This document shows positions 1 to 64,000 of a stretch of 64,000 nucleotides of DNA, one piece after another; the first letter of the stretch is position 1; each line of letters opens with the position of its first letter. Source of the DNA: Oscillospiraceae bacterium. GTDB lineage: Bacteria > Bacillota > Clostridia > Monoglobales > Monoglobaceae. The stretch is taken from NCBI GenBank assembly GCA_015068605.1, contig SVKF01000005.1:1-64000 (forward strand), read 5' to 3'. The notes beneath the pieces are model-generated. The model saw only the letters and a program-made list of their open reading frames with translations, was not told the DNA's origin and did not search any database. The position numbers and the translations under genes were made by a program.

Positions 1-131
1 CGTTCCCTTTTCGCCCTGAAAACAACTCACCGGGTTGTTTTCTTAACGAGCGACTCCGAAAGATATCAAAGAATATCTTGAAAAGGCATTAAAAGGCTAA
101 TCTTTCGTCGTCGTAGAGACACTTAATAAAT

Positions 132-164
132 AAAAAATAGTGGCCATTATGACCACTATTTTTT
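132..164. terminator. bidirectional terminator hairpin
   Basis: A perfect 12-bp stem (132-143 with 153-164) with a 9-nt loop; the outer stem is A-run against T-run, so it would work in both directions. The right arm overlaps the stop codon of the MATE gene on the minus strand. It closes the six-gene minus-strand operon and separates it from whatever lies left of the window. Confidence 0.8.
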
Positions 165-1593
165 ATTTGTTAGCAAGTAGTTTTTTGTCCTTAAGAAATT
201 CTTCTAAGGCTTTTTGTCCTGTATCGGTTACCGGTTTAATCCATTTATTGGATTTAAAATACCTGATGCAAAGAAATGCTTTTATGTAATCTTCACACAT
301 ATAACTGCAGGCAAATACCACAGGAAAGGGTAGTTTGAAAACAAATGCAGCTATTGTTGTAATAGGAACAGATATAAGCCAAAGGGTGATTAAATCGTAT
401 TTCATTCCTTTTTTGGTGTCCCCGCCACTTCGGAAAATTCCAACGATTGCGATATACGGAACATTTCTGAAAGCCAGCTCTAAGGCGTAAATAAGCATAA
501 TATGACGGGCTGATTCAAGGGTTATCCTTGAAATGTTTTCGCTTGTATTGAAAATACTGATAAGCGGGTCCCTGAAAATAACCACAAATAATCCAACAAT
601 AAGCCCGGTTAATGGGACTATAATCATATAACGGACAGAGTTCTTTGTTGCTTCCTTTATCTCTCCGCAACCAATATCCCGACCAACGATAACGCTTGAG
701 GCATTAATCATTCCGATAAAGAATGAAAGGGCTATATTTTCAAATGTCCTAAGAATTGAAACTGCGGCGGTATATTCGTAGCCCATATTTGAGAATATAA
801 CCGTGTAAACAACGGTTCCGAGCCCCCAAAGGGTTTCGTTAAGAATAACAGGGAAGGCTCTTTTTATAAACAGTATGCTAAAAGCCTTATCAAACCCTAA
901 AAGCTCCACGATTGGAGCAAAGAAAATATCGTCTTTCTTAATCGCACAAATAATAAGAATGATAAGTGGCCCCGACCAGGCGGAGATAACCGTTGCGATA
1001 GCGGCACCTTCAATGCCCAGCTTCGGAAGTCCGAAAGCACCGAAAATTAAACCGTAATCTAAAAATGCATTCAGAATTGTTGTGAAAAATGCCACAAACA
1101 TAGGAAGCTTCACTCGTTCGGTTGAACGAAGAACATTGTTAATTAGCAAATTCATAAGTATAGCGGGATAAGAAAAAACCGCAATTTTAAGATAACTGAC
1201 ACCTTCGTTCAAAACAGCCGGATTTCGATTGAATGCTCCGATAACAAGGTGGGGGGCAAAAAAGCCTATAGCCATAAACAAAACGGCAAACATCATTCCA
1301 AAAATGAGTGCTATTCCGTAAGTGTGAATAATTCCCTTTCGATTTCCGTCACCGTGGTATTGGGAGAAAAACACGGCTGCTCCGGAGCATATACCGAAAA
1401 TAACCATATTTAAAAGCCAACTCCATTGAGCGGCAATTCCGACTGCGGCAAGACTGACATCTCCAAGCTGACTTATCATAAGAGTGTCAACCAAGGTGAA
1501 TGAGCTTGTGAGAAGGTTTTGAATTGCAATGGGTATGGCGAGGGTCAACATTGATTTCCAGAAGGTTTTATCACCGAATAGATTATGTAGCAT
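163..1593 (-). CDS. MATE family efflux transporter
   Basis: 476 aa polytopic membrane protein of the MATE (NorM/DinF-like) antiporter family: about twelve hydrophobic segments in two homologous halves (roughly residues 15-220 and 240-450). The N-terminal half has the usual family look, with IPIAIQNLLTSSFTLVDTLM near residue 20 and a small-residue-rich first half. Start ATG is preceded by AAGGAC. It is the last gene of the operon that begins at 5732, 11 nt after the ABC transporter stop, so it is probably co-transcribed. MATE pumps export cationic drugs or small molecules in exchange for Na+ or H+; the substrate here is unknown. Being last in a PqqD/HPrK/peptidase/ABC operon suggests it could add to export or self-protection, but that is inference. 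Confidence 0.9.
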   Translation of the reverse strand: MLHNLFGDKTFWKSMLTLAIPIAIQNLLTSSFTLVDTLMISQLGDVSLAAVGIAAQWSWLLNMVIFGICSGAAVFFSQYHGDGNRKGIIHTYGIALIFGMMFAVLFMAIGFFAPHLVIGAFNRNPAVLNEGVSYLKIAVFSYPAILMNLLINNVLRSTERVKLPMFVAFFTTILNAFLDYGLIFGAFGLPKLGIEGAAIATVISAWSGPLIILIICAIKKDDIFFAPIVELLGFDKAFSILFIKRAFPVILNETLWGLGTVVYTVIFSNMGYEYTAAVSILRTFENIALSFFIGMINASSVIVGRDIGCGEIKEATKNSVRYMIIVPLTGLIVGLFVVIFRDPLISIFNTSENISRITLESARHIMLIYALELAFRNVPYIAIVGIFRSGGDTKKGMKYDLITLWLISVPITTIAAFVFKLPFPVVFACSYMCEDYIKAFLCIRYFKSNKWIKPVTDTGQKALEEFLKDKKLLANK

Positions 1594-1604
1594 AGTAATT
1601 GTCC

Positions 1605-3287
1605 TTATATTTCTTTAGTGTAGATTTTTTTGTTTTCAATTCTGATTTCCTTGTTGCATATATCATATGCCGCTCTCTTGTGGGAAATGATTATGCAGGT
1701 TTTGTCTTTCAGATTTTTTATATTCTGAAGAAGCTCTTTCTCGGTTTCTTCGTCAAGAGCAGAGGTTGCTTCGTCGAGAAGGATTATAGGCTCGCCGGAG
1801 AGGATTGCTCTGGCAACCGCAAGACGCTGAACCTGACCTTCGGAAAGACCAAAGCCTTTTTCTCCAACCATAGTTTCAAGCCCCATTGGAAAGTCTTTTA
1901 TGAATTTATCGGCGCAGCTTACAGCCAGGGCAAAGTCGATTTCTTCGTCAGTTGCATCAGGTTTGCAGATTGTTATGGCATCTCTTAAAGTGCCTGAAAG
2001 AAGCAGGTTCCCTTGAGGAACATATGAGAAAAGAGGTCTCGTACTTTTATCCGCAATGCGAGTTTTTCCGTCATTGAACTGAATGGAAATCTGTCCGTCC
2101 GTTGGATTTATAACACCTAAAAGAAGCTTTAAAAGGGTGCTTTTCCCTATTCCCGATATTCCGGAAATGACAGCGAAGTCGCCCTTCTTGATTTCAAGAT
2201 TTGCGTTTTCCAAAACAATGTCACGGTCATAACCGAAGCTTATGTTTTCAAAAAGGAGTGAGCTGAGCTGATTATAGGACGAAACATCAATAGCCTCGCA
2301 TTCTTCGCCCTTTTCACCATCCATTTCTTCGATTTCCATAACTCGCTCGGCTGATGCTAAAATACTGTAATAACGGGGCAAAATTCCCGACATACCGGCA
2401 AAAGGAGCCTGAATCTGATTAACAAGCTGAATAATTGTGGTGACCGTTCCGGCTGTTATGGCTCCGGCATAAAGATTAAACGCACCCCAACCGAAAGCGA
2501 AGATGAAACCAAGCTGAAAAACGAGGCTTAAACCTGTGTTTGCCGCAATACTGATTGTTCTTCGCTTCATTTTTGCCCTATAATTTTCGTCCTGAAATTC
2601 CTTTGCTTTGTCGTTTATTTTGTCCTCAATTCCGAAAACCTTAATCATAAGAATCCCACCGATAGACTCCTGCAAAAATGAACGAAGTGCACCATCGGTT
2701 TCCTGAACTCTTTTGTGAAGCTTTTTCATAAGCTTTCGGAAGAAGCTTGTGACAATAACCACCAATGTTCCTGCAATCAGAAACACTAAAGCAAAGCTCG
2801 AATCTAAAAGGATAAGCCCGATTGCCGCAAAAACAAGCCTTGTTATCATTGAGACAATAGAGGGAGCGATTGTTATAATTCCTTCGCTCATAATACTTAT
2901 ATCGCTTGTCAGCCTTGTCATAAGTTCTCCGCTGTGATAAGCCGTAATCTTGCTGTAGTCTTTGCTTAAAATAGAAGAAAAAAGCTTTGACTTAAAAAGA
3001 ATTTCGGTTTTTGCGCTGACTCTTACGGAAATGTTTTGAACAATAATTTTCAGTAAAAGCTGGGTGCAAATAAGAATAAGAAGAAAGCTTATCCCCGAAA
3101 TAAGGCTGTTTTTATTTCCAACGATAGCAGCATCTATAACCGTACTGCATTTAAAGGCGAATAAAACACCTAAAAATGATGAGAATGCATTAGAAATAAT
3201 CAGTAAAAAAACAGCAGGAAACTGATTTTTTACTGATTTTAATATCCATTTTAAAGTACTAAGGTCTTTCACTTTCTTATCTTGCAT
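1605..3287 (-). CDS. ABC exporter, fused permease and ATPase
   Basis: 560 aa half-transporter: six predicted membrane segments in residues 15-300, then a nucleotide-binding domain (about 335-560). Walker A is GISGIGKST near residue 380, signature LSEGQ near 483, Walker B plus D-loop ILLDEATSALDEE near 505, switch His in IIISHK near the end. There is no N-terminal C39 peptidase domain, so any leader cleavage must be done by another protein; the neighbouring S26-like protease is an obvious candidate. The start overlaps the peptidase gene by 19 nt. By family it would work as a homodimer exporting a peptide, lipid or drug. In lasso-peptide and related RiPP loci the D gene is exactly this type, but the substrate is not visible here. 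Confidence 0.93.
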   Translation of the reverse strand: MQDKKVKDLSTLKWILKSVKNQFPAVFLLIISNAFSSFLGVLFAFKCSTVIDAAIVGNKNSLISGISFLLILICTQLLLKIIVQNISVRVSAKTEILFKSKLFSSILSKDYSKITAYHSGELMTRLTSDISIMSEGIITIAPSIVSMITRLVFAAIGLILLDSSFALVFLIAGTLVVIVTSFFRKLMKKLHKRVQETDGALRSFLQESIGGILMIKVFGIEDKINDKAKEFQDENYRAKMKRRTISIAANTGLSLVFQLGFIFAFGWGAFNLYAGAITAGTVTTIIQLVNQIQAPFAGMSGILPRYYSILASAERVMEIEEMDGEKGEECEAIDVSSYNQLSSLLFENISFGYDRDIVLENANLEIKKGDFAVISGISGIGKSTLLKLLLGVINPTDGQISIQFNDGKTRIADKSTRPLFSYVPQGNLLLSGTLRDAITICKPDATDEEIDFALAVSCADKFIKDFPMGLETMVGEKGFGLSEGQVQRLAVARAILSGEPIILLDEATSALDEETEKELLQNIKNLKDKTCIIISHKRAAYDICNKEIRIENKKIYTKEI

Positions 3288-3745
3288 TTTCTAAGCCCCC
3301 ATCTGATTGCACGCTTTAACAAACTTTTCCTAAACCATCGCCGGATTTTGGCATAAAGGCAGAAAAGTTTCATATATAAGGAATTTACAGAGTGGAAGGA
3401 GGAGTCCCTGTTGATGCCCGTAGCCACACCTATCACTTGTTCGTATGCTATACCCGGCTCTAAAATTGTCTGATTATCACCACACATGGTAAAAGTATTA
3501 TCGGGCAAAACTTTGACAATTCGATGAAGAACAAAGCTTCCGTCCCTTCTTCTGTAAAATGCAATATCATTTTTTTTCAGTTGAGCCGTATTTTGGGTAA
3601 GAGTGACACTGTCCCTGCCCTGACGGATAAGCGGCAACATACTGATTCCGTGTGGTTTAAATGTGACCGTTCCGCCGTTTTTGAGTTGTTCTTCTATAAG
3701 CGGAAACATCTCCTTAAGAGAAACCTGTTTAACTTCACTATTCAT
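3269..3745 (-). CDS. S24/S26 family peptidase (signal-peptidase-like)
   Basis: 158 aa. The fold signature of the S24/S26 serine peptidases is clear: GISMLPLI with the nucleophile Ser35, then VLHRIVKV with His74, then MCGDNQT. A His in place of the general-base Lys is the arrangement of the SipW/eukaryotic-type signal peptidases. Unlike them it has no N-terminal membrane anchor; the C-terminus is strongly basic (about ten Arg/Lys in the last 30 residues), perhaps for membrane or precursor binding. It overlaps the PqqD-like gene by 8 nt and the ABC gene by 19 nt, implying translational coupling. Similar small S24/S26 proteins occur with HPrK-like and PqqD-like genes in peptide-modification loci of Firmicutes; leader removal is a reasonable but untested role. 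Confidence 0.8.
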   Translation of the reverse strand: MNSEVKQVSLKEMFPLIEEQLKNGGTVTFKPHGISMLPLIRQGRDSVTLTQNTAQLKKNDIAFYRRRDGSFVLHRIVKVLPDNTFTMCGDNQTILEPGIAYEQVIGVATGINRDSSFHSVNSLYMKLFCLYAKIRRWFRKSLLKRAIRWGLRKCKIRK

Positions 3746-4004
3746 CCAATAAATCCGCCTCGCGTATTTTATTTATAAAGGCATTGATGCCTTCTTTTGC
3801 AGTCTTTTCGTCAACATCATATTCTTCAAGCATTTTTTCAAGAAGTTCATCCTGAGTTGCACCATTTTCCAAAAGCTTCCATAAGAAAGCCCCACTGTCA
3901 TTTAAATTAATCATGCCGCCAAAATCCATTGTTTCAACACCTATTGAAACAACAACATTGCAGCCGGCAACTTCACGGAGCATATATCCCGGTTTAATTT
4001 TCAT
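3738..4004 (-). CDS. PqqD-like peptide chaperone (RiPP recognition element)
   Basis: 88 aa starting MKIKPGYMLREVAGCNVVVS; the fold is the PqqD winged-helix type: three beta strands with IGVETMDFGGMINLNDSGAFLW, followed by helices ending in the usual ARE(A)DLLDE-type tail. A longer frame extends upstream, but ATG 4004 has AAAGGAGACG correctly spaced and starts where the homology starts. It overlaps the 3' end of the kinase-like gene by 11 nt. PqqD domains bind leader peptides of ribosomal precursors and present them to modifying enzymes. In this operon the modifying enzymes would be the kinase-like and peptidase-like neighbours; no radical SAM enzyme, cyclase or precursor gene is seen. Confidence 0.8.
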   Translation of the reverse strand: MKIKPGYMLREVAGCNVVVSIGVETMDFGGMINLNDSGAFLWKLLENGATQDELLEKMLEEYDVDEKTAKEGINAFINKIREADLLDE

Positions 4005-4743
4005 AAAAATCGTCTCCTTTTGAATTTCTGTACATAAATTCATATGACATAACTGCCGCCTCATTTTCCATATTGCAGCCCATTTTGAAAACGGGAATGT
4101 GCGGCAGATGTGTGTCAAGAAAGCTTAAAAGCTTATCCATAAAATCATGGCTCGGATACCTTAAGGTTTGCCCAAGAACCAAAGCGGTTGCAGATTTCAT
4201 ATCTGCCTTTTCGATATGGTTTGACTCGGATTTTGAAATAAAGCATATTCCGCCTAAAGGAACGGAAATATTGCTGTTTTTGTTGTTTTTTCCGCTCCAT
4301 GGCGTTCCGTAAACAAATATCTTTCCGTCTACAAAACGCAAAGCAGGCTTGTCGTCGTTGATGACAACAGCATCACTGCCGAAAACTCTTTCCCATATTG
4401 CGGCATGGGTTGATTTCCCCGTTCCGCTTGGTGCGGAAAAGAGGTATGCCTTGCCTTTATAAGCCACGGAAGATGCATGAAGAACAAGCCCGTCAAAATC
4501 CAAAAGCCGTCGACAAAATTCATACCCTGTCCAGATATATTCTGCCTCGGAATGAGTCAATTCCGGATGTTCTTTGATACGGTTTTCAAAAAAAGCATTA
4601 TTAAAGCCAATTTCAAAATCAGCCTTATTGGGAAAATCACAGGCGTATTTATCGGACTGCAATATAAGTCGATTGCTTTCATAAAGCAGATTGATTAAAA
4701 TATTTAGGCCTGCAATTTTGCATTTAAGATAAGTCGGAGTCAT
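3994..4743 (-). CDS. HPr kinase-like protein
   Basis: 249 aa related to the C-terminal kinase domain of HPr kinase/phosphorylase. Motifs: LHASSVAYKGKAYLF (residues 88-102), Walker A SAPSGTGKSTHA (103-114), then VINDDKPALR (127-136), matching the HprK order of P-loop followed by an acidic metal-binding pair. It lacks the N-terminal HprK domain and is shorter than genuine HprK (about 310 aa), so it is not the catabolite-repression kinase. Kinases of this subfamily phosphorylate lasso peptides (for example in paeninodin-type clusters) or sit with PqqD-like and S24/S26 genes in Firmicutes. It begins 2 nt after the stop of the SLH protein, so the two are translated from one message. Confidence 0.82.
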   Translation of the reverse strand: MTPTYLKCKIAGLNILINLLYESNRLILQSDKYACDFPNKADFEIGFNNAFFENRIKEHPELTHSEAEYIWTGYEFCRRLLDFDGLVLHASSVAYKGKAYLFSAPSGTGKSTHAAIWERVFGSDAVVINDDKPALRFVDGKIFVYGTPWSGKNNKNSNISVPLGGICFISKSESNHIEKADMKSATALVLGQTLRYPSHDFMDKLLSFLDTHLPHIPVFKMGCNMENEAAVMSYEFMYRNSKGDDFYEN

Positions 4744-4745
4744 AA

Positions 4746-5732
4746 TTAATTGCCAAGACTGACATCGTCTTTAAATTCCAAAGAGGTTTCGCCGGGAACT
4801 CCGTTACCGGTGATTATATCATAATTTTCATACTGGTTCATATTATATAAATCTGCATGGACACCCGGTCTGATTAAACGGATGGAAGAGCATTTACCTT
4901 TATGAATCTCGTTTTTCTTACCAATTCTTACAACAAGTCGGTTATCAATGCTTGAATTTTTAACAACAGCACCATCGGTTGAGCCTTCGCCGATAATGAG
5001 GTCACCTGTGATATTTGCATTTTCGATTGTAACGCCTTTGCCGCGGACAAGAACATTTCCGGTTGGGAAATCCGAGTATGTGCCGGCATTATCAACATAA
5101 GTTGTAACCATACGATTCATAACTGCCGCGAATTCGCTACGCTTAATATTGTCTTTAGGGTTAAGCATTCCGTTTGAGCCACCAACATATCCGCTTGCAA
5201 CGATTGCCGCAACAAGCTCTCTTGCCCAAGGTGCAACAGCGGAAGCATCAGAAAACTGTGCAAGAACTTCATCAGCGGATGGAGATGGCTCTGCCACTTC
5301 CCATTCCACAAGATGTTCGTTTAATTTTTTGTCATAGTCCAAAGAGAACATACGGGCAAGAACTGCAAAAGTTTCCTCACGGGTAATATTATTTTTAGGA
5401 TTAAGCTTACCGTCAGAACCGTTAAAAGCGCCCATAGCCACAGCCTTTGACATAGAGGAATAGAACCAGTCAGACGGTGAAACATCTGTAAAAGCTGAAA
5501 TATCGGCTTCCTCGGTTGCGCCAAAAGCACGAACCATAATTGTTGCCATTTCTGCTCTTGTCATAGGGTCATCGGGACGGATATAACCGTTTGCTCCGCC
5601 AATAAGACCGTTGTTTACAGCATTGGTGAGCGCCTCGGTTGCCCAGTTGTCAGGCATATCCACAAAAACCTCCGCAGAACATACAGAGAAAAGCATAACT
5701 GCGCAAAGAAGTAAACTAAAAAACTTTTTCAT
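4746..5732 (-). CDS. secreted SLH-domain surface protein
   Basis: 328 aa with a typical signal peptide (MKKFFSLLLCAVMLFSVCSA). Three SLH domains follow: about 24-70 (ending DDPMTRAEMATIMVRAF), 80-126 (KNNITREETFAVLARMF) and 160-207 (KDNIKRSEFAAVMNRMV). The TRAE/TREE/KRSE signature binds pyruvylated wall polysaccharide. The C-terminal 110 residues are beta-rich and resemble a short parallel-beta run (GKGVTIENANITGDLIIGEG) and have no cysteine-rich or glycine-leader type precursor character. It is the first gene of the operon and has its own strong promoter, only 2 nt before the kinase-like gene. Whether it is a substrate, a scaffold or merely co-transcribed with the cassette is unknown. Confidence 0.9.
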   Translation of the reverse strand: MKKFFSLLLCAVMLFSVCSAEVFVDMPDNWATEALTNAVNNGLIGGANGYIRPDDPMTRAEMATIMVRAFGATEEADISAFTDVSPSDWFYSSMSKAVAMGAFNGSDGKLNPKNNITREETFAVLARMFSLDYDKKLNEHLVEWEVAEPSPSADEVLAQFSDASAVAPWARELVAAIVASGYVGGSNGMLNPKDNIKRSEFAAVMNRMVTTYVDNAGTYSDFPTGNVLVRGKGVTIENANITGDLIIGEGSTDGAVVKNSSIDNRLVVRIGKKNEIHKGKCSSIRLIRPGVHADLYNMNQYENYDIITGNGVPGETSLEFKDDVSLGN

Positions 5733-5773
5733 AATTAAAATCTTCCTTTCATTATTTAATCATATATAATACC

Positions 5774-5802
5774 ATTATACTACACATTTAAAAATTTTTC
5801 AA
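5774..5802 (-). promoter_or_regulatory. sigma-A type promoter of the SLH/HPrK operon
   Basis: Read on the minus strand: TTGAAA (5797-5802), 17-nt spacer, TATAAT (5774-5779). It lies 42 nt upstream of the SLH gene start codon. Confidence 0.75.
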
Positions 5803-5857
5803 TAGGTTTTTATCATATTAGAAACAAATTTGTATAAATATAAATGAGGTGAAAAAT

Positions 5858-6775
5858 ATGAAACTGATAAATAAAAAGGGATACGATTATGAAAATTTGA
5901 TAAGGGATATTGATAAGCTTGGAAAAAGATACCCGTTTTGTGATATTTTTTCCATAGGGGAGAGTGTAACAAAAAAAGAAATTATTTGTATCAAATTAGG
6001 AAGCGGCTCAATAAATGTTTTATATAACGGGGCTCACCATGGTGCGGAATGGATAACATCAGCCCTTCTTATGAAATTTATTGAGGAATATTCGGAGGCT
6101 TATGTGGGCGGCAAGAAAATCGGTGAAATCTCGGCAGCATTTCTTATGGAGAATGTGTCGCTTTATGTTGTTCCCATGGTAAATCCTGACGGAGTTGATA
6201 TTGCGGTGAACGGGGCAAGAAAATATACTGCGGATTTTCCGAGATTGTTTAGAGAAAATAATAATTCCTCCGACTTTTCCGGGTGGAAAGCAAATTTTAA
6301 CGGGGTCGATTTAAATCATAATTATGATGCATTGTGGGAATTATCAAGAGATGGGGAAGAAAAAGAAGGAATATTCGGGCCGGGACCAACAAAATACGCA
6401 GGTGAAGCACCGTTTTCCGAGCCTGAAACAGTTGCAATGAAAAATTTGACGGAAGAAAATGATTTTAAAATTACTGTTTCATTCCATAGTCAAGGCAGAG
6501 AGGTGTATTATAATTTTAACGGAAAAGAGCCAATATATTCCGGCTTTCTTGCAAAGGCGCTGACGCTGGGCTCACCGTATAATGTTGTAATTCCGCAAGG
6601 AAGTGCATCTTATGGAGGGTACAAGGATTGGTTTATTGAAACAACGGGAAGATTAGGCTTCACCGTCGAAGTCGGAGAGGGGGAAAATCCTATTCCCATA
6701 AGCGAATTAAGTGGGATATATAAAGAAACACTGCAAATTTTAACGGGTGGAATGAAAATCGCTTGCCTTATTTAA
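5858..6775 (+). CDS. M14 family zinc carboxypeptidase
   Basis: 305 aa, cytoplasmic by appearance (no signal peptide). M14 zinc motif: HGAE (His61, Glu64), third ligand His210 in VSFHSQGREVYYN, general base Glu271 in GFTVEVGEGENP; NPDGVD at 109-114 is also typical. The closest functional relatives are gamma-D-glutamyl-diaminopimelate endopeptidases that trim muropeptides in sporulation or wall recycling; lack of a signal peptide fits recycling. The residue usually Arg in the substrate-carboxylate motif (DLNRN) is His here (DLNHNYD). Start chosen at ATG 5858, which has AGGTG six bases upstream; an in-frame GTG at 5849 overlaps that site. Confidence 0.85.
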   Translation: MKLINKKGYDYENLIRDIDKLGKRYPFCDIFSIGESVTKKEIICIKLGSGSINVLYNGAHHGAEWITSALLMKFIEEYSEAYVGGKKIGEISAAFLMENVSLYVVPMVNPDGVDIAVNGARKYTADFPRLFRENNNSSDFSGWKANFNGVDLNHNYDALWELSRDGEEKEGIFGPGPTKYAGEAPFSEPETVAMKNLTEENDFKITVSFHSQGREVYYNFNGKEPIYSGFLAKALTLGSPYNVVIPQGSASYGGYKDWFIETTGRLGFTVEVGEGENPIPISELSGIYKETLQILTGGMKIACLI

Positions 6776-6818
6776 TGAAATGGTGTATAATTAATTAAAC
6801 TAATGAAGGAGGAAAAAT

Positions 6819-6986
6819 ATGGAGCCGAAGGATTATACAGTAGACAGAATAGAAGGGGAATATGCCTATCTTAAAGAGGTGACGGACGGAAGTGAAGTTT
6901 TTATCGCCCTATATCTTTTGCCGCAGGGAACAGATGTAGGGAGTAAAATCCATTTTGAAATGTTTGAATATACATTAATACAATAA
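6819..6986 (+). CDS. DUF3006 small protein
   Basis: 55 aa, MEPKDYTVDRIEGEYAYLKE followed by VTDGSEVFIALYLLPQGTDVGSKIHFE. The order (T/D)VDRIEG.YA.L, then a central (F/I)..LLP.G...G is the DUF3006 pattern: a tiny all-beta cytoplasmic protein of unknown function common in Firmicutes. Strong ribosome binding site AAGGAGG, spacing 7. It lies 43 nt after the M14 peptidase stop and probably shares its message. The stop codon sits inside a long terminator hairpin. Confidence 0.75.
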   Translation: MEPKDYTVDRIEGEYAYLKEVTDGSEVFIALYLLPQGTDVGSKIHFEMFEYTLIQ

Positions 6987-7022
6987 AAATACACCCATGT
7001 GGGTGTATTTTTATTGTATTAA
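6975..7022. terminator. bidirectional terminator, 22-23 bp perfect stem
   Basis: Arms 6975-6997 and 7000-7022 are perfect inverted repeats (loop effectively 4 nt), with an A/T-rich outer half that supplies the U-tract in either direction. It serves the convergent DUF3006 and rubrerythrin genes, whose stop codons (6984-6986 and 7019-7021) lie within the two arms. Confidence 0.9.
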
Positions 7023-7555
7023 TAGTTTTCTGCGTGGATTTCAAAGTAGCTTTGAGGATGTGCACAGGTTGGACAAATTTCGGGAGCTTTTGTTCCCACG
7101 ATAATGTGTCCGCAGTTGCGACATTCCCAAACCTTAACCTCGCTCTTTTCAAATACCTGAGCAGTCTCAACATTCTTAAGGAGTGCACGATAGCGTTCTT
7201 CATGATGCTTTTCAATAGCGGCAACAAGACGGAATTTTGCGGCAAGTTCAGGGAAACCTTCTTTTTCAGCGGTTTCAGCGAAGCCTGCATACATATCTGT
7301 CCATTCGTAATTTTCGCCGTCAGCTGCAACACCGAGGTTTTGAGCTGTGTCGCCAAGTCCGTTTAATTCCTTAAACCAAAGCTTTGCGTGTTCTTTTTCG
7401 TTATCGGCAGTCTTTAAAAACAAAGCGGCAATTTGTTCATAGCCTTCTTTTTTTGCAACTGATGCAAAATAGGCATATTTATTTCTTGCCTGTGATTCGC
7501 CGGCAAAGGCGATTTCAAGATTTTTTTCTGTTTGAGTTCCGGCATATTTTGACAT
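7019..7555 (-). CDS. rbr: rubrerythrin
   Basis: 178 aa, standard two-domain rubrerythrin. Residues 1-135 form the four-helix diiron domain with the ExxH/E pairs ([43 protein letters not shown]); residues 140-178 form the C-terminal rubredoxin-like domain with ligands CRNCGH and CPTCAHP. It reduces hydrogen peroxide in anaerobes, taking electrons from rubredoxin/NADH. Monocistronic: consensus promoter upstream, strong terminator downstream, RBS CGGAGGAA. Confidence 0.96.
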
Positions 7556-7604
7556 TTTAAATTCCTCCGTTTTACATAATTTTTGGGCAATTTTGCCTTA
7601 TTCA

Positions 7605-7633
7605 ATTATATCATTATCAATTTTGATTGTCAA
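7605..7633 (-). promoter_or_regulatory. consensus promoter of rubrerythrin
   Basis: Minus strand TTGACA (7628-7633), 17-nt spacer, TATAAT (7605-7610): a perfect sigma-A consensus. The leader contains a small GGCAA/TTGCC inverted repeat (about 7587-7597) that may be an operator. Confidence 0.85.
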
Positions 7634-7694
7634 TATTCTATTTTATAAAAAGTTTTCATATTATCTTAATATAGAATTTATAGGAGGAATAGAT

Positions 7695-8123
7695 TTGAAG
7701 AAGCTGGCATGGTTACTTATGATTTGTATTCTTGTTGTTATGTTCTTGAACGGTTGCAAGAAGGAAAGTTCAGCAAAATCCGAAGACTATGAGATAGGAC
7801 CGGATAGATTTCCCTCTATGACATTTGTGTTGGGAGAGCGTGAACAGACAGGGTATGAGGAAAAAGACGGAAAGCTGAAATATAAGTACAAAACTGAAGA
7901 GGATGGATATATGGATGTTTATGAATATATGTCCTATCTGATTGATAACTGTGGTGGAGTTGTGACGGTGGCTTTGAATGAGGGAGAAAAGGGAAAGTGT
8001 GAGATTGCAATGGAATCGGAAGAGGAGGGGTATGTTGTCAAAATGGAATTTGATTATTTGCCCGATGAATACAGCGTTCAGATAAGTCGGGTGGCAGGTA
8101 AGCTTAAAAAGGAAATACAATAA
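7695..8123 (+). CDS. small lipoprotein of unknown function
   Basis: 142 aa. Signal sequence KKLAWLLMICILVVMFLNGC with lipobox LNGC, so the mature protein starts at Cys23 as a membrane lipoprotein. The rest (about 120 residues) is acidic and soluble (YEIGPDRFPSMTFVLGEREQ, later a DVYEYMSYLIDNCGG segment) and I do not recognise a family. The start is TTG 7695: TAGGAGGA lies six bases upstream; the longer frame beginning at 7593 would bury the signal peptide. Confidence 0.7.
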   Translation: MKKLAWLLMICILVVMFLNGCKKESSAKSEDYEIGPDRFPSMTFVLGEREQTGYEEKDGKLKYKYKTEEDGYMDVYEYMSYLIDNCGGVVTVALNEGEKGKCEIAMESEEEGYVVKMEFDYLPDEYSVQISRVAGKLKKEIQ

Positions 8124-8127
8124 AATG

Positions 8128-8179
8128 TAACAAAGGTCATCTTTTGGAAATATATTTTTTGAAAGGGTGACTTTTGTTA
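8128..8179 (+). other. imperfect inverted repeat downstream of lipoprotein gene
   Basis: Arms 8128-8139 and 8168-8179 pair over 12 bp with one G-U; the loop is 28 nt and there is no clear T-tract. Five bases after the lipoprotein stop, so a weak terminator or mRNA-end structure is likely. Confidence 0.4.
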
Positions 8180-8225
8180 TATATCCGATTATAATAGGTT
8201 TTAAATATCGCATTGAGGTGGTTTT

Positions 8226-9503
8226 ATGTTGATATACAGAGTAAAAGCCGGGGACACAATATTTGGAATTGCGGAAGAAAATGGTGTTTCGGTGTTTAAT
8301 ATTCTTGCAAACAACGGAATAACCCTTGATGAACCGCTGGTCGTCGGGCAAACACTTGTTATTTTGAAGCCTGATATAACACATACGGTAAAAAGTAGGG
8401 AAAGCTTAAATCAGATTGCTAAGGAGTATGGAATCAGTCTTAATCAGCTTTATCGGAATAATCCGCAGCTTGGCGGAAGGGGAGATGTCTTTCCGGGGCA
8501 GTCGCTTTTTATTTCCTATGAAGGAGAGCCTCTTGGAAATGCAGAGATAACGGGATATGCCTATGAATTTGTCGATTTGGATTTATTAAGATTTCAGATG
8601 CCATATCTGACATATATGATGCCGTTTACCTATGGATTTACACCGTCGGGCGAGTTGATAATTCCTGATGATGAGCCCCTTATTGCGATTGCAAGGGAGT
8701 ATGGCACTATACCTCTTTTGCATCTGTCCACATTGACGGAGAACGGAAATTTCAGCAATGAGCTTGCACAACAAATATTAAACGATGAGGCGGCACAGCA
8801 AAATCTTATAGAGAATGTGTTGGGGATAATAAACGAAAAGGGCTATGGGGGTCTGGATATAGATTTTGAATTTCTTTCGATAGAGGATAACCTGAAATAT
8901 CCTGCACTCATTCAGAAATTCCGTGACAGACTAAATCCATTGGGGAAAATAGTTATAACTGCTCTTGCGCCAAAAACCTCCGCAGAGCAGAAAGGACTTT
9001 TGTACGAGGGGCATAGATATAAGGAAATCGGAGAGGCGTCAGACGCTGTCTTTTTGATGACCTACGAATGGGGCTATACATACGGGCCGCCGCTTGCCGT
9101 TGCCCCGATTGAGCCGGTCAGGAAAGTTATAGAATATGCTTTAACCGAAATTCCGAGAGAAAAAATTATTATGGGGTTGCCCAATTACGGCTATAACTGG
9201 ACACTTCCGTATGTATCGGGGGAAAGCAGGGCGGATTCCATTTCAAATGTTGAGGCAGTAGAAACAGCGAGGCGATACGGAGCAGAGATTTTATTTGATG
9301 AATATGCCATGGCGCCGTATTTTAATTACAGGGACGAAAACGGAAATGAGCATGAGGTGTGGTTTGAGGATGCAGAGAGTATAGAGGCAAAGCTTCGCTT
9401 GATAAATGAATATGGTCTTCGTGGAGGCGGATATTGGAATCTGATGAGACCATTCCCTGAAAACTGGGCGGTATTAAACAATTTGTATAATATAATTCAA
9501 TAG
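8226..9503 (+). CDS. sleL: LysM-GH18 spore cortex hydrolase (SleL/YaaH-like)
   Basis: 425 aa. Two LysM domains at residues 2-47 and 51-97 (YRVKAGDTIFGIAEENGVS; HTVKSRESLNQIAKEYGIS) bind peptidoglycan; a GH18 domain fills 105-425 with the catalytic DxDxE motif as LDIDFEF (acid Glu215). This architecture is that of SleL/YaaH, an N-acetylglucosaminidase acting on cortex fragments during germination. There is no signal peptide, as usual for this spore-associated family. Start ATG has GAGGTGG upstream. It agrees with sigG and ymxH elsewhere in the window in pointing to a spore former. Confidence 0.9.
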   Translation: MLIYRVKAGDTIFGIAEENGVSVFNILANNGITLDEPLVVGQTLVILKPDITHTVKSRESLNQIAKEYGISLNQLYRNNPQLGGRGDVFPGQSLFISYEGEPLGNAEITGYAYEFVDLDLLRFQMPYLTYMMPFTYGFTPSGELIIPDDEPLIAIAREYGTIPLLHLSTLTENGNFSNELAQQILNDEAAQQNLIENVLGIINEKGYGGLDIDFEFLSIEDNLKYPALIQKFRDRLNPLGKIVITALAPKTSAEQKGLLYEGHRYKEIGEASDAVFLMTYEWGYTYGPPLAVAPIEPVRKVIEYALTEIPREKIIMGLPNYGYNWTLPYVSGESRADSISNVEAVETARRYGAEILFDEYAMAPYFNYRDENGNEHEVWFEDAESIEAKLRLINEYGLRGGGYWNLMRPFPENWAVLNNLYNIIQ

Positions 9504-9548
9504 TAATGTTTGTAAAAGTTGAGGGGGTGTGTTAAAAAACTCCGGATC

Positions 9549-9752
9549 GCAAGAAAAGAAGAAAACTAATAGGAATTGAGAAATTCTCTTGAGGAATATA
9601 TACTTGAATACACCTAAAAACAAGGGTGAAAAAATCAAAAATTTTGATTTTTGAAAATATATCTTTTCTTGCTACGAAACAAACTTCGTCTCTCAGAGTA
9701 CCTATGTACGCCTTCGGGTGACCCAAAGCCTTGGCTTTGGGTCAGTTTGTCC
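9549..9752. repeat. structured intergenic repeat, copy A
   Basis: Non-coding stretch after sleL. It holds an 11-bp perfect inverted repeat (9549-9559 with 9664-9674), then an outer stem ACAAACT/AGTTTGT (9681-9687 with 9746-9752) enclosing a GTAC-CTAT-GTAC element and a perfect 12-bp hairpin (9721-9732 with 9735-9746, overlapping the outer stem by one base). The core TCTC-GAGTACC-GTACGCC recurs in copy B near 29100. The 9504-9795 gap contains no gene that I can support. Confidence 0.55.
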
Positions 9753-9795
9753 GCTTTAAAGCTTTTTTTCTATCCCCTTAAAATCAAGGCGGTGT

Positions 9796-11025
9796 TTAAA
9801 TGGTAATATTTTGATAATTTATAATTTTTGAAACTGTTGTTTCGATATTATCATTGTTGTCGATTATCTCATCTGCAAACTTCTCATACATAGGTTTGCG
9901 GAAAATTTCTATTGATTTAAGGGTGTCAAGGTCTTTGGAAAGAGGTCTGCCTGCGGTTTCGAGTCGGCTTATATCACGGGTTATATAATAGATAGTTCCG
10001 TTTTGCTTTAACGGATATAAATTATCCTTATTTAATACAATGCCGCCTCCCGTTGCGATAACCTTCCCCGAAAGGCAACCGACTTTTCGGGCAATTTCGG
10101 ATTCTGTTTGACGGAAAAATGCTTCTCCGTGTTTTTCAAAAATTTCCGGAATGGTCATATCTGCGGCTTTAACAATTTCCTCGTCAGTATCCAGAAATTC
10201 CTTACCGGTAAGCTCGGCAATTTTTTTGCCGAGAGTTGATTTACCGCATCCGGGCATACCCACAAGAATAATATTTGACATTTGTTTATATAAATCGACA
10301 TATATTTTGTTGGTAATATCATTGGAGAGGGTATCATCTGTAAATATCTCAAAGGCTCTCTTTGCCTGATAAACAAGCATATAAAGTCCGTTAGAGGAAG
10401 AAATCCCCTTTTGGGTGGCATCAAAGACAAGCTTTGTTGTCAGAGGGTTATATACAACATCAAGAACTCCCTCGCATTGGGGAAAATCGGAAATGTTTAC
10501 GGGTGTTTCACCGCTACACGGGAACATTCCGACAGGAGTGGTGTTGACTATAATCTGACAGTCTTTCCATTCATTGATGTTTTCATAATTAAATTTTCCG
10601 CTTCTTGAAACAAACTTAATATCTTCAGCTCCGCAATCTGAAACAACCGCTTTAACGGTCAGGGATGTTCCGCCCGAGCCTAATATTGCAACCTTTTTTC
10701 CGCAAAAGCTTATATTGCTTTTTCTTGCCATAGCATCAAAACCGTCATAATCTGTGTTATAGCCGAATAATTTTCCGTCAACCTTTTTAACGGTGTTGAC
10801 ACAACCGATTTTTTTAGCGGACGGGGAAATGTAGTCGCAAAATTCCATAATATCTTTTTTATACGGAATAGTGACATTAAATCCTGCATACTTGTTATTT
10901 ATGACAAAATCTTTAAGATTGCCCTGCGGAACAGATACCAAATCATATTCATATTTTCCGATTGCTTCGTGAATAATTTTTGAGAAACTGTGTGACAGCT
11001 TCTCGCCTATAAGTGCATATTTCAT
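9796..11025 (-). CDS. aroE-aroK: shikimate dehydrogenase-shikimate kinase fusion
   Basis: 409 aa bifunctional protein. Residues 1-248 are AroE: SHSFSK substrate motif near 11, catalytic Lys in NVTIPYKKDIM, GYNTDYDGF, NADP loop LGSGGTS, NTTPVGM. Residues 250-409 are AroK: Walker A GMPGCGKST near 255, DTDEE, FRQTE, TGGGIV, and lid Arg in RPLSKD. The fusion would catalyse successive steps 3-dehydroshikimate to shikimate to shikimate-3-phosphate. AroE normally ends near 270 and AroK is about 170 aa, so both domains look complete. AAAGGG lies eight bases before ATG 11025. No other aro gene is in the window. Confidence 0.93.
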   Translation of the reverse strand: MKYALIGEKLSHSFSKIIHEAIGKYEYDLVSVPQGNLKDFVINNKYAGFNVTIPYKKDIMEFCDYISPSAKKIGCVNTVKKVDGKLFGYNTDYDGFDAMARKSNISFCGKKVAILGSGGTSLTVKAVVSDCGAEDIKFVSRSGKFNYENINEWKDCQIIVNTTPVGMFPCSGETPVNISDFPQCEGVLDVVYNPLTTKLVFDATQKGISSSNGLYMLVYQAKRAFEIFTDDTLSNDITNKIYVDLYKQMSNIILVGMPGCGKSTLGKKIAELTGKEFLDTDEEIVKAADMTIPEIFEKHGEAFFRQTESEIARKVGCLSGKVIATGGGIVLNKDNLYPLKQNGTIYYITRDISRLETAGRPLSKDLDTLKSIEIFRKPMYEKFADEIIDNNDNIETTVSKIINYQNITI

Positions 11026-11105
11026 ATTTATTACCCTTTCTTGATAAAGCTAAAAAATTCATAATTTAAAAGATTTGTCCGGGTAGCGACGAAAAATATA
11101 ATAGC

Positions 11106-12314
11106 TTACTCTTCTTCGTCAGGCAAAAACAACAGCCAGTCGGAGGTTTCACATTTATTATATGAATTGTCACCGCAGGAAAAAACCTCTCCGTCAAAAG
11201 TCAAGCCTAAAGAATAATCACTGCCGGCAGAAACGGCGACAACATCTGACCAATAACTAACGGAAAGCTGGTCGGACGAATTAAGACCCGTTGATAAAAC
11301 CGTTCCGTCTGATTTTAGCGCAAGAGTGTGGTTGTATCCGCATGAAATCGTAAGAATATCAGTCCATTTATCAACCTCGCATTGGTTATATTGATTATTT
11401 CCTATTGCGGAAACAGTTCCGTTGGAGTGCAGGAAAACAGAGAAGAATGCACCTGCTGATACGGCATCAATATCTTTAAATTGAGAAACGTCGCATTGCC
11501 CGTATTGGTTATTGCCTATGGCTTTAACAGTTCCGTTTTTCGTTACGCCGAGAATGTGGTTAGGACCTGCTGAAACAGAAACAATATTGGTCCATTTTTT
11601 AACATTTGCAAGCTCTGAATCGGATGGACCGGCATAGACAACTTTATTTTCATCGGTTATTCCGACGGTATAATTTTCAGAGGCTGAAAGATATATAATA
11701 TTTTTCCAGTTTTTGGTATTGCATTGTCCGCCGGAATTATCACCAAAAGACCTGACGGTTCCGTCCTTTAGAAGAACTGCAGAGTGATTTCCGCCTGATG
11801 CAACGGAAACGGCGTTATTGATGTTTGAAAGATTTGTTTGACCGAATGAGTTGTTGCCGGTTGAAACTATATGTCCGTCTGAGACGAGACCGAGAGTGTG
11901 GTTAGCTCCCGCTGAAATATAATTTTGGAAATTACTCGTACTGTTTCTTGTTTTACCGTAGAGAATCATGCTTCGGAGTGAACTGTCTTTATAATCCCCA
12001 AGGTCCATAAAAATGGCAATAGCCTCGCTGTCTTTTCCGCTGTCCATAAGAGAAACGGCGGTGTTATAGCGAATTGATGGGATTATAATAAAATATAATA
12101 TAACAAAAATAGCGAGAAGTCCTGCAATTAACGGAAGTAAAAATGCAGGCTTTTTGATTTTATCAATCTTTTTGTTTGTGACAGGGCTTGTTGAAACAGT
12201 AATATTTTTAGAGGTGTAAACCGTAGAACCGCAATATGGACAGGTATTGTCAATTTCGGGAAGTGTTTCCGAATTTATGGACGCATTGCAGTTATGACAT
12301 TTGATTTCGTTCAA
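11106..12314 (-). CDS. membrane-anchored RCC1-repeat protein with zinc ribbon
   Basis: 402 aa. N-terminal zinc ribbon (CHNCNAS...CPYCGS), a single transmembrane helix near 55-80 (AFLLPLIAGLLAIFVILYFI), a short helical TPR-like piece (SLMDSGKDSEAIAIFMDLGDY), then about seven RCC1-type repeats (pattern SAG.NHTLGL..DG.V.STG.N..GQ) forming a beta-propeller, probably outside the cell. The start is TTG 12314: GGAGG lies eight bases upstream, and the in-frame GTG at 12323 falls inside that site. Seven bases after the psd stop, so it is probably last in the pssA-psd operon. Function unknown; RCC1 propellers are protein-interaction platforms. Confidence 0.75.
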   Translation of the reverse strand: MNEIKCHNCNASINSETLPEIDNTCPYCGSTVYTSKNITVSTSPVTNKKIDKIKKPAFLLPLIAGLLAIFVILYFIIIPSIRYNTAVSLMDSGKDSEAIAIFMDLGDYKDSSLRSMILYGKTRNSTSNFQNYISAGANHTLGLVSDGHIVSTGNNSFGQTNLSNINNAVSVASGGNHSAVLLKDGTVRSFGDNSGGQCNTKNWKNIIYLSASENYTVGITDENKVVYAGPSDSELANVKKWTNIVSVSAGPNHILGVTKNGTVKAIGNNQYGQCDVSQFKDIDAVSAGAFFSVFLHSNGTVSAIGNNQYNQCEVDKWTDILTISCGYNHTLALKSDGTVLSTGLNSSDQLSVSYWSDVVAVSAGSDYSLGLTFDGEVFSCGDNSYNKCETSDWLLFLPDEEE

Positions 12315-12329
12315 ATAAATCACCTCCGA

Positions 12330-13139
12330 TTACATAATAGAAGTTCCGAGCTTTTGCCCTGCTTTGACAGGAAATTCAATTCCTTTTGCATTGTTTTCCA
12401 ATACAGTGCTGTCTATATTAACCTTATTGTTTTCAAACAGAAGAATAATGGTTGAGCCGCCAAATTCAAACTTACCTTTTTCCTCTCCCTTTGAAAAAGA
12501 GCAGCTGTTATGATAATTTACAATTCTCCCGACCAATAATGCTCCGACCTCCATAAAAATAACATCGCCGAAATTATCGGTATGAAGAGTCGTATATTCT
12601 CTTGAATTTCGGGAATATACCGGAAGATTTTCAACAGCAATAGGCTGAACAGTATGAAGAATCCCCGAGATTTTTGTATTGGTGGTTTTGTATCCGCTGT
12701 CAAAATAATGATAACGATGATAATGGGTTGGAGTAAGCCTGAAAACAAGACAGGTTCCGTTTTTATATTTATCTGCCGGCATTTTATTTTCCAGAAGAGA
12801 GGCGATGCTGTACTCTGAATTTTTAACCGTGAAAACAAGGTCGTCGGTAATGGGGTAAACAGTCAAAAGCCCGTCGCAGGGGGAAACAAAATCTGTGTCG
12901 GCTGAAGAAAAGCTTCTTGCATCCGGCTTAACCTTTCTTGTGAAGAAATGATTAAAGGATTTCCAGCTCTCAATCTCAAAATCATCAAGAGAAATATTAT
13001 TCTTTTTAATGAAACGATTGATATATACGGCGGAAAGCCTGCTATCCATAAAACAACCCGCCACACGGGACAGTGTTGGACGGGTCAGTATTTTAAGGAT
13101 AGCTCTCCCTAAAATTGTTTTATAAAGAAATTTAACCAT
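12330..13139 (-). CDS. psd: phosphatidylserine decarboxylase
   Basis: 269 aa. Self-cleaving pyruvoyl enzyme that converts phosphatidylserine to phosphatidylethanolamine at the membrane. Seen: VSPCDG (Asp of the Asp-His-Ser triad), TPTHYHRYHYFDSG (His), and the cleavage site FGGSTI with Ser229 (the LGST motif, here GGST). Length is normal for the clostridial PSD-II type. Start ATG 13139 has GGAGGAG upstream and overlaps pssA by 8 nt; a longer frame to 13199 is only antisense-like extension into pssA. Confidence 0.95.
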   Translation of the reverse strand: MVKFLYKTILGRAILKILTRPTLSRVAGCFMDSRLSAVYINRFIKKNNISLDDFEIESWKSFNHFFTRKVKPDARSFSSADTDFVSPCDGLLTVYPITDDLVFTVKNSEYSIASLLENKMPADKYKNGTCLVFRLTPTHYHRYHYFDSGYKTTNTKISGILHTVQPIAVENLPVYSRNSREYTTLHTDNFGDVIFMEVGALLVGRIVNYHNSCSFSKGEEKGKFEFGGSTIILLFENNKVNIDSTVLENNAKGIEFPVKAGQKLGTSIM

Positions 13140-13779
13140 TGAATTCTCCTCCGAAAATAACAACAAGTGTAAAGACAATGGCTCCGATAAGAGACACAAT
13201 AAGCAATCCTTTGAAATACGGCTTTTTGATTTTAAGCTTTGAAATAAACAGTAAACCTATAATCAAAAGACCTATATTATAAAATCTGATAAACCAACCC
13301 TTGGTTAAGAGTAAGTCACATACGATGAACAAAGGAAGAAGAAGGGAAACACTTGTTACGGGCAAGCCCTCGTAATATAAGCGCTTTCCGCCCTCATTTG
13401 CTGTTCTGTTGATTTCCGAAACATTGAAATATCCCAAACGGATAACTGCGGCAAGGACGTAGAACGTAATACAAACCATAGTCAGCCAGAAATTGAAGGA
13501 CTCAATGTCTTCCATGAAATTAAATACAATTATTGCAGGAAATGCTCCAAAACAAATAAGGTCACAAAGAGAATCGATTTGAATACCGAAGGATTTTTCG
13601 TCTTCAGTCCTTTTACACTTTCTTGCAATCGTTCCGTCAAACATATCGCAAATTCCGCTTATCATAAGACAAAGAACAGCAAATTTTAAATTTCCGCGGA
13701 ATGCCTGAAACATACCGACAATGGAAGTTGATAAGCCGAAGTATGTTAAAATTACGGAATAATTATAATAACCAATCAT
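13132..13779 (-). CDS. pssA: CDP-diacylglycerol-serine O-phosphatidyltransferase
   Basis: 215 aa integral membrane enzyme of the CDP-alcohol phosphotransferase family; makes phosphatidylserine for Psd. Motif DGTIARKCKRTEDEKSFG followed by IQIDSLCD fits D-G-x2-A-R-xn-G-x3-D-x3-D, with an 11-residue spacer instead of the usual 8; charged inserts of this kind occur in clostridial PssA. Six or so membrane helices. ATG 13779 has AAAGGAG. First gene of pssA-psd-(RCC1 protein), with a good promoter upstream. Confidence 0.95.
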   Translation of the reverse strand: MIGYYNYSVILTYFGLSTSIVGMFQAFRGNLKFAVLCLMISGICDMFDGTIARKCKRTEDEKSFGIQIDSLCDLICFGAFPAIIVFNFMEDIESFNFWLTMVCITFYVLAAVIRLGYFNVSEINRTANEGGKRLYYEGLPVTSVSLLLPLFIVCDLLLTKGWFIRFYNIGLLIIGLLFISKLKIKKPYFKGLLIVSLIGAIVFTLVVIFGGEFNG

Positions 13780-13824
13780 AGATAAACTCCTTTAATTTGC
13801 ATCAAAAAATTTACATACAACAGA

Positions 13825-13853
13825 ATTATATCATAAAAAATCGAATAATGCAA
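13825..13853 (-). promoter_or_regulatory. promoter of pssA operon
   Basis: Minus strand TTGCAT (13848-13853), 17-nt spacer, TATAAT (13825-13830), 46 nt before the pssA start codon. Divergent from the phosphoglucomutase promoter 43 nt away. Confidence 0.7.
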
Positions 13854-13895
13854 CAAAAAAATAAAAAGAAATATAAAGGTATACTTTAAATACGA

Positions 13896-13924
13896 TTGAC
13901 ATACATTTAAAAAAGTGATATAAT
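13896..13924 (+). promoter_or_regulatory. consensus promoter of phosphoglucomutase
   Basis: TTGACA (13896-13901), 17-nt spacer, TATAAT (13919-13924): perfect sigma-A consensus, 31 nt before the start codon. Confidence 0.85.
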
Positions 13925-13955
13925 CTACAAGAATGAAACATACGGAGGGTTATAA

Positions 13956-15680
13956 ATGACATATTTGGAAGAGTATAATAAATGGATAGAAAGTCCGGTT
14001 GTTGATGAGGAAACCAAACTGGAGCTTAAAGAAATATCTGATGATAAGGAAATAAAGGAACGCTTTTATCGTGAACTTGAATTCGGAACAGCAGGACTTC
14101 GCGGAATTATGGGAGCCGGAATAAACCGAATGAATATTTACACGGTTCGCAAAGCGACACAGGGTCTTGCAGGCTATGTATTAAGTCTTGGAGAAGATGC
14201 TAAGGATAAAGGTGTTGCAATTTCTTATGATTCGAGAAATAATTCAGAATTATTTGCAAAGGAAACCGCTTGTGTTCTTGCAGCAAACGGAATTAAGGTG
14301 TATCTTTCGGACGCTTTAAGACCTGTTCCTCAGCTCTCTTTTGCGGTGAGACATTTTGGCACATCTGCAGGGGTTATGATAACAGCGAGCCACAATCCTG
14401 CAAAGTATAACGGGTATAAGGTTTACGGGGCAGATGGCGGACAGGCGTCTTTAGAGCTTTCAAATAAAGTTCTCGAAGTTATCGGTGCGACGGATATTTT
14501 TGCCGATGTTAAAACTATGCCGGTTGAAGATGCCGATAAGAATGGAATGATTGAATATTTTGGCGCTGAATTTGATGAAGTGTATCTTAATGAGGTTGTT
14601 AAACAGCAGATTAATCCCGATGCTGTGGGAAAAGTCGCTGATAGCTTTAAAATTATATATACTCCCCTTCACGGAAGCGGAAATGTTCCGGTAAGGAAAA
14701 TTCTTGATAAGGTTGGGTTTAAAAATGTTCTTTTGGTTGAAGAACAGCTATCTCCCGACGGGGATTTCCCAACGGTTAAATCGCCAAATCCGGAAAATAA
14801 AGAAGCGTTTACCATCGCTATTGAAATGGCGAAGAAGAATGATGTTGATTTTATAATCGGAACAGACCCTGACTGTGACCGTGTCGGCGTAATTCTTCGT
14901 GATAATTCGGGTAACTATGTTCCGCTTACGGGAAATATGGTTGGCGCACTTTTGACGGAATATATCTTAAACGGCAGAAAAGAAAATAATAACCTTCCGT
15001 CTGACGGGGTTGTTATAAAAACTATTGTAACCACCTATATGACAGATGTGATTTGCAGGGCTTATGGTGTCGAAGTTATGAATTTGCTGACCGGATTTAA
15101 GTTTATCGGGGAAAAAATCAAAGAATTTGAAATAAATAAAAATCACACATATATTCTCGGCTTTGAAGAAAGCTATGGTTATCTTGCAGGAACTCACGCA
15201 AGAGATAAGGATGGCGTTGTTGCCACAATGCTTATAACCGAAATGGCGGCATGGTACAAAAATAAAGGAATGTCTCTTTATGAAGGGCTTATGTCTCTCT
15301 ATGAAAAATACGGCACATTCAGAGAAAAGCTTGTTTCTCTTGAGTTTGAGGGAATTGAAGGTCTTGAGAAAATTGCGGGAATAATGGCAGGAATCAGAAT
15401 TAATACCCCTTCCGTAATCGGCGGAAAGAAAGTTATTGCTTTGAATGATTACAGCACAGGAATAAAGAAAAATCTTCAAAACGGAGCGGAAAGTGAAATA
15501 ACCCTTCCGAAATCAAATGTTGTCCTTTTTGAAATGGAGGATGATTGCTGGTGTGCGGCAAGACCGTCGGGAACAGAGCCGAAAATCAAATTCTATATGG
15601 GCTCAAAGGGAAGCTCGGTTGAAAATGCCGAGGAAATCCTTGAAAATATGTGGAAAGATTTAGAAAGCTATATAAAATAA
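13956..15680 (+). CDS. pgcA: phosphoglucomutase/phosphomannomutase (PgcA-type)
   Basis: 574 aa member of the alpha-D-phosphohexomutase superfamily; interconverts glucose-6-P and glucose-1-P (possibly mannose phosphates) for wall polysaccharide and glycolipid precursors. Four domains visible by motifs: FGTAGLRG near 43, active-site phosphoserine Ser145 in TASHNPAKYNGYK, metal loop GTDPDCDRVG near 305, sugar loop GFEESYG near 405, phosphate loop RPSGTEPKIK near 535. Length is that of PgcA of Bacillus. Monocistronic between its own promoter and terminator; RBS CGGAGG. Confidence 0.95.
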   Translation: MTYLEEYNKWIESPVVDEETKLELKEISDDKEIKERFYRELEFGTAGLRGIMGAGINRMNIYTVRKATQGLAGYVLSLGEDAKDKGVAISYDSRNNSELFAKETACVLAANGIKVYLSDALRPVPQLSFAVRHFGTSAGVMITASHNPAKYNGYKVYGADGGQASLELSNKVLEVIGATDIFADVKTMPVEDADKNGMIEYFGAEFDEVYLNEVVKQQINPDAVGKVADSFKIIYTPLHGSGNVPVRKILDKVGFKNVLLVEEQLSPDGDFPTVKSPNPENKEAFTIAIEMAKKNDVDFIIGTDPDCDRVGVILRDNSGNYVPLTGNMVGALLTEYILNGRKENNNLPSDGVVIKTIVTTYMTDVICRAYGVEVMNLLTGFKFIGEKIKEFEINKNHTYILGFEESYGYLAGTHARDKDGVVATMLITEMAAWYKNKGMSLYEGLMSLYEKYGTFREKLVSLEFEGIEGLEKIAGIMAGIRINTPSVIGGKKVIALNDYSTGIKKNLQNGAESEITLPKSNVVLFEMEDDCWCAARPSGTEPKIKFYMGSKGSSVENAEEILENMWKDLESYIK

Positions 15681-15683
15681 GAA

Positions 15684-15723
15684 AAAAATCACCTTTGTCA
15701 CTTTGCGGACAAAGGTGATTTTT
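15684..15723 (+). terminator. terminator of phosphoglucomutase
   Basis: 16-bp perfect stem (15684-15699 with 15708-15723), 8-nt loop, stem ending in a T-run; it would also stop the minus-strand tRNA transcript arriving from the right. Confidence 0.9.
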
Positions 15724-15726
15724 AGT

Positions 15727-15801
15727 TGGTGACTCCTAGGGGATTCGAACCCCTGTAGCCGCCGTGAGAGGGCGGAGTCTTAACCACTTGACCAAGGAGC
15801 C
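15727..15801 (-). tRNA. tRNA-Glu (anticodon CTC)
   Basis: Minus-strand cloverleaf: acceptor GGCTCCT with AGGAGTC (one G-U), D-arm GGTCAAGTGGTTAAGAC, anticodon stem CCGCC/GGCGG with loop CTCTCAC (anticodon CTC), T-arm AGGGG-TTCGAAT-CCCCT, discriminator A and encoded CCA. The scaffold matches bacterial tRNA-Glu; CTC reads GAG, complementing the usual TTC isoacceptor. Confidence 0.93.
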
Positions 15802-15810
15802 AAATAACAA

Positions 15811-15832
15811 CCCGCTTTTTGGGAAAAGCGGG
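15811..15832. other. hairpin between two tRNA genes
   Basis: Perfect 9-bp stem (15811-15819 with 15824-15832), loop TGGG, in the 33-nt spacer between tRNA-Met and tRNA-Glu. On the minus strand the arm is followed by few T residues, so an RNA-processing signal is as likely as a terminator. Confidence 0.5.
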
Positions 15833-15834
15833 TA

Positions 15835-15911
15835 TGGTAGCGGTAACTAGATTCGAACTAGTGACACTGCGGGTATGAACCGCATGCTCTAGCCAACTGA
15901 GCTATACCGCC
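15835..15911 (-). tRNA. tRNA-Met (anticodon CAT, elongator type)
   Basis: Minus-strand cloverleaf: acceptor GGCGGTA with TACCGCT (G-U at the first pair, as in other elongator Met tRNAs), D-arm AGCTCAGTTGGCTAGAGC, anticodon stem TGCGG/CCGCA with loop TTCATAC, T-arm CTAG-TTCGAAT-CTAG, encoded CCA. The GGCGG start and G1-U72 pair argue for elongator Met and not initiator. Confidence 0.92.
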
Positions 15912-16011
15912 ATATTTATGTCGAACAGGATATATATTACCACATCTTAATCAGTTTGTCAATACCTTTTAAAAAAATTTTTTTATATAAATATTTATTT
16001 TCTTAAAACAC

Positions 16012-16040
16012 TTGAAAAAAATCAATGTTTTTGGTATAAT
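16012..16040 (+). promoter_or_regulatory. promoter of the yybS-gdpP-rplI-dnaB operon
   Basis: TTGAAA (16012-16017), 17-nt spacer, TATAAT (16035-16040). It gives a leader of about 90 nt before the yybS start, containing a small CTTAAC/GTTAAG hairpin near 16063-16082. Region 15912-16011 is AT-rich and otherwise empty. Confidence 0.8.
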
Positions 16041-16136
16041 AAGATGATAATGGGATGGTGTATGCTTAACGCAAGACTGTTAAGGGTATTCGGGATATAT
16101 TTTATTCCTGAAACCATCACTAATTGGAGGACAATT

Positions 16137-17120
16137 ATGTTAAAGAAATCAACACAAATATTTTCATTTGTTTGTATAATTTCTACTGCTGCATTGATGC
16201 TTCTTTCGGTATTTCTGCCTGCTTTGAGTACGATTTTTGTTCTTTTGGCATCTGTTTTGTGTGCATATTGTTTTGCCTCTTGCTCAAATACCGTGGGTGG
16301 AATAAACATTTTTGTTTCGTCGGGAATTGTTTATGTTCTTTACGGATTTAATCCTGCCGGGCTGATTATTCCTGCTATGGCATTTATTCCGGGAATCATT
16401 TCTTGGATTATGATTAGCAAAAAGAGCACTTATTATTCGCATCTTATAGGGGTTACGGTTGGATTTTTGGCAGTTTTTGGTTTAGCCCTGTATATTTTGG
16501 GAAGTGTTTCCGGCGTTGGAGTCAGCGGATGGATTGATAATATTGGAATGTCTTTTAAAAACGAGCTGAAATATATGCTGGAAAACGGCAATGCGCTTGC
16601 AAGAGAGGCAATGGGAAGCTATGAGATTGCTATTTCGTATGATAATATAGAAATGCTTATTGATGCATTAGTTGCTTTGATTAAAATGATTTTGCCGTCT
16701 CTTTTGATTATTATTTCCATGCTGCCGGGATATATCCATATGGTTTTAATGAATGTTCTTGTAAAAAGAACAGAAGGTGTCAGAATGGACTATGTCTATC
16801 TTGATTCCCATTGTGCACCGAGAAGTATGTCGTATGTGTATTTTGTTATGAGCATTATTGTTATGTTTTCCGGCGATGGTGGGGCAACACCGGTTGTTTT
16901 GAATAATGCAATAATTATTCTTGATTTGATACTTGCTTTTTGCGGATTGTCTTTTATTGAAAGCAAGTTTTCAAATAAGCTGAAGATTAAAGCTGTAAGA
17001 GTTATTATTTATGTTGCGGCTATGCTTTTTGCAAGCAGCATTGTTGTTCAGATTTTGTCTATTATAGGAATGTTTGACAGTTTCTCGGATTTCAGAGGAA
17101 TAAGAAGGTTGGGTGATTAA
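16137..17120 (+). CDS. yybS: YybS-like DUF2232 membrane protein
   Basis: 327 aa with about eight hydrophobic segments and no soluble domain; matches the DUF2232/YybS family in composition and in its position directly before gdpP, rplI and dnaB, the same order as in Bacillus. Function unknown; distantly related to S components of ECF transporters. ATG 16137 has TTGGAGG upstream; the longer frame from 16044 runs through the untranslated leader. The gene starts the operon. Confidence 0.8.
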   Translation: MLKKSTQIFSFVCIISTAALMLLSVFLPALSTIFVLLASVLCAYCFASCSNTVGGINIFVSSGIVYVLYGFNPAGLIIPAMAFIPGIISWIMISKKSTYYSHLIGVTVGFLAVFGLALYILGSVSGVGVSGWIDNIGMSFKNELKYMLENGNALAREAMGSYEIAISYDNIEMLIDALVALIKMILPSLLIIISMLPGYIHMVLMNVLVKRTEGVRMDYVYLDSHCAPRSMSYVYFVMSIIVMFSGDGGATPVVLNNAIIILDLILAFCGLSFIESKFSNKLKIKAVRVIIYVAAMLFASSIVVQILSIIGMFDSFSDFRGIRRLGD

Positions 17121-17122
17121 GG

Positions 17123-19144
17123 ATGAAGAGTAAACGGCTGAAAAAACGGCACAGTATGATAAATAAGCTGTTTGATATGAGAGCTGTAAGGCTTGGTATA
17201 GTTATGCTTATCATTTTGTCCCTTCGTTTGACAAACGGGGGTGCGGATAAAGATTCTTTTATAAGTGTCGGATTTATTTCGTTTGTATACTTCGTGATTG
17301 AGATTTATTTGACATTCCGTCAAAAACGAAGCTTTATAACATATCTTGAGAATTTTGATTTTTGCCTCAGTGATACGACAGGTGTGTCGCTGGTTAAATA
17401 TCCTGCGCCGGTTGCTATAATTGACCTTAACGGTGAGATAAAGTGGTATAACGGTAATTTTAAGGCGATTATGGGTGGAAGAGACATTTTTGGGGTTAAA
17501 ATCAATAGTATTATCCCTCTGATAGAAGTAAATAAGCTTATTGAAAGCAGAGGGGAATTCGGGTCGGTTGTAACGATTGCCGATTCCACATACGAAATCG
17601 AGGCTAAAATCGCAGGCAGAGGCGATAAAAATACCAAACATAAGATGCTTATTCTCTATTTTATAGATAAAACAGATGAGTATGTTCTGGCGAAGCTTCG
17701 TGAGGAAGAAAAGACGGTTGAGGCATTGGTTGTGATTGACAACTATGAGGAGGTTCTTAAGGAGACTCCCGATTCCAACCACGGAAAAATTCTCGGTGAA
17801 ATCGAGCAGACTGTCGGGAGCTGGATTGCATTGGGCGAAGGCGTGTTCAGAAAATTTGAAAGAGACAAATTTTTGGTTATATTTGAACAGAGAAAATTTG
17901 AAAATATATTGGCTGATAAGTTCGAGGTTTTAAACAGAATTAAAAATATAAATCTGGAAAATAAAATTCCGGTTACCATAAGTATCGGTGTGGGGCAACA
18001 CGGGGTTGACCCTAAAGAAAATGATAAGTTCGCAAGATTTGCTCTTGATATGGCATTGGGAAGAGGCGGAGACCAGGTTGTTATAAAAGACAGGGAATCT
18101 CTTAACTTTTTCGGTGCAAAAAGCCGTGAGGTTGAAAAGCGGACAAAGGTTAAGGCGAGAGTTGTTGCCCATGCCCTAAAAAAGCTTATAGATAATTCGG
18201 GGAAGGTCCTTATTATGGGACACAGAGCCGGAGATATGGACAGTATCGGAGCGGCAATCGGTCTTTTTAAAGTAGTTAGAAGTCGAAATAAACGGGCGTT
18301 TATAATTGTTGATAAGGAAACGGTCAATGCTAAAGAAACCATAATGGAATTTGAGCGGAAAACCGATTATATTGAAGCATTTATATCCAACGAACAGGCT
18401 ATGAATATTTTGGAAAAGGATACGCTTGTTATTGTGGTTGACACACACAGACCGTCAATAGTTGAATGTCCCGATATTTTAAGGCATACGGATAATATTG
18501 TGCTTATAGACCATCACAGACGAAGTGAAGAGTGTATTCAAAATACGGTTCTTATGCATCATGAGGCTTATGCATCTTCCACCTGCGAAATGGTGACGGA
18601 AATCATACAGTATATACAGGAAACTCCAATCCTTGATAAAAAAGAGGCGGAGGCTCTTTATGCAGGTATATTTATGGATACAAACGGCTTTGTTAATAAG
18701 GCAGGGGTCAGAACCTTTGAGGCGGCTTCTTATCTTAAGAGATTGGGTGTTGACACGATTGAGATAAGAAGAAGATTTAAATGCGATAAGGATGTGTATG
18801 TTAAGAAATCAGGAATCATCGGAGCGGCTAAATTTTATAGAGAAAATATTGCGATTTCTCTCGTGAGTGACAGTAGCCGTGAAGCGCAGGTTATGTGTGC
18901 CCAGGCGGCAGATGAGCTTCTTGATATCAAGGGAATTGAGGCTGCATTTGTTCTTTTGGAAAAGGGAAAAATGATATATATAAGTGCAAGGTCTCTTGAT
19001 GAAATAAATGTTCAGATTATAATGGAAAAGCTTGGCGGCGGCGGACATATAACCATTGCGGGAGCGCAGATGGAAAATGTTACTTTGGCGGAGGCGGAAG
19101 AAAAGCTCCGCTGGGCAATCGATGAAGTTTTAGCGAACGAATAA
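17123..19144 (+). CDS. gdpP: GdpP-type cyclic-di-AMP phosphodiesterase
   Basis: 673 aa. Two membrane helices near 25-65, a PAS-like domain near 85-150, a degenerate GGDEF domain near 180-320 (GRGGDQ in place of an active signature), then DHH (about 355-510) and DHHA1 (590-670). DHH motifs: [31 protein letters not shown]1: [13 protein letters not shown]. The enzyme hydrolyses c-di-AMP to pApA and so tunes potassium/osmotic and wall homeostasis. Begins 2 nt after the yybS stop. Confidence 0.95.
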
Positions 19145-19160
19145 GAAAGGATTGAATGAT

Positions 19161-19607
19161 ATGAAGGTAATTTTGAAACAGGATGTAAAATCACAAGGGA
19201 AAAAGGGCGACCTTATTAATGTCAGCGACGGATATGCAAGAAATTTTCTTTTTCCGAAGGGACTTGCTGTTGAAGCAAGCAAGCAGGCTTTAAATGAGCT
19301 TGAAGGGAAAAATGCGGCACAGCAGTTCCATAAGAATATGGAGGAGCAGAAGGCTCGCAATATTGCGGACAGGCTTAAAGAGGTTGAGGTTAAGCTTACT
19401 GCAAAAGCAGGCAACGGAGGACGCCTTTTCGGGTCTGTCACATCAAAGGATGTTGCGGCGGCTCTTGAAAAGCAAACGGGAATAAAGGTTGATAAAAGAA
19501 AGATTGACCTTCCCGATGGTATAAAAAGTTGCGGAACAACAGAGGTTAAGGTTCAGCTTTATCCGCAAATCCACGGAATATTTAAGGTTACGGTTACTGA
19601 AGAATAG
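19161..19607 (+). CDS. rplI: 50S ribosomal protein L9
   Basis: 148 aa. N-terminal domain [20 protein letters not shown]...[13 protein letters not shown] is the classic L9 rRNA-binding wedge, followed by the long central helix (residues 42-75) and the C-terminal domain with [14 protein letters not shown]. Start is ATG 19161, where the family begins; a TTG nine bases upstream is too near the AAGAAAGG site. Confidence 0.97.
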
Positions 19608-19637
19608 TTAAACACCTGAAAAAAGGGGTAAAATAGA

Positions 19638-20975
19638 ATGGAAGAAAATATAAACAGCATAAGAGCTGTTCCGTTTAGTCTTGAAGCAGAACAATCTGTC
19701 CTCGGCGCTATGTTTCTTGATAAGGATTGTATTCCCGATGCCATTGAAATGCTTACGGGGGATGACTTTTATATAGGAAGAAATAAAGAGCTTTTTGAAG
19801 CATTGGCAGAGCTTTTTAATATAAGTAAGCCCATAGATATTGTCACTCTTAAGGAAAGTCTTATAAAGAGGGGAACCTTTGAGAAAATAGGCGGAATGGA
19901 TTTTATTGTTGAGGTTGCAAATTTTGTGCCGACAACTAAAAATCTCAAGCATTATGCGAAAATTGTTAAAGATAATTCAACCCTTCGCCGCCTCATTAAA
20001 ACCAGTGAGGATATTGCCGATAAATGCTATAAGGGCGAGGGCGAAATTGAAGATATTATAGGTGTTGCGGAACAGAATATATTGAATATTTCCCAAAACC
20101 GTGAGGCGAAGGGTCCTGTTCACATCAGAAAATTTATCGGGGAAAGCGTTGAAACGTTGTCGGAGCTTTCTGAAAATAAAAGTGATGTGACGGGTATTCC
20201 AACGGGATTTATCGATATTGATAAGAGAACAGCAGGGCTTCACGGCTCGGAACTTATAATAATTGCCGCAAGACCCGGTATGGGTAAAACAACATTCGCT
20301 TTAAATATTGCACAGAATGTTGCGGTTAAAAAGGGTGTGCCCGTGCTTATATTCAATTTAGAAATGCCGGGCGTTCAGCTTGCCAACAGAATGCTTGCAA
20401 GTGAGGCAATGGTCAGCTCTGAAAAAATCAAAAAAGGCGACCTTAAAAATGATGACTGGGATAAAGTCGGAAGCGCCGTTGATGCACTATCTACGGCAGA
20501 AATTTATATTGATGATTCATCAGGGGTTACCATGTCGGATGTCAGTGCGAGATGCAGAAGGCTTAAGGCGGAAAAGGGTCTGGGGCTTGTTGTTATCGAT
20601 TATATTCAGCTTATGAATTCAAAAAATCCAGACAGACAGCAGGCTATTTCTGAAATTTCAAGATCAATGAAAATTCTTGCTAAGGACCTTAATATCCCGA
20701 TTATTGCTTTGTCTCAGCTTAACCGTGAGGTTGATAAGCGTGATAATAAAGAGCCGCGACTCAGCGATATTCGTGAATCAGGCTCAATTGAGCAGGATGC
20801 CGACCTTATTATGTTCTTGTCGAGAGAGGGGTATTATAACCCTGAGGCGGAAGAGCCGAACAAGACAAAATGTATATTTGCAAAACACAGAAATGGTGAA
20901 GTCGGAGACGAATTTTTAACCTATCTGGGCGAATTTTTTAAATTTTCCAACTGGAGTGGAGACCGTGAACATTAG
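19638..20975 (+). CDS. dnaB: replicative DNA helicase DnaB
   Basis: 445 aa hexameric 5'-3' helicase of the replisome (called DnaC in Bacillus). N-terminal DnaG-interaction domain (residues 1-150, PFSLEAEQSVLGAMFLD), linker, then RecA-like motor: Walker A ARPGMGKTTFA near 212, Walker B VVIDYIQLM near 320, SQLNREVDKR, SGSIEQDAD. No intein, normal length. Thirty nt after rplI; overlaps tilS by 11 nt. Confidence 0.97.
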   Translation: MEENINSIRAVPFSLEAEQSVLGAMFLDKDCIPDAIEMLTGDDFYIGRNKELFEALAELFNISKPIDIVTLKESLIKRGTFEKIGGMDFIVEVANFVPTTKNLKHYAKIVKDNSTLRRLIKTSEDIADKCYKGEGEIEDIIGVAEQNILNISQNREAKGPVHIRKFIGESVETLSELSENKSDVTGIPTGFIDIDKRTAGLHGSELIIIAARPGMGKTTFALNIAQNVAVKKGVPVLIFNLEMPGVQLANRMLASEAMVSSEKIKKGDLKNDDWDKVGSAVDALSTAEIYIDDSSGVTMSDVSARCRRLKAEKGLGLVVIDYIQLMNSKNPDRQQAISEISRSMKILAKDLNIPIIALSQLNREVDKRDNKEPRLSDIRESGSIEQDADLIMFLSREGYYNPEAEEPNKTKCIFAKHRNGEVGDEFLTYLGEFFKFSNWSGDREH

Positions 20976-22386
20976 CTTTAATGTCAAAGAAAAAGTTAAA
21001 AGTACGATTATAGAGCATGAAATGATAGCTAAAGGTGATAAGATTCTTGTTGCCCTTTCGGGGGGAGCGGATTCTGTTTGCCTCACCCATGTTCTTTGCA
21101 CTTTGGCAAAAGAGATGAATTTCTCTGTGTCTGCGGCACATCTTAATCATGGGATAAGAGGTGAGGAAGCCGACAGGGATGAAGTGTTTTCCCTTGAGTT
21201 TTGTAAAAAACTTGGTATTGAATTTTACAGAAAGCGGATAAAAGCTTTGGAAATTGCCGAAAGGGAAGGCATAACGGTTGAAGAGGCAGGAAGAAAAGAA
21301 AGATATGCCTTTTTTGATGAAGTGTGCAGACGAGACGGACAGAGAGCTGTTGCAACGGCACACAATAAGGATGATGCGGCGGAAACCGTTCTTATGAGAA
21401 TTATCAGAGGAACGGGAATTGACGGATTGTCGGGAATAAAATATGTCCGAGAGGACGGAATAATAAGACCGCTTCTTAAGGTGAGTCGGGAGGAAATCGA
21501 AAAATATTGCGAAGAAAATTCCCTTGGCTTTTGTGTTGACAGCACTAATAAGGATAATAATTATACGAGGAATAAAGTGCGAAATGAACTTTTGCCGTAC
21601 ATTAAGCAGAATTTTAATCCTAATGTGGTCGAAAGTCTTGTGAATTTGTCTGACAGTGCAACTGCTGACGGAGAATTTCTCAATTCCTATGCAAAAAGGC
21701 TGTTTAAAAGGCTGGGTAGTCCAATGCCGAACAGAAAGCCGGTTGTCCTTCATATTGAGTCGATTTCCATGGTGGACAGAGCCATTGAAACAAGGCTCAT
21801 TATGGTGGCGGTAAAAGAGGCTATGGGCGAAGATTTTTCTCTTGAGAAAAAGCATATAAATGATATTCTTTCCCTGAAAAACAAAGAGACGGGATGTCTT
21901 TTGAATTTCCCGAAGGGGCTTACGGTTAAGGTCATGTACGGATGGCTGGAGTTCTGCAATGAGAATGATGTGGAAATGAATAATGCTTTGGGGAATGAAA
22001 GGGATTATATAACGCAAATTGAACCGGGAAATGCTTATAAAATTGAGGGAAGAGACGGTATAGTTTTTGTTAAACGGGTTCTGCTTTCCGAATACAGTAA
22101 AAAACAAGGCGATATTTTAATTGATGAAGAAAAAATAAACGAAGCTGTTTTCTTGAGAAACCGAAGGAAAGGCGACAAAATGGTTGTCTTTTCGGACGGA
22201 AGAAGCAAAAAGCTTAAAAGTATTTTCATAGATATGAAAATTCCCCGTGATAAAAGGGACGATATTCCGCTTATTTGCTGTGGCGATGAGGTTTTAGCCA
22301 TCGTGGGCGGCAGAGTAAGTGAAAAGTATAAGGTTAATAAAAATTCAATGAAAGCATGGGTGATATACTATGGTGACGAAAGATAA
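20965..22386 (+). CDS. tilS: tRNA(Ile)-lysidine synthetase
   Basis: 473 aa. PP-loop ATPase LSGGADS (residues 31-37), DHNKDDAAETVLMRIIRGTG-like segment with HNKDDAAET, SGI and RPLL loops, then substrate-binding and C-terminal (residues 370-470, RRKGDKM) domains. It converts C34 of tRNA-Ile(CAT) to lysidine so that AUA is read. GTG 20965 is preferred (TGGAG eight bases upstream); another in-frame GTG at 20956 is possible. Overlaps dnaB and, at its 3' end, hpt by 17 nt. Confidence 0.93.
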   Translation: MNISFNVKEKVKSTIIEHEMIAKGDKILVALSGGADSVCLTHVLCTLAKEMNFSVSAAHLNHGIRGEEADRDEVFSLEFCKKLGIEFYRKRIKALEIAEREGITVEEAGRKERYAFFDEVCRRDGQRAVATAHNKDDAAETVLMRIIRGTGIDGLSGIKYVREDGIIRPLLKVSREEIEKYCEENSLGFCVDSTNKDNNYTRNKVRNELLPYIKQNFNPNVVESLVNLSDSATADGEFLNSYAKRLFKRLGSPMPNRKPVVLHIESISMVDRAIETRLIMVAVKEAMGEDFSLEKKHINDILSLKNKETGCLLNFPKGLTVKVMYGWLEFCNENDVEMNNALGNERDYITQIEPGNAYKIEGRDGIVFVKRVLLSEYSKKQGDILIDEEKINEAVFLRNRRKGDKMVVFSDGRSKKLKSIFIDMKIPRDKRDDIPLICCGDEVLAIVGGRVSEKYKVNKNSMKAWVIYYGDER

Positions 22387-22903
22387 AATAAAGGTTTTGT
22401 TATCTGCGGAAGAAATTGATAAAAAGGTAGAGGAACTCGCTGAAAGAATTAACTATGATTTTGCAGGGGAAAGAGTTATTATTATAGGTGTTTTAAAGGG
22501 TTCGTTTATGTTTATGTCGGATTTGGTTAAGAAAATCAATCTCCAGACAGAAATATATTTTCTTGAGGCATCAAGCTATGGTGCAGGAACGCAGACAACG
22601 GGAGTTGTTAAAATATCCAAGGATGTTGACAGAGATTTGGCAGGAGAAAATGTTATTATCGTGGAAGATATTATTGACACGGGTATAACCATGGATAAGG
22701 TAATGGAAATTCTTCGTGCAAGAGGGGCAAAAACTGTAAGGCTTTGTGCTTGCCTCAGTAAGCCGGAGAGAAGAAAGGTTGACATAGATATTGATTACTT
22801 AGGCTTTGAAATCCCGGATGAGTTTGTTGTGGGATATGGTCTTGATGTAGCGGAAAAATACAGAAATCTGCCATACATAGGTGTTGTTGAAATTTCAGAT
22901 TAA
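22370..22903 (+). CDS. hpt: hypoxanthine phosphoribosyltransferase
   Basis: 177 aa. Type I phosphoribosyltransferase: PRPP motif VIIVEDIIDTGITM near 95-108, flexible-loop SSYGAGTQTTG near 65, hood motif YLGFEIPDEFVVGYGLD near 145. Salvages hypoxanthine (and guanine) to IMP/GMP. ATG overlaps the tilS 3' end by 17 nt. The tilS-hpt-ftsH order common in Firmicutes is broken here: ftsH is 14 kb away on the other strand. Confidence 0.95.
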   Translation: MVTKDKIKVLLSAEEIDKKVEELAERINYDFAGERVIIIGVLKGSFMFMSDLVKKINLQTEIYFLEASSYGAGTQTTGVVKISKDVDRDLAGENVIIVEDIIDTGITMDKVMEILRARGAKTVRLCACLSKPERRKVDIDIDYLGFEIPDEFVVGYGLDVAEKYRNLPYIGVVEISD

Positions 22904-22939
22904 GTCTGAATAAATATAGATTAGAAAGAAGGTCTTTTT

Positions 22940-24391
22940 ATGAATAAGGAAGTTAGAACAAGATTTGCACCAAGCCCGACAGGGTATATGCATATCGGTA
23001 ATTTGAGAACTGCGCTTTATACCTATCTTTTGACAAGGTCAAAAGGCGGTAAGTTTATTTTGAGAATAGAGGATACAGACCAGGAACGCCTTGTTGAGGG
23101 TGCAACTGATGTTATCTATCGCACAATGAAAGACACGGGGCTTATCCACGACGAAGGTCCGGATATCGGCGGTGATTACGGCCCGTATATCCAGAGTGAA
23201 AGAAGAAATATTTATAAAGAATACGCTGAAAAGCTTGTTGAACTTGGCCACGCTTATTATTGCTTCTGCAGTAAGGAAAGACTTGATGACCTCCGTGAAA
23301 AGCAGGAGGCGGCAAAGGTTCCGACAAAATATGACGGTCTTTGTTCAAGACTTACGAAGGAAGAAGTTCAGGCAAAGCTTGATGCAGGCGAGCCTTATGT
23401 TATAAGACAGAAAATGCCCAAATACGGTAAAACAACATTTAAGGATGAGGTTTTTGGTGAGATTTCCGTTGAAAATGTAATCCTTGATGATAATGTTCTT
23501 CTCAAGGCAGACGGTCTTCCGACATATAACTTCGCAAATGTTATAGATGACCATTTGATGAATGTAACCCATATCATAAGAGGTTCGGAGTATCTTTCTT
23601 CAACACCGAAATATAACCTTCTCTATGAAGCCTTTGGCTGGGAAATCCCAACTTATATCCATGTTTCTCCCGTTATGAGAGATGCGCAGAAGAAACTTTC
23701 GAAGCGTGACGGGGACGCATCTTACGAAGATTTTATCAAAAAGGGTTATCTTAAGGAAGCAATAGTTAACTACATCGCCCTTTTGGGTTGGTCTCCGGGT
23801 GGCGACAGAGAAAAATATACAATAGATGAGCTTATTGAAATCTTTGATGTAAAGGGAATCAGTAAATCCCCTGCAATCTTTGATGAAAATAAACTTGCTT
23901 GGCTTAACGGCGAATATATTAGAGAGCTTTCACCTGAAGCTTTCCACGAAAAGGCTCTTCCGTGGTATAAAGGTGTTATTGAGAATCCTGCTATTGATTT
24001 AAAAGAGGTTTCAGCGCTTTTGCAGAAGCGTTGCGAAAAGCTGAGCGATATTTCTGAGCAGGTTGACTTTTTCGATGCACTTCCCGAATATGATATTGAA
24101 ATGTATACCCATAAGAAAATGAAGACAAATCCTGAAAATTCACTTGTATCTCTTGAGAATATTCTTCCTGTTATTGAGGGAATTGAGGACTGGACATTTG
24201 ACAACCTCCACGACGCTTTAATGGAGCTTGTTGCGAAAATGGAGGTTAAGAACGGCATTGTTCTCTGGCCACTCCGTGTTGCGGTTTCCGGTAAGGCGTT
24301 CACTCCGGGCGGCGGCGTTGAAATTGCCTATATTCTCGGAAAAGAGGAAACAATTAAGAGAATTAAAACAGGTATTGAAAAACTTAAATAA
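22940..24391 (+). CDS. gltX: glutamyl-tRNA synthetase
   Basis: 483 aa class I synthetase. HIGH motif as MHIGN at 17-21, [14 protein letters not shown] near 47, KLSKR at 252-256, C-terminal alpha-helical anticodon-binding region 320-483. Its cysteine-bearing insert (CFCSKERL) is intact. It charges tRNA-Glu (and probably tRNA-Gln for GatCAB conversion; no glnS seen). AGAAAGAAGG precedes the ATG. Confidence 0.96.
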
Positions 24392-24405
24392 AGGACTTGA
24401 TAATA

Positions 24406-25599
24406 ATGGATATGAAATCTAAATTTTCAAATAAGGTTGCCCATCTCGAGGCTTCCGCAATTCGTGAAATATTTAAGCTTCTTGCAAAGCCGGGGATTAT
24501 CTCTTTTGCAGGCGGAGCGCCTGACCCGAATTTGTTTCCAACAAAGGAGCTTTCGGAAATTGCGGCGGAGGTTCTGTTAAATGATGGAAAAACTGCACTT
24601 CAGTATGGAATAACAGAGGGCTATCTCCCTCTCCGTAACTGGGTTAAGGACAGACTCAAAAATCAGGGGATTGGATCTGAGGATGATGAAACAATAATTG
24701 TCAGTGGTGGACAGCAGGGGATTGACCTTGCGGCAAAGTCTCTTTTAAATCCCGGCGACGGCGTGGTTTGTGAAGAACCAAGCTTTATCGGCGGACTTAA
24801 TGCATATCGTTCAAATAACGCAGAACTCTATGGTGTTCCTGTTGAAAGCGACGGCATTAATACAGAAAAGCTTGAGGAGTTGCTTAAGACACATGAGAAT
24901 ATAAAAATTCTTTATACCATTGCAACATTCCAAAATCCGTCGGGAATAACAATGTCTCTCGAAAAGAGGAAGAAAATTTTGGAGCTTGCCTCAAAATATG
25001 ACTTTATCATATTTGAGGATAATCCATACGGCGACTTGCGTTTTACGGGGGAAGAAATTCCAACCATGAAGTCAATGGATAAAGAGGGCAGAGTTGTATA
25101 TCTTGGCTCATTTTCCAAAATTCTTGCACCGGGTCTCCGTCTTGGCTTCACCTGTGCAAATAAAGAGCTTATGGAAAGAATGATTATCTGTAAGCAGGTT
25201 GAAGATGTGCATACAAATGTGCTTTCCCAGATGGTTGCATATAATTTTGTTACGAAATATTCAATAGATGAGCATATTGCAAAGCTCCGTGAATGTTATG
25301 GAAGAAAATGCAAGCTTATGATAGAATATATCGATAAGTTCTTCCCGAGCTGTGTAAGCCATACAAATCCTGAGGGCGGATTGTTTTTGTTCTGCACAAT
25401 GCCTGAGGGTTATGACGCAAAAGAGGTTATGGCAAAGGCGCTTGAGAGCGGAGTTGCATTTGTTCCCGGCTCAACAACTATGATTGACGATAAAGCACCG
25501 TCAAACACTTTCCGTCTTAACTATTCAACGGCAAGTGAAGAAGATATTAAATGCGGCATTGAGGCTCTTGGAAAAGTGCTTCATGAAATAATGGATTGA
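24406..25599 (+). CDS. PLP-dependent aminotransferase, class I/II (LysN/AspC-like)
   Basis: 397 aa fold-type I PLP enzyme: FAGGAPDPNLFP near 37 and SGGQQGIDL near 100 are typical of the 2-aminoadipate/aromatic/MocR-type aminotransferase subgroup; Schiff-base Lys in LGSFSKILAPGLRLG near 235; FEDNPYGDLRF near 208 binds the cofactor. C-terminal Arg in NTFRLNYS binds the substrate carboxylate. Substrate not predictable by eye. ATG 24406 sits ten bases after AAAGGA; frame extension to a TTG at 24397 is less likely. Probably co-transcribed with gltX and trpS. Confidence 0.88.
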   Translation: MDMKSKFSNKVAHLEASAIREIFKLLAKPGIISFAGGAPDPNLFPTKELSEIAAEVLLNDGKTALQYGITEGYLPLRNWVKDRLKNQGIGSEDDETIIVSGGQQGIDLAAKSLLNPGDGVVCEEPSFIGGLNAYRSNNAELYGVPVESDGINTEKLEELLKTHENIKILYTIATFQNPSGITMSLEKRKKILELASKYDFIIFEDNPYGDLRFTGEEIPTMKSMDKEGRVVYLGSFSKILAPGLRLGFTCANKELMERMIICKQVEDVHTNVLSQMVAYNFVTKYSIDEHIAKLRECYGRKCKLMIEYIDKFFPSCVSHTNPEGGLFLFCTMPEGYDAKEVMAKALESGVAFVPGSTTMIDDKAPSNTFRLNYSTASEEDIKCGIEALGKVLHEIMD

Positions 25600-25617
25600 T
25601 TCAAAGAGGAGTAAACA

Positions 25618-26628
25618 ATGGAAAATAATGAATCAAAGAAAAGAATTTTAAGTGCAATTCAGCCCACGGGAGTTTTAACTCTCGGAAATTATGTTGGTGC
25701 GCTTCGTAATTTTGTTCAGCTTCAAAAAGAGGACAAATATGAGTGCTTTTATATGATTGCTGATTTACACTCGATAACGGTTAAACAAGAGCCAAAGGAT
25801 TTGAGAAATAACAGCCTTGATTTACTTGCGCTGTTTTTAGCAAGTGGGCTTGACGGGGAAAAGGACCCGATTTTTTACCAGTCCCACGTTCCTGCCCATT
25901 CTCAGCTTGGTTGGGTGCTTGATTGCTTTACATATTTTGGGGAGCTTTCAAGAATGACACAGTTTAAGGATAAATCCAGCAAACACGCTGATAATATTAA
26001 TGCAGGGCTTTTCACGTATCCGAGTCTTATGGCGGCAGATATTCTGCTCTATCAGGCTGACCTTGTTCCAATCGGAAAGGACCAGAAACAGCATCTTGAG
26101 CTTACCCGTGACCTTGCAACAAGATTTAATCATACATACAGCGACACCTTCAAAGTGCCGGAGCCGTATATTCCAAAGGTTGGGGCAAAGATTATGAGTC
26201 TTCAGAATCCGCTTCAGAAGATGTCAAAGTCCGACCCGAACGAAAATTCCTATATTTTAATGCTTGACCCTCTTGACAGAATTGTTAATAAAATCAAGAG
26301 AGCGGTGACTGACAGTGACGCTTGCGTTAAAAGAGGCGAAGGCAAGGAAGGTGTTGAAAATCTGATGAGTATTTACAGCGCCATGACGGGAAAAACTATG
26401 GACGAAATTGAAGTTGAATTCGACGGAAAAGGCTATGGAGACTTTAAAATGGCTGTTGCCGAATCGGTTGTGGCTGTGCTTGGTCCGATTCAGGAAAAAT
26501 ATAAGGACTATATTAAAAATAAGGATTATCTTGAAAAGATATATAGAAGTGGCGCAGAGAGAGCAATGTATGTTGCGAACAAGACTGTAAGTAAGGTTAA
26601 TCGTAAGGTTGGATTTATCCGGCCGTAA
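25618..26628 (+). CDS. trpS: tryptophanyl-tRNA synthetase
   Basis: 336 aa class I synthetase of normal length. ATP-binding LTLGNYVGAL (HIGH-like) near 20, DLHSITV near 50, KMSKSDPNE near 202. No T-box or long leader is present (18 nt from the previous gene), so it is not separately regulated by tRNA. RBS AGAGGAG. Confidence 0.97.
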   Translation: MENNESKKRILSAIQPTGVLTLGNYVGALRNFVQLQKEDKYECFYMIADLHSITVKQEPKDLRNNSLDLLALFLASGLDGEKDPIFYQSHVPAHSQLGWVLDCFTYFGELSRMTQFKDKSSKHADNINAGLFTYPSLMAADILLYQADLVPIGKDQKQHLELTRDLATRFNHTYSDTFKVPEPYIPKVGAKIMSLQNPLQKMSKSDPNENSYILMLDPLDRIVNKIKRAVTDSDACVKRGEGKEGVENLMSIYSAMTGKTMDEIEVEFDGKGYGDFKMAVAESVVAVLGPIQEKYKDYIKNKDYLEKIYRSGAERAMYVANKTVSKVNRKVGFIRP

Positions 26629-26643
26629 CAGGAGGCGGAAAAT

Positions 26644-27711
26644 ATGTTAGATGTTGCAAATTCAAAAATACTGTTTATTGTTCTTGCTATGGTTGTTGCG
26701 TTTTTGATTTCTTTTGCAACAACACCTGTTGTTATCGGAATTGCGAAAAAGATAAAAGCGATTGATGTTCCGAAAGATGAACGCAGAGTGCATAAAAAAC
26801 CTATTCCGTTAATAGGCGGATTGGCGATATTTTACGGCTTTTTGATAAGTGTTTTATGCTTCTGTGATTTGGAGGAGCCGGTTATCGGAATTTTGACGGG
26901 GGCATTGATTATCGTTATTACGGGTGTGATAGATGATAAATATAGCCTTCCTGCAAAGGTTAAGCTTCTTATGCAGATTGTTGCCGCAGTTGTTGTTTTG
27001 GTTTTCGGAATTGAGATAAAATATATTGAAAATCCCTTTACCAATCAATATATAACCTTTGGCTGGCTGTCAATCCCCATAACAATTATATGGATTGTTG
27101 GTGTAACAAATGCGGTCAATTTGACCGATGGACTTGACGGACTTGCGGCAGGGATTTCAACCATTGCATCGCTGAGTTTGTTAATTCTTATAATGTTTAC
27201 GGATAATGTAAATCTTGCAATAATAACAGCGGCACTCGCCGGTGCAGGCTTTGGATTTTTGCCCTATAACTTTAATCCTGCAAAAATCTTTATGGGCGAT
27301 ACGGGGTCTATGTTTTTAGGCTATATGCTCGCCTGCATATCTGTTCAGGGGCTTATGAAAACCTATACGGTTATATCCTTTGCGATGCCCATTCTTGTTT
27401 TGGGTCTTCCGATATTTGATACGATTTTTGCAATAGTAAGACGACTTGTGACAGGCCGCTCAATTATGTCTCCTGACAGAGGTCATCTGCATCATAGACT
27501 TTTGGATATGGGATTCAGTCAAAGACAAACAGTTGCAATTCTTTATACATTAACTGCAATTTTGTGTCTGACGGCACTTGTTATGTTTTTAAGAAACGCA
27601 TTTAGCGGACTTATATTGGTTATTGCGGTTGTTCTCATAATAATCATAAGCTTTGCAGTTCTTGATGCCAAATCCGAACAGGAAAAAACAAATCAACAAA
27701 ACAAACAATAA
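26644..27711 (+). CDS. undecaprenyl-phosphate GlcNAc-1-phosphate transferase (TagO/WecA-like)
   Basis: 355 aa integral membrane protein, about ten helices. Motifs of the polyprenyl-phosphate sugar-1-phosphate transferases: RRVHKKPIPLIGGLA near 45, NLTDGLDGLAAG near 160 (catalytic Asp pair), FNPAKIFMGDTGSMFLGY near 220, and DRGHLHHRLLDMGFSQ near 278, the His-rich loop specific to TagO/WecA and not MraY. It starts wall teichoic acid or other wall polysaccharide synthesis on undecaprenyl phosphate. Last gene before a strong terminator. Confidence 0.92.
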   Translation: MLDVANSKILFIVLAMVVAFLISFATTPVVIGIAKKIKAIDVPKDERRVHKKPIPLIGGLAIFYGFLISVLCFCDLEEPVIGILTGALIIVITGVIDDKYSLPAKVKLLMQIVAAVVVLVFGIEIKYIENPFTNQYITFGWLSIPITIIWIVGVTNAVNLTDGLDGLAAGISTIASLSLLILIMFTDNVNLAIITAALAGAGFGFLPYNFNPAKIFMGDTGSMFLGYMLACISVQGLMKTYTVISFAMPILVLGLPIFDTIFAIVRRLVTGRSIMSPDRGHLHHRLLDMGFSQRQTVAILYTLTAILCLTALVMFLRNAFSGLILVIAVVLIIIISFAVLDAKSEQEKTNQQNKQ

Positions 27712-27715
27712 AATT

Positions 27716-27757
27716 GGGGCTATTGCGAAATGAAATCATTTCGCAATGGCCTCTTTT
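27716..27757 (+). terminator. terminator of the yybS-to-tagO run
   Basis: Stem of about 18 bp (27716-27733 with 27736-27753), two-nt apparent loop at its tip, containing a perfect 12-bp ATTGCGAAATGA/TCATTTCGCAAT core, followed by TTTT. It begins two bases after the transferase stop codon region. Confidence 0.9.
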
Positions 27758-27797
27758 GTGTGGTCAGTGTATTTTGCTGCTGACCTTTGCTGTGTGG

Positions 27798-28037
27798 TTA
27801 GTCCATTTCAATTATGATAAGGTCATCCCCTATGGTTTTTATGCTTTCCCACTTTATAACAATATCTTCTTCTTTTCCGAAAAGTCCCATAATCCGATAG
27901 TTCCCCGGAACAACAATAGAGACAAGGTTGCCGTTTTCGAGGTCAATTTCTATATCGGAGGGGAATCCCAGCCGGGCACCTGTTTTTATGTTTATAACTT
28001 CTTTGTTTCTCATTTCGTTGATACTGCAAATTCCCAT
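27798..28037 (-). CDS. ymxH: YlmC/YmxH family PRC-barrel sporulation protein
   Basis: 79 aa, MGICSINEMRNKEVINIKTG then ARLGFPSDIEIDLENGNLVSIVV: a single PRC-barrel-like domain characteristic of YlmC/YmxH, conserved in spore formers and located near sigG in many of them, as here. Function unknown. ATG has TGGAGGG upstream. Convergent with the TagO-like gene, divergent from sigG. Confidence 0.88.
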   Translation of the reverse strand: MGICSINEMRNKEVINIKTGARLGFPSDIEIDLENGNLVSIVVPGNYRIMGLFGKEEDIVIKWESIKTIGDDLIIIEMD

Positions 28038-28133
28038 AAAAATCCCTCCATATCATATTATTCAATTATTGTATAATTTATCACAAAGAGACCAATAATG
28101 TTAATGAAAAAATTATTCAAGGAGAAACTGCGT

Positions 28134-28907
28134 GTGATAATAAACAAAGTTGAAATTTGTGGAGTTAATACATCAAAGTTGCCAAATTTAACGGAAAAGA
28201 AGAAGCAGGAGCTGTTTGAGAAAATCCAAAAAGGTGATAGACTTGCAAGAGAGGAGTTTATTTACGGGAATTTGCGCCTGGTTTTAAGCGTCCTTCAGAA
28301 GTTTAATAACCGAGGGGAATGTGCTGATGATTTATTTCAAATTGGCTGTATAGGATTGATAAAAGCGCTGGATAATTTCGACACATCTCATGGTGTTAAA
28401 TTTTCGACCTATGCAGTTCCGATGATTATAGGTGAAATAAGGCGTTATTTAAGAGATAATAATTCTTTAAGAGTCAGCAGAAGCTTAAGAGATGTTGCTT
28501 ATAAGGCGCTGGCGGTCAAAGAACGATTGATTTCAGAAAACGGGAAAGAACCGAGCAATGTTGAGATTGCAAAAGAGCTTAAGTTGAATGTTGAGGAAGT
28601 GGATATGGCTCTTGATGCAATTATGGATCCGGTTTCTTTAAATGAGCCTGTTTATCATGACGGAGGTGATGCGGTCTATGTTATGGACCAGGTGCGTGAT
28701 GAGAAAAATACAGACGAAAAATGGACGGACAATATCTCTATAAGTGAGGCAATCAAACGATTGCCCCATAGAGAACAAAATATAATTAAGTTAAGATTTT
28801 TTAACGGAAAAACACAAATGGAAATTGCGGATGAAATCGGAATATCCCAAGCCCAGGTATCAAGACTTGAAAAAAATGCAATAAGCCACATGAAAAAATA
28901 TCTTTAA
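28134..28907 (+). CDS. sigG: sporulation sigma factor sigma-G
   Basis: 257 aa. The N-terminal signature KVEICGVNTSKLPNL is diagnostic of sigma-G, and region 2 (DDLFQIGCIGLIKALDNFD), region 3 and region 4 (KTQMEIADEIGISQAQVSRLEK) are complete. It directs late forespore transcription after engulfment. Start GTG 28134 has AAGGAG nine bases upstream and gives the family-typical N-terminus; the frame extends back to 28098 but without a site. Its usual partner sigE is not in the window. Confidence 0.95.
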   Translation: MIINKVEICGVNTSKLPNLTEKKKQELFEKIQKGDRLAREEFIYGNLRLVLSVLQKFNNRGECADDLFQIGCIGLIKALDNFDTSHGVKFSTYAVPMIIGEIRRYLRDNNSLRVSRSLRDVAYKALAVKERLISENGKEPSNVEIAKELKLNVEEVDMALDAIMDPVSLNEPVYHDGGDAVYVMDQVRDEKNTDEKWTDNISISEAIKRLPHREQNIIKLRFFNGKTQMEIADEIGISQAQVSRLEKNAISHMKKYL

Positions 28908-28914
28908 AAATATG

Positions 28915-28939
28915 AGGCTGCGGCAAGTGCCACAGCCTT
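28915..28939. repeat. 25-bp direct repeat, copy 1 (hairpin)
   Basis: Exactly repeated at 29193-29217. The unit is itself an imperfect inverted repeat (AGGCTG/CAGCCT closing GGC-AAGT-GCC), 8 nt after the sigG stop, so copy 1 may end sigG transcription although no T-tract follows. Confidence 0.7.
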
Positions 28940-28965
28940 CAGAATGTCGAAAAACTTGTTCTACC

Positions 28966-29133
28966 GCAAGCAAAAAATATACAAAAGGAAAATTGAAAAG
29001 GCAGATATTCTTGACTTTCCACATAAAATTACATTAAAACAGCAAAGAAAACATCGAGTTTTCCTTGCTGTTGCTTGCTTTTCGCGAAATCGTTCTCTGG
29101 AGTACCACCGTACGCCGACGAAAACGATTTCGC
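28966..29133. repeat. structured intergenic repeat, copy B
   Basis: Nested inverted repeats: GCAAGCAA/TTGCTTGC (28966-28973 with 29071-29078), a 13-bp stem with one mismatch (29040-29052 with 29058-29070), and a perfect 10-bp stem GCGAAATCGT/ACGATTTCGC (29084-29093 with 29124-29133) enclosing CTCTGGAGTACCACCGTACG. The core matches copy A near 9700. An 82-codon frame runs through it (28944-29192) but has no ribosome binding site and resembles nothing. Region 28908-29221 has no supported gene. Confidence 0.55.
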
Positions 29134-29164
29134 AAAATATACCTGCGTTTTTAGACTTCTGCAT

Positions 29165-29191
29165 CAGCGTGTCGACTTTATCGACACGCTG
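29165..29191. other. perfect 11-bp hairpin
   Basis: CAGCGTGTCGA (29165-29175), loop CTTTA, TCGACACGCTG (29181-29191), immediately followed by the second 25-bp repeat. GC-rich relative to surroundings; lacks a T-tract on either side. Confidence 0.65.
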
Positions 29192-29192
29192 A

Positions 29193-29217
29193 AGGCTGCG
29201 GCAAGTGCCACAGCCTT
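29193..29217. repeat. 25-bp direct repeat, copy 2 (hairpin)
   Basis: Identical to 28915-28939. It ends four bases from the stop codon of the WG-repeat gene on the minus strand, so the pair of repeats caps both convergent genes. Confidence 0.7.
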
Positions 29218-29221
29218 ATTA

Positions 29222-30523
29222 CTAATCGCGGTAACCGACGGGTTCTGCAACATTATCAAGTCCCGAGATAAGTTCGTTTCCGTCTTTGTCTATGATTGCA
29301 AGTGAGTCATTCTTTTGGATAAGAGCATATCCGTCATCAGAAAACCGAGATGCAACATTATACTGGGATTTAATAACGAATTCACCGTCCGTATCAATAA
29401 AGCCGGATTTGTTTCCTAAATAAACGGGAGCCACTCCTCCTGAAAATATAGCTGCCCGAGCGTATTTTGCATCAATGACCATTTCGCCGTCAGTATTTAT
29501 AAAGCCCCATTTGTTGCCTATTTGAACAGGAGCCAATCCTTCTGAAAATCTATAAGCGTTATCATATTTTGCATCAATAACCATTTCGCCGTCGGTATTT
29601 ATAAAGCCCCATTTGCTGCCTTTTTGAACTGCCGCCAATCCTTCTGAAAAACTGTCAACATCGTTATATTTTATAGCAATGGCAACTTCGCCGTCGGTAT
29701 TAACAAAACCACATTTTTCGTTCTTTTCAACCCTTGCAAATCCTTCATAGAATGAGCCGGCGTAGTCATATTTTATGCTGACAACAACTTCACCGTCCGC
29801 ATCGATAAAGCCAAAGTACCCGTCATCACAAACTTTTGCAAAGCCTTCCGAAAAATTGTTCACAATGCTGTATTTTGCATCAATAACCATTTCTCCGTCG
29901 GTGTTGATAAAACCGTATTTATCACCTTTTTTAACAGCGGCTAATCCTTCTGTGAAATATTCAGCATCGTCATATTTTGCGTCAATGGCAACTTCACCGT
30001 CTTTGTTTATAAAAAACCATTTATCGCCTTTTTTAACAGGTGCTAAGCCATGTGAAAAATTTCCTGCGTTGGCGTAAGTCGGCTCAATAACAAATTCGCC
30101 ATCTTTATTTATAAAGCCCCATTTGCCGTTTTTGCAAACGGCAACCAACTCATCAACAAAGAAGGTATTTCCGGTGGTATAGGATGAGGTTTCTTCCTTC
30201 TTTTCGGTTGGAGCTTTGTCATCCTTGCTTAATTGGAAATAGAGGAAGACTCCAATTCCGATTGCTATAACTAAAAGTGCTATCAGAGAAAAAATCAAAC
30301 CTTTTCTTGATTTTTTCTTCGGAGGATTGTCCGGCTCGGTATTGTTGCCGTATCCCGTGTTATGAGAGGGAATTGTGTTTCCTGCATAATTTGAATTTGA
30401 TAAATTACCCTTGAAGCGACTATTATTGTTTGCAGAATTTACATCTTTAACAGGAGCTCCGCAGTTTTGACAAAAAGGTTTCCCGTCAACAAGTCCGGCT
30501 CCGCATTTGCTACAAAAATTCAT
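29222..30523 (-). CDS. membrane-anchored WG-repeat protein with zinc ribbon
   Basis: 433 aa. Zinc ribbon CSKCGAGLVDGKPFCQNCG at 4-22, a low-complexity Asn/Ser linker, basic stop KKKSRKG, one transmembrane helix near 75-98, then about eight WG repeats (pattern EGLA.V..G.KWGFIN.DGE.VIDAKYD) to residue 400. Several repeats are nearly identical, suggesting recent internal duplication. The topology (ribbon inside, repeats outside) parallels the RCC1 protein at 11106-12314. Function unknown. ATG 30523 is seven bases from AAAGGAG; an earlier in-frame ATG overlaps that site. Confidence 0.8.
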   Translation of the reverse strand: MNFCSKCGAGLVDGKPFCQNCGAPVKDVNSANNNSRFKGNLSNSNYAGNTIPSHNTGYGNNTEPDNPPKKKSRKGLIFSLIALLVIAIGIGVFLYFQLSKDDKAPTEKKEETSSYTTGNTFFVDELVAVCKNGKWGFINKDGEFVIEPTYANAGNFSHGLAPVKKGDKWFFINKDGEVAIDAKYDDAEYFTEGLAAVKKGDKYGFINTDGEMVIDAKYSIVNNFSEGFAKVCDDGYFGFIDADGEVVVSIKYDYAGSFYEGFARVEKNEKCGFVNTDGEVAIAIKYNDVDSFSEGLAAVQKGSKWGFINTDGEMVIDAKYDNAYRFSEGLAPVQIGNKWGFINTDGEMVIDAKYARAAIFSGGVAPVYLGNKSGFIDTDGEFVIKSQYNVASRFSDDGYALIQKNDSLAIIDKDGNELISGLDNVAEPVGYRD

Positions 30524-30567
30524 AATCATTCTCCTTTAATTTTTTCGCATCTTTTCGACACAATTTT

Positions 30568-30596
30568 ATTTTATCACGATATTATAACAATGTCAA
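30568..30596 (-). promoter_or_regulatory. promoter of WG-repeat gene
   Basis: Minus strand TTGACA (30591-30596), 17-nt spacer, TAAAAT (30568-30573), in the gap after the FAD oxidoreductase gene; so the WG gene need not depend on the glycyl radical operon. Confidence 0.65.
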
Positions 30597-30632
30597 ATAT
30601 TATTTGAAAATATCAAAAGAGAAGACATAAAT

Positions 30633-31802
30633 TTAATTTATCTTTATCTTGTCAATATCAATCTCTTCAAACTTTTTGTTGTTTAAAGCTGATTCCGCCG
30701 CCGCTTTTCCTGCTGCCTCACCTGTTAATGCGCAGGTTGGGATAACTCTTGCAACCTCCCAGCCGTCACCCTGCGGAGAGGAGATTATTCTGCCTGCCGC
30801 AAGGAGATTTGGAAATTCTTGATTATATAGTGCGCTAAACGGAATTTGATAGTGATTACCGATGCCCTTTGGTCTGAAATCTCCGCAGGTTCCGATTGAA
30901 TCCGTAAATGTTTCACCGTCTATTGCATTAAAATCGGTTTTGCCCACTATTCGGCGGATTGTACGGAATTGTGGCATAAAAGGAAGAGTCATAACATCAA
31001 AGCTGTTTTTGTCTTTTTCTTTAAGCTTTTTCATAAGGCTTTTCTTGCCCTCTGTCATATATGTTGTGATTTCCTCAGCAGTTACTCCCGTAAGCATATC
31101 AAGTCCTTCGGGGTGTCCGTTTCCAAGCATATCGCTTCCCGTATTAAGCCATTGTCTGAAACGGGCAAAGTCGCTGTCGTCACAAACTTTATTTGCGCCA
31201 TCTATATCGCAGTATTGAACAAGATAAGTCATAAAATTCTTACCGATAACAGTCGGAACGCCTGCTCTGTCCATAACAGTCGCATCCCCTGTTGCATCAA
31301 TAACAACCTTTGCACCAAAAAATTCTCTGCCGTTACAGCTTTCAACAATAACACCCTTACAGATGTTATTTTCCATAACGGGATAAGTCGCAAGGGTGTC
31401 AAGACGGAGAACTACGCCGTTATCCATAACAAAGCCGTCTAAAGATGCGCTGAAAACCGTAGGTGAAAAGAATGTGGCGTATCTTGGCTTGTGGGATTTA
31501 TTATGCCCCTCACCGCCCCACTCTTTCGGGAGATTTTCAAAACAGTATTTTCCGCAAAGCTTAATCAGTTCTTCTGCAAGACCGAATATCATCTGTTTTC
31601 CCTTGCCGTCGCAAAGAGGTTCATACCAGGAAATAAGACCGTTTGTTGCAAGACCGCCAAGGTTTACGCTTTTTTCAATCAAAAATGTTTTAGCGCCTTT
31701 TCGTGCGGCGGCAACGGACGCGGCAATGCCGGCAATTCCTCCGCCAACAACGATGACATCATAATTTTCTCTTTCTATAATTTGTCTGTTATCGCAAATC
31801 AT
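30633..31802 (-). CDS. FAD-dependent oxidoreductase
   Basis: 389 aa. N-terminal Rossmann FAD site VIVVGGGIAGIAASVAAARKG (dinucleotide motif near 16-36) with the acidic ribose-binding residue in FLIEK; LGGLATNGLI near 55, second FAD contact ATGDATVMDRAG near 180, and C-terminal LAAGRIISSPQGDGWEVAR with ATCALTGEAAG-type closing helix. It belongs to the FAD-dependent oxidoreductase group often annotated with sugar or acid catabolism (PF12831-like). ATG 31802 has GGAG six bases upstream; the frame extends to 31835 without support. Last gene of the glycyl radical operon, separated by a 176-nt gap full of hairpins. Confidence 0.8.
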   Translation of the reverse strand: MICDNRQIIERENYDVIVVGGGIAGIAASVAAARKGAKTFLIEKSVNLGGLATNGLISWYEPLCDGKGKQMIFGLAEELIKLCGKYCFENLPKEWGGEGHNKSHKPRYATFFSPTVFSASLDGFVMDNGVVLRLDTLATYPVMENNICKGVIVESCNGREFFGAKVVIDATGDATVMDRAGVPTVIGKNFMTYLVQYCDIDGANKVCDDSDFARFRQWLNTGSDMLGNGHPEGLDMLTGVTAEEITTYMTEGKKSLMKKLKEKDKNSFDVMTLPFMPQFRTIRRIVGKTDFNAIDGETFTDSIGTCGDFRPKGIGNHYQIPFSALYNQEFPNLLAAGRIISSPQGDGWEVARVIPTCALTGEAAGKAAAESALNNKKFEEIDIDKIKIN

Positions 31803-31851
31803 AATAATCTCCATTCCGCCGCTCTGCGTCGGCATAAATAATGATGAATTT

Positions 31852-31982
31852 TCTCTTATCTGCAGAGCAAAGAATGATAAGAGATTATTTCATCCATGTG
31901 AATTTTTGAGCACATATGCTCAAAAATTCACATGGGCAATAAATCCGCCGAAGGTTTAACGGGAAAGGAACTTTTCCGTTAA
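31852..31982. other. array of three hairpins in the glycyl radical operon
   Basis: Between the glycyl radical enzyme and the FAD oxidoreductase: (1) 9-bp stem 31852-31860 with 31876-31884; (2) perfect 19-bp stem 31894-31912 with 31917-31935, loop CATA; (3) 12-bp stem with one G-U, 31956-31967 with 31971-31982, overlapping the enzyme's stop codon. None has a T-tract in the transcript direction, so mRNA stabilisation, processing or partial termination is more likely than a full stop. Confidence 0.7.
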
Positions 31983-34192
31983 ATTCCCTCCAAAAATCTG
32001 TCAACAACTAATTGCCTGAACTGTGGCGAAAGTGAGGCAAAGTATGCGGTAAAGCCCGTCACTCTTACCACCAAATCCGGATGAAGGTCAGGGTTTTCGT
32101 GTGCCTCTAAAAGTTTTTCTTTATCTAAAATATTTATGTTTATAAGTGTTCCGTTCTGCTTGAAATGACCGAGGATAAAGTTTTCAATAACCTCAATTCC
32201 CTTTTCATCATCTGCAAGTTTCGGGTCAAACTCAATCTGAAGGGGAGCTGTGTTTCCGTATCCGCATTGAACTGATGCAATTCCGTTTGACTGCGCCGTT
32301 GGTGCACCGTCGTTTCTGAAATGCGGATTTGGGTTAGCGCCGTGGGAAATTGGCTCACCTGCCCGTCTGCCGTTTGGAGTTGCCCCAACCTTTGAGCCGT
32401 ATTCAATAGACCTTGCCCAGCTGAACCAGCCGGGAACTAAGCATCTGCCCTCGGGCATTTCCTGTCCCTTTATGTTTTTAACCCAACACTCGGTAAGTCT
32501 CTTTGCCCACTTATCGGAAATTGTATTTCCTTGACAGTATTTAGGGGCAGAGTTTAAGATAAGTCTTGTTCTCTCATCGCTGAAGTCATTTTCCAGAGCC
32601 TCATAAACCTCGTCCCAGTTAAGAACTTTTTCTTCTTCAACTCTTGTTGAGAGTGCTCCGAATGAGTCTGCAACAACTGCAAGACCGGCCCCGTCAACGC
32701 CCACAGTATAAAGGGTTGCACACTGCGAAATATCCTCGCCCTTTTCGATGGTGTTATTCATCATAAGGTTCATAACCAGCTCTGGAGTAACCTCCCATTG
32801 ATGGTCAATATGTAAATTTACACCCTTCGCTGTTGTGTCAATGGCAATTTTAAGGTGTTTTTCAAAAATCTCAAAGAGCTTTTCCGTGCTCTTGTTTTCT
32901 TCGAATTTCATTTCCGAAAGTGCAACATCCATAACCTTTGCAATATTGATTTTAACTGTGTCGTTCATAGGGAATTCCTTACCCGGAACACACATCCAGT
33001 TACAGCCCACCGCAATTCTCTCTCTTGCAGTTGTTTTGTCAACACCGTTTTTCATATAGCCCTCGCAAAGAGCCTTGTCGTTACAGAATCTCGGCCAACC
33101 GTTTTTATTTTTGAGAAGATAATAAACGGCTTTTCTTAAAAATTCTTTGTCACAGTTTTCGTGGACACGAACAGTTAAATTGCAGGCGATGTTAATACTG
33201 TCTGCCGCCTCTAATATTAAATAGGAAAGAGGATTTGTCATATCCTTATCCTCATCATCAACCCCCGAAATCTGATAATAATGCGGGTCAATTAAAAGAA
33301 GATTTGCGATTAAGAATTTCGCCTTTTCGTCATCTAAAATCCCTGCTTTTATGTCTCTTTCATAGTATGGATAAAGGAGACCGTCAAGCTGAAAGCCTGC
33401 TCCGTCACGGGTGCAAACCCTTGCGGCACAGTTGAAAAACGCAGTCCATTGACAAGCCTCTTGGAAGGTTTTAGGTTTGTCAAGCCTTACTGATTGACAG
33501 GTTTCAAGCATTTCTTCAAGGTTTGCTTTAATATCAGTATTTTCTTCCGATAAAATCATTTCCTTTATCTTTTCAATATGTCTGTCGATAAAGCGGATTA
33601 TAGCTTTAACTGTTTTTTCTTCGGCATCATAGAAAGCCTTTTTGTCGGGATTTATTTTTCTGTACTTTTCGATTTTCTCTAAAAATCCTCCAAAGCCAAG
33701 AGAAAAACCAATACGATAATCACAGGCAAGGTGGGCGTCACCGTCAATACCTGTCTGAATATTATATTTCTGCTGAAGTGGTTTTAAATCGTCATAAGGG
33801 AATCTCTGTTCGTCCCAGCGCTTGCTCCACTGGTCTGTGGCGCTTGACATAAGCTCCATAATTTTTGGCTTTTTCTTAAGCCAGTCGGGGAGATAGTGAA
33901 CATCACCACGGTAATTAACCAGCATATCCCGCCATCTTCCGCAGAGCATTTCATTGGGGTCAACATAAGCCTCATGGGCATCCATAACCCTCGCGAAATT
34001 CTCGCTCATTCCGTCATAACCGTAAAAACTTCCGTTTGAGCTGTTATACCACGGCTCAACCTCATAGTTTTCCGAAATGGGAACAGTTCCGAAATCGTCA
34101 AGGTCGGTATATCCGTTTTGCGCTCTTTTTTCCAGAGTGTGTCTGACCTTTGTATCACGCATTGATTTAAGTCTATTCTCGTATGTATACAT
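31979..34192 (-). CDS. glycyl radical enzyme of unknown substrate
   Basis: 737 aa. The C-terminal glycyl radical motif is RVTGFTAYFASLSPQ with Gly713; the ten-stranded barrel finger loop carries RIAVGCNWMCVPGKEF with Cys397 and Cys401. Well-known eliminases of this family (glycerol, propanediol dehydratase, choline lyase) have GCVE here, and pyruvate formate-lyase has adjacent cysteines; this protein has neither, so its reaction is likely different. Length is slightly shorter than usual (about 780-850). ATG 34192 has AAGGAG ten bases upstream and lies inside the activase 3' end (20-nt overlap). Sits with an activase, a Gfo/Idh dehydrogenase and an FAD oxidoreductase, suggesting anaerobic breakdown of a sugar-like or polyol compound. 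Confidence 0.9.
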   Translation of the reverse strand: MYTYENRLKSMRDTKVRHTLEKRAQNGYTDLDDFGTVPISENYEVEPWYNSSNGSFYGYDGMSENFARVMDAHEAYVDPNEMLCGRWRDMLVNYRGDVHYLPDWLKKKPKIMELMSSATDQWSKRWDEQRFPYDDLKPLQQKYNIQTGIDGDAHLACDYRIGFSLGFGGFLEKIEKYRKINPDKKAFYDAEEKTVKAIIRFIDRHIEKIKEMILSEENTDIKANLEEMLETCQSVRLDKPKTFQEACQWTAFFNCAARVCTRDGAGFQLDGLLYPYYERDIKAGILDDEKAKFLIANLLLIDPHYYQISGVDDEDKDMTNPLSYLILEAADSINIACNLTVRVHENCDKEFLRKAVYYLLKNKNGWPRFCNDKALCEGYMKNGVDKTTARERIAVGCNWMCVPGKEFPMNDTVKINIAKVMDVALSEMKFEENKSTEKLFEIFEKHLKIAIDTTAKGVNLHIDHQWEVTPELVMNLMMNNTIEKGEDISQCATLYTVGVDGAGLAVVADSFGALSTRVEEEKVLNWDEVYEALENDFSDERTRLILNSAPKYCQGNTISDKWAKRLTECWVKNIKGQEMPEGRCLVPGWFSWARSIEYGSKVGATPNGRRAGEPISHGANPNPHFRNDGAPTAQSNGIASVQCGYGNTAPLQIEFDPKLADDEKGIEVIENFILGHFKQNGTLININILDKEKLLEAHENPDLHPDLVVRVTGFTAYFASLSPQFRQLVVDRFLEGI

Positions 34193-34943
34193 ATCTTTCA
34201 AGCTCCTTCATATATTCTTTGTTTGGAACAGTAAATTCATTTATTTCAAGCCCTAAAGCCTTTTGCTTGGATAATCCTAACGGATGATAGGGCAAAAGCT
34301 CGTATTTTTTCACATTATGAAGTGTTTTTAGAAACTCCGAAATTTTGTCAATTTCCTGATTAATTTCAGGGATAACGGGAGTTCTTGCAATAATTGGGAT
34401 ATTGAGTTTGTTAAGCTTAATAAAATTCTCTTTTATTGTCTTATTTGAAACGCCCGTACACTTCTTGTGTATATCCTCGTCCCATATTTTAAGGTCGCAC
34501 ATAACAAAGTCAAGGCTGCTCAAAACTTCCTCGTCATAATAAATGAGTGAGGTTTCCATAGCACAGCTTATGTTCTCACTTTTGCAAAGAGCGATGACTT
34601 CTTTAATAAAATCCTTTTGCACCATAGGCTCTCCGCCCGAAAAAGTAACTCCTCCGCCGTTTGTATAATATGGGGAATCCTGCTTAATTTCGGCAAAAAC
34701 CTCATCGGGAGTCATTTCTTTTCCGCATATAACTTTAGCCCCCGAATAACAGCCCTTGTCACACATATTGCAACCGATACATTTTTCGGGATAGAAAAGT
34801 TCCTGCTTTTCAAAGGAAATCGCTTCGGGGTTATGACACCATAAACAGGAAAGAGGACAACCTTTCATAAAAACTGTTGTCCTTATTCCGTCACCGTCGT
34901 GGAATGATGCTCTTTGAATATCGGCAACAAGTCCCTTAACCAC
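34173..34943 (-). CDS. glycyl radical enzyme activase (radical SAM)
   Basis: 256 aa. Radical SAM cluster motif CPLSCLWC (CX3CX2C) near residue 28, followed by an auxiliary ferredoxin-like set CIGCNMCDKGC near 55, and GGGVTFSGGEP (SAM-binding GGE) near 90. It installs the glycyl radical on the neighbouring enzyme. Only one complete auxiliary CX2CX2CX3C motif is visible, where many activases of this group have two. Start GTG 34943 has GAGGAG seven bases upstream; overlaps the Gfo/Idh gene by 8 nt and the enzyme gene by 20 nt. Confidence 0.93.
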   Translation of the reverse strand: MVKGLVADIQRASFHDGDGIRTTVFMKGCPLSCLWCHNPEAISFEKQELFYPEKCIGCNMCDKGCYSGAKVICGKEMTPDEVFAEIKQDSPYYTNGGGVTFSGGEPMVQKDFIKEVIALCKSENISCAMETSLIYYDEEVLSSLDFVMCDLKIWDEDIHKKCTGVSNKTIKENFIKLNKLNIPIIARTPVIPEINQEIDKISEFLKTLHNVKKYELLPYHPLGLSKQKALGLEINEFTVPNKEYMKELERYVYIRE

Positions 34944-36036
34944 GGATTTTCTCCTCTTTTCCGCTCTTGCTGCTCTTAATTGCGGCATCAAGAATTGCCA
35001 TAACTTCCATATTCTTGTCTAATGTGAGCATATCGTAAATTTCTTCACCGTTTACAATATGGTTTGCATACTGGAACGGCATATTTTTATACTTATCATC
35101 AAGTGTAGCACTCGGAATTTCAACTTCGTTGCCGTAAATGTCAAAGGCTTTAACATCGGGAGCGTTTTCAGCACCGCCTGTGCACATAACAACACCATCT
35201 GTGCAGAGCATCATAGGACCTGACGGGATAACCGCTCTCGGTGTTGTCCATGTTCCCTCGATAACTGACATTTTGCCGTCATATTTGATTGATGCGGCAA
35301 AGTTATCGTCTGTGTCGCCGTAAGGTGTATTAAGGTTAGCCCCCATTGAGATTATGCTCTTTGCGCCCTCTCCCAAAAACCATCTTGTAAAGAAACAACC
35401 GTAGCAAGCGATATCAAGGAAAACACCACCGCCGTGGCTATCCTGATGCCACCAGGTTTTAGCACGAACATCATCTGTCATTTCCTCTGCATTATCGGAA
35501 ACACCTCTGTGCTTTGCCCCTTTTCCAAGTGGACCTGTGTGACCGTTGATATAGCGGAGCTTTATGGGCTTTCCGACAATTCCCGAATCAATGGCGTTCT
35601 TCATTTTGTGAACATAGTCACGCCACACAACAGGCCAGTTAACAACAGCTTCAATGCCGTATTTATCAACACTTGCCTTTATTTTATCAGCTTCCTCAAT
35701 GGAAACTGCAATAGGCTTTTCGATTGAAACATTTATGCCACGCTTTGCACATTCTTCAACAACCTCGGGCTTTTGACAGTTTTCGGTTAAGATAAACGCA
35801 ATGTCAGGCTTTTCAGTATCAAGCATTTCTCTGTAATCTTCGTAAACATTACTGCAATAGTTCTCTTTAACATTATTTAAATTCCATAATGGAGTATATC
35901 GAAATGGTGGAATATCCTCAACGGAGGATTTCGCATCAGCAACCGCCAAAAGCTCCATATCAGGGCACTCGGTTATATAGAGCGCAATTTCATTTATGTG
36001 CATATGTGATGCACCGATTATTACTGCTTTAATCAT
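34936..36036 (-). CDS. Gfo/Idh/MocA family oxidoreductase
   Basis: 366 aa. N-terminal nucleotide-binding fold MIKAVIIGASHMHINEIALY, with the family's signature ..VSIEKPIAVSIEEADKI (conserved EKP) near 115, then the substrate domain with DIACYGCFFTRWFLGEG in the place of the usual DIGCH/Y..D motif. NAD(P)-dependent oxidation of a sugar, inositol or related alcohol is the family role. Its GASHMH start is unusual compared with the common GxGxxG, so cofactor use is uncertain. First gene of the operon; ATG 36036 follows AAAGGA. Confidence 0.82.
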   Translation of the reverse strand: MIKAVIIGASHMHINEIALYITECPDMELLAVADAKSSVEDIPPFRYTPLWNLNNVKENYCSNVYEDYREMLDTEKPDIAFILTENCQKPEVVEECAKRGINVSIEKPIAVSIEEADKIKASVDKYGIEAVVNWPVVWRDYVHKMKNAIDSGIVGKPIKLRYINGHTGPLGKGAKHRGVSDNAEEMTDDVRAKTWWHQDSHGGGVFLDIACYGCFFTRWFLGEGAKSIISMGANLNTPYGDTDDNFAASIKYDGKMSVIEGTWTTPRAVIPSGPMMLCTDGVVMCTGGAENAPDVKAFDIYGNEVEIPSATLDDKYKNMPFQYANHIVNGEEIYDMLTLDKNMEVMAILDAAIKSSKSGKEEKIRG

Positions 36037-36072
36037 AAAAAACAATCCTTTCTGTATTGTAAATTCAAGTAT

Positions 36073-36101
36073 ATTATAGCATTTATGGATATGACAGTAA
36101 A
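36073..36101 (-). promoter_or_regulatory. putative promoter of the glycyl radical operon
   Basis: Minus strand TTTACT (36096-36101), 17-nt spacer, TATAAT (36073-36078), 36 nt before the Gfo/Idh start codon. The weak -35 hints at activator dependence. Confidence 0.5.
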
Positions 36102-36153
36102 TAGAAAATATAATCAATCTTTTGTATAATATGTGCATTTGAGATAATAAAAT

Positions 36154-36182
36154 GCCGACAACTGAGGTTGTCAGATGCCGGC
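36154..36182 (-). terminator. probable terminator of ftsH-ispE
   Basis: Hairpin GACAAC/GTTGTC (36157-36162 with 36167-36172) with outer GCC/GGC pairs across a 7-nt bulge, followed on the minus strand by ATTTTATTAT. Eight nt after the ispE stop. Confidence 0.5.
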
Positions 36183-36189
36183 TGAAAAT

Positions 36190-37041
36190 CTAAATTCTAA
36201 GTAAATATGAGTCATTTGTCAGTTTGGAAATTTCGTCATAGGCAACCTCTGACATTGTTTTATTATCAAAAATTCCAAAGACCGTAGGACCGCTTCCGCT
36301 CATCATAGAAAAAACAGCACCATTATCATTAAGGAGCTTTTTGTAATCTGAAATCACAGGATATTCTTTTTCCGTAACAGATTCAAGAACATTTGCGGAA
36401 CTGTTTTTCAGCAAGGCTAAATCACCGTTGGATATGGCTGAAATAACCGAGCTTGTATCCGGATGTTTTGTGACATTTTCGAGCTTGAAATTCTGATAAA
36501 CCCATTTGGTTGAAACATCCAACTGTGGTTTTCCTATAACAATATATGCATTTTTAAGAGATGAAACAGGTGTTAAGATTTCGCCTATTCCACGGGACAG
36601 AGCACATCCGCCAAGGTAACAAAAGGGAACATCCGCACCGATATTAAGACAAAGCTTAAGAATTTTTTCTTCGGATAGGGGGTTGTCAAAAGCTTGATTT
36701 AAAAGCTTTAAAACAGCGGCACCATCGGTGCTTCCCCCTGCCATACCTGCCGCCACAGGTATGTTTTTTTCAATATGAATTCTGATTTTTGCCGAAAGCT
36801 CTGTCTCGTCGAGAAAAAGTCGGGCAGCCTTATAAGCGGTGTTTGAGTGGTCTGTGGGAACAGACGGATTGCTGCACGAAAGGAAAATTTCGTTTCCCTT
36901 TTCAACAGAAACCGTAACCTCATCTGAAAGAGGGATTTGCTGCATAACCATTTCAACACTGTGATAACCGTTTGGAAGCTTGCCGAGAATATCCAGACTT
37001 AAGTTGATTTTGGCATAGGCAGAAGCAGAATATGTTTTCAT
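36190..37041 (-). CDS. ispE: 4-diphosphocytidyl-2-C-methyl-D-erythritol kinase
   Basis: 283 aa GHMP kinase; fourth step of the MEP isoprenoid pathway. AYAKINLSLDILGKLPNGYH at 9-28 is the IspE N-terminus, ATP loop IPVAAGMAGGSTDGAAVL near 95, C-terminal MSGSGPTVFGIF near 253. Two bases after the ftsH stop, so translated together; the pairing of ispE with ftsH is not the common order. Confidence 0.96.
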   Translation of the reverse strand: MKTYSASAYAKINLSLDILGKLPNGYHSVEMVMQQIPLSDEVTVSVEKGNEIFLSCSNPSVPTDHSNTAYKAARLFLDETELSAKIRIHIEKNIPVAAGMAGGSTDGAAVLKLLNQAFDNPLSEEKILKLCLNIGADVPFCYLGGCALSRGIGEILTPVSSLKNAYIVIGKPQLDVSTKWVYQNFKLENVTKHPDTSSVISAISNGDLALLKNSSANVLESVTEKEYPVISDYKKLLNDNGAVFSMMSGSGPTVFGIFDNKTMSEVAYDEISKLTNDSYLLRI

Positions 37042-37043
37042 AA

Positions 37044-38888
37044 TTATTCCCCTGCTACATTTGTATCGTTTTCTGTGGTTGTTTCAACAAAAAGAGCCTC
37101 AAATTCGTCAGCTTCAATCTTTTCCTTATCCATAAGAAGCTGAGAGAGCTGATTGAGTTTATTCATATTTGTCTTGAGGATGTCTTCACATCTATTGTAA
37201 CAACTGTCTATGATTGATTTGATTTCAGCATCAATCTCGGCAGCCACGCTTTCGCTGTAATCCTTTGTATGACCGAAATCTCTGCCAAGGAAAACTTCGT
37301 CATTGCTGTCACCGAACACACGAGTTCCCAGCTTTTCACTCATACCGTATTTGACAATCATATTCCGTGCGATAACGGTTGCCCGTTCAATATCGTTGGA
37401 AGCCCCTGTACTTATATCCCCAAGCATAAGGCTTTCTGCAATTCGTCCGCCGAGAAGAACAACAATTTCTTCAAGCATCTCTGTTTTGGATGTATAAGAT
37501 GCGTCATCCTTAGGGAGGGAGAGGGTATATCCGCCGGCTCTGCCTCTTGGGATGATGGAAACCTGATGAACTCTGTCCTGGGTCGGAAGAAATTTTGAAA
37601 CAATTGCGTGACCTGCCTCGTGAACGGCGGTAAGATGTTTTTCTTTCTTCGTAACCATTCTTGTTTTCTTTTCGGGACCTGCGATAACCTTCATAATAGA
37701 TTCTTCAAGGTCGCGCATTGTGATAGTGTCCCGACCATCCTTTGCAGCCTTTAAAGCGGCTTCGTTAGTAAGGTTTTCAAGGTCAGCACCGGTAAAACCA
37801 ACTGTTGTTTTTGCGAGGATATCAAGCTTAACACTTTCGTCAAAGGGCTTACCTTTTGCGTGAACCTTAAGAATTGCCTCCCTGCCTTTAACATCGGGAG
37901 CATCAACCAAAACCTGTCGGTCAAATCTGCCCGGACGAAGAAGAGCTCTGTCCAAAATATCGGGGCGGTTAGTTGCGGCAATGATTATAACACCATCATT
38001 TGCGCCAAAGCCATCCATTTCAACCAAAAGCTGATTGAGGGTTTGCTCTCTTTCGTCGTGTCCGCCGCCAAGACCTGCGCCTCTCTGTCTGCCAACAGCG
38101 TCGATTTCATCTATAAATACAATACAAGGCGAGTTTTTCTTTGCCTGTTCAAAAAGGTCACGAACACGGGAAGCGCCCACACCCACAAACATTTCGACAA
38201 AGTCAGAACCCGAAATCGAGAAGAATGGAACATGGGCTTCCCCGGCAACTGCCTTGGCAAGAAGTGTCTTACCTGTTCCGGGAGGTCCGACCAAAAGGAC
38301 ACCCTTCGGGATTCTTGCGCCAAGCTTCTGGAATTTTGAAGGATTTTTAAGAAATTCAACAATTTCTTTAAGCTCCTCTTTTTCTTCATCAGCACCGGCA
38401 ACATCTTCAAATGTCTTTTTAGTCTGTTCATCAACATTCATTTTAGCCTTGGTTTTCCCAAAGGACATAACACCACGACCGCCTCCGCCTTGTGCATTGC
38501 CCATAAAGATGAACCAAAAGATGAAAATAATGATAATCATGCCGAGAGATGGAAGAAGGCTGAGCCACCACGGTGTTTCTGCCGGCTTAGGAGTCTTGAT
38601 AACCAGTTTTTCAGCATCAATCTGCTTATTAATCTCGTCTTTGCAGGAATTGTAAAGAGCTGAATAGCTCGGAATATCAATTTCGATTTTTTTACCGTCC
38701 TTTAAAGTTGTATATGCGGTGTTTTCAAGGATTTCGATTTCCTTGACATCTTCGCTTTTAATTAGGGAAACAAGGTCTGAAAAACTTTTTGTTTCAGCCT
38801 CATCGCCTGTTGAAATTATGGAATATACAGCGATAATGGCAATGAGCAATATTGCGTAAAATCCAAAACTTCCAAATTTTTTCTTCAT
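37044..38888 (-). CDS. ftsH: ATP-dependent zinc metalloprotease FtsH
   Basis: 614 aa. Two membrane helices (residues 8-25 and about 108-130), AAA+ domain with Walker A GPPGTGKT near 200, Walker [30 protein letters not shown], then M41 protease with HEAGH near 424 and the third ligand in the usual ..SNDIERAT region. Hexameric membrane protease for quality control and regulator turnover. RBS CGGAGGAG. Confidence 0.97.
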
Positions 38889-38931
38889 TTAATCTCCTCC
38901 GATATGTGTTAAAAAATAATCAGTAATCTTA

Positions 38932-38960
38932 ATATTACCATAATATTGTAAAAATTACAA
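38932..38960 (-). promoter_or_regulatory. possible promoter of ftsH-ispE
   Basis: Minus strand TTGTAA (38955-38960), 17-nt spacer, TAATAT (38932-38937). The -35 is part of a TTGTAATTTTTACAA palindrome, which could be an operator. Confidence 0.45.
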
Positions 38961-39002
38961 GAGGTATTACAATAAATTCATAAAAAATTCACACTAATAG
39001 TA

Positions 39003-39031
39003 TTGACAAAAAGTTTTAAGTCAATTACAAT
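39003..39031 (+). promoter_or_regulatory. promoter of the cyclophilin operon
   Basis: TTGACA (39003-39008), 17-nt spacer, TACAAT (39026-39031), 31 nt before the first cyclophilin gene. Confidence 0.8.
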
Positions 39032-39062
39032 ATAAGTAATTATATGCTAATCGGAGGTAGTT

Positions 39063-39827
39063 ATGGGTAAAACAAGACAACAAGTAAGACAAAAACAAAG
39101 AAAAGATGTTGGCAAAAATAAATCATTTGATTGGATTTATATTGTTGTTGGGGCAGTTTTAATTGCCGTGGTTGGTGTGCTGGTGTATTTTGGATTAAAG
39201 CCGGATAGCGGAAATTCAGACACAAACCCAACGACTTATTCAACATCGAGTAATGGTTCGGGTGATAGCATGGGTTCGCAGAGTGAAAACAATGTGAAAA
39301 CTTATGCAGATGCTGAAATTCCAAAGGAGAATGTCAAGGTTAAGTTTGAAATGGAAAACGGTGAGCACTATATCGTAGAGCTTTATCCGGAATATGCACC
39401 GCAAACTGTTGCAAATTTTGTAAGCCTTGTTGAAAAAGAATTTTATAACGGGTTGACATTCCACAGAGTTGTGGAAGGATTTATGGCGCAGGGTGGAGAT
39501 CCTCAGGGAACAGGAATGGGAGGAAGCGACGATTGTATTTTAGGTGAATTTTCATCAAACGGAGTCACATCAAATACCCTTTCTCACCAGAGAGGTGTAA
39601 TCTCAATGGCAAGGTCACAAGCCCCCAACAGCGCAAGCTCACAGTTCTTTATCTGCTATGACGATGCGTCCTTTCTTGACGGAGATTATGCGGCATTCGG
39701 CAGAGTTATCGAAGGAATGGAAACGGTGGACAACTTCTTAAAGGTTGAAAGAGAACAAAATGAAATGGGAGAAGTGGCGATACCCAAAACTCCTATCGTA
39801 ATAAAAAGCGCAACAATTGTTGAATAA
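39063..39827 (+). CDS. membrane-anchored cyclophilin (peptidyl-prolyl isomerase)
   Basis: 254 aa. Basic N-terminus then one transmembrane helix (about 23-47), a Ser/Gly/Thr-rich stalk (50-80), and a cyclophilin domain (90-254) that would lie outside the cell. Active-site pattern [15 protein letters not shown] (catalytic Arg in FHR), [34 protein letters not shown]. First of three cyclophilin genes in a row; the three catalytic domains share most signature residues. Folding of exported proteins is the likely role. RBS CGGAGG. Confidence 0.93.
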   Translation: MGKTRQQVRQKQRKDVGKNKSFDWIYIVVGAVLIAVVGVLVYFGLKPDSGNSDTNPTTYSTSSNGSGDSMGSQSENNVKTYADAEIPKENVKVKFEMENGEHYIVELYPEYAPQTVANFVSLVEKEFYNGLTFHRVVEGFMAQGGDPQGTGMGGSDDCILGEFSSNGVTSNTLSHQRGVISMARSQAPNSASSQFFICYDDASFLDGDYAAFGRVIEGMETVDNFLKVEREQNEMGEVAIPKTPIVIKSATIVE

Positions 39828-39845
39828 ACATAAGGAGAAGAAAAA

Positions 39846-40352
39846 ATGGAAAACACAAAGGTTAAAGTTAAAATGGAAAATGGTGGGGAGTTCATTATTG
39901 AGCTTTATCCCGAATATGCTCCTGAAACTGTTGAAAACTTTATTGAGTTGGTTGAAAACGGTTTTTATGACGGGGTATGCTTCCACAGAGTTGTTGAAGG
40001 ATTCATGGCTCAGGGCGGTGACCCGACAGGAACAGGAATGGGCGGAAGCGACAAGCAGATAAGAGGCGAATTTTTTGCAAATGGCTTTTCGCAGAACACC
40101 TTATCCCATGAAAGAGGCGTAATTTCAATGGCGAGGTCAATGGACCCAAACAGTGCAAGCTCTCAGTTCTTTATCTGCTATGACGATGCATCATTCCTTG
40201 ACGGAAACTATGCGGCATTCGGCAGAGTTATTGAGGGAATGGATGTTGTTGACGGATTTTTGGATGTTGAGAGAAAGCCAAATTCAATGGGGGAAATGGC
40301 AAGTCCGACCGAACCGATTATTATGGAAGAAGTAATTATATTAGAAGACTAA
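39846..40352 (+). CDS. cytoplasmic cyclophilin (peptidyl-prolyl isomerase)
   Basis: 168 aa, a bare cyclophilin domain with no signal or anchor: [20 protein letters not shown] at the N-terminus, [19 protein letters not shown] (catalytic Arg), [39 protein letters not shown]. Eighteen nt after the membrane-anchored paralogue and 13 nt before the SLH paralogue. Catalyses cis-trans isomerisation of X-Pro bonds in the cytoplasm. Confidence 0.95.
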
Positions 40353-40365
40353 GGAGAAGATGAAA

Positions 40366-41604
40366 ATGAAAAAGATAGTAGCTATAATTCTTGCGGCAGT
40401 AATGCTTATGGGAGCAACAAATGTATTTGCGGAAAGCTTTAACGATATTGGCGGTCATTGGGCTGAAAAGGAAATCGTATCCGCACAGGAAAAAGGTATT
40501 GTCAATGGCGACGGAACGGGAAACTTCAGACCGAATGACACGGTAACAAGAGCTGAATTTGTGAAGATGCTTGCGGCTATGGTAGTTCCAAAGCTTGGAG
40601 CTGAGGATGTTCCGGATGATTATAAGACGGAAGAAAACTGGTATTCAAAATACTATAATTTCGCAACAATGGCATTTCTTGACCAGGACACAGAAAAAAC
40701 AATAAACGGCGTTAACCCCGGTGTTTTCAACAATGATGCATTAGTTCCTGTTCAAAGATGGGAAATGGCTTATATGGCAGGTGCGATGCTCAAAAATATG
40801 ATGGGCTTGACAGCTGAAAGCGAAATTTCGTTTACAGATAAGGCGGAGTTCGAGCTTTTTGGTATAAATGATTATATTAAGCTGACAGCTGAAAACAATA
40901 TCATAAAAGGTGACCAGAGCGGAAACTTTAAGGCTAATGCAACCGGCTCAAGAGCAGAGGCTGTTGTTATTGTTTCAAGAATGAATGATTTTATTGATGC
41001 ATTTATTGTTGAGCAAACTGCAAAGCAGGAAGAGGAATACAATAAAATTGTTGCGGAGCTTGAAGCTAAACTTAAGACATACAAAGACGAAGAAATCCCT
41101 GATAAAAATGTAAAAGTTAAATTCACAATGGACGGCGGAAAGAATTTTGTTGTTGAACTTTACCCTGAAATCGCACCACAGACAGTTGCGAACTTTGTAA
41201 GCCTTGTTAAGAGCGGATTCTATAACGGACTCACATTCCACAGAGTTGTTGACGGCTTTATGGCTCAGGCAGGTGACCCTAACGGCGACGGAACAGGTGG
41301 CTCGGATAATTATATTTTTGGCGAATTTTCATCTAACGGATATGAAGGAAACACACTTTCTCATACAAAAGGCGTAATTTCAATGGCAAGAAGTCAGCTT
41401 CCTAACAGCGCAAGCTCACAGTTCTTTATCTGCTATGATGACGCATCCTTCCTTGACGGAAACTATGCGGCATTCGGTAAGGTTGTAAGCGGAATGAGTA
41501 CGGTTGAAGACTTCCTTAAGGTTGAAAGAGAAGCAAATATTATGGGTGAAATAGCAACACCAAAAACACCAATTGTTATTAAAAAAGCTGAAATTCTTAA
41601 ATAA
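40366..41604 (+). CDS. SLH-domain cyclophilin, cell-wall anchored
   Basis: 412 aa. Signal peptide (MKKIVAIILAAVMLMGATNVFA), SLH domain 1 near 24-70 (NDTVTRAEFVKMLAAM), a diverged second unit near 90-145, a third near 150-200 (NATGSRAEAVVIVSRM), a charged coiled linker (EEEYNKIVAELEAKLKTYKD), then a cyclophilin domain 245-412 with FHRVVDGFMAQAGDP and [12 protein letters not shown]. It would hold a prolyl isomerase at the outer wall. ATG 40366 gives the better signal peptide and spacing to AAGGAG; an ATG six bases earlier is also in frame. Confidence 0.92.
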   Translation: MKKIVAIILAAVMLMGATNVFAESFNDIGGHWAEKEIVSAQEKGIVNGDGTGNFRPNDTVTRAEFVKMLAAMVVPKLGAEDVPDDYKTEENWYSKYYNFATMAFLDQDTEKTINGVNPGVFNNDALVPVQRWEMAYMAGAMLKNMMGLTAESEISFTDKAEFELFGINDYIKLTAENNIIKGDQSGNFKANATGSRAEAVVIVSRMNDFIDAFIVEQTAKQEEEYNKIVAELEAKLKTYKDEEIPDKNVKVKFTMDGGKNFVVELYPEIAPQTVANFVSLVKSGFYNGLTFHRVVDGFMAQAGDPNGDGTGGSDNYIFGEFSSNGYEGNTLSHTKGVISMARSQLPNSASSQFFICYDDASFLDGNYAAFGKVVSGMSTVEDFLKVEREANIMGEIATPKTPIVIKKAEILK

Positions 41605-41635
41605 AAAGGGGATGAGCTGTTTAGCATCACTCCCC

Positions 41636-41677
41636 AAAAAGGGACTGTAGCAATTTTTTTGGATACAGTCCCTTTTT
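41636..41677 (+). terminator. terminator of the cyclophilin operon
   Basis: 14-bp perfect stem AAAAAGGGACTGTA (41636-41649) with 41664-41677, 14-nt loop, T-run. A weaker GGGG/CCCC hairpin (about 41608-41635) precedes it. Confidence 0.9.
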
Positions 41678-41680
41678 TTC

Positions 41681-41709
41681 TTGTAAAATAAAAGTTTTTG
41701 TGTTATAAT
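41681..41709 (+). promoter_or_regulatory. promoter of ppa
   Basis: TTGTAA (41681-41686), 17-nt spacer, TATAAT (41704-41709), starting right at the end of the preceding terminator's T-run. Confidence 0.65.
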
Positions 41710-41747
41710 ATATATTTAAACAAAGAATAAACAGAGGAGTGGTTAAT

Positions 41748-42281
41748 ATGTCTAATATATGGCACGATATTTCACCAAAGAGAATTCACGCAGAGGATTT
41801 TATATGTGTTGTTGAAATTTCGAAAGGGAGCAAGAAAAAATACGAGCTTGATAAAGAGACGGGTTATCTTATGCTTGACAGAATTTTGCATACCTCAACG
41901 CATTATCCGGCAAATTACGGGTTTATTCCGAGAACATACGGGGATGATAATGACCCACTTGATGTTTTGCTGGTTTGCTCTGAAAAAATTGAGCCTATGA
42001 CCTTGGTCAGAGCTTATCCCATAGGGGTTATAACGATGATTGATAACGGAAGAAGCGACGAGAAGATAATTGCAATTCCGTTTAGCGACCCTAACTATAA
42101 CGCATATAGAGATATAAGTGAACTGCCAAAGCATATTTTTGATGAAATGAGACACTTTTTCACAGTTTACAAAAATCTTGAGCATAAGGATACGGCGGTT
42201 GATGAAGTCAGCGGAAGAGTGGAGTCTGTGAAAATAATTCAGAAATCTATTGATGATTATATAGAAAAATTCTGCAAATAA
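41748..42281 (+). CDS. ppa: inorganic pyrophosphatase, family I
   Basis: 177 aa. Family I metal site YGDDNDPLDVLLV (DxxDPxD pattern) near 70, YPANYGFIPRTYG before it, and KELDK-type Lys at KKYELDKETG. Drives biosynthetic reactions by hydrolysing PPi. ATG 41748 is eight bases from AGAGGAG; the in-frame GTG at 41739 overlaps the site. Most clostridia use family II or membrane enzymes, so a family I copy is mildly notable. Confidence 0.93.
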   Translation: MSNIWHDISPKRIHAEDFICVVEISKGSKKKYELDKETGYLMLDRILHTSTHYPANYGFIPRTYGDDNDPLDVLLVCSEKIEPMTLVRAYPIGVITMIDNGRSDEKIIAIPFSDPNYNAYRDISELPKHIFDEMRHFFTVYKNLEHKDTAVDEVSGRVESVKIIQKSIDDYIEKFCK

Positions 42282-42320
42282 TGCTTAGATAAAAGTTGAA
42301 TTGACGGAGGATTTTGAGTA

Positions 42321-43340
42321 ATGAAAGTTTTAAAAAGTGTATGGAAAGTTGTTCCCGGACTGATATTGTCCTTGATTATTGCTTTTGTTGCAAGAATGGT
42401 GGAAAATCTCCTTCCGATACATATTATTGGGGCATCGGTTATTGCCTTATTTATCGGAATGATAATAAACAGCATCAAAAAGCCGGCTTGTTTTAATGCA
42501 GGAGTCAAATTTACATCTAAAAAGGTGTTGAAATTTGCCATAATTCTTCTTGGTGCATCTTTGAGTGTAAGAGTTATTCTTGATGTAGGGAAATTGTCTC
42601 TGATGGTTATGCTTTTCACTCTTTTGACCTGCTTTGGCGGAGGCTATTTGATAGGAAAGGCGCTAAAGCTGAACTGGAAGCTGTCAAATCTTATATCGGC
42701 AGGAACGGGAATATGCGGTGGCTCTGCCATTGCAGCCATAGCCCCCGTTATTGATGCGGAGGATTCGGATATTGCTTATGCCATGTCTGCAACATTTTTG
42801 TTTGATATGGCGATGATAGTTTTGTTTCCCATAATGGGTCAAATGCTGGGACTTTCAGATGAAGCGTATGGATTATGGGCAGGGACGGCTGTGAATGATA
42901 CATCAAGTGTCGTTGCGGCCGGTTATGCATACAGCGAAGGTGCCGGCGACTTTGCCACAATGGTTAAGCTTACAAGAACATTGTCGATTATCCCAACGGT
43001 TATTATCTTCTCTCTTGTTAATTTAAGGCTGAAAAGAAAAGTAAGTGCCGATGCGGAATATAAAAGAGTTAATGTATGGAAGCTGTTTCCCTGGTTTATT
43101 ATGGGATTTGTCGGACTTGCGATTGTAAACAGCCTTGGCTTCATACCTGAAAATATTTCGGGCTATGCGAAGAATGTAAGTAAATTTTTAATGGTTGCGG
43201 CATTGGCTGCCATAGGGCTTAACACAAACTTTAAGGATATGAAAAAGTCGGGGATAAACCCTATGATTCACGGATTTATCATTTCAGCACTTGTTGTGGT
43301 TGTTGCCATAGGTGTTGAATGGTGTATGGGGTTAGTATAA
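42321..43340 (+). CDS. YeiH/UPF0324 family membrane protein
   Basis: 339 aa, ten or eleven membrane segments. LGASLSVRVILDVG near 75, SAGTGICGGSAIAAIAPVI near 120 and GTAVNDTSSVVAAGYAYS near 195 are the signature loops of the YeiH family, often called putative sulfate exporters. Function not settled. RBS CGGAGG ten bases before ATG; 39 nt after ppa, possibly co-transcribed. Confidence 0.88.
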   Translation: MKVLKSVWKVVPGLILSLIIAFVARMVENLLPIHIIGASVIALFIGMIINSIKKPACFNAGVKFTSKKVLKFAIILLGASLSVRVILDVGKLSLMVMLFTLLTCFGGGYLIGKALKLNWKLSNLISAGTGICGGSAIAAIAPVIDAEDSDIAYAMSATFLFDMAMIVLFPIMGQMLGLSDEAYGLWAGTAVNDTSSVVAAGYAYSEGAGDFATMVKLTRTLSIIPTVIIFSLVNLRLKRKVSADAEYKRVNVWKLFPWFIMGFVGLAIVNSLGFIPENISGYAKNVSKFLMVAALAAIGLNTNFKDMKKSGINPMIHGFIISALVVVVAIGVEWCMGLV

Positions 43341-43385
43341 TTTAAAGTTTATCGGGTTAATTTTATAATATAAGGAGTGACAAGA

Positions 43386-44654
43386 TTGAGTAATATAAGA
43401 ACAGAAAGAATGGCGGAAGGTGTCAATATAAGGCTTGTTCCTGCGCGCCAGTTTAAAACCAATCGGATAACGGTGTTTTTTAATGTTCCGCTGAAGAGAG
43501 AATATGTGACAAAAATATCGCTATTGCGACAGGTTATGAAGAGAGGCTCGAAAAATTATCCGACTCTGACAAGTCTTGCAACAGAGCTTGAGGAAATGTA
43601 TGGTGCGAGTCTTTCGGGCGGAATAAGAAAAAAGGGTGACGGAGAGCTTTTTTATTTCACGGTGGAGTATATAGCTGACAGATTTGTTGGCGAAAATCTT
43701 ACCAAAAAAGCAACGGCGCTTTTGAATGAGGTTGTTTTCAACCCTTTTGTGGAAAATGGCGGTTTTTCCGAGGAATATCTGAATCAGGAAAAGAATAATC
43801 TGAAAAATTATATTGAGGGAATAATAAACGATAAAAGGGAATATGCCCAGCTTCGATGTGTCAGCGAAATGTTTGACGGTGAGCCTTACGGGATTTTTGA
43901 ATATGGCTATGTCGAGGATTTTGATGATGTAACACCGCAAAATCTCTATGAATTTTATAAAGATATTATAAATGAGGCAAGTGTTGAAATCTTTGTAAGC
44001 GGAACTTTTGATGAGGATGATGTTATTAACGAAATCAGAAACGGTTTTGAAATTCCGCAGAGGAACGGCAAGGAAACCGAGACAACAATTGCAAAGCCGA
44101 GGGCTGAGATAAAGCGGATTACGGAGAGGATGGATATTACTCAAAGTAAGCTTTGTATAGGGCTTAGCTGTGATGTGAATTACGAGAGTGAGGATTATTA
44201 TGCACTTGTGCTTTATAACACGGTGTTTGGCGGAAGCCCGTTTTCCAAGCTTTTCAATAATGTCCGTGAAAAATTGAGCCTTGCCTATTTTGTTTTTTCG
44301 AGAGTTGACAAGATGAAAGGTTTTATGCTCATAAGCTCCGGAATAGAAAATGATAAGTATGATGAGGCTTATAATGAAATTATGGTGCAAATGAGCAAGA
44401 TGCAAGCGGGTGACATAACCGAGGGTGAAATTGTTGCGGCGAAGAAGGCTCTTGCAAACTCCTTTAATTCAATGAGGGACAGTCTTGCAGGAATGGAAGA
44501 TTTTTATATGAGTCAGATTATATGTAAAACCAACGACACTCTTGATGGAATCATTGATAAGATAAATGGTGTTACCAAAGATGAGATTGTTGAAGTTGGC
44601 AAAAAGATTAAGCTAAATACTATTTATTTCCTCACGGGAAAGGAGGAAAAATAA
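43386..44654 (+). CDS. ymfF: M16 peptidase-like protein, inactive partner (YmfF-like)
   Basis: 422 aa with the two-domain M16 fold (LLRQVMKRGSKNYPTLTSLATELEEMYGASL; later GEIVAAKKALANSFNSMRDSLAG) but no HxxEH zinc motif where it should be, as in YmfF of Bacillus. It is followed with a 1-nt overlap by the zinc-bearing partner. Such pairs form a heterodimer with one active site. Start TTG 43386 has AAGGAG eight bases upstream; the GTG at 43377 overlaps it. Confidence 0.85.
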   Translation: MSNIRTERMAEGVNIRLVPARQFKTNRITVFFNVPLKREYVTKISLLRQVMKRGSKNYPTLTSLATELEEMYGASLSGGIRKKGDGELFYFTVEYIADRFVGENLTKKATALLNEVVFNPFVENGGFSEEYLNQEKNNLKNYIEGIINDKREYAQLRCVSEMFDGEPYGIFEYGYVEDFDDVTPQNLYEFYKDIINEASVEIFVSGTFDEDDVINEIRNGFEIPQRNGKETETTIAKPRAEIKRITERMDITQSKLCIGLSCDVNYESEDYYALVLYNTVFGGSPFSKLFNNVREKLSLAYFVFSRVDKMKGFMLISSGIENDKYDEAYNEIMVQMSKMQAGDITEGEIVAAKKALANSFNSMRDSLAGMEDFYMSQIICKTNDTLDGIIDKINGVTKDEIVEVGKKIKLNTIYFLTGKEEK

Positions 44655-45952
44655 TGAATTTTACCACAATTTATAATGAAAGAATAGATGAAAAAATCCT
44701 TATGGGAACTCATAAGAGTGGACTTCGTGTTGCCCTTGTCCCAAAGAAAGGATTTAGTAAGTTTTATGCGATTTACGGAACGGAATATGGCTCCGTTGAC
44801 AGGGAATTTATAGCTCTCGGCGAAAGGGAGAGAACTGTTTTGCCCGATGGTGTTGCCCATTTTCTTGAACACAAGCTTTTTGAGATGTCAGACGGAACGA
44901 ATGCCTTTGACAGCTTTTCCAAAACCGGTGGAAACAGTAATGCTTTCACAAGTTTTAATATAACTGCATATCTGTTTTCTTGTACGGAAAATTTTTATGA
45001 AAATCTTGATATATTGCTTGAATTTGTGAACACTCCATATTTTACGGATGAAAATGTGGCGAAGGAGCAGGGGATAATCGGTCAGGAGATAAAAATGTAT
45101 GACGATGACCCACAGTGGCGTGTTTTCTTTAATATGCTGACAGCGATGTATCACAATAATCCGGTTAAAAGGGATATTGCAGGAACGGTTGAGTCAATCA
45201 GTGAGATAACGCCGGAACTTCTTTATAAGTGCACAAACACGTTCTATAATCCGTCAAATATGTTCCTCGTTCTGGTTGGAGATATAGACGAAAATAAAAT
45301 TGAAGAGTATATTGACAAGCATATTTCTTCTGACCGTGACACGGGAAAAGTGGAAAAATTCACAGAGGATGAGCCTGAAAATAGGGCTAAGGAGTATATC
45401 AGTCAGAAGTTAAGCGTTTCAACACCTATGTTCGCAATTGGTTTTAAGGAGAAAAAGACGGGCGCTTCAGGCTATGAGCTTCTGAAAAAGGAAATTACAA
45501 CGGAAATTCTTATTGAGCTTCTTTTCGGAAAGAGCAGTGAAAATTATATAAAAATGTATGAAAGCGGAATAATTGACGCAAGCTTTGACGGTGAAACCGA
45601 GCTTGAAAAGGAATATGGATTCACCTCCTTCGGTGGTGAGTCAAAAGACCCTGAGGCGGTTTACAAAACGATTAAAGAATGTATCGAAAACGCCAAAAAT
45701 GAGGGCTTGTGTGAAGATAAGATAAGACGCATAAAGAAAGCTGTTTTAAGCGATGAAATCAGAATGTATAACAATGTGGAAAATATAGGAAACACCTATA
45801 TTAAGTCGCTGATGAAGGGGATTAATCCTTTGGATTACACAAAAGCGGTTGAGGAGATAGACAAGGCTTATCTTGAAGAAAGATTAAAAGAGCATTTTGA
45901 TACGGAAAACTGCGTTTTATCTGTTGTTTATCCCATGGAGGGTGAGGAATAA
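44654..45952 (+). CDS. ymfH: M16 zinc peptidase (YmfH-like)
   Basis: 432 aa. Active-site motif HFLEHKLFE (HxxEH) near residue 64 with the distal Glu region NVAKEQGIIGQEIKMYDDDP near 135, and C-terminal non-catalytic half. Predicted oligopeptide-degrading or processing protease, cytosolic. Paired with the inactive ymfF-like subunit. Overlaps lgt by one base (TAATG). Confidence 0.9.
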   Translation: MNFTTIYNERIDEKILMGTHKSGLRVALVPKKGFSKFYAIYGTEYGSVDREFIALGERERTVLPDGVAHFLEHKLFEMSDGTNAFDSFSKTGGNSNAFTSFNITAYLFSCTENFYENLDILLEFVNTPYFTDENVAKEQGIIGQEIKMYDDDPQWRVFFNMLTAMYHNNPVKRDIAGTVESISEITPELLYKCTNTFYNPSNMFLVLVGDIDENKIEEYIDKHISSDRDTGKVEKFTEDEPENRAKEYISQKLSVSTPMFAIGFKEKKTGASGYELLKKEITTEILIELLFGKSSENYIKMYESGIIDASFDGETELEKEYGFTSFGGESKDPEAVYKTIKECIENAKNEGLCEDKIRRIKKAVLSDEIRMYNNVENIGNTYIKSLMKGINPLDYTKAVEEIDKAYLEERLKEHFDTENCVLSVVYPMEGEE

Positions 45953-46740
45953 TGAGTAATCTGGTTTCTTTCCCCCAAATGGGCATTTCGCTGGAAATGG
46001 ACAGAGTTGCCTTTTCCATTTTCGGTATGGATATAATGTGGTATGGTGTCTTGATTGGTCTTGGTATAATCGTTGCGGTTACCTATGGTTCTTATGCGAT
46101 GAAAAAGACAGATTTGACTCAGGATGATTTTTTGAATATGCTTTTAATAGCGCTCCCATCTGCGATAGTTGGGGCAAGAGCATATTATGTTATTTTCAAC
46201 TGGAGTGAATATTCCGGAGATATTATGTCGGTTTTTGCGGTGAGAAACGGCGGACTTGCAATATATGGCGGAATAATTGCGGCGGCACTCTCTATAATCA
46301 TTTATTGCAGAGTGAAGAAGATTAATCCCGGAATTCCTTTTGATTTACTTGCGGTCGGTCTTCCTATGGCACAGGCAATAGGAAGGTGGGGTAACTTTGT
46401 AAATGCTGAAGCCTTCGGCGGACCAACAACTCTGCCGTGGGGTATGGTAATCGGAAACAGCGACACAATGGTTCATCCGACATTTTTATATGAGTCCTTA
46501 TGGAATGTTTTATCGGTGGTTTTTGTCCTTCTTGTGAAAAAACATAAAAAGTTTGAGGGCGAGCTTTTCTGCGTGTATATGATATGGTACGGAATAGGAA
46601 GATTTTGGATTGAAGGGCTAAGGGCAGACTCTCTTTATGCAGGAAGCATGAGGGTTTCACAGCTTGTTTCGGTATTTATGGTTATAATTGGCTTATCGGT
46701 AATATTTTATAAAAGAATTTATAAAAAAAATTATGAATAA
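45952..46740 (+). CDS. lgt: prolipoprotein diacylglyceryl transferase
   Basis: 262 aa, seven membrane helices. Lgt signature GRWGNFVNAEAFG near 141 (conserved Arg, Asn) and GGLAIYGGIIAA near 101. Transfers diacylglycerol from phosphatidylglycerol to the lipobox cysteine; would act on the lipoprotein at 7695-8123. ATG shared with the TAA of ymfH. Confidence 0.97.
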   Translation: MSNLVSFPQMGISLEMDRVAFSIFGMDIMWYGVLIGLGIIVAVTYGSYAMKKTDLTQDDFLNMLLIALPSAIVGARAYYVIFNWSEYSGDIMSVFAVRNGGLAIYGGIIAAALSIIIYCRVKKINPGIPFDLLAVGLPMAQAIGRWGNFVNAEAFGGPTTLPWGMVIGNSDTMVHPTFLYESLWNVLSVVFVLLVKKHKKFEGELFCVYMIWYGIGRFWIEGLRADSLYAGSMRVSQLVSVFMVIIGLSVIFYKRIYKKNYE

Positions 46741-46744
46741 ATTA

Positions 46745-46773
46745 TTGACAAAAGTTTTTAGGTATTATATAAT
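46745..46773 (+). promoter_or_regulatory. consensus promoter of divIC
   Basis: TTGACA (46745-46750), 17-nt spacer, TATAAT (46768-46773): perfect sigma-A consensus directly after the lgt stop, giving a short leader to divIC. Confidence 0.85.
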
Positions 46774-46813
46774 AAAATAGATAGTATAGACTTGTGAGGA
46801 AAGGAGCGGAAAA

Positions 46814-47113
46814 ATGCAAAAGAAACGCAGAAAACAAAAAGTTAATATGCGCAAAATGCTTGTGCGTTTGGCATTCGTGGGGATTTTGTGTCATTCGAGC
46901 TATATTCTTGCAAGTCAGCAGCTGGCTATGTACCGTAAACAAAAGGATGTTGAAAAGTGGGAGGAAACCAATAACGCGGCTATTCATGAAAGGGCGAAGC
47001 TTGAGGAAGAGCGTGAGCTGGCGGGGACTCCTGAATATAAAGAGCAAAAGGCTCGTGAACTTTTGGGCTATGTCAGACCGGAAGAAACAATTTATATTGA
47101 TGTGACTAAATAA
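46814..47113 (+). CDS. divIC: septum formation initiator (DivIC/FtsB family)
   Basis: 99 aa bitopic protein: basic N-terminus (KKRRKQKVNMRK), one membrane helix (about 15-33), coiled coil (35-75), and the C-terminal motif EYKEQKARELLGYVRPEETIYI that defines the family. Part of the FtsL/DivIB/DivIC divisome module. Adjacent yabR is the usual neighbour in Firmicutes. RBS GAAAGGAG. Confidence 0.92.
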   Translation: MQKKRRKQKVNMRKMLVRLAFVGILCHSSYILASQQLAMYRKQKDVEKWEETNNAAIHERAKLEEERELAGTPEYKEQKARELLGYVRPEETIYIDVTK

Positions 47114-47155
47114 TTATACATAAGGGCTTTATAATAAGGAGGATTTTTTTAGAAA

Positions 47156-47611
47156 ATGCAGTTGGAAATAGGAAGCATACATAGCGGAAAAGTAACAGGA
47201 ATAGTTGCTTTTGGGGCGTTTGTTGAATTTGCGGAAGGAAAGACCGGACTTGTTCACATTTCAGAAGTTGCCTCTGAATTTGTTGAGGATGTCAGCAAAT
47301 TTTTAAAGATTGGTCAGGAAGTGAAGGTTAAGGTTGTTTCCGTAGAAAATAATAAGATTGGTTTATCTATTAAAAAAGCTATGGAAGAACCAAAAGGTGA
47401 TAAAAAGAACAAGGGTCCAAAGCGTGAAGGTAAAAAGAGAACTCCTTATGTTTTTTCGGGAAAGCCCGAAGAATTTGAATTTAAGAGAAGTTTTGACAGC
47501 GAAATGTCTTTCGAGGACAGACTTTTGAAGTTTAAGCAGGACAGCGATGAGCGTATGTCCGACTTGAAGCGTAATACTGAAGGTAAGCGAAATGGCGGTA
47601 ACCGCAGATAA
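47156..47611 (+). CDS. yabR: S1-domain RNA-binding protein (YabR-like)
   Basis: 151 aa. Residues 1-72 are one S1 domain (IGSIHSGKVTGIVAFGAFVE; KIGLSIK), followed by a basic, disordered tail (GDKKNKGPKREGKKR ... NTEGKRNGGNRR). YabR/CvfD-type ribosome-associated RNA binder; follows divIC as in Bacillus. The start is odd: AGGAGG is 13 bases from ATG, with no better in-frame start because a stop lies six bases upstream. Confidence 0.9.
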   Translation: MQLEIGSIHSGKVTGIVAFGAFVEFAEGKTGLVHISEVASEFVEDVSKFLKIGQEVKVKVVSVENNKIGLSIKKAMEEPKGDKKNKGPKREGKKRTPYVFSGKPEEFEFKRSFDSEMSFEDRLLKFKQDSDERMSDLKRNTEGKRNGGNRR

Positions 47612-47626
47612 TTTGGAGGTATTCCT

Positions 47627-48061
47627 ATGAACGGATATGCTGTTTTTTGGATTGTGTTTGCTGTTATTCTTGGAGTGATAGAAACGCAAACCGTAAATCT
47701 CGTAACAATATGGTTTGGTTTAGGTGCACTTGTTTCGTGTATTGTGTCATTGTTTGTCGATTCGGTTTTGATTCAGTCCTGTGTTTTTGTCGGTGTTTCC
47801 GTTGTAAGCCTTGTTTTGACGAGACCGCTTGTCAGAAAATATATGAATGGGAAAACAGTCGCAACAAATGCAGACAGGTTTATTAATCAAAAGGCAAGTG
47901 TTGTCCGGAATATAAACAGCATATCAGGGTCCGGACAGATTAAGACGATGGGTCAAATATGGTCGGCTAAGTCGGTTGACGGGCAGGACATAAATGAAGG
48001 TGAAGAGGTAATAATAAACAGGATAGAAGGCGTTCGTGCTGTTGTATCCAAAGTTGAATAA
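47627..48061 (+). CDS. NfeD-like membrane protein
   Basis: 144 aa. Three to four N-terminal membrane helices (residues 4-70: AVFWIVFAVILGVIETQTVN, WFGLGALVSCIVSLFVDS) and a C-terminal OB-fold (80-144, GQIKTMGQIWSAKSVDGQDI) typical of NfeD1b. These proteins pair with SPFH/stomatin-type proteins, and the next gene is one. Role in membrane microdomain organisation. Confidence 0.9.
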   Translation: MNGYAVFWIVFAVILGVIETQTVNLVTIWFGLGALVSCIVSLFVDSVLIQSCVFVGVSVVSLVLTRPLVRKYMNGKTVATNADRFINQKASVVRNINSISGSGQIKTMGQIWSAKSVDGQDINEGEEVIINRIEGVRAVVSKVE

Positions 48062-48072
48062 GGAGGTTCTTT

Positions 48073-49011
48073 ATGGGAGAATTAGGTGCGGTTGTTACGA
48101 CCATGATAATCATTTTGATAGTTTTTGTCTGTGTCATAATCTCAAATATTAAAATTGTTTCCCAGGCAAATGCTTATGTTATTGAACGGCTTGGTGCGTA
48201 TAAGCAGACATGGGGTGTTGGAATTCATTTTAAAATTCCGTTTATTGAGCGAGTTGTGAAAATGGTGACCCTTAAGGAACAGGTTGTGGATTTCCCTCCT
48301 CAGCCGGTTATAACTAAAGATAATGTTACAATGCAGATTGACACGGTTGTGTATTTCCAGATAACTGACCCAAAGCTTTATGCTTATGGTGTCGAAATTC
48401 CTATGTCGGCAATCGAAAATCTCACTGCAACAACTCTTCGAAATATTATTGGTGATATGGAGCTTGACGAAAGCTTGACATCAAGAGATGTTATTAATAC
48501 GCAGATGCGTGCAATTCTTGACGAAGCAACTGACCCGTGGGGAATAAAGGTTAATCGTGTTGAGCTTAAGAATATTATTCCTCCTTCGGGAATTCGCGAA
48601 GCAATGGAAAAGCAGATGAAAGCGGAGCGTGAGCGAAGAGAGGCGATTCTTCGTGCCGAGGGTGAGAAAAAGTCAGCTGTGTTGGTTGCAGAAGGTGAAA
48701 AAGAGTCGGCTATTTTGAAAGCGGAAGCTGAAAAAGCGTCTGCAATTTTGAAGGCTGAAGCCGAAAAAGAAGCGGCAATTCGAATTGCCGAAGGTGAAGC
48801 GGAGGCTATCCGTGAGGTTCAGAGAGCTAATGCGGAGGGGATTAGAATGCTTAATGAAGCATTGCCGTCCGAGGCTGTGATTAAGCTTAAGAGTCTTGAG
48901 GCGTTTGCAAAGGCGGCTGACGGCAAGGCAACAAAGCTCATAATCCCGTCTGAAATTCAAGGCGTTGCAGGACTTGCTGCAAGTATTAAGGAAACCTTAA
49001 CAGAAAAATAA
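48073..49011 (+). CDS. SPFH domain protein (stomatin/QmcA-like)
   Basis: 312 aa. N-terminal membrane helix (residues 10-28), SPFH domain (30-185, RLGAYKQTWGVGIHFKIPFI), then a long Ala/Glu/Lys coiled coil (190-255) with repeats of AEGEK and ILKAEAEK, and a C-terminal oligomerisation piece. Scaffold of membrane microdomains; partner of the NfeD-like protein 11 nt upstream. The repeated heptads are nearly exact, so recent internal duplication is possible. Confidence 0.93.
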   Translation: MGELGAVVTTMIIILIVFVCVIISNIKIVSQANAYVIERLGAYKQTWGVGIHFKIPFIERVVKMVTLKEQVVDFPPQPVITKDNVTMQIDTVVYFQITDPKLYAYGVEIPMSAIENLTATTLRNIIGDMELDESLTSRDVINTQMRAILDEATDPWGIKVNRVELKNIIPPSGIREAMEKQMKAERERREAILRAEGEKKSAVLVAEGEKESAILKAEAEKASAILKAEAEKEAAIRIAEGEAEAIREVQRANAEGIRMLNEALPSEAVIKLKSLEAFAKAADGKATKLIIPSEIQGVAGLAASIKETLTEK

Positions 49012-49017
49012 AAATCC

Positions 49018-49045
49018 ATGCCATATCTTAAAAAAGATATGGCAT
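49018..49045 (+). terminator. hairpin after the SPFH gene
   Basis: Perfect 12-bp stem (49018-49029 with 49034-49045), loop AAAA, only a short T-stretch follows; likely a moderate terminator. Confidence 0.65.
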
Positions 49046-49124
49046 TTGGTTGAAAAAGTGCTTCATTGCCCGAATTGGCACTAATATAAAAAGTTAATCT
49101 AACGGGCGGAAAGGTAAATTGAGT

Positions 49125-49871
49125 ATGTCAGGACATAGTAAATGGGCGACAATTAAAAGAAAAAAAGGTGCGATTGACGCAAAGAGAGGTAAACTCTTCA
49201 CTAAAATAGGCAGAGAGCTTATGGTTGCGGCAAAAGAAGGGGGTGCTGACCCAAGCGTGAACTCCAAGCTTCGTGATGTTATTGCGAAAGCGAAGGCTAA
49301 TAATATGCCTAACGATACAATTCAGAGAAGTCTCAAAAAAGCTGCAGGCGAAGGCAACGCAAATGAGTATGTTGAAATGACTTATGAAGGATACGGACCT
49401 GCAGGTGTTGCGGTTATGGTTGAAACACTCAGCGATAACAAAAACCGTATCGCCGGTGATTTAAGACACTATTTCGATAAGTACGGCGGAAACCTCGGTC
49501 AGACAGGCTGTGTCGGCTTTATGTTCGACCATAAAGGTGTAATTCTTATCGAGAAGAAAGATGGAATGGACGAGGATGAGGTTATGATGGATGCTCTCGA
49601 TGCAGGTGCAGAGGACTTTGCATCTGAAGACGGCGCCTTTGAAATAACAACGGCTCCCGACACATTCAGCGCTGTCCGTGAAGCCTTAGAGGGCAAAGGA
49701 TATGAGTTCGCCCAGGCAGAAATTGAGTATGTTCCAAAGACATTGACGGTACTCACAAACGAGGACGACATCAAGAATATGGAAAAGCTTATAGATATGC
49801 TTGACGATAACGACGATGTTCAGAACGTTTACCACACTTGGGATATGCCTGAAGAAGACGAGGAAGAGTAG
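49125..49871 (+). CDS. yebC: YebC/PmpR family protein
   Basis: 248 aa. [20 protein letters not shown] is the invariant N-terminus; all three domains are present ([37 protein letters not shown] end). Members act either as DNA-binding regulators or, as recently proposed, as factors relieving ribosome stalling. Start ATG 49125 is ten bases from GAAAGG; a TTG two codons upstream is not needed. Confidence 0.95.
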
Positions 49872-49872
49872 T

Positions 49873-50159
49873 TTAATTTTTAGCAAATACTTCTATAAGC
49901 TTATTGATAGCGGAAATCTGCTCGTCAGATAAATTGGAAACATCAATGGTTTTGTTCTTTTCCATTCCGAGGAGATACTCCATTGACACATTGAACTCAT
50001 AAGAAAGCTTAATCAAAACATCGAGAGAAGGCATTCTCTGTTCGTTTTCATAAGCAGAAATAATGGACTTATTAAGCCACAGTTTGTTCGCAAGTTGTGT
50101 CTGGGTAAGTCCTTTTTTGTTCTCAAATTTTTTAGTGTTTCAGCAAAATCTTTTATCAT
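49873..50159 (-). pseudogene. XRE-family regulator interrupted by a -1 frameshift at A_AAA_AAG
   Basis: Two frames together encode one 95 aa Cro/CI-type protein. Frame 1 starts at ATG 50159 (AAGGAG nine bases upstream): MIKDFAETLKNLRTKK. It meets a run of six A on the minus strand (50113-50118). One base back the frame continues GLTQTQLANKLWLNKSIIS and on through AYENEQRMPSLDVLIKLSYE to FAKN and a TAA two bases after the yebC stop. The helix-turn-helix is split at the fusion point. Reading six A as A_AAA_AAG gives the classic -1 slippery heptamer in the correct phase, so this may be programmed frameshifting, a one-base deletion in a homopolymer, or a sequencing error. Without shifting, only a 48-residue product is made. 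Confidence 0.8.
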
Positions 50160-50172
50160 TTAAATCCACTCC

Positions 50173-50189
50173 TTGTAAACATTTTACAA
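50173..50189. promoter_or_regulatory. palindrome upstream of the XRE gene, likely operator
   Basis: TTGTAAA (50173-50179), 3-nt centre, TTTACAA (50183-50189): perfect 7-bp half-sites just upstream of the ribosome binding site of the XRE gene, the usual place and size of an autoregulatory operator. Confidence 0.55.
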
Positions 50190-50314
50190 CAAAAAATAAA
50201 CTTTTACGTGGAAAACAGCTGATAAATAGTGGAATTGCATCTTTCCTACAAGATAAATAACATAATTTAAAGAAACACACATAGACAAATGAAAGCTTTT
50301 TTTCCGCCAAGGAT

Positions 50315-50354
50315 ATATCTACGACCGCTCACAAAGTGGAGCGGTCGTAGATAT
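50315..50354 (+). terminator. strong terminator, plus-strand orientation
   Basis: 16-bp perfect stem (50315-50330 with 50339-50354), 8-nt loop, followed by T-rich sequence on the plus strand only. The flanking genes are both on the minus strand, so it must act on transcripts coming from yebC, about 450 nt upstream, or on an unseen RNA. The stretch 50190-50314 is AT-rich with no gene. Confidence 0.8.
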
Positions 50355-50362
50355 TTTTTCCT

Positions 50363-51934
50363 TTAAGATAAAGCGAGTTCTGCTTTTAAGTTTTCTTTAA
50401 AGTTATTCATAAATGCTGAATAACCATAGAATATATCGGGGTCGGGAGCAGAAATAGTTGTTTCGGAATTTTTGAATATTATGTTGTCGAGATAGTCCTC
50501 AAGGGACATTTCCTTTGAGTGCGCCTGATAGCAAGCAAGGATTGCTATTCCCCACGCACCGCCTTCTCCGGCTGAATTGTTTACGGCAACGGGAGTGTTT
50601 ATGGCGGCTGAGAGTATGTCATGGGCAACTCCTTTTGTTTTAAATATTCCGCCGTGTGCGTTTATTTTGTCAAGCTTGACATTCTCCTTGTTTTTGAGTA
50701 AATCAAGACCGATATTAAGCAATGCGAAGGAGGTGTAAATCTGTGTTCTCATAAAGTTTGCAAGGGTGAAATTTGCATCAGGCTTATGAATAAACAAAGG
50801 GGTGCCGTTCGGAATATCAACAAGATGTTCACCGGCATGAAAACAATATGCCATAAGATTTCCGCAGTCGGCATCTCCTTCGTTGGCTTTCTCAAAAAGT
50901 GTTTTATAAAGCTCGGATGTGCTGACTTCCTTTCCGAATGCCTTAAGAACCTCATTGAAAAGGGAAACCCAGCAGTTAATTTCGGTTGTGCAGGTGTTTG
51001 CCTGAACCATTGCAGAGGGATTCCCATTAGGAGATTGGAGAATATCAACCTCTTCGTATGCGCGAGAAAGAGCCTTTTCGAGAACTATAAATGCAAAAGA
51101 AGAAGTACCGGCAGAAATATTTCCGGTTTTTGGTCTTATGCTGTTTGTTGTAATCATTCCTGTTCCGCCGTCTCCCTCGGGAGGACACATAATTGTTCCT
51201 GCTTCGAGGTTCCCGGAAGGGTCAAGAAATTTTGCCCCTTCATCCGTGAGGATACCCGCATATTTTCCTGCAGAAAGTACTTTGGGGAAGATGTCTTCGA
51301 TTGTAAAGCTGTAACCATTTTCGGATAAAACAGAATTGAATTTTTCAGTCATATCCTTATAGTATGTCCCGGTTTGAGGGTCAACGGGAAACATTCCCGA
51401 TGCATCACACATACCAAGAACCTTCTCTCCCGTCAGAAGAAAATGTATATATCCTGACAGAGTGGAAAGATAATCAATATCAAAAAGGTAAGTTTCTTTG
51501 TTTTTGACTGCCTGATACAGATGAGAAATTGTCCAGCGCTGAGGAATATGGAAGCTGAACAGCTCTGACAAAAATGCCGCTTCGTCTTTAGTTATGGTGT
51601 TGCGCCATGTCCTGAAGGGGGCAAGAACTTTTTTGTCTTTGTCAATCGCCATATATCCGTGCATCATAGCACTGATTCCCATATATTTCACCTTTTTTAT
51701 CGAAACACCGTATTTATCACGGACATTTTGCGCAAGATTGGCATAAGCCGATTGAAGACCGGTATGAATTTGGTCGATGTTATAAATCCACACTCCGTCT
51801 TTTAGCTTATTTTCCCAGTCGACTCCGCCGGTTTCTATAACAATTCCGTTTTCGTCTGTCAAAACTGCCTTGATTCTTGTTGAGCCAAGCTCAATTCCTA
51901 AACTGATACTTCCTTTTTCAATCAAATTTTTCAT
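50363..51934 (-). CDS. FGGY family carbohydrate kinase
   Basis: 523 aa. FGGY fold: N-terminal LGIELGSTRIKAVLTDENG phosphate loop, VKYMGISAMMHGYMAID, RTWRNT near 110, second half with ISAGTSSFAFIV and GGIFKTKGVAHDILSAAI, and adenosine loop NSAGEGGAWGIAIL near 468. The combination ISAMMHGY...PFRTWRNT is that of a pentulokinase-like group close to xylulokinase/ribulokinase; the exact sugar is not deducible. Monocistronic. No adjacent isomerase or transporter. Confidence 0.87.
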   Translation of the reverse strand: MKNLIEKGSISLGIELGSTRIKAVLTDENGIVIETGGVDWENKLKDGVWIYNIDQIHTGLQSAYANLAQNVRDKYGVSIKKVKYMGISAMMHGYMAIDKDKKVLAPFRTWRNTITKDEAAFLSELFSFHIPQRWTISHLYQAVKNKETYLFDIDYLSTLSGYIHFLLTGEKVLGMCDASGMFPVDPQTGTYYKDMTEKFNSVLSENGYSFTIEDIFPKVLSAGKYAGILTDEGAKFLDPSGNLEAGTIMCPPEGDGGTGMITTNSIRPKTGNISAGTSSFAFIVLEKALSRAYEEVDILQSPNGNPSAMVQANTCTTEINCWVSLFNEVLKAFGKEVSTSELYKTLFEKANEGDADCGNLMAYCFHAGEHLVDIPNGTPLFIHKPDANFTLANFMRTQIYTSFALLNIGLDLLKNKENVKLDKINAHGGIFKTKGVAHDILSAAINTPVAVNNSAGEGGAWGIAILACYQAHSKEMSLEDYLDNIIFKNSETTISAPDPDIFYGYSAFMNNFKENLKAELALS

Positions 51935-51994
51935 ATATAGTATCCCTTTCCTGTTTTTAAAGATAAGCGCTGAAAAGCATTTGGTATAAAATTG

Positions 51995-52026
51995 GCTATA
52001 TCAAAGTGGTGTTACAATGATATAGC
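51995..52026. promoter_or_regulatory. inverted repeat between dacF and the FGGY kinase
   Basis: GCTATATCA (51995-52003) and TGATATAGC (52018-52026): perfect 9-bp arms, 14-nt spacer. Sixty nt upstream of the kinase start and 17 nt after dacF ends; an operator for the kinase or the end of dacF mRNA. Confidence 0.45.
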
Positions 52027-52042
52027 GTCAATTTGTCAAATT

Positions 52043-53374
52043 TTAATATAACGGGGGACGATAGTTGGACCGTCTCCGTTTTTTTGCACGACTTTTTTTT
52101 AGAGAACGATAAAATCCGTATCCGACAAGCAGCAGAAAGAGCAATAAAGCTATTAACAGGATATAGATTATAACTCGAACAACAGTACATCCCCAAACAG
52201 CATCCCAAAAGGACATAAGAGCACCAAGAGCGTGTCTTTCGATTTTTTTCTCGGCGATAATGTTGGTTATTCCGACCACATCGTTATTATAGAAATATGT
52301 GATTTGTCCGAGGACAACACCCTGACTGACGGGGGCATAAACTTTTTCCGAATTATATGAGATTTTGGAGGTAACTTTGTCAATATCCACATTAACGGGA
52401 ATTGTAACGATAACATCGTTTTCCGCAACGGCACGAACATAGTCTTTTCCGTCAGCACCCTGCTTAACCTTTACCTCACCGAGAATTGCGTTTTTGTCTG
52501 TAACTTTAACTTGCTTGAAATTCTTAAAGCCGTATTCGAGAATAGCCTTCGCATCATCGTGAGAGGTTTCGCTTTTTAAAATCACGCATATAAGTTCACG
52601 GTCTTTCTCTTTTGCAGAAGCGACAAGACATGAGCCGGCGGCACTTGTATATCCCGTTTTTATACCGGTGGCTTTCTCATAGTAATATTTTGAATATCTA
52701 AGAGGAGAGATGAGATTGTTGGTGTTTATAAAATATCTCTCCGTATCTCTCATATTGGTTGGTGGGATAGTCAGCGTTTGACTGCCGACGATTTCCCGAA
52801 AATAATCATCCTGCATAGCGTATCTTGCTGCAATAGCTAAATCGTATGCCGTGGTATAGTGTTTCTCGTCCGTAAGACCGTGAGCATTTGTGAAATGAGT
52901 GTTTTTCAGCTCTAACTCTTTGACTTTCTCATTCATACGACTGACAAACTTCTTTTCTGTGCCGCCGACAGAGGTTGCAAGAAGGGTTGCGGCATCATTG
53001 CCTGATGCAATAAGCATGGCGCGGATTAAATTATCAACGCTCATTTTTTCCCCTGCCTTAAGCTCAATATGGCTTCCTGTCGGGTCCATAGCATCCTGCA
53101 TTTCACGGGTGTAAACAAGCATTTCATCCAAACCGATTTCTCCGTTTTCGATAGCATCGGATATAACAAGATATGTTATGATTTTAGTTGTTGAAGCCGG
53201 ATACATTTTATCTGTGGCATTCTTTTCATACAAGGTGTAACCGGTGCGAGCATCTATCAGAATAGCCGAAACCGCACTAATGTCGGGAGCTTTTGAAGCC
53301 GCAGACACGGTCGATATGGGCAGGCAAAGAGATAAAAGTGCAAAAATCAAAATAAAAAGTGTCAATTTCTTCAT
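52043..53374 (-). CDS. dacF: D-alanyl-D-alanine carboxypeptidase (DacF-like)
   Basis: 443 aa penicillin-binding protein with signal peptide (1-26). Active site: SxxK as PASTTKIIT (Ser61, Lys64), SGN (124-126), KTG (239-241). A PBP5-associated beta domain (285-370) and a C-terminal membrane helix (about 398-425) followed by a strongly basic tail (SLKKSRAKKRRR). It trims terminal D-Ala from peptidoglycan stem peptides; the DacF/DacB-type is often used in sporulation. Overlaps tsaB by 4 nt. Confidence 0.93.
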   Translation of the reverse strand: MKKLTLFILIFALLSLCLPISTVSAASKAPDISAVSAILIDARTGYTLYEKNATDKMYPASTTKIITYLVISDAIENGEIGLDEMLVYTREMQDAMDPTGSHIELKAGEKMSVDNLIRAMLIASGNDAATLLATSVGGTEKKFVSRMNEKVKELELKNTHFTNAHGLTDEKHYTTAYDLAIAARYAMQDDYFREIVGSQTLTIPPTNMRDTERYFINTNNLISPLRYSKYYYEKATGIKTGYTSAAGSCLVASAKEKDRELICVILKSETSHDDAKAILEYGFKNFKQVKVTDKNAILGEVKVKQGADGKDYVRAVAENDVIVTIPVNVDIDKVTSKISYNSEKVYAPVSQGVVLGQITYFYNNDVVGITNIIAEKKIERHALGALMSFWDAVWGCTVVRVIIYILLIALLLFLLLVGYGFYRSLKKSRAKKRRRSNYRPPLY

Positions 53375-54051
53375 ATATCACCATTTGCGGCAGATTGTTC
53401 AGCCTGAGAAAGTCTGACATAGCTTGGAACTAGCTCGTTTGCTGTAACCGCTTCTCCTTTCATATATTTTTCGTAAGCCACTTCGCAGACACAACCTGCA
53501 AGATTCATGGCAGTCACCTTTGGCGAAAATTTTGCATCGGGCATAACAGATAAAATCTCTTCACGGTAAGGGAAAATTCCGTCACCGAGAAAAATAACAT
53601 TTTTGCCCGACAGCTCCTCTAAAAGGTCTGATAAGGCTAAAGCTCTGTCAGGACAAAGGCGTTTTCCATTTTCAAAAACGGCATTATACACTTGACCTCT
53701 TCTTGCATCAAGGATAGGACAGACAACTCCGTTGAAAAATGAAAACGGGAATGAGAGCGCCTCAAGAGTTGAAACAGGGACACAAGGCTTTGAAAGTGCC
53801 TGAGCCATTCCCTTTATCGTTGCAACTCCGATTCTGACACCGGTAAATGAGCCGGGGCCGACTGCGGCGGCAAAGACATCAATATCCGAAACTGAGAGCT
53901 CGGATATTGAAAAAAGATTATCAATCTGAGGCATAATCTTTTGCGAATGAGTTTTTTTATGATTTATAACTGTCTGTGCAACAAGCTTTTCTCCGTCAAA
54001 AATGGCGGAGGTTGCGGCAGCAGAACAGGTGTCTACTCCAAAAATCAGCAT
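53371..54051 (-). CDS. tsaB: tRNA threonylcarbamoyladenosine modification protein TsaB
   Basis: 226 aa, ASKHA fold like TsaD but without its metal site. MLIFGVDTCSAAATSAIFDG at the N-terminus and VGPGSFTGVRIGVATIKGMAQAL near 65 are diagnostic. Scaffold partner of TsaD and TsaE in making t6A37 of tRNA. Overlaps dacF by 4 nt; tsaE is 17 nt upstream. TsaD itself is outside the window. Confidence 0.95.
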   Translation of the reverse strand: MLIFGVDTCSAAATSAIFDGEKLVAQTVINHKKTHSQKIMPQIDNLFSISELSVSDIDVFAAAVGPGSFTGVRIGVATIKGMAQALSKPCVPVSTLEALSFPFSFFNGVVCPILDARRGQVYNAVFENGKRLCPDRALALSDLLEELSGKNVIFLGDGIFPYREEILSVMPDAKFSPKVTAMNLAGCVCEVAYEKYMKGEAVTANELVPSYVRLSQAEQSAANGDI

Positions 54052-54068
54052 TTTATTCTCCTTAAGTG

Positions 54069-54488
54069 TTACTTGACATGGATTTCACGGTAATTTTCAC
54101 CGAAACGAATATCCTTGGAAATATCAATAAATTTGGTATTATCCGGCAAAACAGGCGAGATAAATTCAGCCCATTCGATAAGGCATATTCCGTCGCCAAA
54201 CAGATAGTCGTCAATCCAGTCAAGCTGATCTGTATTAGCATTTTCGAGACGATAAGCATCAAAATGGTAAAGCGTCATATTGATGCCGTCGTATTCATTA
54301 ACAAGGGTGAAGGTTGGGCTTGTAACATTGCCTTCATAGCCGAAAAAGTCAGCAATTCCACGAACAAATGCGGTTTTTCCCGCACCAAGCTCCCCAGAAA
54401 GAGAAATAACATCTCCGGGCTTAAGGTTTGCGGCAATTTCTTTTGCTATTTTTTCGGTATCATCAGCACAGTTGCTTATATATTTCAT
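54069..54488 (-). CDS. tsaE: tRNA threonylcarbamoyladenosine biosynthesis ATPase TsaE
   Basis: 139 aa P-loop ATPase: Walker A SGELGAGKTAF (31-41), NVTSPTFTLVNEY near 65, YHFDAYRL near 82, LIEWAEF near 110. Activates the TsaB-TsaD complex. ATG 54488 (spacing 10 to a GGGGG site) starts the family N-terminus; the frame extends to 54539 over the promoter. First gene of tsaE-tsaB-dacF. Confidence 0.95.
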   Translation of the reverse strand: MKYISNCADDTEKIAKEIAANLKPGDVISLSGELGAGKTAFVRGIADFFGYEGNVTSPTFTLVNEYDGINMTLYHFDAYRLENANTDQLDWIDDYLFGDGICLIEWAEFISPVLPDNTKFIDISKDIRFGENYREIHVK

Positions 54489-54510
54489 AGATAACAAACC
54501 CCCTATAAAT

Positions 54511-54539
54511 ATATTACCTTTATTTTGGTGTAAAGTCAA
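54511..54539 (-). promoter_or_regulatory. putative promoter of tsaE-tsaB-dacF
   Basis: Minus strand TTGACT (54534-54539), 17-nt spacer, TAATAT (54511-54516), about 22 nt before the tsaE start codon. Confidence 0.5.
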
Positions 54540-54549
54540 TACAAAACTA

Positions 54550-54578
54550 TTGAAAAATTAAAAAAAATGTTGTATAAT
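54550..54578 (+). promoter_or_regulatory. promoter of the dCMP deaminase-like gene
   Basis: TTGAAA (54550-54555), 17-nt spacer, TATAAT (54573-54578), 32 nt before the start codon, back to back with the tsaE promoter. Confidence 0.75.
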
Positions 54579-54610
54579 GTATAATAATGTATGACAAATG
54601 AGGTGATAGG

Positions 54611-55102
54611 ATGAAAACTCGTGTGGATAAGCATAATTATTATCTTGATATAGCCGAAACGGTTATTGAAAGAGGAACTTGTCTCCGCAGAAATTTCGGA
54701 GCTATTGTGGTTAAAAATGATGAGATTGTTTCAACGGGGTATACGGGTGCGCCGCGAGGTCGGGAAAATTGCTGTAACCTTGGAGTTTGTTTGAGAGAAA
54801 AAATGAATATTCCAAGAGGTGAACGATACGAGCTTTGCAGGAGTGTGCACGCAGAGGCGAATTGTATAATAAGCGCATCAAGGCAGGAAATGATAGATGC
54901 AACGCTATATCTTGTTGGGAAAGAGGTTGCGACGGGAGAGCTTATTGCAAATGCTTCAAGCTGCAGTATGTGTAAAAGGCTTATTATAAATTCGGGAATT
55001 AAAAATGTTATAATACGAAATACTCCGGATAAATATACGGTTGTTTCTGTTTCCGATTGGGTTGAAAACGATGAATCCTTAGAAGGAGTCAGAGGATATT
55101 AA
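54611..55102 (+). CDS. deoxycytidylate deaminase family protein (ComEB-like)
   Basis: 163 aa. Zinc deaminase motifs HAEANCI (catalytic His-Ala-Glu near 80) and SSCSMCKRLI (CxxC ligands near 117; the usual Pro-Cys is Ser-Cys here). An extra CCNLGVC segment near 52-60 fits the dCMP deaminase zinc/allosteric loop. Produces dUMP for thymidylate synthesis. GAGGTGATAGG precedes the ATG; alone between promoter and terminator. Confidence 0.92.
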   Translation: MKTRVDKHNYYLDIAETVIERGTCLRRNFGAIVVKNDEIVSTGYTGAPRGRENCCNLGVCLREKMNIPRGERYELCRSVHAEANCIISASRQEMIDATLYLVGKEVATGELIANASSCSMCKRLIINSGIKNVIIRNTPDKYTVVSVSDWVENDESLEGVRGY

Positions 55103-55108
55103 AAAGGG

Positions 55109-55135
55109 TGGGACGGCGCAAAATGCACCGTCCCA
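55109..55135 (+). terminator. terminator of dCMP deaminase-like gene
   Basis: TGGGACGG (55109-55116) with CCGTCCCA (55128-55135), inner GCA-AAA-TGC, then TTTTA. The convergent DUF624 gene ends 8 nt further on, so it may serve both. Confidence 0.85.
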
Positions 55136-55142
55136 TTTTAGT

Positions 55143-56033
55143 CTATTCTTCATCGTCCGGATTATAGATTTTTTCCGATGCATCAATAAGCATATTTATT
55201 GATGGATATGTGAAAAAGCTCACCATAAAGCCGGATAATCCGATAAATCCGAATATTTCCAGCAATATGTAAATCGGTAACAGAATCATTACATATCCCG
55301 ATGTAAGGAGATTGAAGGGGATTATGAAATGCACAATTAACAAAATAATCAATAACAGTATATTTTTCGGTGCTTCGGCGAAGGCTAAAAGCACTGCATT
55401 TTTATATATGTCCTTCAGAGATAACTTAAAGGTTATCATAAGAGGGTAAATATAAAGATGCATCATCAAATACATAAGCGCAAAGAACAGCACCGCATAT
55501 TTAATGTATGACAGCGGAGCCGGCATAGCTGAATAGATTGAAAATGATATATTAACAGCTAAAAAAACAAGTGCATCGATAATAAAAACGATGATGGATT
55601 GGACAAAGTTGATTTTTGAATTATAGAAGAAATCACTGCACATCCAGGAATGGTCCTCTCTTGCATAATTGCGGAGAACGTATGAAAAGCCGGCGGTGAT
55701 GGGACCGACTCCTAAAAATGCAATATATGCAAAGGAAAGAATCAGACAAAAGCCTATATGCATATAAATTTTGAAAAGTTCAATGTCTGTATCAGAACCC
55801 AGCCGTGGGATAATTGTGTTCGTAATAAAATCCGTAATTGAAGCGGAAAGAATTCCCGTGATAAAAAACAGTATAACAAAGGCAGGAATTGCAATCAGGG
55901 AAAACAGCATATTTAATTTACAAATACTCCAAAATTTCCTGAAGAAAATTTCAAAGAAGATAGAAATCCTTGATTTTCCGGCAGGTCGCTTTTCTATGTC
56001 TTTTTTTGGTTTAGATTTAGTGAATCCAAGCAT
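55143..56033 (-). CDS. DUF624 (YesL-like) membrane protein
   Basis: 296 aa with six to seven membrane helices. FLGVGPITAGFSYVLRNYAREDHSWMCSDFF near 105-135 (broken here for length) is the DUF624/YesL signature GPatagl.yv.r...r.e..w. Such proteins occur with sugar uptake and glycan-degradation genes and are of unknown function; here it is divergent from an alpha-galactosidase. ATG 56033 has AAAGGAG. The signature runs from FLGVGPITAG to MCSDFF. Confidence 0.85.
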   Translation of the reverse strand: MLGFTKSKPKKDIEKRPAGKSRISIFFEIFFRKFWSICKLNMLFSLIAIPAFVILFFITGILSASITDFITNTIIPRLGSDTDIELFKIYMHIGFCLILSFAYIAFLGVGPITAGFSYVLRNYAREDHSWMCSDFFYNSKINFVQSIIVFIIDALVFLAVNISFSIYSAMPAPLSYIKYAVLFFALMYLMMHLYIYPLMITFKLSLKDIYKNAVLLAFAEAPKNILLLIILLIVHFIIPFNLLTSGYVMILLPIYILLEIFGFIGLSGFMVSFFTYPSINMLIDASEKIYNPDDEE

Positions 56034-56065
56034 TTAAATAACTCCTTTAAATAATACTCTAAAAA

Positions 56066-56094
56066 ATTATACTCCAAAAATAAAGATATGTCAA
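56066..56094 (-). promoter_or_regulatory. consensus promoter of DUF624 gene
   Basis: Minus strand TTGACA (56089-56094), 17-nt spacer, TATAAT (56066-56071): perfect consensus. Confidence 0.85.
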
Positions 56095-56125
56095 CCGAAT
56101 ATGAGGAAAATCGTCAATATTTTGC

Positions 56126-56154
56126 TGGACATTTATGGGATTAAATGATATAAT
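56126..56154 (+). promoter_or_regulatory. promoter of alpha-galactosidase
   Basis: TGGACA (56126-56131), 17-nt spacer, TATAAT (56149-56154), 29 nt before the start codon and 31 nt from the divergent DUF624 promoter. Confidence 0.75.
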
Positions 56155-56183
56155 ATCTTCAAAGACACTTGAGGAGGAGTAAA

Positions 56184-58205
56184 ATGTTACTTGATTTTTC
56201 ACAAAACGGAATATCTGTTGTTTTTGAGGTAACAGCGGATAATAAATTATTTTTGAAAAATTTTTCAAAAGAGGGAACGATATATGGTGAAGAAAAATAC
56301 ACTAAATGGTGTTCCGCTCTGGAAATTCAGATAAGCGGAGAAAATCAGAATGACCACCACGGTGCAAAGCATACGGGAACCTCGGGCTTTTTCTCTCTGC
56401 TGTATGACAGTCATAAATATTATGAAAATGAAGTGGGAAACAAACTGGAAATCTGCCTTAAGGATAACAAGGTTGAGGCGGTTATTCATTATCAGTTCCA
56501 TAGAGAATTGCCGGCAGTTCGCTCATGGACGACCGTTAAAAATATCTCTGATGAGAATGTGGGGCTGGAATATGTTTCTTCCTTTGTTTATGTGGGATTA
56601 GGTAAGGATAAACCGAGAGTTATGATTCCTCACAGCAGTTGGAAAACTGAGGCAAATTGGAAGGATTATTCCATAGAAGACCTGGGCTTTGACAGAAATT
56701 GCACCTTTTCCATGAACAGAATTTCTGCATCAAATACGGGTACATGGTCTTGTAAGGAGTATCTTCCTATGGGAGCATATTATGACGAAAAGTCCATGAT
56801 TATGTGGCAGATTGAAAGTAATGGCTCGTGGCATTGGGAGATTAGCGATATTGCGGATATGATATATTTGCAGCTGAGCGGACCGACGGAGCAGGAGAAC
56901 AGCTGGTATAAAGAGCTGAAGCCACAGGAGGAGTTTGAATCTGTTAAGACTGCGGTCGTTGTCGGAGAAGATTTTAATGACTCTATTGCTGCTATGACAA
57001 AATACAGAAGACTTATAGCTTGTGACAGTGAGGCGAATGCTAAAATGCCGGTTGTTTTCAATGACTATATGCATTGCATTTGGGCAGACCCGACAACCGA
57101 AAAAATGATTCCGGTTATTGACAGAGCGGCAGAGGCAGGTGCGGATTACTACTGTATGGATGCCGGCTGGTATGCTGACGGAACATGGTGGGAAACAGTT
57201 GGTGAATGGCTACCGCAGATTAAACGTTTTCCTAACGGAATAAACGAAGTTTTTGATTATATAAGAAATAAGGATATGGTTCCCGGAATTTGGCTTGAAG
57301 CTGAAGTTATGGGAATTGAGTGTCCCCTTGTGGATAAGTTCCCCGATGAATGCTTTTTTATGCGTCACGGAAAACGTGTTATTGACCACGGCAGATACCA
57401 GCTTGACTTCAGACACCCCCAAATTCGTGAATATGTAACATCGATTTTTGACAGACTTGTGGGGGAATACGGTGTCGGTTACATAAAAACTGATTATAAT
57501 ATTGAAGGTGGCGTTGGAACGGAGGTTAATTCCGACAGCTTCGGAGACGGGCTTCTTGAAAATAATCGTGCGTATCTTTCGCTGATTGATGAAATAAGAG
57601 AAAAATACCCTGATTTGATTATTGAGGGGTGTTCAAGCGGTGGACTCAGAATGGACTATGCGCATCTTCAAAAGCATCATCTTCTGTCTGTCAGCGACCA
57701 GGAGGATTGGGATAATACGGCATATATTGCGGCAGCTGTTCCAACAGGGGTTATTCCCGAACAGTCTGCGGTTTGGTCTTATCCTAAAAGAGAAAACACC
57801 AATACCCAGGTTGCGTTCAATATGGTGAACTCAATGCTCCAGAGAATGAATTTAAGCGGTGAAATACATCTTCTTGATGAAGAACAGTTTGCTCTTGTTA
57901 AGGAAGGCGTGGATGTATATAAAAGGCTTCGTGCCGATATAAGAAGAGCAGTGCCGTTTTATCCGGCAGGTCTGTCAAAATATGGCGACGAATGGCTCTG
58001 CCTCGGACTAAAGACTGAGGATACAAAATATATTTCCGTGTGGCGTATGAACAGCGATTGCGATTATATGGATATTCCTGCTTCGTATGGCTCGGCAAAG
58101 ATTCTTTACCCGTCAGGTATGGGGACGAAAATTGATTGCGAAAACGGGAAAATCAGAGTTTCTATGCCCGAAAAATATACAGCGGTTTTAATTGAATTAA
58201 AATAA
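56184..58205 (+). CDS. alpha-galactosidase, GH36
   Basis: 673 aa, no signal peptide, so it acts on imported oligosaccharides. N-terminal beta-sandwich (1-265), (beta/alpha)8 barrel (280-590) with ADYYCMDAGWYADGTWW near 318, nucleophile Asp437 in YIKTDYN, substrate motif GCSSGGLRMDY near 485, acid/base Asp505 in SVSDQEDWD, and a C-terminal beta domain. Typical GH36 size is about 700-730. Substrates would be raffinose-type sugars or galactosyl oligosaccharides. ATG 56184 follows GAGGAGGAG. Confidence 0.92.
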   Translation: MLLDFSQNGISVVFEVTADNKLFLKNFSKEGTIYGEEKYTKWCSALEIQISGENQNDHHGAKHTGTSGFFSLLYDSHKYYENEVGNKLEICLKDNKVEAVIHYQFHRELPAVRSWTTVKNISDENVGLEYVSSFVYVGLGKDKPRVMIPHSSWKTEANWKDYSIEDLGFDRNCTFSMNRISASNTGTWSCKEYLPMGAYYDEKSMIMWQIESNGSWHWEISDIADMIYLQLSGPTEQENSWYKELKPQEEFESVKTAVVVGEDFNDSIAAMTKYRRLIACDSEANAKMPVVFNDYMHCIWADPTTEKMIPVIDRAAEAGADYYCMDAGWYADGTWWETVGEWLPQIKRFPNGINEVFDYIRNKDMVPGIWLEAEVMGIECPLVDKFPDECFFMRHGKRVIDHGRYQLDFRHPQIREYVTSIFDRLVGEYGVGYIKTDYNIEGGVGTEVNSDSFGDGLLENNRAYLSLIDEIREKYPDLIIEGCSSGGLRMDYAHLQKHHLLSVSDQEDWDNTAYIAAAVPTGVIPEQSAVWSYPKRENTNTQVAFNMVNSMLQRMNLSGEIHLLDEEQFALVKEGVDVYKRLRADIRRAVPFYPAGLSKYGDEWLCLGLKTEDTKYISVWRMNSDCDYMDIPASYGSAKILYPSGMGTKIDCENGKIRVSMPEKYTAVLIELK

Positions 58206-58219
58206 TAGTGAGATTTTAT

Positions 58220-58263
58220 AAAAAGGTCAGTCCTTGCATTGATGTGCGAGAATTGACCTTTTT
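58220..58263 (+). terminator. terminator of alpha-galactosidase
   Basis: Ten-bp stem AAAAAGGTCA (58220-58229) with 58254-58263, 24-nt loop, T-run at the 3' arm. Confidence 0.8.
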
Positions 58264-58293
58264 GTATAAAAAAAGAGAGTTTGAAAAAAACTA

Positions 58294-58322
58294 TTGAAAT
58301 TTGTTTTAATATGATGTATAAT
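58294..58322 (+). promoter_or_regulatory. promoter of the surface-glycan island
   Basis: TTGAAA (58294-58299), 17-nt spacer, TATAAT (58317-58322), leaving a leader of about 60 nt before the first aminotransferase gene. Confidence 0.8.
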
Positions 58323-58390
58323 TAAATGGTATAGGTGTATTATATTGTGAACACTGTATAAAATAAAGGGTTGTGAAACAGGGGAAATTT

Positions 58391-59512
58391 ATGGAAGAGA
58401 AAATATGGCTGTCTTCACCGACAATGCATGGTGAGGAACAAGTATTCGTAAAAGAGGCGTTTGATACCAACTGGGTTGCGCCGCTCGGAAAGAATGTTAA
58501 TGAATTTGAAAAAGAAGTTTCGTCTTATGTTGGGTGCAGGGCTGCTGCCGCAATGACGGCAGGGACTCATGCGCTCCATCTTGCGGTAAAGCTTGCAGGT
58601 GTGCGGGAAGGTGATATTGTTATTTGCTCGGATTTAACCTTTGCCGCAACAGTAAATCCTGTTAAATATGAAAATGGAGTGCAAGTTTTTGTTGAGTCAG
58701 AACGTGAGACATGGAATATGGACCCTGTTGCCCTTGAAAAAGGCTTGAAAAAATATAAAGACCGAGTTAAAGCTGTTATTGTTGCTAATCTTTACGGAAC
58801 TCCTGCGAAAATGGATGAGATTGTTGGTTTGTGTAAGAAATACGGAGTTACCTTAATTGAAGATGCGGCAGAGTCGCTTGGGGCTACATATAAAGGCAGA
58901 CAAACAGGAACTTTTGGGAAGTATAATGCCATAAGCTTTAACGGGAATAAGATTATAACAACATCGGGCGGAGGAATGTTTTTGTCTGATGATGAAAATG
59001 CTGTTGAAAAGGTGAGGTTTTATTCCACACAAGCAAGGGATGTTGCTCCTCATTATCAGCATAGTGAAATCGGATATAACTATCGTATGAGCAATGTGGT
59101 TGCCGGAATAGGTCGAGGTCAGCTTCTGCATATTAATGAGCATATAAAACTTAAAAAAGATATTTATATGAGATATAAGGAAGCGTTTTCTGACTTGCCT
59201 GTTGAAATGAATCCGTATCTTGATTGCAGTGAACCGAATTTTTGGCTTAGCTGCTTTACGATAAACGAAGAAGCCATGAATAGAGTAAATCCTGAAAAAA
59301 TAAGGATTGAACTTGAAAATAATAATATAGAAGCAAGACCTATATGGAAACCGATGCATCTTCAGCCTGTTTATGAAAAAAATGATTTTATCAGTGTCGG
59401 AGACAATGTCGGAGAGGATATATTCCGCCGTGGGCTATGCCTGCCGTCGGATATAAAAATGACTGAGGAACAACAGGAAAATGTCATAAAAATAATAAAG
59501 GGGTTGTTTTGA
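58391..59512 (+). CDS. DegT/DnrJ/EryC1 aminotransferase (bacillosamine-type)
   Basis: 373 aa PLP enzyme making an amino sugar from a nucleotide-linked keto sugar. Motifs: TNWVAPLGKNVNEFE near 24, AMTAGTHALHLAV near 50, DLTFAATVNPV near 79, LIEDAAESLGATYKG near 158, and Schiff-base Lys in SFNGNKIITTSGGGM near 184. With the next two genes (phosphoglycosyl transferase, acetyltransferase) the order matches PglE-PglC-PglD, i.e. UDP-N-acetylbacillosamine or similar. ATG 58391 is six bases from AGGGGA. Confidence 0.9.
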   Translation: MEEKIWLSSPTMHGEEQVFVKEAFDTNWVAPLGKNVNEFEKEVSSYVGCRAAAAMTAGTHALHLAVKLAGVREGDIVICSDLTFAATVNPVKYENGVQVFVESERETWNMDPVALEKGLKKYKDRVKAVIVANLYGTPAKMDEIVGLCKKYGVTLIEDAAESLGATYKGRQTGTFGKYNAISFNGNKIITTSGGGMFLSDDENAVEKVRFYSTQARDVAPHYQHSEIGYNYRMSNVVAGIGRGQLLHINEHIKLKKDIYMRYKEAFSDLPVEMNPYLDCSEPNFWLSCFTINEEAMNRVNPEKIRIELENNNIEARPIWKPMHLQPVYEKNDFISVGDNVGEDIFRRGLCLPSDIKMTEEQQENVIKIIKGLF

Positions 59513-60138
59513 TGTATAGAAAGTATTTCAAACGGCTTGTTGATATATGTTGTGCGCTTGCGGCGATAATTGTTTTTTCTTGGCTTTACATAATAGTTGG
59601 AGTTCTTGTTCGGATAAAATTGGGAAGTCCGGTGATTTTCAAACAGGAACGACCCGGTAAGGACGGAAAAATTTTTACACTTTATAAATTCAGAACTATG
59701 ACAAATAAAAAAGACGAAAACGGAAATCTTCTTCCGGATGATGTTCGTCTTACAAGATTTGGCAGAATGCTTAGAAGTACAAGTCTTGACGAGCTTCCGG
59801 AAGCATTTAATATCTTGTTTGGGCATATGAGCGTAGTCGGACCGAGACCCCTTTTGGTGAGATATCTTCCTTTGTATAATGTTCATCAGGCAAGGCGTCA
59901 CGAGGTAAGACCGGGACTTACAGGTCTTGCACAAATAAACGGAAGAAATTTAATATCGTGGGAAGAACGATTTGACTTAGATGTTGAATATGTAGAAAAT
60001 ATAACCTTTTGGGGAGATGTCAAAATTATATTTCTAACAGTATGGAAAGCTTTTGTGAAAGAAGAAGGTATAAGCGCCGAAGGCGAAGCAACTATGGATG
60101 CGTTTATGGGAACAAAAGAGGAGAAAATAGATGTCTAA
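59512..60138 (+). CDS. undecaprenyl-phosphate sugar phosphotransferase (PglC-like)
   Basis: 208 aa small monotopic phosphoglycosyl transferase: one N-terminal re-entrant membrane helix (residues 8-32), then VIFKQERPGKDGKIFTLYKFRTM near 50 (catalytic Asp-Glu pair region TSLDELPEAFNILFG near 92), GPRPLL and RPGLTGLAQINGR near 136-148. Size and lack of extra helices match PglC rather than the larger WbaP/CpsE types. Starts within the stop of the previous gene (TGATG overlap). Confidence 0.92.
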   Translation: MYRKYFKRLVDICCALAAIIVFSWLYIIVGVLVRIKLGSPVIFKQERPGKDGKIFTLYKFRTMTNKKDENGNLLPDDVRLTRFGRMLRSTSLDELPEAFNILFGHMSVVGPRPLLVRYLPLYNVHQARRHEVRPGLTGLAQINGRNLISWEERFDLDVEYVENITFWGDVKIIFLTVWKAFVKEEGISAEGEATMDAFMGTKEEKIDV

Positions 60139-60736
60139 AGATGTGATTATTATTGGTGCAGGTGGTCATGCGAGAGTCATAGAGGATATCATTAAAAAAA
60201 CGGGTGACCATGTGTATGGTTTTTTAGATGATGATGTAGAAAAACAGGGAGTTATTGGGAGAATAGAGGATTGTGTTAATTATCCGGATAAATATTTTAT
60301 TATTGCTATAGGTGATTGCACAACCAGAAAAAAAGTTTTGGACAGATACAGTAATTTGAAGTATTATATAGCTATTCATCCTACAGCTGTTATTTCGGAA
60401 AATGTTTTTATTGGTGAGGGAACTGTTATAATGGCAAATGCCGTGGTTAATGCCAATACCAAAATAGGAACTCATTGTATTATTAACACAGCTTCAATAG
60501 TTGAGCACAACAATATAATATCGGATCATGTTCACATATCTCCAAATGCGACTTTGTGTGGTGGTGTCGTAGTCGGAGAATGTACTCATATAGGAGCAGC
60601 TGCGGTTATTAAGAATAATATATCTATATCAGCAAATTGTATTATAGGTATTGGCGCGGCGGTTGTTAAAGATATAAAATGCAGTGGAGTTTATGTTGGC
60701 GTTCCGGCTAAAAGTATAGTGGGAAAAAGTGTATAA
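60131..60736 (+). CDS. sugar O/N-acetyltransferase (PglD/NeuD-like)
   Basis: 201 aa. N-terminal Rossmann-like UDP-sugar binding part (VIIIGAGGHARVIEDIIK) and C-terminal left-handed beta helix built of hexapeptide repeats (residues 85-195, VFIGEGTVIMANAVVNANTK), with catalytic His in IVEHNN near 137. Acetylates the amino sugar made by the aminotransferase. Overlaps the previous gene by 8 nt. Confidence 0.92.
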   Translation: MSKDVIIIGAGGHARVIEDIIKKTGDHVYGFLDDDVEKQGVIGRIEDCVNYPDKYFIIAIGDCTTRKKVLDRYSNLKYYIAIHPTAVISENVFIGEGTVIMANAVVNANTKIGTHCIINTASIVEHNNIISDHVHISPNATLCGGVVVGECTHIGAAAVIKNNISISANCIIGIGAAVVKDIKCSGVYVGVPAKSIVGKSV

Positions 60737-60751
60737 AGTAAGAGGTTGAAA

Positions 60752-61855
60752 ATGAAAAAAGTTTTATTTGTTGCATCAATCGCAGTACACATAAAGTCTT
60801 TTCATATCCCGTATCTTAATTATTTTAAGGATAATGGATATGAAACTTATGTTGCTACCCGTGACGAAAACGGAGTTACGGAATGTGATAAGAATATAAA
60901 AATCCCTTTTGAACGCTCTCCGTTTAAAAAGAATAATTTTATTGCGTATAGAAAACTTAAAAAGCTTATCAAGAGCGAAAGCTTTGATATAATACATTGT
61001 CATACTCCCGTTGCGGCATTTCTTACAAGACTTGCGGCACGAAAGGCGAGAAAAAAGGGTACAAAAGTTATATATACGGCTCATGGATTTCACTTTTTTA
61101 AAGGAGCACCGTTCCTTAACTGGCTTATATATTTTCCTGTTGAGTGGATAAGCTCATTTTTTACGGATGTGCTTATAACGATGAACGAAGAGGATTTTGC
61201 TTTTGCTAAAAAGCATCTTCATGCAAAAAGAACAGAATATGTTCACGGCGTTGGAATCAATAAAGAAAAATTTAGCAATAGCTTTAATGAAAAATTAAAT
61301 AAAAGAAGCGATATAGCAGTACCGGATGATGCGGTTATGCTTTTCTCGGTAGGTGAACTTAATAAAAATAAAAATCATGAAAAAATAGTTCGTGCTCTGT
61401 CGGGGATAAATGATAAAAATATCCATTATTGCATAGCCGGAAGTGGGAATAATGAGTCCTATCTTAAAAAAATTGCAGATGAATTGGGTGTTGAAGACCA
61501 GCTTCACTTGTTAGGGTATCGTGATGATATAGACGAACTTCTTGGGTGCGCAGATATTTTTTGTTTTCCGTCTTATCGGGAAGGGCTTCCTGTTTCGGTT
61601 ATGGAGGCAATGGCAATGGGACTTCCTTGTGTTGTGTCGGAAATCAGAGGAAATAAGGACTTAATTGAAAATGAAAAAGGTGGATTTTTATGCAATCCAT
61701 CGGATGTAAATTCTTTTAAAGAGAAGATAAAGATACTATTAAATGATAAAGAATTGTGCAAGAAATTCGGTGAGTTTAACAAAGAAAAAGTCAAAATATA
61801 TACGCTGGATTATGTTGAAAAAGAAATGATTAAGATATATGAGGAATGTATATGA
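60752..61855 (+). CDS. glycosyltransferase family 4
   Basis: 367 aa GT-B enzyme. N-terminal acceptor domain (KVLFVASIAVHIKSFHIPYL) and C-terminal donor domain with FSVGELNKNKNHEKIVRAL near 200, LLGYRDDIDELLGCADIF and the E-x7-E motif PSYREGLPVSVMEAMAMGLP near 275. Resembles PglA/CapM-type transferases that extend an undecaprenyl-PP-linked amino sugar. ATG 60752 is six bases from AGAGG; the upstream TTG is unlikely. Confidence 0.9.
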   Translation: MKKVLFVASIAVHIKSFHIPYLNYFKDNGYETYVATRDENGVTECDKNIKIPFERSPFKKNNFIAYRKLKKLIKSESFDIIHCHTPVAAFLTRLAARKARKKGTKVIYTAHGFHFFKGAPFLNWLIYFPVEWISSFFTDVLITMNEEDFAFAKKHLHAKRTEYVHGVGINKEKFSNSFNEKLNKRSDIAVPDDAVMLFSVGELNKNKNHEKIVRALSGINDKNIHYCIAGSGNNESYLKKIADELGVEDQLHLLGYRDDIDELLGCADIFCFPSYREGLPVSVMEAMAMGLPCVVSEIRGNKDLIENEKGGFLCNPSDVNSFKEKIKILLNDKELCKKFGEFNKEKVKIYTLDYVEKEMIKIYEECI

Positions 61856-63039
61856 AAGAAAAATTGATTGTTTTGGTTAAATATTTTAGATTTTTATATT
61901 CGATATATTATTATGTGCTTAATTTCGTACTAAATATATTAAAAATATTTATAAAAAAAGATGAAAAACTCATACTGATAAACAGCTTTGGTGGAAAGAA
62001 ATATGACGACAGCCCGAAAATGTTATATGAAGCAATGAAAAAAGATAAAAGATTTGAAGATTATCAGTTTGTTTGGGCATTCCATAAACCGCAAAATTAT
62101 AGGGTTGAAGGGGCAGAAATTATAAAGACAGATAGCTTCAAATATTTTAAGACAGCATTAAAAGCCGGTATATGGATAACAAATTCGGGAATAGAGAGAG
62201 GCTTAAAGTTTAAGAATAAACACACGTTGTATATCAATACATGGCATGGAACACCAATTAAAAGAATGGGAACAGACATAAATGATAATAACAAGTCATT
62301 TAAAAGTATTGAAAGCTCAAATGTAGATGTATTTACAGTTCAGAGTGATTTTGAAGCGGAAATTTTTGGGAGAGTATTTAATATAAATGATGAAGCAATT
62401 TATAAAACAGGGCTACCAAGAAACGATAAACTTGCAAAGTGTGAAAAAGAGGAATGTATAGAATTAAAAAGTAAACTTGGATTGCCGATAGACAAAAAGA
62501 TTATATTGTATGCGCCTACATTCCGTGAATATGAGAGAGATGAAATGCTGAACTGCTGCTTCAATTCTCCCATAGATGTTGAGATGTGGAAAAAGAAGTT
62601 AAGTGATAAATATTGTTTGCTGATACGCGCCCATTATGAAGTGTCAAAGATGATGGAAATTAAAAATGATGGATTTGTGAAGGATGTAAGTGATTATGAA
62701 AATCTTGATGATTTGATGATTGCATCGGATATACTGATTTCTGACTATTCAAGCATTTTCTTTGACTATTCAATAATGGACAAGATAATGCTTCACTTCA
62801 CCTATGACTATGATAAATATAACGAGCAAAGAGGATTATATTTTGATATAAGAAATTGGCTGAATGGTAGCGACAATGAGGAAGAACTTATCAATTTGAT
62901 TAGGAATATGGATGAAACTACGGAAATCATAAGAAATAAGAATTTTAGAGATAAATATGTAGAATATTATGGAAATGCTACTCAGAATTGTATAGATGTT
63001 ATTGCAAATAAAAATTGTGAAAAGAGGATGATATTATGA
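61852..63039 (+). CDS. CDP-glycerol glycerophosphotransferase family protein (TagB/TagF-like)
   Basis: 395 aa. GT-B-like fold of teichoic acid polymerases/primases: [15 protein letters not shown] near 142, [14 protein letters not shown] near 220, RAHYEV near 260, [20 protein letters not shown] near 290-310. Transfers glycerol-phosphate (or a related polyol phosphate) from CDP-glycerol, which the next gene can supply. ATGA overlaps with the stops of both neighbours (ATGA at 61852 and 63036). Confidence 0.92.
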
Positions 63040-63425
63040 AAAAAATAATAACATACGGAACATTTGATTTGTTGCATTATGGACACATAAACTTGTTAAA
63101 AAGAGCAAAGGCTCTTGGGGATTATCTTATTGTGGCGCTGTCGACAGATGAGTTTAACTGGAATGAAAAACAAAAAAGATGTTATTTTTCATATGATGAG
63201 AGAAAAAGCTTGTTAGAATCAATCAGATTTGTTGATTTGGTTATTCCTGAAACCAATTGGGAGCAAAAGATGACAGATGTTGATGAGTTTAAGGTTGATA
63301 CATTTGTTATGGGGGATGACTGGGAAGGAAAATTTGATTTTTTAAAGGAAAAATGTGAGGTTGTGTATTTACCGAGAACTCCGGAGATATCAACAACAAA
63401 AATAAAGTCGGATTTGAAAATATAG
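63036..63425 (+). CDS. tagD: glycerol-3-phosphate cytidylyltransferase
   Basis: 129 aa. [21 protein letters not shown] (HxGH motif) at 8-20, STDEFNW (nucleotide loop), and TTKIKSDL with the ISTT motif near the end. Makes CDP-glycerol for the upstream TagB/F-like protein. Normal length for TagD. ATGA overlap with the upstream gene. Confidence 0.95.
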
Positions 63426-63443
63426 TAAAGGACGGTTTCTGAA

Positions 63444-64000
63444 ATGAGTATAAAAATCAGTATTATAATTCCGGTGTACAATGTTGAAGGATATTTATCA
63501 GAATGTTTGGAGAGTATCATTTTGCAAAAGTATGATAACAAGGAAATAATATTGGTTGATGATGGTTCAACAGATAATTCTCCACAAATATGTGATGAAT
63601 ATGCAAACAAATATGATTATATAAAAGTTATACATAAATCAAATGGCGGACCATCAGATGCAAGAAACATAGGAATAGAAGAAGCGATAGGTGATTATAT
63701 TCTTTTTGTTGATTCAGATGATTTTATCAATGTTAATTCGCTGGAAAAGATAGCTGAAAGTGCAGGAAATAATGCTGATGTTGTTTTTTTGTGTGGGGTT
63801 AAATATATGCATAATGGGGAGTTGATTGTTCCACCTGAACGGATAATAAAAAGCGATTTAGAGGGTAAATCTATAGAGGAAGTATATAAGCTTTTGTCAG
63901 AGTTACCCAAGTTTCCGGCATCTGCTTGTACAAAGTTAGTAAAGAGGCAGTTGTTTGACACTTGGGATATACTAAAATTTGAAAAGGGTATATTATGTGA
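63444..64000 (+). CDS. glycosyltransferase family 2, cut by right edge
   Basis: At least 185 aa, frame open to the window end. MSIKISIIIPVYNVEGYLSE is the GT2 start; VDDGSTDNSPQI (DxD-like loop) and GDYILFVDSDDFI (metal-binding DSD) follow. Likely adds a sugar to the surface polymer built by the preceding genes. ATG is 19 bases after the tagD stop; RBS AAAGGACGG is moderate. Confidence 0.92.
   Translation, partial: MSIKISIIIPVYNVEGYLSECLESIILQKYDNKEIILVDDGSTDNSPQICDEYANKYDYIKVIHKSNGGPSDARNIGIEEAIGDYILFVDSDDFINVNSLEKIAESAGNNADVVFLCGVKYMHNGELIVPPERIIKSDLEGKSIEEVYKLLSELPKFPASACTKLVKRQLFDTWDILKFEKGILC

Follow-up and report, generated by a model that had tools for sequence, protein, structure and literature searches.

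A probable trans-acting, linear polyphosphorylated peptide-type phosphopeptide machinery encoded beside an S-layer homology protein in a Monoglobaceae bacterium

The operon described here raises the question of what is modified by a set of genes that includes a putative peptide kinase, a leader-binding protein, a protease and an exporter when no substrate is encoded among them. It occupies positions 163-5732 (minus strand) of the window, the whole 64 kb stretch of DNA that was analysed. An earlier note on this DNA had offered two readings, a phosphorylation and maturation system for the surface protein encoded by the first gene, or a peptide export system with its precursor elsewhere. The second is strongly supported by two precursors found in trans in the same genome and by the co-occurrence of kinase and peptide genes in relatives. 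We consider it very probable that the operon encodes a trans-acting phosphopeptide machinery of the kind recently described for linear polyphosphorylated peptides (LPP).

LPP were reported from Bacilli, with the lpp cluster of Paenibacillus alginolyticus as the example (Popov et al., 2026; PMC13381572). Their pathway comprises an HprK-like kinase, a discrete RRE, a SipW-like leader peptidase, an MsbA-like exporter and an NTP transferase (PMC13381572). The precursors have a YxxP leader (logo in Bacilli, YxxPxVLxHQxIxFETxxS), Ser3 of the core is phosphorylated, there is no cyclase, and the authors state that the role of the products is unknown (PMC13381572). Text searches of the literature found no prior description of the combination of SLH, HprK and PqqD genes.

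Gene content and control elements of the operon

Six open reading frames were confirmed on the minus strand, and the gaps or overlaps between them (2, 11, 8, 19 and 11 nt, from the SLH gene to the MATE gene) agree with the earlier description of six genes with spacings of 2 to 19 nt. The single strong promoter proposed for it was also recovered, as a sigma-70-type element (TTGAAA-17-TATAAT, 5774..5802, minus strand) that agrees with the consensus at 11 of 12 positions and precedes the SLH gene. Directly 3' of the MATE stop lies a hairpin followed by a run of T (about 133-165, minus strand; read by eye from the sequence and absent from the scan listing), plausibly an intrinsic terminator. The genome is 83% complete. 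The assembled contig ends at base 1 of the window; the operon nevertheless appears complete, because the hairpin follows its last gene.

The first gene (4746..5732, minus strand, 328 aa) encodes an S-layer-attached protein, as had been proposed, with a signal peptide, three SLH repeats (Pfam SLH, 2.4e-29) and a beta-helix-like tail; from these features it is a candidate wall-anchored component. The identities earlier given to the other five products were likewise upheld by domain, fold and active-site matches. The second gene (3994..4743, minus strand, 249 aa) encodes an LppK-like protein of the HprK/PEPCK fold, matched by the NCBIfam models ScmC (1.5e-8) and HprK_rel_A (1e-4), in both cases below the family cut-offs. 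Its AF2 model (pLDDT 91.2) matches PEPCK and HprK/P structures, and the Walker A motif (residues 106-113), H89, N129 and D131 are 95-100% conserved in 43 sequences. A second kinase, 32% identical, is encoded on contig C23 of the same genome.

The PqqD-like protein (3738..4004, minus strand, 88 aa; Pfam PqqD, 1.9e-17) probably starts at the ATG at 4004 and not at the upstream TTG. It aligns with LppB (PDB 9x8z, 0.0012) and with TbiB1 (4.7e-5), and the leader-pocket residues L32, N33, Y60 and F74 of LppB correspond to its L34, N35, Y62 and F76, which are 88-97% conserved (N35, Y62 and F76 94-97%) and among the most conserved of the family; LppB D70 corresponds to G72. From this alignment the protein is taken to be a discrete RRE that would bind the precursor leader. 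Counts of PqqD-like proteins were restricted by length, since iteration had carried the PqqD model over into kinases.

The product of the fourth gene (3269..3745, minus strand, 158 aa) is matched weakly by the libraries (Pfam S24, 0.0038; NCBIfam SipW, 2.3e-4). Its residues S35-M36, H74-R75 and G89-D90 are 96-100% conserved in 27 homologues and form the Ser-His pattern of SipW/Sec11-type signal peptidases; the Ser-His spacing of 39 equals that of S29 and H68 in LppS (PMC13381572). An N-terminal membrane helix is not obvious. This LppS-like protein is the predicted leader peptidase. The fifth gene (1605..3287, minus strand, 560 aa) encodes an MsbA-like ABC exporter resembling LppD (Pfam ABC_membrane, 7.6e-28; ABC_tran, 2e-23), which has no C39 peptidase domain, and the ABC gene recurs beside PqqD-S26 pairs in relatives. 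The last gene encodes a MATE transporter (163..1593, minus strand, 476 aa; Pfam MatE, 1.7e-54). It was considered as a part of the system and rejected, being neither conserved nor present in the cassettes of g9, another genus of the family; it is probably a passenger of the operon.

Short precursor peptides encoded in trans

The window contains, over its full 64 kb, no convincing precursor-like short open reading frame, so the remark that none is visible in or around the operon holds locally. Eight short peptides from kinase loci, which have a common YxxP leader, were used to seed a hidden Markov model (HMM), and 20 leaders were used for a second one. By HMM, two precursors were found in the same genome, on contigs C12 (MKKLFEMPSIELTKFDVEDVITAS...) and C13 (MKKSYEAPRMEIVSFKTEEKICDG...), both off the operon contig; the C13 peptide has a close counterpart in the sole other genome of the genus. 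Relatives with a precursor carry 1-23 copies per genome. The earlier note had asked whether a short precursor recurs in the neighbourhood of the kinase, and it does at several loci (L034, L035, L051, L052, L053, L151, L157 and L159). The leader motif is YxxPxxExxxFxxEDVITxS; the peptides have no match in Pfam, and their NCBIfam matches are far under the cut-offs. In closely related peptides 355, 332 and 682 changes fall on codon positions 1, 2 and 3; third positions change about twice as often, the pattern of coding genes.

A serine lies at position +19 from the leader Tyr in 76 of the 86 peptides (88%) and in all 20 hold-out peptides, which come from genomes left out of model building. The phosphoserine of the lasso peptide BsfA lies at exactly Tyr+19 (PMC10368454), and the conserved serine is the predicted phosphosite here. 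The C13 peptide has neither Ser+19 nor an upstream secreted-protein gene, 7 of the 8 peptides of one kinase-locus subtype lack the serine, and in 32 of 81 kinase-positive class genomes (about 40%) no peptide was detected at the threshold used; the peptides may therefore have more than a single site or function.

The earlier note had taken the kinase, PqqD-like and S24/S26-like proteins for the accessory set of kinase-modified RiPPs such as some lasso peptides. The lead to kinase-modified RiPPs was a good one, but the nearest family is LPP, and a SipW-like protease stands in the place of B2. The operon might instead be a decayed lasso cluster that has lost its cyclase, its B2 protease and its precursor, a reading to which the likeness of the RRE to lasso B1 proteins, e.g. 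TbiB1, and of the leader to YxxP lasso leaders (PMC10368454) lends some colour. However, the B2 transglutaminase-like protease (PF13471) is absent from this genome and from 40 of 40 kinase-positive relatives, intact precursors exist, and the active sites are conserved over many genera. There is no AsnB-like macrolactam cyclase among the six operon genes, and the sole strong Asn-synthetase match in the genome is an ordinary, full-length AsnB remote from the operon. The absence of lasso cyclase and B2 from the operon, as noted before, is thus confirmed for all six genes, neither of the two lies beside the cassette in the relatives surveyed, and decay of a lasso cluster is most improbable.

Association of the peptides with the kinase and with secreted proteins

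Kinase homologues were found in 40 of 100 relatives, and 31 of the 34 genomes with a peptide also have the kinase, the other 3 having the peptide only (p = 1.6e-14; p = 3.7e-9 after removal of the genomes that had seeded the model). The association was also found in 293 genomes of the class, each at least 90% complete save the window's own (83%): the kinase is present in 49 of 50 peptide genomes, with 81 kinase genomes overall (p = 9e-33). For the class genomes outside the first survey p was 3.8e-22, with the denominator of this sub-table estimated; counted by genus, the kinase occurs in all 35 genera that have a peptide (p = 2.9e-22). At five loci (L141-L145) SLH-PqqD-S26(-ABC) cassettes occur with peptides and the kinase is not adjacent. 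Other families have the gene order PqqD-S26-ABC-secreted protein-short peptide-HprK-SLH, and the loci often lie near Wzz, LytR-CpsA-Psr or PF14907 genes, a PF14907 gene being present in the loci of 7 relatives. The NTP transferase LppN is not encoded in the operon; an LppN-type PF14907 gene was found elsewhere on the operon's contig (C16, position 74552), in a capsule-type cluster.

Most peptide genes follow a gene for a secreted protein. A same-strand gene lies within 400 nt upstream in 89 of 94 distinct peptides, usually 2-50 nt apart, and a simple rule assigns a signal peptide to the products of 77 of these 89 genes, several others being truncated at the edge of the fetched stretch. In the hold-out set 19 of 20 peptides are preceded by a long gene, mostly with a signal peptide, and the C12 peptide of the window's own genome lies downstream of dockerin and cohesin genes.

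A C-terminal domain, defined by the main HMM, is common to 48-52 of 79 partners from several genera. When the HMM was run against 930 other proteins, 7 matched, and at least 5 of these are encoded 230-263 nt upstream of a peptide, beyond the first cut-off. The domain has no match in Pfam and marginal ones only in NCBIfam. A C-terminal domain universal to the partners was considered and rejected: 2 of 19 hold-out partners matched, and the domain is lineage-specific. Profile links between the C-terminal domains of different groups are weak, and the L035 partner domain was modelled with low confidence (pLDDT 48). In three groups the similarity of the peptide cores was correlated with that of the partner C-terminal domains (Mantel r 0.96, 0.78 and 0.41), and the correlation persisted after the remainder of the protein had been partialled out (0.94, 0.77 and 0.30); the N-terminal part, after accounting for the C-terminal domain, contributed little or nothing (-0.24, 0.04 and 0.14). 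Because adjacent genes may be copied together, this covariation is read as that of a co-inherited unit and not as binding. The probable site of action of the peptide product is the cell surface, in company with the C-terminal domain of its partner.

The peptides could be real and serve another purpose, for instance in assisting the secreted proteins as chaperones or as partners coupled to them in translation, with only ancestry or regulation in common with the cassette. They do pair more consistently with secreted proteins than with the cassette, and some cassettes lack the kinase. Such a division is nonetheless improbable, given the kinase in nearly every peptide genome of the class, the peptides inside kinase loci in several families, and a leader that combines an RRE recognition motif with a fixed serine where LppA and BsfA are phosphorylated.

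The SLH protein is the other conceivable substrate, since its gene lies near the kinase gene in one operon. In six g9 genomes an orthologue (42-50% identical) is retained at the same position, in SLH-HprK-PqqD-S26 cassettes that lack both the ABC and the MATE gene. An SLH gene lies next to 19 of 44 kinase genes, compared with 33 of 471 other genes (p = 1e-9), and the earlier question whether SLH recurs beside the kinase is answered positively. The proposal of an SLH protein phosphorylated and trimmed by the operon's enzymes fared less well: the protein lacks a YxxP leader and its tail is where orthologues vary, in other families the kinase is accompanied by another type of SLH protein encoded on its opposite side, and the ligands of known RREs of this type are short leaders at the N-terminus (PMC13381572). 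With the machinery co-occurring with short peptides, we think it quite improbable that the SLH protein is the substrate; it is more likely a wall-bound partner.

In the favoured trans-acting phosphopeptide pathway, of which the chemical steps are drawn from homology, the PqqD-like RRE would bind the YxxP leader of short precursors encoded elsewhere, and the HprK-like kinase would phosphorylate the serine at Tyr+19, which corresponds to Ser3 in LppA and in BsfA. Removal of the leader, probably right before the Thr at Tyr+17, would fall to the SipW-like protease, the ABC protein would export the linear product, and the phosphate may be a target for decoration by the LppN-like nucleotidyltransferase encoded in the capsule-type cluster. 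More tentatively, each phosphopeptide could be dedicated to the C-terminal domain of its co-encoded protein, as a partner or as an anchor, and link that protein to the wall by way of the SLH protein. If this possible role in protein display were true, one set of kinase, RRE and protease would equip a whole repertoire of surface proteins, and RiPP chemistry would underlie a novel way of sorting or assembling such proteins.

Comparison with known systems

In prochlorosins, one machinery serves numerous dispersed precursors, whose leaders are conserved and whose cores vary. The scheme of one enzyme and many precursors is similar here; the chemistry is different, and the precursors are paired with secreted proteins. 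In SipW/TasA-type surface fibre operons a SipW-type protease is linked to secreted surface proteins, whereas the protease described here has no obvious N-terminal membrane helix, is encoded beside an RRE and has short peptides as its predicted substrates.

Phosphorylated lasso peptides such as paeninodin, pseudomycoidin and Bsf (PMC9266682; PMC10368454) have in common with the present system an HprK-like kinase, a B1-type RRE and a [Y/W]xxP leader, and the serine spacing is that of BsfA; here, in contrast, there is no macrolactam cyclase and no B2, and the precursor lies outside the cluster.

The closest likeness is to LPP. The kinase, RRE, SipW-like protease and MsbA-like exporter are all encoded in the operon, the leader is of the YxxP type, a serine lies near the start of the core, and a cyclase is lacking in both. 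Ties to capsule loci are seen in relatives and, for the NTP transferase, in the window's own genome. The differences are also clear. LPP clusters contain 1-3 precursors, whereas the cassette here has none; the precursors, as many as 23 in one genome, lie scattered and are paired with genes for secreted proteins. An SLH gene lies within the cassette, from which the kinase is at times missing. The leader has FxxEDVITxS instead of VLxHQxIxFETxxS, and the serine is at Tyr+19 instead of Tyr+18 as in LppA. The relatives named here are Clostridia and not Bacilli, no kinase-positive genome has a lasso B2, and no lasso partner pathway was seen. The arrangement indicates that pathways of this type can operate with precursors spread through the genome; such precursors would be overlooked by cluster-based mining, and the leader model offers a means of detecting them. 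LPP-type peptides were first described in 2026, and the ties of the present peptides to secreted and S-layer proteins in many genera make their role directly testable. Compared by genes, motifs and active sites, the operon is thus very probably a variant of the LPP kind rather than a textbook member of it.

Kinase and PqqD-like genes outside the operon

The second kinase of the source genome (G000:C23:12605-13291; L043:8106-8801) is 32% identical to the operon kinase. Its gene is adjoined by one for a SulP-type transporter, and close by is the gene for an SLH protein of 850 aa that carries a phosphodiester glycosidase (NAGPA) domain; the locus (L043) contains neither PqqD nor S26. A further PqqD-like protein is encoded beside an OPT-like transporter (L002; G000:C15:4574-4744) and is apparently unrelated to the operon.

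Precursors and other genes

In relatives, up to 23 precursor genes were counted per genome (G236), with 16 in G066 and 15 in G006, yet these three genomes carry just one or two kinase homologues. Two types of matched core and C-terminal domain were found in G066. In the source genome, a dockerin protein, a cohesin protein and a YxxP peptide are encoded in tandem (G000:C12:83600-85600; L094:6685-8580), possibly forming a small cohesin-dockerin surface assembly with an LPP-type precursor of its own.

Reading by eye placed an M14-type carboxypeptidase gene divergent from the operon (window:5849-6775, +) and, beyond it, a LysM and GH18-like protein similar to spore-germination hydrolases (window:8226-9503, +). 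Two zinc-ribbon, membrane-anchored proteins of the source genome contain RCC1-like repeats (window:11106-12323, -; L240:4837-6030, -).

PF14907 nucleotidyltransferases

A capsule-type cluster with a Wzx-like flippase, a UDP-sugar dehydrogenase and an epimerase (L239:3944-9668; G000:C16:70-76 kb) lies on the same contig as the operon, approximately 70 kb away, and ends with a gene for a 406-aa PF14907 nucleotidyltransferase. In genus g6 (L147, L150 and L158), a PF14907-like nucleotidyltransferase gene is located between PqqD and S26, with ABC encoded on the other strand.
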